Source of the DNA: a virus
IMG/VR virus record: IMGVR_UViG_3300030090_000435
Location: 1 to 25,838 of that record
DNA length: 25,838 nucleotides
Strand: one strand, 5' to 3'
Shown here: one piece after another, positions 1 through 25,838 of the stretch
Numbering within the stretch: the stretch's first letter is position 1
How the letters are laid out: each line of letters opens with the position of its first letter
Position numbers and translations under genes: made by a program
The notes under the pieces: model-generated
Database searches by the model: none
What the model was told of the DNA's origin: nothing
Seen by the model: the letters and a program-made list of their open reading frames with translations, nothing else

Positions 1-180
1 GTACTCCTCCACTCTCATGCACACAGCTTCCTTGTTCATAGGCATATCGTCCCAGAACATTTGTGTCGCTGCAAAATGACACTCTGCCACCGTCTCGTAG
101 TCCCCGATATTTTCGGTGACAAAATCATACTTGTTCAAGGCTGTTACTAACAACAGAACCCACATTACTTCCACCGTCAT
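1..180 (-). CDS. Small putative exported Cys protein, partial (runs off left edge)
   Basis: The reading frame opens with ATG at 180 and stays open for 60 codons to the window edge, so the C-terminus is missing. The N-terminus is hydrophobic (MTVEVMWVLLLVTALN), like a short signal peptide or membrane anchor. It is followed by a soluble acidic part with a YETVAEC motif and a second Cys 20 residues later (EAVC). The same plan (hydrophobic start, a T-x-x-x-C motif, one more Cys about 20-28 residues later) occurs in the proteins at 9889-10089 and 10658-10867, so I infer one small family. It overlaps the end of the upstream RHH-like gene by 56 bases in another frame and is the third gene of the leftward operon. 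Function unknown; a periplasmic or envelope-acting role is only a guess. It was found by reading the strand directly. Confidence 0.7.
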   Translation of the reverse strand, partial: MTVEVMWVLLLVTALNKYDFVTENIGDYETVAECHFAATQMFWDDMPMNKEAVCMRVEEY

Positions 181-367
181 AGTCGTTATCCTCCAGTGCT
201 TCAATGTAGATGTCTATAGCTTCGCGAATTAGGTCAGCAACTGCGACCTGTTCTAACCCAGCCTTGGTCATGGTGCGTGAATGTGTTGACAAAATATCGT
301 ACTGACGTTTTGTCATCAACAAGTTGTAAGTCTTTGTATCTTCACGAATCTTGTGAGGTCTTCCCAT
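125..367 (-). CDS. Ribbon-helix-helix-like small protein (putative DNA-binding regulator)
   Basis: This 80-aa protein begins MGRPHKIREDTKTYNLLMT. I chose the ATG at 367 because AAGGA lies 8 bases upstream; a longer in-frame version from 463 adds residues that overlap another gene. A short strand-like segment (about 11-18) is followed by a helix (about 19-29) and a second helix (about 41-58, VAVADLIREAIDIYIEAL), the order of an Arc/MetJ-type ribbon-helix-helix fold. The last 20 residues are acidic and polar and overlap the next gene. The position beside a divergent control region with repeated GACAAAA motifs fits a phage regulator that binds there, but this is inference; the fold match is by eye and moderate. 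It is the middle gene of the leftward operon, overlapping its upstream neighbour by 26 bases. Confidence 0.65.
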   Translation of the reverse strand: MGRPHKIREDTKTYNLLMTKRQYDILSTHSRTMTKAGLEQVAVADLIREAIDIYIEALEDNDYDGGSNVGSVVSNSLEQV

Positions 368-494
368 CTCGTATGTCCTTCTTGTGTAGCTTGTCCCGTT
401 GCTTTTCTCTCTTGTCTTGGATAACTCTTTTCCTGTAGAGCCTATCCCGAAGGGACTTAGCAATGGGATTTATTTTCTCTATTTTCTTTATCAT
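342..494 (-). CDS. Small basic hypothetical protein
   Basis: A 50-aa ORF starts with ATG at 494, preceded by GGGAG with a 7-base spacer. It begins MIKKIEKINPIAKSLRDR and is very rich in Lys and Arg, with many Asp and Glu, and looks like one charged helix. Tiny Lys/Arg-rich proteins with an N-P-x-A-K motif near the start are common in marine phages, usually without known function. It lies just downstream of a near-consensus promoter (522-550), with a leader of only about 20 bases, so it is probably the first gene of the leftward operon. It overlaps the RHH-like gene by 26 bases. A nucleic-acid-binding role is possible from its charge alone; nothing more specific can be said. Confidence 0.65.
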   Translation of the reverse strand: MIKKIEKINPIAKSLRDRLYRKRVIQDKREKQRDKLHKKDIRDGKTSQDS

Positions 495-521
495 GGGGTA
501 TCTCCCATAGGGGGGTTATTG

Positions 522-550
522 ATAGTGGCCGACAAAATTTTGCTTGTCAA
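522..550 (-). promoter_or_regulatory. Sigma70-type promoter for the leftward operon
   Basis: Read on the minus strand, a perfect -35 TTGACA (550-545) is followed by a 17-base spacer and CACTAT (527-522), which keeps three -10 consensus positions, including A2 and T6. The predicted transcript start near 515 sits about 20 bases before the ATG at 494, with a ribosome site between. The spacer contains an AAAATTTT palindrome and a GACAAAA motif, so a regulator binding there would block the promoter. I saw no equally good promoter for the rightward primase gene. Confidence 0.5.
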
Positions 551-596
551 TAGATATCTGTATGGGTTACGTTGACAAAAATTAGGGAGAACAAAA

Positions 597-1400
597 GTGA
601 CAAAATCACCACAATGGCTGACAACCTACGTCGAGTCGCTCGACATACAGCCGCTGACAAAATATCGATCCGACTGTCCTGTGTGTGGCAAGTCTAACAC
701 GTTTAGCGTCACGGACGATGGTGTGCAACGCATGTGGTATTGCTTTCATGCCGACTGCAACGTCAAGGGCCGCACTGGTGTCAAGCTGACAAAAGAGTTT
801 GCAACGCACGCACTTGTACGAAAGCTTGCAAAGCCGACAGAAGAAGTTGCTGACAATACCTTTCAGCCACCGCACACATTCGTCAGTCTGTCCCGCAACA
901 GGGATGCAGAGTTGCATGTGCGGCGCGTGAATTCCTACGATGCGTATCTTGCCGGTCGCGTTGACATTCGCTACGACTTTCAGCGACATCGTGTGGTGTA
1001 CATGGTCAATGATGGCAAGCGCATGGTCGATGCTGTGGGGCGTGCCTTGAACGATGTGCGACCGAAGTGGTACCGGTACGGCAAGTCACAGGTGCCATTT
1101 GTGTGCGGCAATCACGGCACGGTCTTTGTAGTTGAGGACTGTGCCAGTGCGTGTGCTATCAGCAATAAGGTCACTGGCATGGCGCTGCTTGGCACTAACC
1201 TATTGAATGAACACATAAAAAGGCTAGAGAACTACGAGCGCGTGTTTATCGCACTCGACAAGGATGCGACTGACAAAGCACTTGACATGGTGCGGCGTCT
1301 GTATTTTCTTGTGCCAACTAGCTTGGCTGTGTTGCAACACGACTTGAAAAATATGATGGATGACGAAAGGGACGAATACATTGAAGAGCGTATCGCTTGA
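597..1400 (+). CDS. DNA primase (T7 gp4 N-terminal type, zinc finger plus TOPRIM)
   Basis: The protein has 267 aa and would make RNA primers for lagging-strand synthesis. An N-terminal zinc site is visible: C27, C30, C49 and C54 (CPVCG ... CFHADC). It is followed by a TOPRIM domain with the conserved acidic residues E180 (FVVED) and D221/D223 (IALDKDA). A D-x-K-x-M-x-D-E segment near residue 249 matches the conserved end of such domains. There is no helicase domain; that is encoded by the next gene, so the T7 gp4 fusion is split here. The start is GTG at 597, with AGGGAGA ending 6 bases upstream. It is the first gene of the rightward operon, and its 3' end overlaps the helicase gene by 41 bases. 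The start codon itself lies in a TGACAAAAT motif, which hints at control of its expression. Confidence 0.93.
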   Translation: MTKSPQWLTTYVESLDIQPLTKYRSDCPVCGKSNTFSVTDDGVQRMWYCFHADCNVKGRTGVKLTKEFATHALVRKLAKPTEEVADNTFQPPHTFVSLSRNRDAELHVRRVNSYDAYLAGRVDIRYDFQRHRVVYMVNDGKRMVDAVGRALNDVRPKWYRYGKSQVPFVCGNHGTVFVVEDCASACAISNKVTGMALLGTNLLNEHIKRLENYERVFIALDKDATDKALDMVRRLYFLVPTSLAVLQHDLKNMMDDERDEYIEERIA

Positions 1401-2601
1401 TCAACAAATACTAGGCTTTTGCCTGAATGCAGAATTCTTCTCGCAAGTAAAAAACACTCTTGACCGTGACATGTTCACCAAAGAGATGCGAGATATCTTC
1501 GACACGATTGTTTACAGTCACACAAAGTATGGCACAACGATGACATCGACAGAGCTTGCTGCTTTGTTTGATGATCGCAATCCTGCCATGCCGTCAAGTG
1601 CGCGGGACTCTGTCCACGAGATTATTGTGCAACTGGAGTCGGGCAACCCTGACAATACAGACATGCACATTGACATGGTTCAGAACTTCTGGCTGCGTGA
1701 CCGCGCACGTCTTATTGGTGAAAAAGCAATAGAAATTTTCACTGGCGAAAGCGAAGAGTTTGGAGAGCTACAGCGCCTGATCGATGCTGTCGATGATGGC
1801 CGGATGTCGGACAAGACAACCTACACAGAAGTGGCAAGTGACCTTGACGAGTTGCTTGACGACGTGGCTGAAGACCCTGACTTTCCCTTTGATTTCAACC
1901 TGATACACGAAGAGGTGCCGGGTCTCGACCGTGGTAACTTTGGCATCCTGTTTGCCCGACCGGAAGTTGGCAAGACAACCTTCTGTTGTTTTCTTGCAGC
2001 GTCGTACATACGACAGGGCGTCAAGGTTGTGTACTGGGCGAACGAGGAGCCTGCTGATCGCATCAAGCTGCGTATCATCCAGTCCTTTTTTGAGGTGACG
2101 GACGAAGAGATGCGGCAACAGCGTGCCGTGCTGGCGCAGAGATATCTTACAGAGGTGGCTCCGTACCTACGGGTCATGGACTCGGTTGGCACGTCTGTCG
2201 AAGAAGCGGACGAGTATGCCAAGCTGAACAAGCCTGACGTGATGTTTATGGATCAGCTAGACAAGTTCCGCATCAAGGGCGAGTTCAACCGACAGGATGA
2301 GCGACTGAAAGCTATCTATGTGTACGCACGAGAGATTGCCAAGCGCAACAAGATGCTTGTGTGGGCTGTCAGTCAGGCAAGCTACGAGGCCCACGACCGT
2401 CAGTTTATTGACTACAGTATGTTGGACAACTCGCGTACAGGTAAGGCTGGCGAGGCTGACATCATCATTGGTATCGGCAAGACTGGATCAAGCGAGGTAG
2501 AAAACGACGTGCGCCACATCTGTGTGTCAAAAAACAAACTGAACGGCTGGCATGGTATGATCCACGCACAGATCGACATCAACAAGGGAGTGTACTTCTG
2601 A
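1360..2601 (+). CDS. Replicative DNA helicase (DnaB / T7 gp4 C-terminal type)
   Basis: This RecA-fold hexameric helicase (413 aa) would unwind the replication fork. The N-terminal half is helical and DnaB-like (SLDQQILGFCLN at about 12-23). The ATPase domain begins near 185: Walker A A199-R-P-E-V-G-K-T206 (Ala replaces the first Gly), WANEE at 226-230, Walker B VMFMD at 294-298, WAVSQ at 335-339, SRTGKAGEAD at 358-367 and a late VSKNKLNGW motif. The ATG at 1360 lacks a clear ribosome site. A TTG at 1381 in the same frame has AAGGGA 8 bases upstream and would shorten the overlap with the primase gene from 41 to 20 bases; I cannot decide between them. The stop overlaps the next start by one base (TGATG), suggesting coupled translation. 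Confidence 0.92.
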   Translation: MTKGTNTLKSVSLDQQILGFCLNAEFFSQVKNTLDRDMFTKEMRDIFDTIVYSHTKYGTTMTSTELAALFDDRNPAMPSSARDSVHEIIVQLESGNPDNTDMHIDMVQNFWLRDRARLIGEKAIEIFTGESEEFGELQRLIDAVDDGRMSDKTTYTEVASDLDELLDDVAEDPDFPFDFNLIHEEVPGLDRGNFGILFARPEVGKTTFCCFLAASYIRQGVKVVYWANEEPADRIKLRIIQSFFEVTDEEMRQQRAVLAQRYLTEVAPYLRVMDSVGTSVEEADEYAKLNKPDVMFMDQLDKFRIKGEFNRQDERLKAIYVYAREIAKRNKMLVWAVSQASYEAHDRQFIDYSMLDNSRTGKAGEADIIIGIGKTGSSEVENDVRHICVSKNKLNGWHGMIHAQIDINKGVYF

Positions 2602-3203
2602 TGAATGTTTTGACGTTTGACGTAGAGACAACCCATGTCGAGAAGCGTGGTGGTGGACACACGCCCCTGCCTTACTTTGGCAACAGGCTGGTATCAATTG
2701 GATACAAGTGGCTGCAAAGCAGAGTGGCATACGATTGTTACTATCATTCGACGGAGCCGCCTACTCCGGCTGCGACGGAAGGCTTCCAACTGGCACTGAA
2801 CTATGCTGACGTTCTCGTGGGCCACAACATCAAGTTTGACCTGACGTGGATACGAGAGTGTGGCTTTACATATGAGGGACATATCTATGATACGATGGTT
2901 GCGGAATATCTTTTGGCCCGTGCAAGACGTTGGCCTCTTGGACTTGCTGCTCTTGCAAAAAAGTATAACGTCACCCAAAAGGAGACGGACCTTGTGGAGC
3001 CGTATCTCAAGGAGGGCAAGACGTTCTACGACATACCGTGGGAGATAATAGAAGAGTACGGTCGTGCAGACGTGCTTGCTACGGAAGAGATTGCACTGAA
3101 ACAACTAGACGCCTATGGCGTAACATTCGAGGAGCTATACAATGAGCCTAGTGCCAACACTAAAGCTGTCGTTGGAGATGACCAACGTGCTGTCACAAAT
3201 TGA
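2601..3203 (+). CDS. DnaQ/PolI-type 3'-5' exonuclease (stand-alone proofreading)
   Basis: This 200-aa protein matches the DEDD exonuclease domain that is normally fused to family A polymerases. Visible motifs: Exo I FDVET (D7, E9), Exo II HNIKFDLTW (D80) and Exo III Y153-G-R-A-D157 (DEDDy type). It probably proofreads for the polymerase encoded next to it. In T7 gp5 and E. coli Pol I the domains are one chain; here they are separate reading frames overlapping by 62 bases, with the polymerase in the +1 frame and served by its own ribosome site. The last 20 residues (after about 180) lie in the overlap and do not look like part of the nuclease fold. The start is ATG at 2601, overlapping the helicase stop. 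Confidence 0.9.
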   Translation: MNVLTFDVETTHVEKRGGGHTPLPYFGNRLVSIGYKWLQSRVAYDCYYHSTEPPTPAATEGFQLALNYADVLVGHNIKFDLTWIRECGFTYEGHIYDTMVAEYLLARARRWPLGLAALAKKYNVTQKETDLVEPYLKEGKTFYDIPWEIIEEYGRADVLATEEIALKQLDAYGVTFEELYNEPSANTKAVVGDDQRAVTN

Positions 3204-4677
3204 ACGCAACGGACTGCGTATCAATCTGGAGACGCTTGCTGACATACGCAAGCAATACGAAGAGGAGATGCTGGAGCTAGAGGCGCGACTGATGGAGTTG
3301 GCCCGTGAGGCCATGGGTGACACGCCTATCAATCTGTCCAGTCCAGATGACCGCAGTGTCCTGTTGTACTCGCGTCGTGTGCGTGACAAGAAGGAGTGGG
3401 CGCGTATGTTCAATCTGGGACATGAGATGCGAGGCTCGACCATGAAGCCCAAGCAGCGCACTCGTATGTCGGAGAACGAGTTTCGCGGCATCGTACGTCG
3501 TCACACGGACGTGGTGTATCGCACACGGGGTGAGATGTGTCAGGAGTGCAACGGCACAGGCCGTATACAAAGCATCCGCAAGGACGGCAGTCCGGGCAAG
3601 GCCATGCGTGTGTGTAAGGCTTGTGGTGGCAGTGGCGTGTTTTACACGTCCACTGGCAGAGTGGCTGGCTTCAAGATCGTGCCACGCAACTCGTTTGACA
3701 CAGCGTCAGCAGGATTCCGCACTGACAAGACTACACTGGAGGAGCAACTTGAAGACTTGCAGGGGGATGCACATGAATTTGTTTCGGCGTATACTCGCTA
3801 CAACGCTCTCAAGACGTACATCAACACGTTCGTCGAGGGCATGGAAAACAATGTCGATGACCACGGCTTCATCCATCCGGAATTCATGCAGTGTGTTACG
3901 GCGACGGGTCGCCTTTCGTCTCGTAACCCGAACTTTCAAAATATGCCACGTGGTAATACCTTCGCAATACGCAAGGTTGTCGAGAGCCGCTTCGAGGGCG
4001 GCCTTATCATGGAAGGAGATTACTCGCAACTAGAGTTCCGTGTGGCTGGCTTTCTCGCAGGGGATAAGCAGGCATACGCTGACGTGCGAGACGGCACAGA
4101 CGTACACAGCTACACGGCGGACGTGATTGGTTGCACACGGCAACAGGCCAAGGCCCACACGTTCAAGCCTCTGTATGGCGGCACCACAGGCACGGATGCA
4201 CAGAAGCGATACTACCGTGCCTTCAAGGAGAAGTACGAAGACATCACCATGTGGCACGGGGAGTTGCAGCGACATGCAGTCAAATACAAAAAGGTCCGAC
4301 TACCATCCGGCAGAGAGTACATGTTCCCCGGATGCAAGTGGACAGAGTGGGGCACAGCCACTAACCGCACCGCCATATGCAACTACCCTGTGCAGGGGTT
4401 TGCCACTGCGGACCTTCTTCCTCTGGCTTTGGTGTCCCTACAGAAAACAATTACGGATGCCAACATCCGCAGTGTGATTTGCAACACGGTCCACGACTCG
4501 ATTGTCATGGACGTGCATCCAGACGAGAAGGACATGTGCATAAATATTTTGCAACACGCAATGCTGTCCTTACCGTTTGAAACCATTCGCAGATACGGAC
4601 TGACCTATGACATGCCAGTGGGCATAGAAATTAAAATAGGAAAAAACTGGCTTGACTTGGAAGAAGTTAGTTTGTAA
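3142..4677 (+). CDS. Family A DNA polymerase with inserted DnaJ-type zinc finger
   Basis: This is the replicative polymerase (511 aa), without an exonuclease domain. Polymerase motifs: TGRLSSRNPNFQNMPR before the palm, motif A GDYSQLEFR (D293), motif B on the O-helix R333-QQA-K337-AHT-F341-KPL-Y345-G, and motif C V-H451-D452-S453, where many relatives have HDE. F341 corresponds to Phe762 of E. coli Pol I, a state linked to virulent phages in published surveys. Between the N-terminal helices and the palm lie C133-QEC-NGTG and C158-KAC-GGSG, two CxxCxGxG motifs of the DnaJ central domain, enough for one zinc ion. This insert is known from HMO-2011-type phages; its role is not established. The start ATG has GAGGAG 7 bases upstream. 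The stop codon is also part of the next promoter's -10 box. Confidence 0.95.
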   Translation: MSLVPTLKLSLEMTNVLSQIERNGLRINLETLADIRKQYEEEMLELEARLMELAREAMGDTPINLSSPDDRSVLLYSRRVRDKKEWARMFNLGHEMRGSTMKPKQRTRMSENEFRGIVRRHTDVVYRTRGEMCQECNGTGRIQSIRKDGSPGKAMRVCKACGGSGVFYTSTGRVAGFKIVPRNSFDTASAGFRTDKTTLEEQLEDLQGDAHEFVSAYTRYNALKTYINTFVEGMENNVDDHGFIHPEFMQCVTATGRLSSRNPNFQNMPRGNTFAIRKVVESRFEGGLIMEGDYSQLEFRVAGFLAGDKQAYADVRDGTDVHSYTADVIGCTRQQAKAHTFKPLYGGTTGTDAQKRYYRAFKEKYEDITMWHGELQRHAVKYKKVRLPSGREYMFPGCKWTEWGTATNRTAICNYPVQGFATADLLPLALVSLQKTITDANIRSVICNTVHDSIVMDVHPDEKDMCINILQHAMLSLPFETIRRYGLTYDMPVGIEIKIGKNWLDLEEVSL

Positions 4678-4680
4678 TAT
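4652..4680 (+). promoter_or_regulatory. Sigma70-type promoter overlapping the polymerase stop codon
   Basis: TTGACT (4652-4657, 5 of 6 consensus), a 17-base spacer and TAATAT (4675-4680, 4 of 6) form a near-consensus promoter. The -10 box begins with the TAA stop of the polymerase gene. A start near 4687 would leave a leader of about 24 bases carrying the GAGG ribosome site before ATG 4711. It is the best rightward promoter I found and would boost the following gene above the rest of the operon. Confidence 0.5.
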
Positions 4681-4710
4681 CTTTCTACAACCCTAAAGAA
4701 CGAGGTGAAA

Positions 4711-5568
4711 ATGTTAGGGACAAATGTAGCGGCACTTGACGATGTGGATAAACTCGTCCAAGCATTCGAGTCTGGTGATGATCAGGCTCTGATGGACGCA
4801 TCGGGACAGTCAACTGGCGGCAACCGTCAGGTCGGACTGCCTCGCATCAATATCAATTACGATGCAGAGGACGACGAGGGGAAGCCCTTGACCCGTGGTG
4901 AATGGAAGATGATGCACGAGGGCAAGATGATTTACGCGCCCTCTGTTGACATACAGATTCTGTTGCGAACCTACGAGTACAGCGTGTGGGATCAGGAAAC
5001 AAACTCTTTTTCCTGCAAGTCGGTCCAGAAGACCGTGCTGTCAGGGGACTTTCCGGACAGTCTTGGAGGCAACAAGTGTGGCCGCCTGACACGGGAGCAA
5101 GAGGACGCGCTGTCAAAGGACGATCCTGCCTACCTGCATTCACGCTCTGTGGTGTGTAATCAAGTCATCTATGGTAAGATCACTGGTGACTTTGTTGATG
5201 CAGACGGTAACGGGGTGCAGGTCGTTGATCAGCCAATCATCTCTTATTTCAAGAGGTCTGGCTTCAAGCCCGTTGCGGACTTTATCGACACGCTGAACAA
5301 GCAGAAGAAGGTGATGCAAAAATCTGTCGCCAACTTCTCTACCGGAAAGAACAAAAAGGGCAGCGTGACGTATTGGATTCCCGTGGTCAACTTTGCAAAG
5401 GCCGTGGAGATTAAGGAAGAAGACAAGGAACTGATGCGGATGTTCGGGGACACAGTGAAGGCTCACAATGAGACTGTCACTAACCAATATCGCGAAGCAG
5501 TCAAGCTTGTAGCAACTGATGACGAAAGCGATCTAGCGTCGGATTTCGTCGATGTTCACGCAACTTAA
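4711..5568 (+). CDS. Hypothetical protein; candidate single-stranded DNA-binding protein
   Basis: The protein has 285 aa and I do not recognise its family with certainty. The ATG at 4711 has GAGG with a 5-base spacer; a GTG two codons earlier is part of that ribosome site. The central part (about 45-240) is mixed strand-like and basic-aromatic (YAPSVDIQILLRTYEYSVWD; VTYWIPVVNF). The C-terminus ends in an acidic tail (ATDDESDLASDFVD), as in T7 gp2.5 and bacterial SSB, where the tail recruits replication partners. A location between polymerase and recombination nuclease genes, and a promoter of its own, fit an abundant ssDNA-binding protein. This is inference from context and tail, not from a motif. 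Two Cys (in SFSCKS and NKCGRL) and one in VVCNQ do not form a zinc finger pattern. It overlaps the next gene by 17 bases. Confidence 0.8.
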   Translation: MLGTNVAALDDVDKLVQAFESGDDQALMDASGQSTGGNRQVGLPRININYDAEDDEGKPLTRGEWKMMHEGKMIYAPSVDIQILLRTYEYSVWDQETNSFSCKSVQKTVLSGDFPDSLGGNKCGRLTREQEDALSKDDPAYLHSRSVVCNQVIYGKITGDFVDADGNGVQVVDQPIISYFKRSGFKPVADFIDTLNKQKKVMQKSVANFSTGKNKKGSVTYWIPVVNFAKAVEIKEEDKELMRMFGDTVKAHNETVTNQYREAVKLVATDDESDLASDFVDVHAT

Positions 5569-6445
5569 AGTCCAAGACTTCCTGACAAACGCACTCCGGG
5601 GGGACGTAAATGTCTCCCCGGAAAGCATTAATTCCTTTTCCAAAGATTGCACAGAAGCCATCACCAAGCAAATGAGCCGTGGTGACGAGGGCTATCGTAT
5701 ACGCATGTCTGGACTGGGACGCCCTCTGTGTCAGCAACTGCTGGAGCGCGAGGGCCACAAAGAAGAGATGGAGTATAACGCTATATTCCGTTTCCTGTTT
5801 GGCGATCTGACAGAGGCTGTCGTGATGATGGCACTGCGAGAGGCAGGCGTCGAGATCGTAGACTTCCAACGCTCCGTTGAACTAGAGATAGCCGGGCACA
5901 AGATCAAGGGCACCCTTGACGTGATCCTGCGTGACGAGCTTGGCGAAGAGAAAGTCTGGGACATCAAGTCCGCAAGCGAGTGGGCGTACAAATACAAATA
6001 TACGGGCGCAGGTGGCTACGAGGCTATCAAGCGTGACGATCCTTTTGGCTACGCTATGCAGGGCTTCCTGTATGCAGAGGCCGTGGGCCTGCCCTTTGGC
6101 GGCTGGATCGTGGTCAACAAGTCCAGCGGAGAGATAGCTGTCGTGGACGTGCCTGACTGGTGCCAAGACGACAAGAAGGAGTATCTCAAGGACGCCGTGC
6201 GGCGTGTCAAAATCTTGACAGACCCGAGTGTCAAACCTCGGGTGGACTTCAAGGACGAATTCGAGACGTTCCGCAAGGACGGCGAGGATGTCCGCACGGG
6301 CAACAAGCTGCTTGCAAAACAGTGTGGCATGTGCGGCTTCAAGCATCACTGCTGGCCCAACGCTGTGTATCACGACAAGGTTACGTCCCGTGCCAAGAAC
6401 AGACCGAAGGCATGGTACAGCCGCTTGAAAAAGAAGGTTCTGTGA
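5552..6445 (+). CDS. PD-(D/E)XK nuclease with Cys cluster (Cas4/RecB-like exonuclease)
   Basis: This 297-aa protein has the RecB-family nuclease core: D123 (GTLDVIL), D137-I-K139 (VWDIKSAS) and the downstream Q170-x3-Y174 motif (YAMQGFLY). Three Cys near the C-terminus, C258-x2-C261-x5-C267, resemble the C-terminal part of the [4Fe-4S] cluster of Cas4 and AddB nucleases. The fourth ligand could be C60 (GRPLCQQ) or C33. It probably acts as an exonuclease in phage recombination or in degrading host DNA for nucleotide reuse, consistent with its place between a possible SSB and endonuclease I. The length is close to other phage Cas4-like proteins, perhaps slightly longer. There is no CRISPR array here, so an adaptation role is not suggested. 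It overlaps the preceding gene by 17 bases and the next by one. Confidence 0.87.
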   Translation: MFTQLKVQDFLTNALRGDVNVSPESINSFSKDCTEAITKQMSRGDEGYRIRMSGLGRPLCQQLLEREGHKEEMEYNAIFRFLFGDLTEAVVMMALREAGVEIVDFQRSVELEIAGHKIKGTLDVILRDELGEEKVWDIKSASEWAYKYKYTGAGGYEAIKRDDPFGYAMQGFLYAEAVGLPFGGWIVVNKSSGEIAVVDVPDWCQDDKKEYLKDAVRRVKILTDPSVKPRVDFKDEFETFRKDGEDVRTGNKLLAKQCGMCGFKHHCWPNAVYHDKVTSRAKNRPKAWYSRLKKKVL

Positions 6446-6825
6446 TGCCATACATCTTCGTGCGAGACTACGACATCGATCTGATGGAGTTGAACAAGGA
6501 CATGCACCACGTCTTTGTCGAGTCTGTTTCGCAAACCGGTGGGGAGCGCAAGGTCGTGTACATGCGTCAGCACGAACGCGGCCTGCCCTTCACGTTGCGA
6601 GACAACTATTCTGACATGGGCCTGTTTACTGCCGAGACAGAGGCACGTGACATGCGTCAGATCGAAATAGAACTACAAAACATCAGTCGCCTATCTTTCA
6701 ACGGAGCAAATGTGTGTGTGCCGATATTGCCCCTCTCAAGAGAAATGGACAGTATACAAAGACTATCCCCAAAACTGGCAGGCTACATGAAAAAAAGAAT
6801 GGACTCGATAGGGATGTCACTATGA
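6445..6825 (+). CDS. Hypothetical protein
   Basis: This 126-aa ORF starts with ATG at 6445, sharing one base with the nuclease stop (TGATG), and ends by overlapping the endonuclease I start (ATGA). It begins MPYIFVRDYDIDLMELNKDM and is rich in charged residues and Met. It has one Cys, no signal peptide and no membrane segment, and the C-terminal 30 residues are basic. The open frame extends far upstream of 6445, but that part only shadows the nuclease gene. I do not recognise a family. Sandwiched between two nucleases with coupled start and stop codons, it is likely to be made with them and may act in DNA processing, but nothing in the sequence proves this. Confidence 0.8.
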   Translation: MPYIFVRDYDIDLMELNKDMHHVFVESVSQTGGERKVVYMRQHERGLPFTLRDNYSDMGLFTAETEARDMRQIEIELQNISRLSFNGANVCVPILPLSREMDSIQRLSPKLAGYMKKRMDSIGMSL

Positions 6826-7202
6826 AGAACATGGGGGGATACAGGTCGCACTTCGAGTTGAACGTGGCTAGAGCGTTGCGACAGCGGGATGTAAAGTTCG
6901 AGTACGAGAAGCGTAAGGTTACGTTCGTGCCCAAGCCCCGCACCTACACACCCGACTTCTACTTTCCATCCACAGATGTATTCGTAGAGGCCAAGGGCAA
7001 GTTCGATAAGAACGACCGCGTGAAGATGCTGCTTGTCAAGGAACAGAATCCGGACTTGGATATTCGCCTTTTGTTCCAAAACGCACGCAACAAGATTTAC
7101 AAGGGGTCAAAGACCACGTACGGTGCTTGGGCTGACCGCCATGGCTTTGAGTGGGCCGAGGGCAGCATACCGGAGGGTTGGTACAAAAATGGACGAAAAT
7201 GA
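6822..7202 (+). CDS. Endonuclease I (T7 gp3-type Holliday junction resolvase)
   Basis: This 126-aa protein matches phage T7 endonuclease I, which resolves branched DNA and breaks down host DNA. The catalytic set of this PD-(D/E)XK enzyme is complete: E12 (SHFELNVARAL), D45 (YTPDFYF) and E56-A-K58 (VFVEAKGKF), corresponding to E20, D55, E65 and K67 of T7 gp3. The length is slightly shorter than T7 (149 aa). I chose ATG 6822, which overlaps the upstream stop as ATGA; a longer frame back to 6714 would only duplicate the end of the previous gene. Its product should act on replication and recombination intermediates before packaging. It overlaps the next gene by 14 bases. Confidence 0.95.
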   Translation: MKNMGGYRSHFELNVARALRQRDVKFEYEKRKVTFVPKPRTYTPDFYFPSTDVFVEAKGKFDKNDRVKMLLVKEQNPDLDIRLLFQNARNKIYKGSKTTYGAWADRHGFEWAEGSIPEGWYKNGRK

Positions 7203-7533
7203 TATGGAATCAATGCTGGAGAGGGCCAGTCTGTTGCAAGACAGGTGGTACATCGTCCTGCGTACAAACGACGAAGACAGCCTCAACATGGCTGCCTACG
7301 ACACGACTATCGAAGATGAAGACGACGACTACTTTTCCGCTGGCACCGTTGTGTTGTCGGGACTGATAGAGCTAATGGAGTCTGACTTTGATCGGGTCAT
7401 GGCGGCGGGTCTGGCTCGTCTGCGCTTTGAACACGAGAAGCATGTGATAGAAGAAGTCACGGGCAACGGTGCAAACGTAGAAAGATTTCCGGGTAAGAAC
7501 ATCATCAAGGTAGACTTTGGTAAGAAGCAATGA
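7189..7533 (+). CDS. Hypothetical acidic protein
   Basis: This 114-aa ORF starts at ATG 7189, inside the end of the endonuclease I gene, and ends in an ATGA overlap with the DUF3310 gene. GGAGG at 7172-7176 is somewhat far upstream (12 bases); a second in-frame ATG follows at 7204. The first half is strongly acidic (DTTIEDEDDDYFSAG), followed by a likely amphipathic helix (LIELMESDFDRVMAAGLARL). I see no catalytic or metal-binding motif. Acidic small proteins in phage early operons are sometimes inhibitors or DNA mimics, but the evidence here is composition only. Codon use looks like its neighbours, and its position between known DNA-metabolism genes supports a real gene. Confidence 0.8.
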   Translation: MDENDMESMLERASLLQDRWYIVLRTNDEDSLNMAAYDTTIEDEDDDYFSAGTVVLSGLIELMESDFDRVMAAGLARLRFEHEKHVIEEVTGNGANVERFPGKNIIKVDFGKKQ

Positions 7534-7826
7534 GACACGAAGAGTACATGAAAGAACGAATGCGGGAAGAGACCATGGCAAGTTTACAGGGGGCAGCTAA
7601 TGCTAATTGGGCGGCGGACATGGTCAACAACCCGCCGCACTACAATCAGGCAGGGGTTGAGTGCATCGAAGCCATACGCGCTGCTACAGACGAAGGCTAT
7701 CAGTATTACCTGCAAGGAAACATCATCAAGTATCTCTGGCGCTATCGCTATAAGAACGGCGTTCAAGACCTAGAAAAGGCTAAGTGGTACTTAGATAAAC
7801 TAATTGAGGAGATAAACGATGAATAA
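7530..7826 (+). CDS. DUF3310 family protein (related to T7 gp1.7 C-terminal region)
   Basis: This 98-aa protein carries the DUF3310 signature: NNPPHYNQAGVECIEAI, then QGNIIKYLWRYRYKNG and DLEKAKWYLDKLIEE. The domain starts near residue 32; the first 30 residues are charged and poorly conserved, so a later start is possible. DUF3310 proteins are common in phages. In T7, gp1.7, a nucleotide kinase, includes this region, so a role in nucleotide supply is reasonable but unproven for a protein this short, which lacks a visible P-loop. It sits directly before the ribonucleotide reductase gene (8-base overlap), supporting a link to dNTP metabolism. The start codon overlaps the upstream stop (ATGA). 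Confidence 0.88.
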   Translation: MRHEEYMKERMREETMASLQGAANANWAADMVNNPPHYNQAGVECIEAIRAATDEGYQYYLQGNIIKYLWRYRYKNGVQDLEKAKWYLDKLIEEINDE

Positions 7827-9759
7827 CATGTTGCCCACACCATATCAGCAGTTCATCCACAAGTCCCGCTACGCACGCTGGCTTGACGATGAACAGCGTC
7901 GAGAGAACTGGGACGAGACTGTAGAACGCTATCTACAGTTCATGGTCGATCACGTTAAAGAGAAGCACGACTTTGACATAGAGTATCTATGTCCCGGTGA
8001 TGTGGGCAAGCTACGTCAGGCGATACTTAGTCAGGACATCATGCCGTCCATGCGTGCCATGATGACTGCTGGTCCCGCTCTTGCACGGGACAACATCTGT
8101 GGATACAACTGTAGCTACATCCCCGTAGACAGCCCCCGTGCGTTTGACGAGTGCATGTACATCCTGATGTGTGGCACAGGCGTGGGCTTCTCTGTCGAGC
8201 GTGAGAACGTAGACAAGCTGCCGGTAATCAGTGACGGTATGCAACCCACAGACACGGTGATCAAAGTCGGTGACTCCAAGCCCGGATGGGCCAAGGCGCT
8301 GCGTGAACTGATTGCGCTGCTGTATGCAGGACACATTCCGAAGTGGGACTTGTCTGCCATACGCCCGTCTGGTGCGCGTCTGAAGACGATGGGTGGTCGT
8401 GCTTCTGGTCCGGGTCCGCTTGAAGATTTGTTTAACTTTGCTGTGCAACTGTTTGTAAAGGCACAAGGTCGTCGCCTGTTTCCTATCGAGTGTCACGATC
8501 TGATGTGCAAGGTGGGTGAGGTCGTTGTAGTAGGCGGCGTACGTCGCTCTGCCCTGATCAGTCTGTCTAACCTCAATGACGATCAGATGGCACATGCCAA
8601 GTCTGGTGCGTGGTGGGAGAATGAGGGACAGCGTGCGCTGGCTAACAACTCTGTTGCTTACAAGGGCAAGCCCGAGATGGGCACGTTCATGCGCGAGTGG
8701 CTGTCTCTGTACGACTCCAAGTCGGGGGAGCGTGGCATCTTCAATCGTGACGCTGCCGACAAGCAGGTTGCTCGTAACGAACGTCGCGAGACAGGACACA
8801 TGTGGGGCACCAATCCCTGCAGCGAAATCATCCTGCGTCCCTATCAGTTTTGCAATTTGTCAGAGGTGGTTGTCCGTGACTATGACACGTTGGAAGACCT
8901 AAAAGAAAAGGTCCATCTTGCGACTATCTTGGGCACGCTGCAGTCCACTCTCACTGACTTCAAGTATCTGAGGAAGATATGGAAGACCAACACAGAAGAA
9001 GAACGATTGTTGGGCGTATCCTTGACTGGTATCATGGATCATCACGTCTTATCAAAGACCGTCGATTCCGCCCGTTGGCTCAAAGAGATGAAGCTCGTGG
9101 CCGTAGACACAAACTGGGACTTGGCAACGAACGGGCTTGGTATTCCACAGTCGGCTGCCATCACCTGTGTAAAACCGTCGGGTACTGTATCGCAACTGGT
9201 GGACGCTGCAAGCGGCATTCACGCTAGACACAGTAAGTATTACATACGCACAGTTCGCGGAGACAACAAAGACCCGCTGACACAGTTCCTGAAGGAACAA
9301 GGTGTGTACAACGAGCCGGACGTGATGAAGCCGGACAACACGACTGTGTTCTCCTTTGCAATGGAGTCGCCTGATGGTGCGGTCACTCGTAATGACATGA
9401 CAGCCATTGAACAGCTAGAGCTTTGGAAGACGTATGCTGTCCACTGGTGTGAACACAAGCCGTCTGTGACCATCACGGTCAAAGAGGACGAGTGGATGGA
9501 CGTGGGCGCGTGGGTGTACGAGAACTTCGACGTGGCGTCGGGCGTGTCGTTCCTGCCGCACAGTGATCACACCTATCAGCAGGCACCCTATCAGGACATC
9601 GAACGCGAAGATTATCTGGAGTGGCAACAAGCGTACGGCTACCTCAATATCGACTGGCAGGCGTTGTCCGAATACGAACGGGAAGACAATACATCAGGCT
9701 CTCGCGAGTTGGCCTGCACGGCTGGCGTGTGTGAAGTTGTTGACTTGAACGCGGCATGA
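7819..9759 (+). CDS. Ribonucleoside-triphosphate reductase, class II (adenosylcobalamin-dependent)
   Basis: This 646-aa enzyme reduces ribonucleotides to deoxyribonucleotides for phage DNA synthesis, using adenosylcobalamin to form a thiyl radical. It matches the monomeric Lactobacillus leichmannii RTPR family (739 aa). The key residues line up with exact spacing: C98 (GYNCSY) and C345 (QFCNLSE) for the active-site disulfide, C334 in NPCSE for the radical, E336 as acid, and the C-terminal C633-x4-C638 pair (ACTAGVC) that is recharged by thioredoxin-type donors. The 334-345 spacing equals 408-419 of the reference enzyme. GAGGAG precedes the ATG at 7819. The host must therefore make or import B12. 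No reductase partner gene is visible, so host thioredoxin or a phage gene outside the window would be needed. The stop overlaps a tiny membrane-protein gene. Confidence 0.97.
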   Translation: MNNMLPTPYQQFIHKSRYARWLDDEQRRENWDETVERYLQFMVDHVKEKHDFDIEYLCPGDVGKLRQAILSQDIMPSMRAMMTAGPALARDNICGYNCSYIPVDSPRAFDECMYILMCGTGVGFSVERENVDKLPVISDGMQPTDTVIKVGDSKPGWAKALRELIALLYAGHIPKWDLSAIRPSGARLKTMGGRASGPGPLEDLFNFAVQLFVKAQGRRLFPIECHDLMCKVGEVVVVGGVRRSALISLSNLNDDQMAHAKSGAWWENEGQRALANNSVAYKGKPEMGTFMREWLSLYDSKSGERGIFNRDAADKQVARNERRETGHMWGTNPCSEIILRPYQFCNLSEVVVRDYDTLEDLKEKVHLATILGTLQSTLTDFKYLRKIWKTNTEEERLLGVSLTGIMDHHVLSKTVDSARWLKEMKLVAVDTNWDLATNGLGIPQSAAITCVKPSGTVSQLVDAASGIHARHSKYYIRTVRGDNKDPLTQFLKEQGVYNEPDVMKPDNTTVFSFAMESPDGAVTRNDMTAIEQLELWKTYAVHWCEHKPSVTITVKEDEWMDVGAWVYENFDVASGVSFLPHSDHTYQQAPYQDIEREDYLEWQQAYGYLNIDWQALSEYEREDNTSGSRELACTAGVCEVVDLNAA

Positions 9760-9896
9760 CCGACGGGGGAGACATGCCGACGTGGTGGCAGTGGTGGCTC
9801 ATCGGGGCTATCACTGTCAACACCGTCATAAATCTTGTGGTGTTCTTCAAGCACAGATTCAAACAGGACAGAAAACGTGGAGGCAGTGATGGGTAA
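9756..9896 (+). CDS. Small single-span membrane protein
   Basis: A 46-aa ORF starts at ATG 9756, overlapping the RNR stop as ATGA, and ends inside the start of the next gene. A Trp-rich segment (PTWWQWW) leads into a hydrophobic helix (about residues 15-31, LIGAITVNTVINLVVFF), followed by a strongly basic tail (KHRFKQDRKR). By the positive-inside rule the tail is cytoplasmic and the N-terminus outside. Its size resembles small phage inner-membrane proteins such as spanin-like, holin-like or superinfection proteins, but no family is recognised. Overlap with both neighbours and a credible topology support a real gene. Confidence 0.7.
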   Translation: MTDGGDMPTWWQWWLIGAITVNTVINLVVFFKHRFKQDRKRGGSDG

Positions 9897-10089
9897 GATA
9901 TTCGTATTGGTGATCAGCGTGTGGGGCTTTACGGGTGACGAGTGGCAATACATCGGCAATCAGATTGTGCTTAATCAGGACATGACCGAAACACAGTGCG
10001 AGATGATGGCTGACAACTGGACGCGCTGGGAAGACAACGAATACTTTACTTTTTCTGTAGAATGCCACGAAAAGGATGCCAGTCTGTGA
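9889..10089 (+). CDS. Small putative exported Cys protein
   Basis: This 66-aa protein starts at ATG 9889, with GGAGG 5 bases upstream. It opens with a short hydrophobic segment (MGKIFVLVISVWGF), then an acidic, Trp-rich soluble part with two Cys (TETQC and, 22 residues on, SVEC) that could form a disulfide after export. The plan matches the partial gene at 1-180 and the gene at 10658-10867, so the phage seems to carry a small family. A signal-peptide cleavage site is not obvious, so the hydrophobic start could instead be an anchor. Function unknown. It lies in a run of tiny overlapping genes after the RNR gene, the usual place for accessory host-interaction genes. Confidence 0.75.
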   Translation: MGKIFVLVISVWGFTGDEWQYIGNQIVLNQDMTETQCEMMADNWTRWEDNEYFTFSVECHEKDASL

Positions 10090-10214
10090 CGGACAAAAAA
10101 ATTAAGCCCCCGGTATGGAAGCAGGGAAAGGGATGGGTTCAGCATGACCCGCCTCGAAATCACCCCTGCTACAAGGAGTGGAGGAAGATCGTTGATCGAA
10201 GTACAGATAAGTGA
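10086..10214 (+). CDS. Small hypothetical protein overlapping its neighbours
   Basis: A 42-aa ORF runs from GTG 10086, overlapping the upstream stop as GTGA, to TGA at 10212-10214. It begins MTDKKIKPPVWKQGKGWVQ and continues with HDPPRNHPCYKEW. It is basic and rich in Lys, Pro and Trp, with one Cys and two His. Without it, about 100 bases would be uncovered in an otherwise gap-free operon, which supports it. No family or function is recognised. Its last 23 bases overlap the next gene if that gene starts at the TTG at 10192. Confidence 0.6.
   Translation: MTDKKIKPPVWKQGKGWVQHDPPRNHPCYKEWRKIVDRSTDK
10180..10194 (+). promoter_or_regulatory. Ribosome binding site that selects a TTG start
   Basis: GGAGG (10180-10184) lies 7 bases before TTG at 10192-10194, an ideal spacing. 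The upstream in-frame ATG at 10144 has only a loose GGGATGGG upstream and lies in the middle of the 42-aa ORF. Confidence 0.6.
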
Positions 10215-10665
10215 CGAAATGCTGATTGCTGGCCGTAGGAAGGCCACTGAGATGGGTCTACTGCATAACTCGATACTAAGGGGCGGCGGAAGCGTAGCAG
10301 GCTTCCTCGGTGAGCAAATCGCGATTGAGGCTATGGGCGGCAAATGGAACAACTCTTTTGACTACGACATCATCTTGGACGATGGTCGCAAAGTCGAGGT
10401 AAAAACCAAGCAGACATCTGCTACACCGCTGCCCCACTACTCATGTAGCATCAGCAACTACAACACGCGGCAGAAGTGTGACATCTATGCGTTTACTCGT
10501 GTGTTGAAGGATTTTTCTAAGGGATGGTTTTTGGGATTTTTGCCGAAGGAAGAATACTTCGAGAAAGCAAAGTTTATGAAGAAGGGAGACTTCGATCCCG
10601 ATAACGGATACGAGGTACGGGCAGACTGCTATAATCTTACGATAGAGGAATTAAACAATGTATAA
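10192..10665 (+). CDS. Putative PD-(D/E)XK-fold nuclease-like protein
   Basis: From the TTG start this is a 157-aa protein beginning MIEVQISDEML. A helix with a conserved Glu (GFLGEQIAIEAMG, E41) is followed by D59 (FDYDIIL) and E69-V-K71 (GRKVEVKTK), the strand-turn-strand arrangement of PD-(D/E)XK nucleases. A conserved-looking PLPHYSC segment and NTRQKCDIYAFTRV follow. This points to a restriction-endonuclease-like fold that may cut host or phage DNA, but the family is not one I can name. An ATG at 10144 would add 16 residues without clear structure. It is the second such fold in the operon besides the Cys-cluster nuclease and endonuclease I. The end overlaps the next gene by 8 bases. Confidence 0.75.
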   Translation: MIEVQISDEMLIAGRRKATEMGLLHNSILRGGGSVAGFLGEQIAIEAMGGKWNNSFDYDIILDDGRKVEVKTKQTSATPLPHYSCSISNYNTRQKCDIYAFTRVLKDFSKGWFLGFLPKEEYFEKAKFMKKGDFDPDNGYEVRADCYNLTIEELNNV

Positions 10666-10867
10666 AGCACTGGTGATAGTGTGTTCTTTTTATTTACCGG
10701 ACGGACCCTGTATGAATTTTGAAGATGATTGGGGGCCATACCGGACGGAGGAACTTTGTGAAGAGCGGGTTATGGAGATGTCAGAAATGATATTGCGAAT
10801 GCCCAAGCCTCTTCCACCACCACATGCGTACTCATATAAGTGTGAAGCAGTGGGGGAACAGTTATGA
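10658..10867 (+). CDS. Small putative exported Cys protein
   Basis: This 69-aa protein begins MYKALVIVCSFYLPDGPC and starts at ATG 10658 with AGAGGA upstream. The hydrophobic N-terminus is short (about residues 3-13) and includes one Cys. The soluble part has YRTEELC and a second Cys 28 residues later (SYKC), with a Pro-rich loop (KPLPPPH) between. It belongs by layout to the same group as the proteins at 9889-10089 and 1-180. The longer loop suggests divergence of function. A second Cys near residue 18 could allow a further disulfide or lipid attachment, but no proper lipobox is visible. Function unknown. It ends in an ATGA overlap with the next gene. Confidence 0.75.
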   Translation: MYKALVIVCSFYLPDGPCMNFEDDWGPYRTEELCEERVMEMSEMILRMPKPLPPPHAYSYKCEAVGEQL

Positions 10868-11073
10868 AGGCCAATTTGTTTTCGTTCAATGTATATTTGC
10901 GACAAGACGGCAAGGTAGAGCTTGCAAAGGACATGATTAGGCCGGAGGAGTTCCAAAGAGAAATGGACGCCGGGGTGCCCGATTATGATGGGGCACACTC
11001 CATAGCGTCCATGTTGCGTTACTTTAGTTCAGTGACAGATGAGATGATGGATAAGTCAGGCGGGTATATCTAG
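10864..11073 (+). CDS. Hypothetical protein, last gene of the rightward operon
   Basis: This 69-aa protein begins MKANLFSFNVYLRQDGKVEL. It has strand-like residues at the start and helical residues at about 40-62, no Cys and no hydrophobic segment. The start overlaps the previous stop (ATGA) and the stop TAG lies in the CTAG shared with the converging minus-strand gene. I do not recognise it. Its neat fit at the end of the operon and normal-looking composition support a real gene. Confidence 0.7.
   Translation: MKANLFSFNVYLRQDGKVELAKDMIRPEEFQREMDAGVPDYDGAHSIASMLRYFSSVTDEMMDKSGGYI
11070..11073. other. Shared CTAG: stop codons of two converging genes
   Basis: The palindrome CTAG gives the TAG stop of the rightward gene (11071-11073) and, on the other strand, the TAG stop of the leftward gene (11072-11070). 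The two long transcription units therefore meet with no intergenic space. I saw no stem-loop with a T-run on either side. Confidence 0.9.
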
Positions 11074-11372
11074 ATTACTTTCCTGCCCTTGAGGATGTCA
11101 GCCTGCGTGACCTTGCCGTCGCCCGTGAGATCGGGAAAGGCTTTACCCCCACCTTTCATGCCCATCATTGGCATCTTCGGCATCTTCGGCTTCTGCATCG
11201 TCTGATTTTGCATTTGATTCTGCTGACCCTGTGTAGCGGTCATCATGCCCCCCATTTGAGCTTTCTTGCGGGGCTTTTTCTTTTGTGCCATGCCGCCGTA
11301 CATCATCGGCTTACGCTTTGACATGCCACCATACATCATGGCCTTGCGTGGGCCGTTGTTGTACATCTTCAT
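11070..11372 (-). CDS. Met-rich protein with C-terminal EF-hand/dockerin-like loop
   Basis: This 100-aa protein has 18 Met by my count. The N-terminal part carries two copies of MMYGGM (12-17 and 23-28), each followed by basic residues, and a Gln/Met-rich middle. It ends with a calcium-loop motif, D81-L-T-G-D85-G-K-V-T-Q-A-D92, with acidic or oxygen ligands at loop positions 1, 3, 5 and 12 as in dockerin or EF-hand loops. AAGGAG lies upstream of ATG 11372. It is the last gene of the late operon, after the giant internal-protein gene. Similar Met/Gly/Lys-rich proteins with a TGDGKVT tail are known in marine phages without assigned function. A virion or assembly role is inferred from position only. 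Confidence 0.85.
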   Translation of the reverse strand: MKMYNNGPRKAMMYGGMSKRKPMMYGGMAQKKKPRKKAQMGGMMTATQGQQNQMQNQTMQKPKMPKMPMMGMKGGGKAFPDLTGDGKVTQADILKGRKVI

Positions 11373-11382
11373 GGGTTTCTCC

Positions 11383-14300
11383 TTACGGGATAGTAATGGG
11401 AAGGCCCGTTCCCATAGGGCCAGTTAGTGTTCCTGTCGGGGCATCCGGTATGTTCAGGGGTTGCCCTGCGGCAGTGTCCGGCGGGAATCCGGCGCTTAGT
11501 TTGTCCATCGGAGTTGCTGACACTGTAAAGGTTCGATCAGCAGCATCGATAACTTTTTTCTTTTGCGGCTCGTCCACACGGCTGGACAAAGCAAAGTGTT
11601 GTACAAGCGCCTCTGTAAACCGTGCATTTCTTTCTGGGGCAAGAGGCTTGCCTGTTCTTACAAGCTCTATGAAGTCTCTTCCGAGTTGGGGATCAGTTAA
11701 AACCGCAGTAAGAAACTCGTGATTGCTAAAACGCAGTTGCTGTAGCACGGCTTCCGTTCCAACGTACTGCGGACGAACAACGCCCCTGTTGATTGCATAG
11801 ATACGGCTGATGTAGCTTTCTACAGACAGAGCGCGGGGGATGCCCCGTACGTTTACTTTGCCCGAGTTCAATTGTGCTAGAGGATTGTCTTGCAACTCGA
11901 CAAGAACACCCGCGATAGCTTCCATGACCTCGTAGTTCTCATTGCCAAGGATAGCACGTGCTGTGGCTGCTTCTCCCGGAGTCTCCCCCAGATATTTTAT
12001 TAGCTCTTGTGGATTCTCTACCAGAAGATCAGTAAACGTGGTGGACACTTTGCCGTCTAAAGACTGATCTACTTTAGCTAACTTAGCGCCTGTTTTGGTA
12101 AATACTCTGCGACGTATGCCTTGCAGATATGCTGCACGTAGTATGTTGTCCACATCCTGTGATGTATACTTTTGTGTTCCGTCGGCGTTAGCAAGTTTCA
12201 GCATGGAAGATTTTATCGTCGTGTATCTGTCCATGCCCCCTTCAATCAAGACATCTGCGATATCGCTTGCTCGTTGATTGTCAGATGTCAGTCGGCCTAC
12301 AACACCTAAGGCGTCTTGCAAACCCTCTTTTAACTGTCGTGCGGGTTCGACTGCGGCAGCAAGCTGATCATCAATCAGTTTATTGGCTTCTTTGATTGCT
12401 TCGCTGTGGACCGCAGTGCCAACATTCTTTTCGTTAAATTTTGTAACATCGTCAATGAGATTGGGGAAGTTTACAAGAGGCACTTCTGTTACGCTGCCGT
12501 CAGGAGCCATCTCTACAACTTTAATATTCTCGTCGATTGTCTTGGCTATTTTGTTGATTTCGACTTCGTTTAGTGTGCCTGCCTTGCGGAGCCTGTCAAC
12601 TTCTTGTGCTAGAGCAACTTGCACGATAACTTTTTGGGATTCGGCAAACGGAGTGCCCTGCACGAGACGGCGAGTAGGCTTCGTGTCGCCGGGCAACAGT
12701 ACAAGCTGTCCTCCTGCATCGTGCATTGCCTGAATGTATTGAGTTGATTGTTCTGGATCAGTGAGCGTTTTTAGTGTTAGCCATTCTGACGGCAGCTTCT
12801 TTGTTTCTTGACCCGTTGGGAATCTTGCGCTAGGAACAGCTTCTTGTACAGAGACCCGTCCGTTGAACAGGCGTTGCTGTATGAACGATCCGCCCACACG
12901 ATCGTGGAAATCCTCTTTGTACTGTCGATAGTTTTGATTGGCACCGCGCAAGTATTCGACAAAAGACTCGGGTGCATTGTCTCCTATCTTTACAAACAGT
13001 TGTCCAATGGGGACGCCATCAACAGAAAACTGTTCAAACTTTGGCTGTATGGACTTACTTGACAGATCGTACATAAGTCCGGCTGCTGCACCGTCACCCT
13101 TCTGATTAAACTTGTGGGCTTGCTGCAATACAATCTGATCGAGTTTGGCAAGACCATCAGGCGACATGTCAAACAGAGACAAAGCATCAGCGTCATCAGC
13201 ATCCAACTCCTGCAGAGCTAATGCTATTTGTGCAGGTACACTGCGCTTCTTATTAAACACAACAGGGTTGTCCGGGTCCGTTTCCAGACTCTTACGTAGT
13301 TGCTTGTAAACGTCATCGAGTGTTCTACCACTCTGTTGAGCCAACTGTATGAAGATGGGTTCGCTTAGTTCTACTATTAGCTCGTCAACAAGGCCGCCAG
13401 ATGCACCCTTGCCTGTGAGGACGCTACCAACTGTGCTGTTAAAATCGCGTATGACACTAAACGCATTTACGGTGGGTTTGCCCTGCAGAGGGCCAGTTGC
13501 CGTGCTGTACACAGCTTTTGTTTTTAGAAGACGGTATGGACGGGTGGCATCGGCGTAACGAACTTCGTGTAATCCTTCGAGAGAAAAGGCGAACAAAGTG
13601 CCTGCATCGGCAGTCAGAGGTATGTCTGCAGCCTTTGCACCATCCGGATCGTTTATTAGTATCTCCTTACGTGGCACGGCAGGGGCACCAATCTGCTGTA
13701 TCAGCGTGTTACCCCGCTGGGCTATCGCTAGACTTATCGATGTTAAAGCACCCTCGGACAAGCGTTTGTATGCTTCTTCGTCGATTGCATTCTCTACAAA
13801 CAACTCTCTTTCCATCAAATTCCGAACTGCGATATTAAATGGAACGGTTGTTTGAGACTCGTCCATAGCCATGATACCGTCAGGGTCTACGACCTTACGA
13901 TTGAGAGTCAGGCTGTTCAAGTAATGATCCAGTCCCTCCTCTGTAATCGTTTTGATGTCTGTTTCTAGTTGTCCACGCAAGTCCTCTCCCTGCTTGGACA
14001 TACTCCGCATAAATGTAAAGAACATGTTTGCCGAGTCGGGAGATTGTCCTGCCTGTTGCGGCCCCTGTACAACGTCGGCTCCCATGTCTTCAATGAGCCT
14101 GTTCAATTCGCCATTCAGTTCGCGCAGTGTCAATTCGCTTTCTTGGAAAGCCTCAACAACTTTGGGATCGAATATCTCTCCCGCTGCCAGCCCTTGACGA
14201 AGAGTGTTTGCGAAGTGCCGCAGGGTAACTAAGTCTGTGACGACGGGAAGGGCTGCTTCAAGATACTTACGATCAATGCCCTGCGCCTCTAGCTTGTCAA

Positions 14301-16125
14301 AGTGAACCATAAGACGGGCAGCGTTACCTTCGATCATGCGCTGATATCCCGGGTTCTGCTTGGACATCTCGGTCACAAAGAACTCCAGTCGTTTCCTGTT
14401 ATCGCCAAATCCTCCTCTAAGAGCCATGCTTTTTATGGCCCTTAATCCTCTCGGAGTGCTGCCCTTTGCGGTGGACACGGTAAAGCCCGTGAACAAGCCT
14501 ATCAACGAGGCCAGCGCAGGATCGACCATTTCAAACTCTGCACCGAAGAAATGTTCAAAGGCAGCGGCACCTGTCAGCATATAATAATCCTGCACCTTTA
14601 GGTCGCGCAACTCTTTTGGTACTGCACTGTTCCGTTCAGCCAGATTCATCGTGTTCTTGTTTTCATTTATTTTGTCTTGCAGGGCGGCTATCTCCTGAAC
14701 ACGAATTTCCGAGGGATTTTTTGCTTGTGATCTACGTAGTGATCGCAGTGCAACGTATTGTTCTGCAAGGACGCCCCTGACGCCAGCTACTTCCGCACGG
14801 AATTTAGGCTCTAGCTTTGTGTCAGCAATTTGATATGCCAAAGCCAGACGAGATTCTATGTTACTTTTGGAGTAGTATGTACCCGTCAATGCCCGTCCCA
14901 AGAAGGGCACTGCGTCAACGATGGGACCAGATACGTTCTTTTGTCTTAACTTAACGAAGGACTCGAACAACTCGTCTGCTGTTCTGTCAGCGTCTATTCG
15001 TAGTTCGTTTGCTGCAAAAGTTTCAAACAGTGCAAGTTCTCTTGCAGACATGCCAGCACGAGCCGCAAAGGTAGCTCTCGACGGAGCCACTATTTCTGCA
15101 GCTAGTCGGGTTGCACGGGGCAACAAGCCCGTGTAAGTATAGCCCAGTCTATTAGCGGTCTCTATGTCGATGACGATACCCTTTTTGGCATATCTATCCT
15201 GCAGACTTTGACCCAGTGTAGGCCAGATGTCATCAATCACTTTTTGCCTGCCACTGAAGTGGGTGATGCTGTCCCGATCTTGTCCGGTGATATTCCCATC
15301 AAACCAGTCAAGGGTCTCCCCGACAAGATACAAACCTGCCTCTATCGTGCCCCTTCCTAAAATTTCTCCGGTGCCCATGACTATGTTTTCCAAGTCACCC
15401 ATAGTCGGATCATCCAATCTGTCCCGTATGATTGTGAGACGCCCTCTTTGACCTACACCCTGTTGAATAAGAAGATTGTTCAGGTATCCAGCGTATAAAG
15501 GACGACCAACTTTAGGATTAGACAGATTCGCACTTGTCATCATGGTTGCAAAACGAACTCTCTCTAGATCGCTTGGCGTCATATCAGAGGTGTTTATTTG
15601 CAATCCATTTTTTAATACGCCCGTGTTGAGATTTTCGGGCGGTTGATACGCTTCCATAATTTTTTTATAAAAGGGTATCTGTAATTCTATATCATCGACT
15701 ACGATTTTTTCTGCACCGAATTTGTCTAATCTGTCAACTCGTTGTGCAAGAGAATCTTCGGGCTTTAACGAGATGGGATTGCCGCGTCCATCTATCCCAA
15801 TAGTCGCCCGGTTTATCATTGCGACAGTTTCAGGATTACTAAAGTCGTAGACTTCTGCCATAGACACGTTGGGCAACACTTTGTCCCTGTCTATCGCATA
15901 AAAGGGATCACGTTCGACCTGTCCTCCCATTCCGGTTGCGCCTATACCCCCGGGCAGTTGAACGTCAAACATTGACTCGTCTACGGTTGTGATCCGGCTA
16001 GGATCAAGGACTTGAGCTTCCGGTTCAGGACGAGTTCCCCGCCGCGTCACCTTTGGCTCGTCTTTCTTCTTTTGCGAATCCAGTAGCTCTTGAAACTGTT
16101 GTGCTGCGTCACGAAGTTCGGTCAT
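11383..16125 (-). CDS. Giant virion protein, probable internal/ejection protein (T7 gp16-like position)
   Basis: At 1580 aa this is the largest gene here. The N-terminal 60 residues are polar and low in complexity; the rest is mostly long helical stretches with Gln, Glu, Lys and Arg. Weakly hydrophobic segments occur near 255-270 and 535-552 (LASLIGLFTGF). The last 30 residues are rich in Pro and Gly. I see no lytic transglycosylase motif. It follows genes of 200, 184 and 950 aa in transcription order; in T7 the internal core proteins are gp14 (196), gp15 (747) and gp16 (1318), which form the DNA-ejection channel. I infer the same role from size and order, not from sequence similarity. The start overlaps the upstream stop (ATGA). 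The TAA stop lies inside the next gene's ribosome site region. Confidence 0.85.
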   Translation of the reverse strand: MTELRDAAQQFQELLDSQKKKDEPKVTRRGTRPEPEAQVLDPSRITTVDESMFDVQLPGGIGATGMGGQVERDPFYAIDRDKVLPNVSMAEVYDFSNPETVAMINRATIGIDGRGNPISLKPEDSLAQRVDRLDKFGAEKIVVDDIELQIPFYKKIMEAYQPPENLNTGVLKNGLQINTSDMTPSDLERVRFATMMTSANLSNPKVGRPLYAGYLNNLLIQQGVGQRGRLTIIRDRLDDPTMGDLENIVMGTGEILGRGTIEAGLYLVGETLDWFDGNITGQDRDSITHFSGRQKVIDDIWPTLGQSLQDRYAKKGIVIDIETANRLGYTYTGLLPRATRLAAEIVAPSRATFAARAGMSARELALFETFAANELRIDADRTADELFESFVKLRQKNVSGPIVDAVPFLGRALTGTYYSKSNIESRLALAYQIADTKLEPKFRAEVAGVRGVLAEQYVALRSLRRSQAKNPSEIRVQEIAALQDKINENKNTMNLAERNSAVPKELRDLKVQDYYMLTGAAAFEHFFGAEFEMVDPALASLIGLFTGFTVSTAKGSTPRGLRAIKSMALRGGFGDNRKRLEFFVTEMSKQNPGYQRMIEGNAARLMVHFDKLEAQGIDRKYLEAALPVVTDLVTLRHFANTLRQGLAAGEIFDPKVVEAFQESELTLRELNGELNRLIEDMGADVVQGPQQAGQSPDSANMFFTFMRSMSKQGEDLRGQLETDIKTITEEGLDHYLNSLTLNRKVVDPDGIMAMDESQTTVPFNIAVRNLMERELFVENAIDEEAYKRLSEGALTSISLAIAQRGNTLIQQIGAPAVPRKEILINDPDGAKAADIPLTADAGTLFAFSLEGLHEVRYADATRPYRLLKTKAVYSTATGPLQGKPTVNAFSVIRDFNSTVGSVLTGKGASGGLVDELIVELSEPIFIQLAQQSGRTLDDVYKQLRKSLETDPDNPVVFNKKRSVPAQIALALQELDADDADALSLFDMSPDGLAKLDQIVLQQAHKFNQKGDGAAAGLMYDLSSKSIQPKFEQFSVDGVPIGQLFVKIGDNAPESFVEYLRGANQNYRQYKEDFHDRVGGSFIQQRLFNGRVSVQEAVPSARFPTGQETKKLPSEWLTLKTLTDPEQSTQYIQAMHDAGGQLVLLPGDTKPTRRLVQGTPFAESQKVIVQVALAQEVDRLRKAGTLNEVEINKIAKTIDENIKVVEMAPDGSVTEVPLVNFPNLIDDVTKFNEKNVGTAVHSEAIKEANKLIDDQLAAAVEPARQLKEGLQDALGVVGRLTSDNQRASDIADVLIEGGMDRYTTIKSSMLKLANADGTQKYTSQDVDNILRAAYLQGIRRRVFTKTGAKLAKVDQSLDGKVSTTFTDLLVENPQELIKYLGETPGEAATARAILGNENYEVMEAIAGVLVELQDNPLAQLNSGKVNVRGIPRALSVESYISRIYAINRGVVRPQYVGTEAVLQQLRFSNHEFLTAVLTDPQLGRDFIELVRTGKPLAPERNARFTEALVQHFALSSRVDEPQKKKVIDAADRTFTVSATPMDKLSAGFPPDTAAGQPLNIPDAPTGTLTGPMGTGLPITIP

Positions 16126-18974
16126 CTGTCTTTCACCCGACTTTCATGTAATATCATCAGTTGATTTTTCATCGCTTGAGGTATTTTATCACTTGCAATA
16201 AAGTCATCGTAGTCTGAGAATGAAAGAATAGCACCGCTGTCATCCTTTATGTCATCATTTTGCAGGAACAAATTCACACCGTTTAAGAATTCTTTGTGTT
16301 GTGCTTCGGGTATTCTGGGTCCGGCGGGAGCGTCACCTTCTGGATTCATCGTGGATACGTTTTCTCCATCGACGAACTCTATTCTGTTACGCAAGTTTTC
16401 TGCTACGCTGAAGCCTGTCTTAGTTTCCAAATCAGTCAAAATCATCGCATTCAGAACAACCTGATTATTCTTGTTTGACAAAGCCGCCCCTCTCTGCGCC
16501 CTATACATCAAATCGTCTCGAAGCAGGCTCATCACCGCAAATTCATTTTCGGGGGTGGACATACCGCCGTTCAAGAAGTTAAGAACATTCTGTACGTCTT
16601 GGTCGGATATTGTCCGTCCTCCTGTTCCACCCTGCAGAGCGGATGCAACGCTATAGGCAATGACGTAGTTTAGATATCGGCGTCTAGCTGCGTTGGCTGT
16701 GATAGAATTGGTGCTAACCATTTGCCTTTGGATTTCTGCTATGTCAGCAATCCTTTTCTTTCTTGCCTCGGCCTCTTTTGCTTGGAATGTTTCTTGGCTT
16801 TGTCCCGGATTGTAGAATGAAGAGGTGGCCCTTCCAAATTTTCCAAACTGATCTTGCACCATTGTCCCTACATCAGGAGACCCGGCATCAATGGCAGTCA
16901 CTACTTTTTCTGTGCTACTAAACAGGGACAGCGCACCCGAAATAACAGGGTTATCTTCGTCAACTCCAACTGATCCCAAGCCAACTCGTATACCTGCTTT
17001 TACGTTTTCCATAAAGCTGGACAGAGTTAACAACGCTTCTCCTGCACGCTGACCAAACGGTGTGCGCTCGTAAGTAGTTACGCCGTCTTCTTTCTTGATG
17101 ATAAAGATTTGCGACATGGCTTCCGTAAGCAGTCGGGATGCTTCTAGAGAGGAGCGTGCGATAGCTGCTTCCTCGGCCTGCATGTCATCAAATCGCTTGC
17201 CCTTGAAAGTTTTGTTTTTGAAATCGTTGACGCGATAAAAGGTGTCGAGATCAGCGCTTCTGTCTTCCAGTTGCGGAGAGAACACGCTGACCAAAGCGAG
17301 TTTGTCATTGAATGTGGGATGCACACTCTCGTTAACAACTCTACCATCAGCAAGTAATCTTGCTTGTGGTGATGCTCCCATTACAACAGTTGCCACTTGC
17401 TCTAGTTCTTTTGCGTTTGCTTCGTATCCGGGCACAGCAGGATCGTATGCAAGCGTAGCGTTTCTTAGGACGTTACCTGCAATAGAGTTGGAACTGGGAT
17501 TTGTAGATAACTGTGCTAAAGTTCGCAGCCCGTACTGTGTTGGCGCTGCGGCAAGAGGACTAGCAGGGTCTCCAAAAACAGAGGGGTACGAACGAACTGC
17601 GTTTCCTACCCGGCTTCTTGCTGTGGTTTCGCTAAAGCCACTATTGGCAGACCATTGGAGGAGCGCAGTAAAGTGATCCGCGTGCCTTGGCTCTGTTATG
17701 AACTGCGGTATGCCTACAGCCTTGCCATCTTCAAGGTCTACAACGAACGATGCGTTAAAGACAGGAGACCCTTCTCCTGCGCCCATGTTTTCGCCCAGTC
17801 GAGTAATCTCATCAGCAGCCATGTTTCTTGCACGAGAATAGAAATATTTGTAGAAGCTGTTGCCTGTTGCTGTGTTACCCTCCTTGTCAAACCTGTTTCC
17901 TACCTTAAAGTAAGTAGGGTAAGCGTACTGACTTACACTCATCAGCAAGTCCGGCTGTAGCATTAGACCCCTTTGTGGGTCAAGTATGCCAGCCTTCCGA
18001 CTTTCCTTTTCCAAAATGTCGTTGTACATGTGGTTGTAGACTGTGTCTAAACTGCCAGCGTTCATCGTTGTCCAGTCGAAACCTTCTCCGACCTTATTGC
18101 GGATGAAACGATCCATGCTTCTTTCATATTCATCTGTGCTTTTACTGGACGGAATAAACGTCTGTTCTTTTCCGTCGGCAGTCCACGTCAAAGGCGCTGA
18201 AGCAAACGCTCCCGTGCTTTCAGAAGCGGCCTTGATGCCGAGTGCAGCCATAAGTTGACTGTTCACTTCGTCGCTGTATATATACTGCGTCCGTTTTTTG
18301 TCTCCAAATATCATAGGTTTTGCCGATCCCGTAAGTATATTGAAATCGACGTCGTTATCTTGAAGACTTTTTACTCGCTTTTTAAGTGTATCCATACCGC
18401 CTTGTTCGTCATAAAAGAAATCGCCATCAGTTTCACCCTGCACTAAAATACGTGCAAAGGGACGAGACGGTTCTATTTGAACTGGGGCGGCTGGCTTTAC
18501 ATCCTTTTCAACAAGCCCCTCAAAGTAAGAAGGCATAAACTGTATATTTTCAAGTGAGCCGTTAGGCATTCTGGTAGCCCGTCCTACTCGTTGAAGACCA
18601 CCCATAAATTTGGCGTACTCCTCACTATTTTTATCTACTCCAGACTGTATCAAAAATTGCGACCATCCCTCTTGTGAAGTAGCTCCAATAGGGTCCTCGG
18701 CAAACAGTTTTGTTTTCGGAAGATACTCGGCACCTCTGGAGAAAACGTCTATTTCAAAGGGTTTTACTTCAGGAGACTCGGGATGGTTGACGATTTGACC
18801 CCCTATTTTAGTCGCAAAGGTCTTTGCATCCTCCGGAATCTCGTCGTCCAGATCATATGCAGTTACCCTGCCACCCTGCAGGGCGTACGTAGTCACTTTG
18901 TTCTCGCGCTCTTTGCGCTTGTTGGACTCGTGTCCCGCTGCCATAAAGTACATCAATTCGAGCGGACTAAACAT
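16122..18974 (-). CDS. Large virion protein, probable internal/ejection protein (T7 gp15-like position)
   Basis: This 950-aa protein begins MFSPLELMYFMAAGHESNK, with GGAGGAG upstream of ATG 18974. It is mixed in the first half and helical in the last third. A segment near 764-785 (YLNYVIAYSVASALQGGTGG, then RTISDQDVQNVL) resembles stretches seen in large structural proteins of marine phages. No signal peptide or enzyme motif was found. Its size and place before the 1580-aa gene suggest an internal core protein that leaves the head during infection; this is inference. The gene starts two bases before the end region of the 184-aa gene's stop (TAG at 18977-18975) and ends in an ATGA overlap, so translation is coupled along the cassette. 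Confidence 0.83.
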   Translation of the reverse strand: MFSPLELMYFMAAGHESNKRKERENKVTTYALQGGRVTAYDLDDEIPEDAKTFATKIGGQIVNHPESPEVKPFEIDVFSRGAEYLPKTKLFAEDPIGATSQEGWSQFLIQSGVDKNSEEYAKFMGGLQRVGRATRMPNGSLENIQFMPSYFEGLVEKDVKPAAPVQIEPSRPFARILVQGETDGDFFYDEQGGMDTLKKRVKSLQDNDVDFNILTGSAKPMIFGDKKRTQYIYSDEVNSQLMAALGIKAASESTGAFASAPLTWTADGKEQTFIPSSKSTDEYERSMDRFIRNKVGEGFDWTTMNAGSLDTVYNHMYNDILEKESRKAGILDPQRGLMLQPDLLMSVSQYAYPTYFKVGNRFDKEGNTATGNSFYKYFYSRARNMAADEITRLGENMGAGEGSPVFNASFVVDLEDGKAVGIPQFITEPRHADHFTALLQWSANSGFSETTARSRVGNAVRSYPSVFGDPASPLAAAPTQYGLRTLAQLSTNPSSNSIAGNVLRNATLAYDPAVPGYEANAKELEQVATVVMGASPQARLLADGRVVNESVHPTFNDKLALVSVFSPQLEDRSADLDTFYRVNDFKNKTFKGKRFDDMQAEEAAIARSSLEASRLLTEAMSQIFIIKKEDGVTTYERTPFGQRAGEALLTLSSFMENVKAGIRVGLGSVGVDEDNPVISGALSLFSSTEKVVTAIDAGSPDVGTMVQDQFGKFGRATSSFYNPGQSQETFQAKEAEARKKRIADIAEIQRQMVSTNSITANAARRRYLNYVIAYSVASALQGGTGGRTISDQDVQNVLNFLNGGMSTPENEFAVMSLLRDDLMYRAQRGAALSNKNNQVVLNAMILTDLETKTGFSVAENLRNRIEFVDGENVSTMNPEGDAPAGPRIPEAQHKEFLNGVNLFLQNDDIKDDSGAILSFSDYDDFIASDKIPQAMKNQLMILHESRVKDR

Positions 18975-19529
18975 CTATTGCTCCTCCACCCCTAAGAATG
19001 ATTCTTGTTTTACTCTTGCCTCTTCTGCAGGCCCTTCTCGCAACGCGGCTGTCAATTGTTCTGTGCGTTTTATGTTCTCGCGTTGCTCTTTGTTCATCTC
19101 TTCTACCATGCCTGCAAATAGTTTCGGATTGTTCTCCTTCAGTATCTCGAAGAAGTTCTCGTCAGTCACATCTCCCTCGACAGGTGCGCTGTCAACAAAC
19201 ATCTTTGGTTCAAAGCCGGTTTGCAAAGCCAAGTCCACAAGGAAGATGCCGATAGCCGGTTTGATAAGTTCGGCAACATCCGGCGTGAATTGACCCTCTA
19301 AGAAGCCCTTGAAAGAAATTTGTGTCACTAGCTCTTCTACAGTGATGCCTGCCATCATCAGCTTCAACAGGTCGTCCTTGATAGGACCGCCCATGATCGT
19401 GTCGATGGTGAAGTCTATCACGTCGTCCGGATCAGTAAATCTTGGCGGTTGTTCCCACGGCCATTTGCCCGGAGCATCTGTAAGAGAGTTACCCGGTGGA
19501 GCGGCTAGGGCTGTAATTTTATCCATCAT
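18975..19529 (-). CDS. Hypothetical structural-module protein
   Basis: This 184-aa protein starts at ATG 19529 with AGGTG and a 7-base spacer; a second Met follows at once. The N-terminus has a Pro/Trp-rich part (GKWPWEQPPRF), the middle is helical with a mildly hydrophobic stretch (LIKPAIGIFLVDLAL at about 88-102), and the C-terminus is a charged helix (MVEEMNKEQRENIKRTEQL). No enzyme motif is visible. It lies between the gp14-like 200-aa gene and the 950-aa gene. A part in the internal core or in its assembly is likely from context. I do not recognise a named family. Confidence 0.82.
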   Translation of the reverse strand: MMDKITALAAPPGNSLTDAPGKWPWEQPPRFTDPDDVIDFTIDTIMGGPIKDDLLKLMMAGITVEELVTQISFKGFLEGQFTPDVAELIKPAIGIFLVDLALQTGFEPKMFVDSAPVEGDVTDENFFEILKENNPKLFAGMVEEMNKEQRENIKRTEQLTAALREGPAEEARVKQESFLGVEEQ

Positions 19530-19542
19530 GGTGTGTCACCTA

Positions 19543-20145
19543 CTACGCGGTCATTTTTTTGTAACTACGTTTTCTACCCGCTGTGGTGGTTGCAGGTAGT
19601 GCCACCCCTGTTACCGCAGGCAGTTTTGATGCGGCAGGCATACCGATGGTGGCTCGTACCTGTCTTGCAAGGTATTGTTGCGTAGCATCTCGACCCAGAG
19701 CGGCAGCTAGTGCGCCCCCTCTACCCGTCTGAAACAACTGCGCTCGTCCTGCTTGGAAGTTGAGGTCGCTTCTGGCCCCGTATCCACTTAAACTAAGTTG
19801 AGGCGCATCAGGAAATCTACCAAATTCTCTGCCCATCGCCAGAGAAAAGAGACTAGCAGCTTTGTCCTCATCTGATCCCCCGCCTATATTCAAGAAGCTA
19901 CCGACGCCTGTGATGGCTTTTCCTACTGTTGACTGACCAAAAGAAGTTTGAGAGAAAGGAGTAATACCCAACTTGTTAAATGTCTCGGATGCAAAGTCTT
20001 TTCCTGTGTAGTAGCCGTAGTAATCCCCACCCTCGTAGTCGATGGCGGATTCGCCAAACAGATACCTACTACCAAAGTACGCACCAGCAATCATTGCGCC
20101 TACTTTAAGCGTGTTACCACCTAGAGCTTTGGACAACCAACTCAT
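19543..20145 (-). CDS. Putative internal virion protein with hydrophobic N-terminus (T7 gp14-like position)
   Basis: This 200-aa protein begins MSWLSKALGGN and has a Gly/Ala-rich hydrophobic segment at about 14-31 (LKVGAMIAGAYFGSRYLF), then Tyr/Gly-rich and Ala/Gln-rich regions and a basic C-terminus (AGRKRSYKKMTA). GGAG lies 7 bases before ATG 20145. T7 gp14 is of similar length (196 aa) and inserts in the outer membrane during DNA ejection. The size, hydrophobic segment and place before two giant proteins suggest a similar part here, but I cannot show sequence similarity. It lies three bases after the stop of the coiled-coil gene. Confidence 0.82.
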   Translation of the reverse strand: MSWLSKALGGNTLKVGAMIAGAYFGSRYLFGESAIDYEGGDYYGYYTGKDFASETFNKLGITPFSQTSFGQSTVGKAITGVGSFLNIGGGSDEDKAASLFSLAMGREFGRFPDAPQLSLSGYGARSDLNFQAGRAQLFQTGRGGALAAALGRDATQQYLARQVRATIGMPAASKLPAVTGVALPATTTAGRKRSYKKMTA

Positions 20146-20148
20146 TTA

Positions 20149-21498
20149 CTAACTCCAAATCTTGTCGATAATCCCGATTTTTAAGAAGTTATCGTACTTT
20201 GTGTCATAGGCACTTTCGTTCGCAGCAATCGCAGCAGCCTGCATAGCTGCATTGTGTGCGCGGTCTCGTGCGTTTTCCGATATTTTTGCAACCCATGCGG
20301 CCTTGTCCCGGTACTTCTGCCACAGGTTGTTCAGTGCGTTCTGCTGTATACCCAACAGATTGAGAGCGTTCTGTCGATTTGCTTCGTTCTGTTGTGCAGT
20401 GTTACGAGTGTTAACATTTCTGCGCCACACAGCGTTTGACTGATCAATCTCCAAGCGCATGTTGGCGTTGAACTGTTCCGTTGCAGTCTCCATCTGTGCG
20501 TTGTACTGTTGTATTGCAACACTTTGATTAGAATTAAACTGCTTTAGTGCTATGCTGCGCCCGATGTTGGACGCCTCTATCTGTGTGCCTAGCTCTGCAA
20601 AGAATGTGTTTATTTCGTTTTCGGACTTTGCGTTAAATTGTTTTTGTGCGTTCTCTGCCGCTTGATCGTTAAGCAGAGCCTGCAACTTGGACTGATGCGT
20701 AAGAGTGTTGGCCTGTTGTTCGTTCGTCAGATTAGCCATGTCCATCGACAGAAAGGCTTTTGCATTTGTCACAGCAGCTTGCTGACGGTTGTTCAAATTA
20801 GCCATGTCCATCTGCAACATGGCAGCAGCGTTTTGCAACGCGGCCTGTTGTTCGTTATTCAAGTTTTGCAACTGGATGGTTGCATACTTGTTGGCGTCTT
20901 GGGCGGCAATAGGGATGCCCGACTCCATCATGGCCTGCATGGTAGCTGCAGCAGCCATTGATGACGAACCCAGACCCCGCGACTGCATGATGGCTGTTAC
21001 TTTTCGTACGGCAGGTGCAGCCCACGGAGGAGGAGGTCCACCCTCTTCGATGCCCTTGAACAGTTCTGCAAGCTGGTAACGAGTGGTGGCTCTTGGATCA
21101 AGGTCTTGGACAGCGGCAGTAGCGAGGGACTCTTTTGACACAGTTCCCTGTGCCGCTTCAACCTGCGCCTTGTCGGATATTTTTGCCTGATCTGCCTCGT
21201 CTTTTGACACTGCAGCTTTTGCTGTGCCTATTTCGTCAGCAACGTCTGCCGTGGCCTTGTAGTCCGCCGGATCAAATCTGGCTGGCATCGTTTGATCGGG
21301 GGCCGTTACGTCTTCGGGCTTTATAATCTCGGTAGGATCGGATATAAGTTTTTGATCAGTGGTTAATAACTCGTCAGTCTTTACCTCCTGATCTTCGGGC
21401 TTTATCTGTGCGCCTGTAGGCAGGGTGGAGGTGGTCTTAGCCTGCTCCTCCATCTGCTTTTTGGCCTTTTTGTCCGCTTCAGATATATTATCAGCCAT
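20149..21498 (-). CDS. Hendecad coiled-coil virion protein
   Basis: The ATG at 21498 follows the upstream stop by two bases and gives a 449-aa protein; a TTG two codons earlier is less likely. The first 130 residues are polar and disordered-looking, with two IKPED motifs. Residues about 135-200 hold a domain with Pro-run EEGGPPPPWAAPAVRK and RGLGSSSMAAAATMQ, of a kind seen in marine podovirus structural proteins. Residues 202-388 form 17 consecutive 11-residue repeats in perfect register, with Asn at the last place in 13 of them, and predict a right-handed coiled coil of about 187 residues. The C-terminal 60 residues are basic and helical. It is probably a tail or internal tube component. Function is inferred from position between fibre and ejection genes. 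Confidence 0.85.
   Translation of the reverse strand: MADNISEADKKAKKQMEEQAKTTSTLPTGAQIKPEDQEVKTDELLTTDQKLISDPTEIIKPEDVTAPDQTMPARFDPADYKATADVADEIGTAKAAVSKDEADQAKISDKAQVEAAQGTVSKESLATAAVQDLDPRATTRYQLAELFKGIEEGGPPPPWAAPAVRKVTAIMQSRGLGSSSMAAAATMQAMMESGIPIAAQDANKYATIQLQNLNNEQQAALQNAAAMLQMDMANLNNRQQAAVTNAKAFLSMDMANLTNEQQANTLTHQSKLQALLNDQAAENAQKQFNAKSENEINTFFAELGTQIEASNIGRSIALKQFNSNQSVAIQQYNAQMETATEQFNANMRLEIDQSNAVWRRNVNTRNTAQQNEANRQNALNLLGIQQNALNNLWQKYRDKAAWVAKISENARDRAHNAAMQAAAIAANESAYDTKYDNFLKIGIIDKIWS
20335..20895 (-). repeat. 33-bp coding periodicity: 17 hendecad repeats
   Basis: This stretch encodes the 17 repeats of 11 residues in the coiled-coil gene. Examples in register are AAAMLQMDMAN, IGRSIALKQFN and ANMRLEIDQSN. 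Within it, LNNEQQAALQN, LNNRQQAAVTN and LTNEQQANTLT lie 22 residues apart, showing a higher-order pair repeat. The DNA copies are diverged, so this is an old protein-level repeat and not a recent tandem duplication. Confidence 0.8.
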
Positions 21499-21500
21499 CG

Positions 21501-21701
21501 TCAATTCATTCCCATAAATACTGTGACGACCATAGCCACAACTAAAATCGTGCTACCCATGATCATCGCTTCCAGACGCCACATGCGCTTGTCGAGGGCG
21601 TCGAGCTTTTCTTGAACAGCAGCATAGCGGATAGCACACTCCTTCTCGTGCGCTTCGAGTTCCATCTGGGTTTTGAGTACGGGTTCCATCGCCAGCTTCA
21701 T
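21501..21701 (-). CDS. Small coiled-coil membrane protein, holin-like or XhlA-like
   Basis: This 66-aa protein has a charged helical N-terminus (about 8-44, including KLDALDKRMWRLEAM) and one hydrophobic C-terminal helix at about 46-64 (MGSTILVVAMVVTVFMGM). The layout of a coiled coil followed by a single transmembrane helix resembles the XhlA family of phage lysis-associated proteins and other small holin candidates. No endolysin or spanin gene is visible in the window, so the lysis assignment is tentative. The start shares one base with the upstream stop (TAATG), and the stop is two bases before the next ATG, so it is part of the late operon. Confidence 0.8.
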   Translation of the reverse strand: MKLAMEPVLKTQMELEAHEKECAIRYAAVQEKLDALDKRMWRLEAMIMGSTILVVAMVVTVFMGMN

Positions 21702-21889
21702 TAGTCGGCGTCAGCGATTGTCAAGTCACCGGCTGCAACCTGTCGCATGATTTCGTCGTAATGGCGGTTGCCAGCCTGAATAGGAACAAACATTTTTACA
21801 CCGTCAATGGTTGCTATGATTGCATGTTGTGCATCTACAACTGCATCGTCTGTCTTTAAACTTTGGTATTGTGCATTTGTTATGTTCAT
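21701..21889 (-). CDS. Small hypothetical structural-module protein
   Basis: This 62-aa protein begins MNITNAQYQSLKTDD, with a strand-like middle (HAIIATIDGVKMFVPI) and a C-terminus that reads NRHYDEIMRQVAAGDLTIADAD. Small proteins ending in a similar N-R-H-Y-x-E-I-M-R-Q-V motif are frequent beside tail fibre genes of marine podoviruses. They have no assigned function that I know. It starts directly after the fibre gene's stop (TAAATG) and ends in a TAATG overlap. It may be a minor tail component or a fibre-associated factor. Confidence 0.8.
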   Translation of the reverse strand: MNITNAQYQSLKTDDAVVDAQHAIIATIDGVKMFVPIQAGNRHYDEIMRQVAAGDLTIADAD

Positions 21890-22924
21890 TTACAACTCCG
21901 CATCCGCAGTTCCTATGGCTTTCCAACTTTCATTTCCACCTGAAGAAGTTGCTGTAACGCGGCAACTAAATCCGCTTACATCGATGAACAAAGAATTGAA
22001 ATTACTAGAAGGGTATCTTGTAGTAGATGTTCCATCAGTTCTAGTTATAGTTGGAGTGCTTCTCATATGAGCAGGGAAAGAAAGTTGTACTGATTGATGG
22101 TAGCTTGACCCTTCTGAAACACCCGTCCACCCAGCTTCCCATGTGGTGAAATACCTCTGACACCTAGCCAACTCATCGCCAAACGATCGATGCTCAAACG
22201 GCGTGGCCTGTTCGCCAAGCTCCCACTGAACTCCTGTGATGTAAAACTCGGGTGACGTACTTTGCAACCAACCCGTCGTGTTAAAAACACGCTTAGTGTC
22301 ATCTGTGCTTGCCCACGCAGAGTCATTAAATGTCCCGCTTGTATGGTTAGTGCCAGTATCAATGTAAATATTAAGTGTCATGGAGGTGTTTGCGTCAGTA
22401 TCCAAACTGCCAGATGTATCACCTTCAAAAGTGAGAGTTTTACGCTCCCATGTATTAGCAGAGTTAATCGTGTAAGACTTTGAAAGCTGTCGAGTGTTGT
22501 CGTTGTCAACAAGTTCAACAGTATAAGTAGAGGCAACAGAGGATTTTACAAAAAACGATACTGTAGTTTTCTTGGCACCTGATGTGCCTTTTGCAAGTAG
22601 TTGTAAATTTTGACCTTCAAATTTTTGTTGTATAACAAGTTTGTCAGCAGCATCTAATGAAGATTCAGATGCGTCCATACTTATTTTCTGTGAATAACCG
22701 AACCCTTGACCAGAAGGCAAATCTGTTGACCTATCCACATCTACGTTCCCGTCAGTGCCACTGTGATTAATGCGCCAGCGGTCACAAAGGTAATTTCCCG
22801 AACTAATAGAGTCTATAGTTGTGCCACGTTGCCAGACTTGCATCGCGCCGTTGATAATGATGTTCCTGTCTGACAACGCCGACTGCGAACTAATCAGTGC
22901 GGCGAGTTCTGCTGCCTTACTCAT
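21890..22924 (-). CDS. Tail fibre protein with carbohydrate-binding-like beta domain
   Basis: This 344-aa protein begins MSKAAELAALISSQSALSDR, then NIIINGAMQVWQRGT and YLCDRWRIN, a known opening of phage fibre proteins with a jelly-roll, CBM-like domain. The middle (about 80-230) alternates Thr/Ser-rich strands (KTTVSFFVKSSVASTYTVEL), and ITGVQWELGEQATPFEHRSF followed by ELARCQRYF closes the domain as in relatives. The last 100 residues are a separate Ser/Thr-rich part, possibly the tip. It probably binds the host surface. It overlaps the third fibre module by four bases (ATGA). Host range is likely set by this gene and its neighbours. Confidence 0.87.
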   Translation of the reverse strand: MSKAAELAALISSQSALSDRNIIINGAMQVWQRGTTIDSISSGNYLCDRWRINHSGTDGNVDVDRSTDLPSGQGFGYSQKISMDASESSLDAADKLVIQQKFEGQNLQLLAKGTSGAKKTTVSFFVKSSVASTYTVELVDNDNTRQLSKSYTINSANTWERKTLTFEGDTSGSLDTDANTSMTLNIYIDTGTNHTSGTFNDSAWASTDDTKRVFNTTGWLQSTSPEFYITGVQWELGEQATPFEHRSFGDELARCQRYFTTWEAGWTGVSEGSSYHQSVQLSFPAHMRSTPTITRTDGTSTTRYPSSNFNSLFIDVSGFSCRVTATSSGGNESWKAIGTADAEL

Positions 22925-23298
22925 GCGAGGTCTCCGTGCGTTGCAATCATAACCGTGTCAGCGTCAGCGTTTGCTCTGTCGCTGTGTTGAATATTAAAAA
23001 CTCTTGCAAATGAGGTCTGGTTGTCACCATGAAATGTAGATGCGAAGGTGTCATTAGCACGAGATGTGCTTGTCAAAGCATAATCATCGTTTCCATAGTT
23101 TGAACTGAAGTTTACGTTGTAATTGCCCGTGCTATTGTCAGTAAAACTAGCCACATTTAGGCTGTCTCTAGCAGTTAATGTTCCTGAACTGTCAAAGTGT
23201 GTCCAAGCCTTCGCGCTCCCCCCTGCAACAAAGCTGGTAGCAATGCTGTTGTTCCCACTGGCGTCTTTTAGTGTGTTTACTCTAAGTTCACTAGCCAT
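22921..23298 (-). CDS. Tail fibre module protein, paralog 3
   Basis: This 125-aa protein is the third of three tandem paralogs. It begins MASELRVNTLKDASGN, has AKAWTHFDSSG and the shared core DSLNVASFTDNSTGNY, and ends in HGDLA. The core followed by strand-rich Thr/Ser/Asn sequence looks like a small beta-structured fibre knob. The start shares a base with the stop of paralog 2 (TAATG). Its own stop is TGA, overlapping the next gene as ATGA, where the other two use TAA. The product is likely to be a virion fibre component; whether the three proteins form hetero-oligomers is unknown. Confidence 0.82.
   Translation of the reverse strand: MASELRVNTLKDASGNNSIATSFVAGGSAKAWTHFDSSGTLTARDSLNVASFTDNSTGNYNVNFSSNYGNDDYALTSTSRANDTFASTFHGDNQTSFARVFNIQHSDRANADADTVMIATHGDLA
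22923..22938 (-). repeat. Fibre-module 3' block, copy 3
   Basis: ATGCGAGGTCTCCGTG on the plus strand encodes the HGDLA end of paralog 3. It is identical to the blocks ending paralogs 2 and 1. The base before it differs from the other copies, changing the stop from TAA to TGA. Confidence 0.85.
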
Positions 23299-23702
23299 TA
23301 TGCGAGGTCTCCGTGAAGTGACATGGCATGAGCCGAATCAGAAAGTGCGTTACTTCCACCGACAGTTCCGATTGACGCCTCTGCACCAGATGTAGAAAGG
23401 GTTGTTGTTTCTACTACGATAAAGGTAGTGTTTCTCCCACCGCCTGTTGGGCCAGCAGTAGGTGCGTAACTAGCATTTGCCATATTGTTGGTATAGGCAT
23501 AGGTTATGATTCCAGTGCCATCATCTGTTACAGATGCCATGTTAAGGCTGTCATCCAAAGCAAAATCGCTGCCCATCTCATACCACACCTTACACAGCCC
23601 CTGCTGCAAATTCGTTGTGGTCGAGTTGCCCTCGCCGGTGATCGCAATAGACCCAGCCGTGGTTACGCCTGTGATCGTATCGACTTTGAGTATACTTGCC
23701 AT
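23298..23702 (-). CDS. Tail fibre module protein, paralog 2
   Basis: This 134-aa protein begins MASILKVDTITGVTTAGSIA, has CKVWYEMGSDF and the core DSLNMASVTDDGTGI, and ends in HGDLA. It is the most diverged of the three in the middle (a Gly-rich GPTGGGRNT loop, then FIVVETTTLSTSG) but the start, core and end match its neighbours. This fits duplication followed by divergence, or exchange, of the surface part. The start and stop share bases with the adjacent paralogs (TAATG at both ends). A role in host attachment is inferred from context and fold-like composition. Confidence 0.82.
   Translation of the reverse strand: MASILKVDTITGVTTAGSIAITGEGNSTTTNLQQGLCKVWYEMGSDFALDDSLNMASVTDDGTGIITYAYTNNMANASYAPTAGPTGGGRNTTFIVVETTTLSTSGAEASIGTVGGSNALSDSAHAMSLHGDLA
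23300..23315 (-). repeat. Fibre-module 3' block, copy 2
   Basis: The same 16 bases end paralog 2. Together with flanking bases, 22 bases (23296-23317) are identical to 23700-23721, covering the HGDLA codons, the stop and the next start codon. Confidence 0.9.
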
Positions 23703-24085
23703 TATGCGAGGTCTCCGTGAACGCTACAGCCAGCGTATGCGCCGTCTTGATGGGACGATGTGTTATGACATCGCATCCTTACCGTTGAACTAGATGCTAT
23801 CCCTGCGCTGCCAACCAAGTCTGCGCCGCTATTAGTATCAGTATCTGCACCCATAGTAACCGCCGCCATGAAACGTATAGACTCCATAGCGTTAGACATA
23901 TTCATGTCATAGTCACCCGTACCGTTGTCTGCCATTGAAGCAACATTAAAACTGTCTGCGGCAGCAGCACCACTTGCATCACCTTCTGCGTGAACCCACG
24001 CCTTCGCAGCGTGTTGCTTCGTCAGCCCTACCGGCCCCGTACCCGCCTTATCCGCAATCGTGTCTACATTCAATACGCTGGTCAT
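23702..24085 (-). CDS. Tail fibre module protein, paralog 1
   Basis: This 127-aa protein begins MTSVLNVDTIADKAGTG. ATG 24085 is chosen because GGAG lies 6 bases upstream and it overlaps the preceding stop as ATGA; an in-frame TTG at 24097 is not favoured. It has AKAWVHAEGDASG, the core DSFNVASMADNGTGDY and the end HGDLA. Two Cys in the distal half (RMRCHN, YAGCSV) are unlike its paralogs. The N-terminal V-D-T-I-A-D-K-A-G-T-G stretch is common in marine phage fibre proteins. It is the first of the three paralogs to be transcribed. Confidence 0.82.
   Translation of the reverse strand: MTSVLNVDTIADKAGTGPVGLTKQHAAKAWVHAEGDASGAAAADSFNVASMADNGTGDYDMNMSNAMESIRFMAAVTMGADTDTNSGADLVGSAGIASSSTVRMRCHNTSSHQDGAYAGCSVHGDLA
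23704..23719 (-). repeat. Fibre-module 3' block, copy 1
   Basis: The same 16 bases end paralog 1. The extended 22-base identity with copy 2 spans 23700-23721. Conservation at the gene junction, against diverged gene bodies, would suit recombination between modules. Confidence 0.9.
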
Positions 24086-24540
24086 ACGATGCTCCAATAT
24101 CCGTTAACAGTGACGGTGGCACTCTGCGTAATCGGCCCTGCCGACAGACCGTTCTCGTCGCTGTCAATCGTGATGTCTGCGCTGATGGTCTGACCGTTGA
24201 GACGGATAATGGAGTTGTTGCCCTTAAACGGGTAGCGTGTGTCGCTTTCCGTCTTGGTATACGAGTTTGCCACAGAGAAGGTATCGTAGATGACCATCTC
24301 CACCACGTCGTTCAGGGACGCACCCGTGACCAATACAACCGTCGTGCCTGTTGTAGCAGTGTAGTCCGTGCCGGGCTTCAAGAGAACACCGTTCTGGTAC
24401 ACGTCCATGTACAGGCTGTCCTGATACGTCAAGACCTTACTGTCGGCATCACTGCCACTAAACGAGGTCTGCCCCGCAGTCGCCTGATATACGAAGCGAT
24501 TGCGGAAACCTACTGCGGGGGATTTACCTATGTACGGCAT
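24082..24540 (-). CDS. Tail fibre / attachment protein
   Basis: This 152-aa protein begins MPYIGKSPAVGFRNRFVYQ and continues ATAGQTSFSGSD, an opening I know from many marine podovirus and cyanophage fibre proteins. The first 90 residues look like a small beta domain (VYQNGVLLKPGTDYTATTG, then VVLVTGASLNDVVEM), typical of repeated fibre shaft or linker units. A short helix (YTKTESDTRY) and a beta-rich tail follow. It starts by sharing a base with the stop of the S74 fibre gene and ends in an ATGA overlap with paralog 1. The protein may link the longer fibre to the distal modules; that order is a guess. Confidence 0.85.
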   Translation of the reverse strand: MPYIGKSPAVGFRNRFVYQATAGQTSFSGSDADSKVLTYQDSLYMDVYQNGVLLKPGTDYTATTGTTVVLVTGASLNDVVEMVIYDTFSVANSYTKTESDTRYPFKGNNSIIRLNGQTISADITIDSDENGLSAGPITQSATVTVNGYWSIV

Positions 24541-25544
24541 TATGCGTCCTCTAGTGTCTTAACACGGGCCTCAAGGGCTTCAATTTTTGCAGCAGATTCT
24601 TTTAATGCGCCAACCAAAAGCGGAACCAGCTTACTATGGTCAATTTGCTGGTAAATCGGGTTGCCGTCACCATCAACTGCATCCTTAGTGCCTGTGACTG
24701 CTTCCGGCACGATAGCCTGCGCCTCGTGTGCAAGAAAGCCGTCAACCGTTGTGTCAGCGTCTTCAATGAAATGAAACCGCTTTGGTGACAGTGCTTTGAC
24801 ACGGTCGATTGCGCCGGTCATGTCCACGATTCCATCTTTAAGGCGATAGTCTGACGATGTGTTATATGCAACGGCTGATGTAGTGATGCTAATTGAACCT
24901 TTGAAAGAACCGGCTCTGTGAAAGTTAGTTAGTTCGCCGCTATCACTTCTATTCAAACTAAGAGAATATGTAGTGTCAGCACTCAAGAAGAGACGGCCAG
25001 TGCTTCGCAAACAAGTGCCGTGTGTAGTGTTGCCAGCGCCGGGGGTTACTGATGAAGATTGCCCCGCGAATATATCCCCATTGGTGCCAACAATTAGCCC
25101 TGAATTAGTAGCGCCACCGGCTCTTATGTTTACATTGTTGGCTGCGCTGCCATCAAATCCTACCAAGTCAATCTGACCATCAGTCTGGCTGTTGATGAAT
25201 AGGCCCGTGCCATTGTTTGCACTTGTAACAAACTTTGCAATGTCGCCGCTTGCGCTAACAGAGTGATTAAAAGCTCCGGCTTGGGTTATTTCAATTGGTG
25301 TAAAAAATCCACCTGACCTATCGTCGTCACAAGTAAGAATATTCAAAGAACCGCCGCTAACTTGAAAGCCCCAGAACTGGTCGTTTGCGCTTGCGTCAGT
25401 GTCTTGCAAGAACAGTTGCGTGTTGCCGGTAGACTTGAAGACAGAAGCGTTGGCGTGAGTAGATGTGGTTACATCTAATGCTCCGGTTGTAGTCAAGGAG
25501 TCTAGAGACCCCGTGCCTTCTCCTGTAATTTTTGTCAACGCCAC
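24540..25544 (-). CDS. Tail fibre with C-terminal S74 intramolecular chaperone
   Basis: This 334-aa fibre protein ends in a peptidase S74 domain, which trims itself off after helping the trimer fold. The dyad is visible in S231-D-Y-R-L-K236, followed by FLAHEAQ (270-276), PEAVTG, YQQIDHSKLVPLL (about 298-310) and a C-terminal coiled coil (KIEALEARVKTLED). The first 215 residues are beta-rich (Gly, Ser, Thr, Asn), as expected for a shaft. I chose GTG at 25544 because AAGGAG lies 7 bases upstream; a frame to 25595 only shadows the upstream gene. Cleavage should occur just before S231, giving a mature fibre of about 230 residues. It is the longest fibre gene here and probably a main receptor-binding component. 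Confidence 0.92.
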   Translation of the reverse strand: MALTKITGEGTGSLDSLTTTGALDVTTSTHANASVFKSTGNTQLFLQDTDASANDQFWGFQVSGGSLNILTCDDDRSGGFFTPIEITQAGAFNHSVSASGDIAKFVTSANNGTGLFINSQTDGQIDLVGFDGSAANNVNIRAGGATNSGLIVGTNGDIFAGQSSSVTPGAGNTTHGTCLRSTGRLFLSADTTYSLSLNRSDSGELTNFHRAGSFKGSISITTSAVAYNTSSDYRLKDGIVDMTGAIDRVKALSPKRFHFIEDADTTVDGFLAHEAQAIVPEAVTGTKDAVDGDGNPIYQQIDHSKLVPLLVGALKESAAKIEALEARVKTLEDA

Positions 25545-25551
25545 TGTCTTT

Positions 25552-25557
25552 CTCCTT
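25552..25557 (-). promoter_or_regulatory. Ribosome binding site for the GTG-started S74 fibre gene
   Basis: AAGGAG on the minus strand lies 7 bases before GTG 25544. It overlaps the stop codon of the upstream gene (25558-25556), so the two genes are likely coupled in translation. Confidence 0.75.
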
Positions 25558-25838
25558 ATGCGTAAGGCGAGTCGCCAAGTACACTTGTATCCCAAGCTGC
25601 CTTGAGTTTAGCGATTGTGTCTGCGTTAGTGATTGCAGATGCAGCCGGTGCATCACGCAGTGCCTTCTTCTTTGCTACAGAGGCAGTCTTGGCAGACGCA
25701 TCGTCAGCCTCAAGTGCCTTCATGTATACTACGTCCTCTGCCTCTAGCAGCGGCGCACGAACTTCGCGGATTTTGTCCTTGAAGATTACTTTGGCTGCAT
25801 CCATGTCTTCAGAGATGACTTTGCCACTTAATGACCAT
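25556..25838 (-). CDS. Tail-associated protein, partial (runs off right edge)
   Basis: The frame is open from the right edge to the TAA at 25558-25556. The first Met is at 25804, but 11 further codons upstream (ending GKVISED before that Met) read like coding sequence, and no good ribosome site precedes the Met, so the true start probably lies beyond the window. The visible part is a charged helix (AKVIFKDKIREVRAPLLEAE), an Ala/Lys/Asp-rich middle and a C-terminus reading KKALRDAPAASAIT and TIAKLKAAWDTSVLGDSPY. The R-D-A-P and T-I-A-x-L-K-A-A-W phrases recall tail proteins of the XkdW or tail-assembly type beside fibre genes. That assignment is weak. Confidence 0.75.
   Translation of the reverse strand, partial: WSLSGKVISEDMDAAKVIFKDKIREVRAPLLEAEDVVYMKALEADDASAKTASVAKKKALRDAPAASAITNADTIAKLKAAWDTSVLGDSPYA

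Follow-up and report, generated by a model that had tools for sequence, protein, structure and literature searches.

A tail-fibre array in an HMO-2011-related phage whose small tips are probably replaced as cassettes on fixed stems

HMO-2011-type phages are an abundant group of ocean phages. Among described systems of fibre variation, the distal tail-fibre locus of the T-even phages is said, after the work of Tetart, Desplats and Krisch in 1998, to recombine between conserved motifs. In lytic E. coli phages, conserved DNA motifs of 20–95 bp around the receptor-binding domains were proposed as recombination hotspots, and the motifs showed no correlation with the observed exchanges (PMC10408124). 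The accessible part of another study describes the shuffling of receptor-binding-protein domains, in which a conserved N-terminus is joined to an exchanged C-terminal domain, as recent and ongoing (PMC10684548). In marine phages, host-recognition genes such as tail fibre and C1q genes form under-recruiting variable islands, the metaviromic islands, according to the available text of PMC3909814. The available portions of the papers on HMO-2011-type phages hold little on the tail region, and a search of open-access PMC text found no paper on the array described here.

The window, a stretch of 25,838 nt of viral DNA (positions 1 to 25,838 of the IMG/VR record IMGVR_UViG_3300030090_000435), contains an ordered row of fibre genes, which we read, with a probability of about 0.83, as the array of an HMO-2011-related phage in which the stems stay fixed while recombination at two edges exchanges the tips as cassettes. 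The array resembles the T-even locus in its mode of working, as variable adhesin segments are bordered by short conserved motifs that appear to act as exchange points. In the T-even phages, however, these motifs belong to a single adhesin locus, whereas the tips of the array would move among many slots of an ordered multi-gene row, and one joint doubles as stop, ribosome-binding site, and next start. The array shares with the lytic E. coli phages the exchangeable receptor-binding domains bordered by conserved DNA, but here the breaks in identity fall exactly at the motifs, and the unit, a small tip, is common to paralogous slots. Neither the fixed stem row nor the shared joint is reported in the accessible part of the domain-shuffling study. 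The metaviromic islands likewise hold variable host-recognition genes, but their available text reports neither a cassette structure nor joints, and the word "recombination" is absent from that main text. New here are the ordered stems that draw on one tip pool across slots, and a joint in which the end of the protein, a ribosome-binding site, and the start of the following gene are combined.

Layout of the array and its phage frame

Reading of the open reading frames confirmed three tandem short tail-fibre genes on the minus strand of the window. Module 1 (23702..24085; MTSVLNVDTI..., 127 aa) consists of an MTSVLN stem and an exchangeable tip with the HGDLA end, module 2 (23298..23702; MASILKVDTI..., 134 aa) of a MASIL stem and a tip, and module 3 (22921..23298; MASELRVNTL..., 125 aa) of a MASEL stem and a tip. 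The ATG at 24085 is a better start for module 1 than the TTG at 24097 given in the ORF list, because it overlaps the upstream stop. All three modules match the profile of PHROG 11355 (tail fiber protein), with E values of 7.9e-14, 2.9e-13, and 7.1e-17, and the V[DN]T[IL] motif, the DSxNxASxxDxxTG core, and the HGDLA end that the initial annotation ascribed to the three paralogs are seen in all three translations.

The 5′ joints, on the same strand, are formed by AKAW codons in module 1 (23996..24007) and module 3 (23203..23214), and by CKVW codons in module 2 (23583..23594). The 3′ edge of the tip is the GDLA joint (GGAGACCTCGCAT), which also contains the stop, a GGAG, and the overlapping next start. 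The 16 bases said to be identical at the three ends were confirmed, CACGGAGACCTCGCAT being exact at 22923, 23300, and 23704 on the minus strand. This 3′ joint lies at 23704..23719 in module 1, where it comprises the HGDLA end, a Shine-Dalgarno-like GGAG, and a TAATG overlap with the next gene; at 23300..23315 in module 2, in the TAATG register; and at 22923..22938 in module 3, in the ATGA register with the next gene. A longer identical run that includes the next ATG is indeed present at the two TAATG junctions, but its length is 24 bases instead of the 22 first given; at the third junction the genes overlap by ATGA.

Two frame genes on the minus strand border the modules. On their 5′ side lies the gene of an adapter-like fibre protein (24082..24540; MPYIGKSP..., 152 aa), which is 84–99% identical among the relatives retained, and after the array follows the MSKAAELA fibre (21890..22924, 344 aa), whose N-terminus is kept and whose body is variable in relatives. 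The slot before the adapter (24540..25535, minus strand) is occupied in the window by an S74-peptidase (endosialidase chaperone) fibre, in L215 and L038 by a GDLA tip on a MALT stem, and elsewhere by other proteins, so that the architecture at this place is variable. The array runs past the window: a fourth exact joint, at record position 26768-26783 (L125), ends a gene with an MSTILVNTLTG stem, whose tip shares 90% identity with a MASEL-stem tip in L214. Elsewhere in the window, the exonuclease and polymerase parts of a family A DNA polymerase lie in two overlapping frames (2601-3203 and 3142-4677), the polymerase part having a weak match to the DnaJ CXXCXGXG domain, and the structural region encodes two very large proteins of 1580 and 950 aa (11383-16125 and 16122-18974) with no PHROG match.

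The succession of stems is nearly fixed among the relatives: MTSVLN is followed by MASIL in 99/137 cases, MASIL by MASEL in 83/88, MASEL by MSKAA in 84/121, and MALT by MPYIGKS in 19/21. The gain and loss of whole genes suggested by the initial annotation does not fit this order, which therefore argues for tip replacement. Judged by the sequence of its tail frame, the window phage is an HMO-2011-type relative, with the same stem order and an adapter that is 87% identical. Like the window, Puniceispirillum phage HMO-2011 (GU557055) has the frame order, the GDLA ends, and one exact joint; unlike the window, it has different tips, and its MASVLKV stem carries a C1q domain in place of a tip (L121, 8125-8649). 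Stems or slots therefore accept unrelated domains too. A scan of genome contigs with a 20-mer gave a single match, a contig of 22.5 kb (L364, PAHC01000002.1) that was assigned to a Rhodobiaceae MAG and contains the joint and a MASILRV-stem module; the contig is likely phage DNA, and the match is too little for host inference.

Tips shared between stems

Contigs were gathered by the exact joint and by a degenerate HGDLA–TAATG pattern, and a joint-independent collection was made via two genes, the conserved adapter (24082-24540) and the gene that follows the array (21890-22924); 306 loci were left after the removal of duplicates. With the joint relaxed to xGDLA, 857 modules were obtained from 257 contigs. 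Tip pairs were defined by at least 85% identity over 200 nt on different contigs.

In an all-against-all comparison, relatives lose their DNA similarity about 100 nt after the start of the module and regain it at the joint, and exchange of whole genes was rejected on this ground. As far as the sequences tell, the swapped unit is the tip, the C-terminal ~95 aa (~290 nt), with the [A]KxW motif on its 5′ side and the GDLA joint on its 3′ side. The recombining module system first proposed for these genes thus stands with regard to exchange at conserved joints and has to be narrowed with regard to the unit, which is the tip only, with a second, 5′ joint at AKxW. The tip of module 1 (23702..24007, minus strand) is 94% identical in DNA to a MASIL-stem tip of L016 that precedes a different gene, the shared identity starting at the AKAW codons. 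Copies of the module 3 tip (22921..23214, minus strand; nt 94-376 of the gene) stand on a MASIL stem in L015 and L214 (96.5% identical) with a different next gene, and on the MALTNLTKG stem of the MALT slot in L215 (85% identical) with the adapter next. For the tip of module 2, no shared copy was found among the collected modules. Near-identical tip pairs stand on different stems in 64/145 cases, 61 of the 64 also having a different next gene, and 46 of the 96 tip families present in at least two contigs occur on at least two stems. Hybrid modules and exchange in relatives, which the initial annotation had proposed to look for, are accordingly present and include two tips of the window.

The edges of the shared segments are sharp. 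In pairs on different stems, the mean identity climbs at AKxW from about 0.5-0.6 to 0.86 (n = 43), and past the GDLA joint it drops from 0.88 to 0.62 and then to 0.39 (n = 61). Different next genes follow 36 of the 55 upstream families at GDLA joints, compared with 35 of the 216 at other gene boundaries, where many cases stem from shifted starts. Among pairs that share 85-99% of the last 150 nt, the next start is unrelated in 58-89% at GDLA joints; the same measure gives 8-18% at ordinary boundaries of the same contigs, many of these being shifted start codons. In line with a T-even-like mode of working, the same tip was found in different stem and next-gene contexts, with identity breaking at conserved motifs, a pattern that points to recombination. 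These observations refute, as a full explanation, a history free of exchange, in which old duplications diverged vertically and their ends were held by the GDLA peptide and by selection on the ribosome-binding site of the next gene, since the same tips stand on different stems and identity breaks exactly at both edges. A small conserved gene at 25556-25804 of the window (LGDSPYA end, PHROG 20196, weak tail-fibre-assembly matches) also has many different next genes in relatives and marks another exchange boundary, one without GDLA.

Nearly all of the hybrids come from metagenomic contigs, as would be the case if assemblers had joined unrelated contigs at the short identical joints. We give such chimeras scarcely any weight: the tips shared across stems are mostly 85-97% and not 100% identical, and therefore diverged after the exchange; the same hybrid occurs in L015 and L214, which are from separate IMG/VR samples; and the stretch of full identity at either edge spans only about 12-24 nt. 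Furthermore, frame, joint, and a shared tip are also present in an isolate, HMO-2011, whose MSTLKAD-stem tip is 84.5% identical to a MASIL-stem tip in L095.

The 3′ joint at the DNA level

At least 120 IMG/VR stretches contain the exact 16-mer CACGGAGACCTCGCAT, with as many as 5 copies in a single contig and nearly always at a stop/start overlap, and chance is excluded for this reason. The joints occur in direct orientation only. The GGAG is located 7 nt (ATGA register) or 10 nt (TAATG register) ahead of the next start and is also found at other junctions of the array, and part of the conservation of the joint is probably translational, reflecting this GGAG before the overlapping next start. 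It is at this point that vertical divergence of old duplicates finds its support, because GDLA is invariant and the GGAG spacing, recurring at other junctions, can explain the near-fixed GGA codon. The GAC, the GCA, and the rare CTC codons, however, are explained neither by the GGAG site nor by the peptide.

In loci fetched only via neighbouring genes, the joint codons are GGA in 97%, GAC in 91%, GCA in 92%, and CTC in 47%, against ~20%, ~35%, ~38%, and ~5%, respectively, in the overall usage of the same genomes. The exact 15-mer is present in 39/108 HGDLA/NGDLA joints of loci fetched only via protein neighbours, for which the product of the genome codon frequencies predicts well under 1%. Codon homozygosity for Gly, Asp, and Ala is 0.97, 0.85, and 0.84 in the joint versus 0.54, 0.61, and 0.44 for the invariant codons of the same residues in the adapter; in the Leu column it is 0.36 in the joint versus 0.37 for the Leu codons of the adapter, so that the joint is not more uniform there overall. 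Within genomes, the silent Leu codon of the joint agrees at 0.47 versus 0.30 after shuffling, a value that 0/1000 shuffles reached, and such agreement is absent in the Leu controls from stem and tip. This homogenisation within genomes would be the trace expected from repeated recombination through the joints, and it speaks further against divergence free of exchange, which we regard as very improbable. Amino-acid constraint alone, named in the initial annotation as the explanation that could overturn it, therefore fails, given joint codons far from genome usage and a silent Leu codon homogenised within genomes.

Tip fold, selection, and the course of exchange

An AlphaFold2 model of module 3, built with 93 aligned modules, reached a pLDDT of 81.5 and predicts a β-sandwich at residues 29-121, which coincides with the exchanged segment, with lower confidence for the stem. 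Viral structure matches of the tip fold include many phage tail-fibre proteins; the fold matches in the PDB, to phage tailspikes, were weak, with a best E of 0.05, and searching PDB sequences with a profile yielded no useful match. That the tips bind host surface receptors is suggested by their annotation as fibre proteins, by their fold, and by the way they vary.

Within a slot, the mean ungapped identity is 0.31-0.32 for tips, which are unrelated at the DNA level, and 0.63-0.72 for stems. Tips so different within one slot could also have arisen if positive selection on rapid point mutations were the main driver and exchange played a secondary role. The dN/dS within tip families, however, is 0.15, similar to the 0.18 of the stems, which indicates purifying selection; positive selection was rejected on this ground as the main source of diversity and retains very little probability. 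The elevated nonsynonymous change between joints that had been anticipated was accordingly not seen, and the diversity and new specificities would therefore come mainly from cassette replacement, not from point change. As to internal duplication within a genome, tip pairs at the same locus with at least 75% identity were not found in the first module set, where few were expected in any case. A diversity-generating retroelement, which would rewrite the C-termini from a template with the joint as its homing-initiation sequence, is superficially similar in having variable C-terminal domains with a fixed GC-rich end. It has next to no probability, as the tips differ across the whole ~290 nt and by homology blocks and show the low dN/dS given above; this candidate was rejected because neither the record nor 15 relatives searched yielded a reverse transcriptase.

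For the cassette replacement of tips on fixed stems, the following course may be envisaged. The slot-specific N-terminal stem (~28-40 aa) is the probable docking part, followed after AKxW by a predicted β-sandwich tip of ~95 aa with the GDLA end. Tips would most likely be replaced via homology-directed or annealing recombination between co-infecting relatives, with the AKxW codons or the conserved stem serving as the edge on one side, and the joint together with the conserved next start on the other. Since the joint encodes the GDLA end and also contains the ribosome-binding site and start of the following gene, any tip with the standard joint would leave the ordered translation of the array undisturbed. 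Genes for an endonuclease I of the Holliday-junction resolvase family and for a Cas4-type exonuclease are present in the window, but no enzyme can be named for the exchange because endonuclease I was found in only 3/15 relatives searched. A stronger version, in which a dedicated and frequently acting exchange keeps the joints and the array is a combinatorial display with a shared tip pool on about ten ordered stems, seems to us unlikely. From the sample of 857 modules, Chao1 puts the tip pool, at 85% identity, at about 3,400.

Tip swapping, as far as it can be read from these genomes, is probably a route by which HMO-2011-type phages keep altering their binding. The AKxW and GDLA boundaries make fragmentary fibre annotations a readable stem/tip code, and both the frequency of tip exchange in nature and the tip content as a host predictor become directly testable. 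A set of ordered stems on which small tips are freely replaced would account for many recognition surfaces on one phage backbone.
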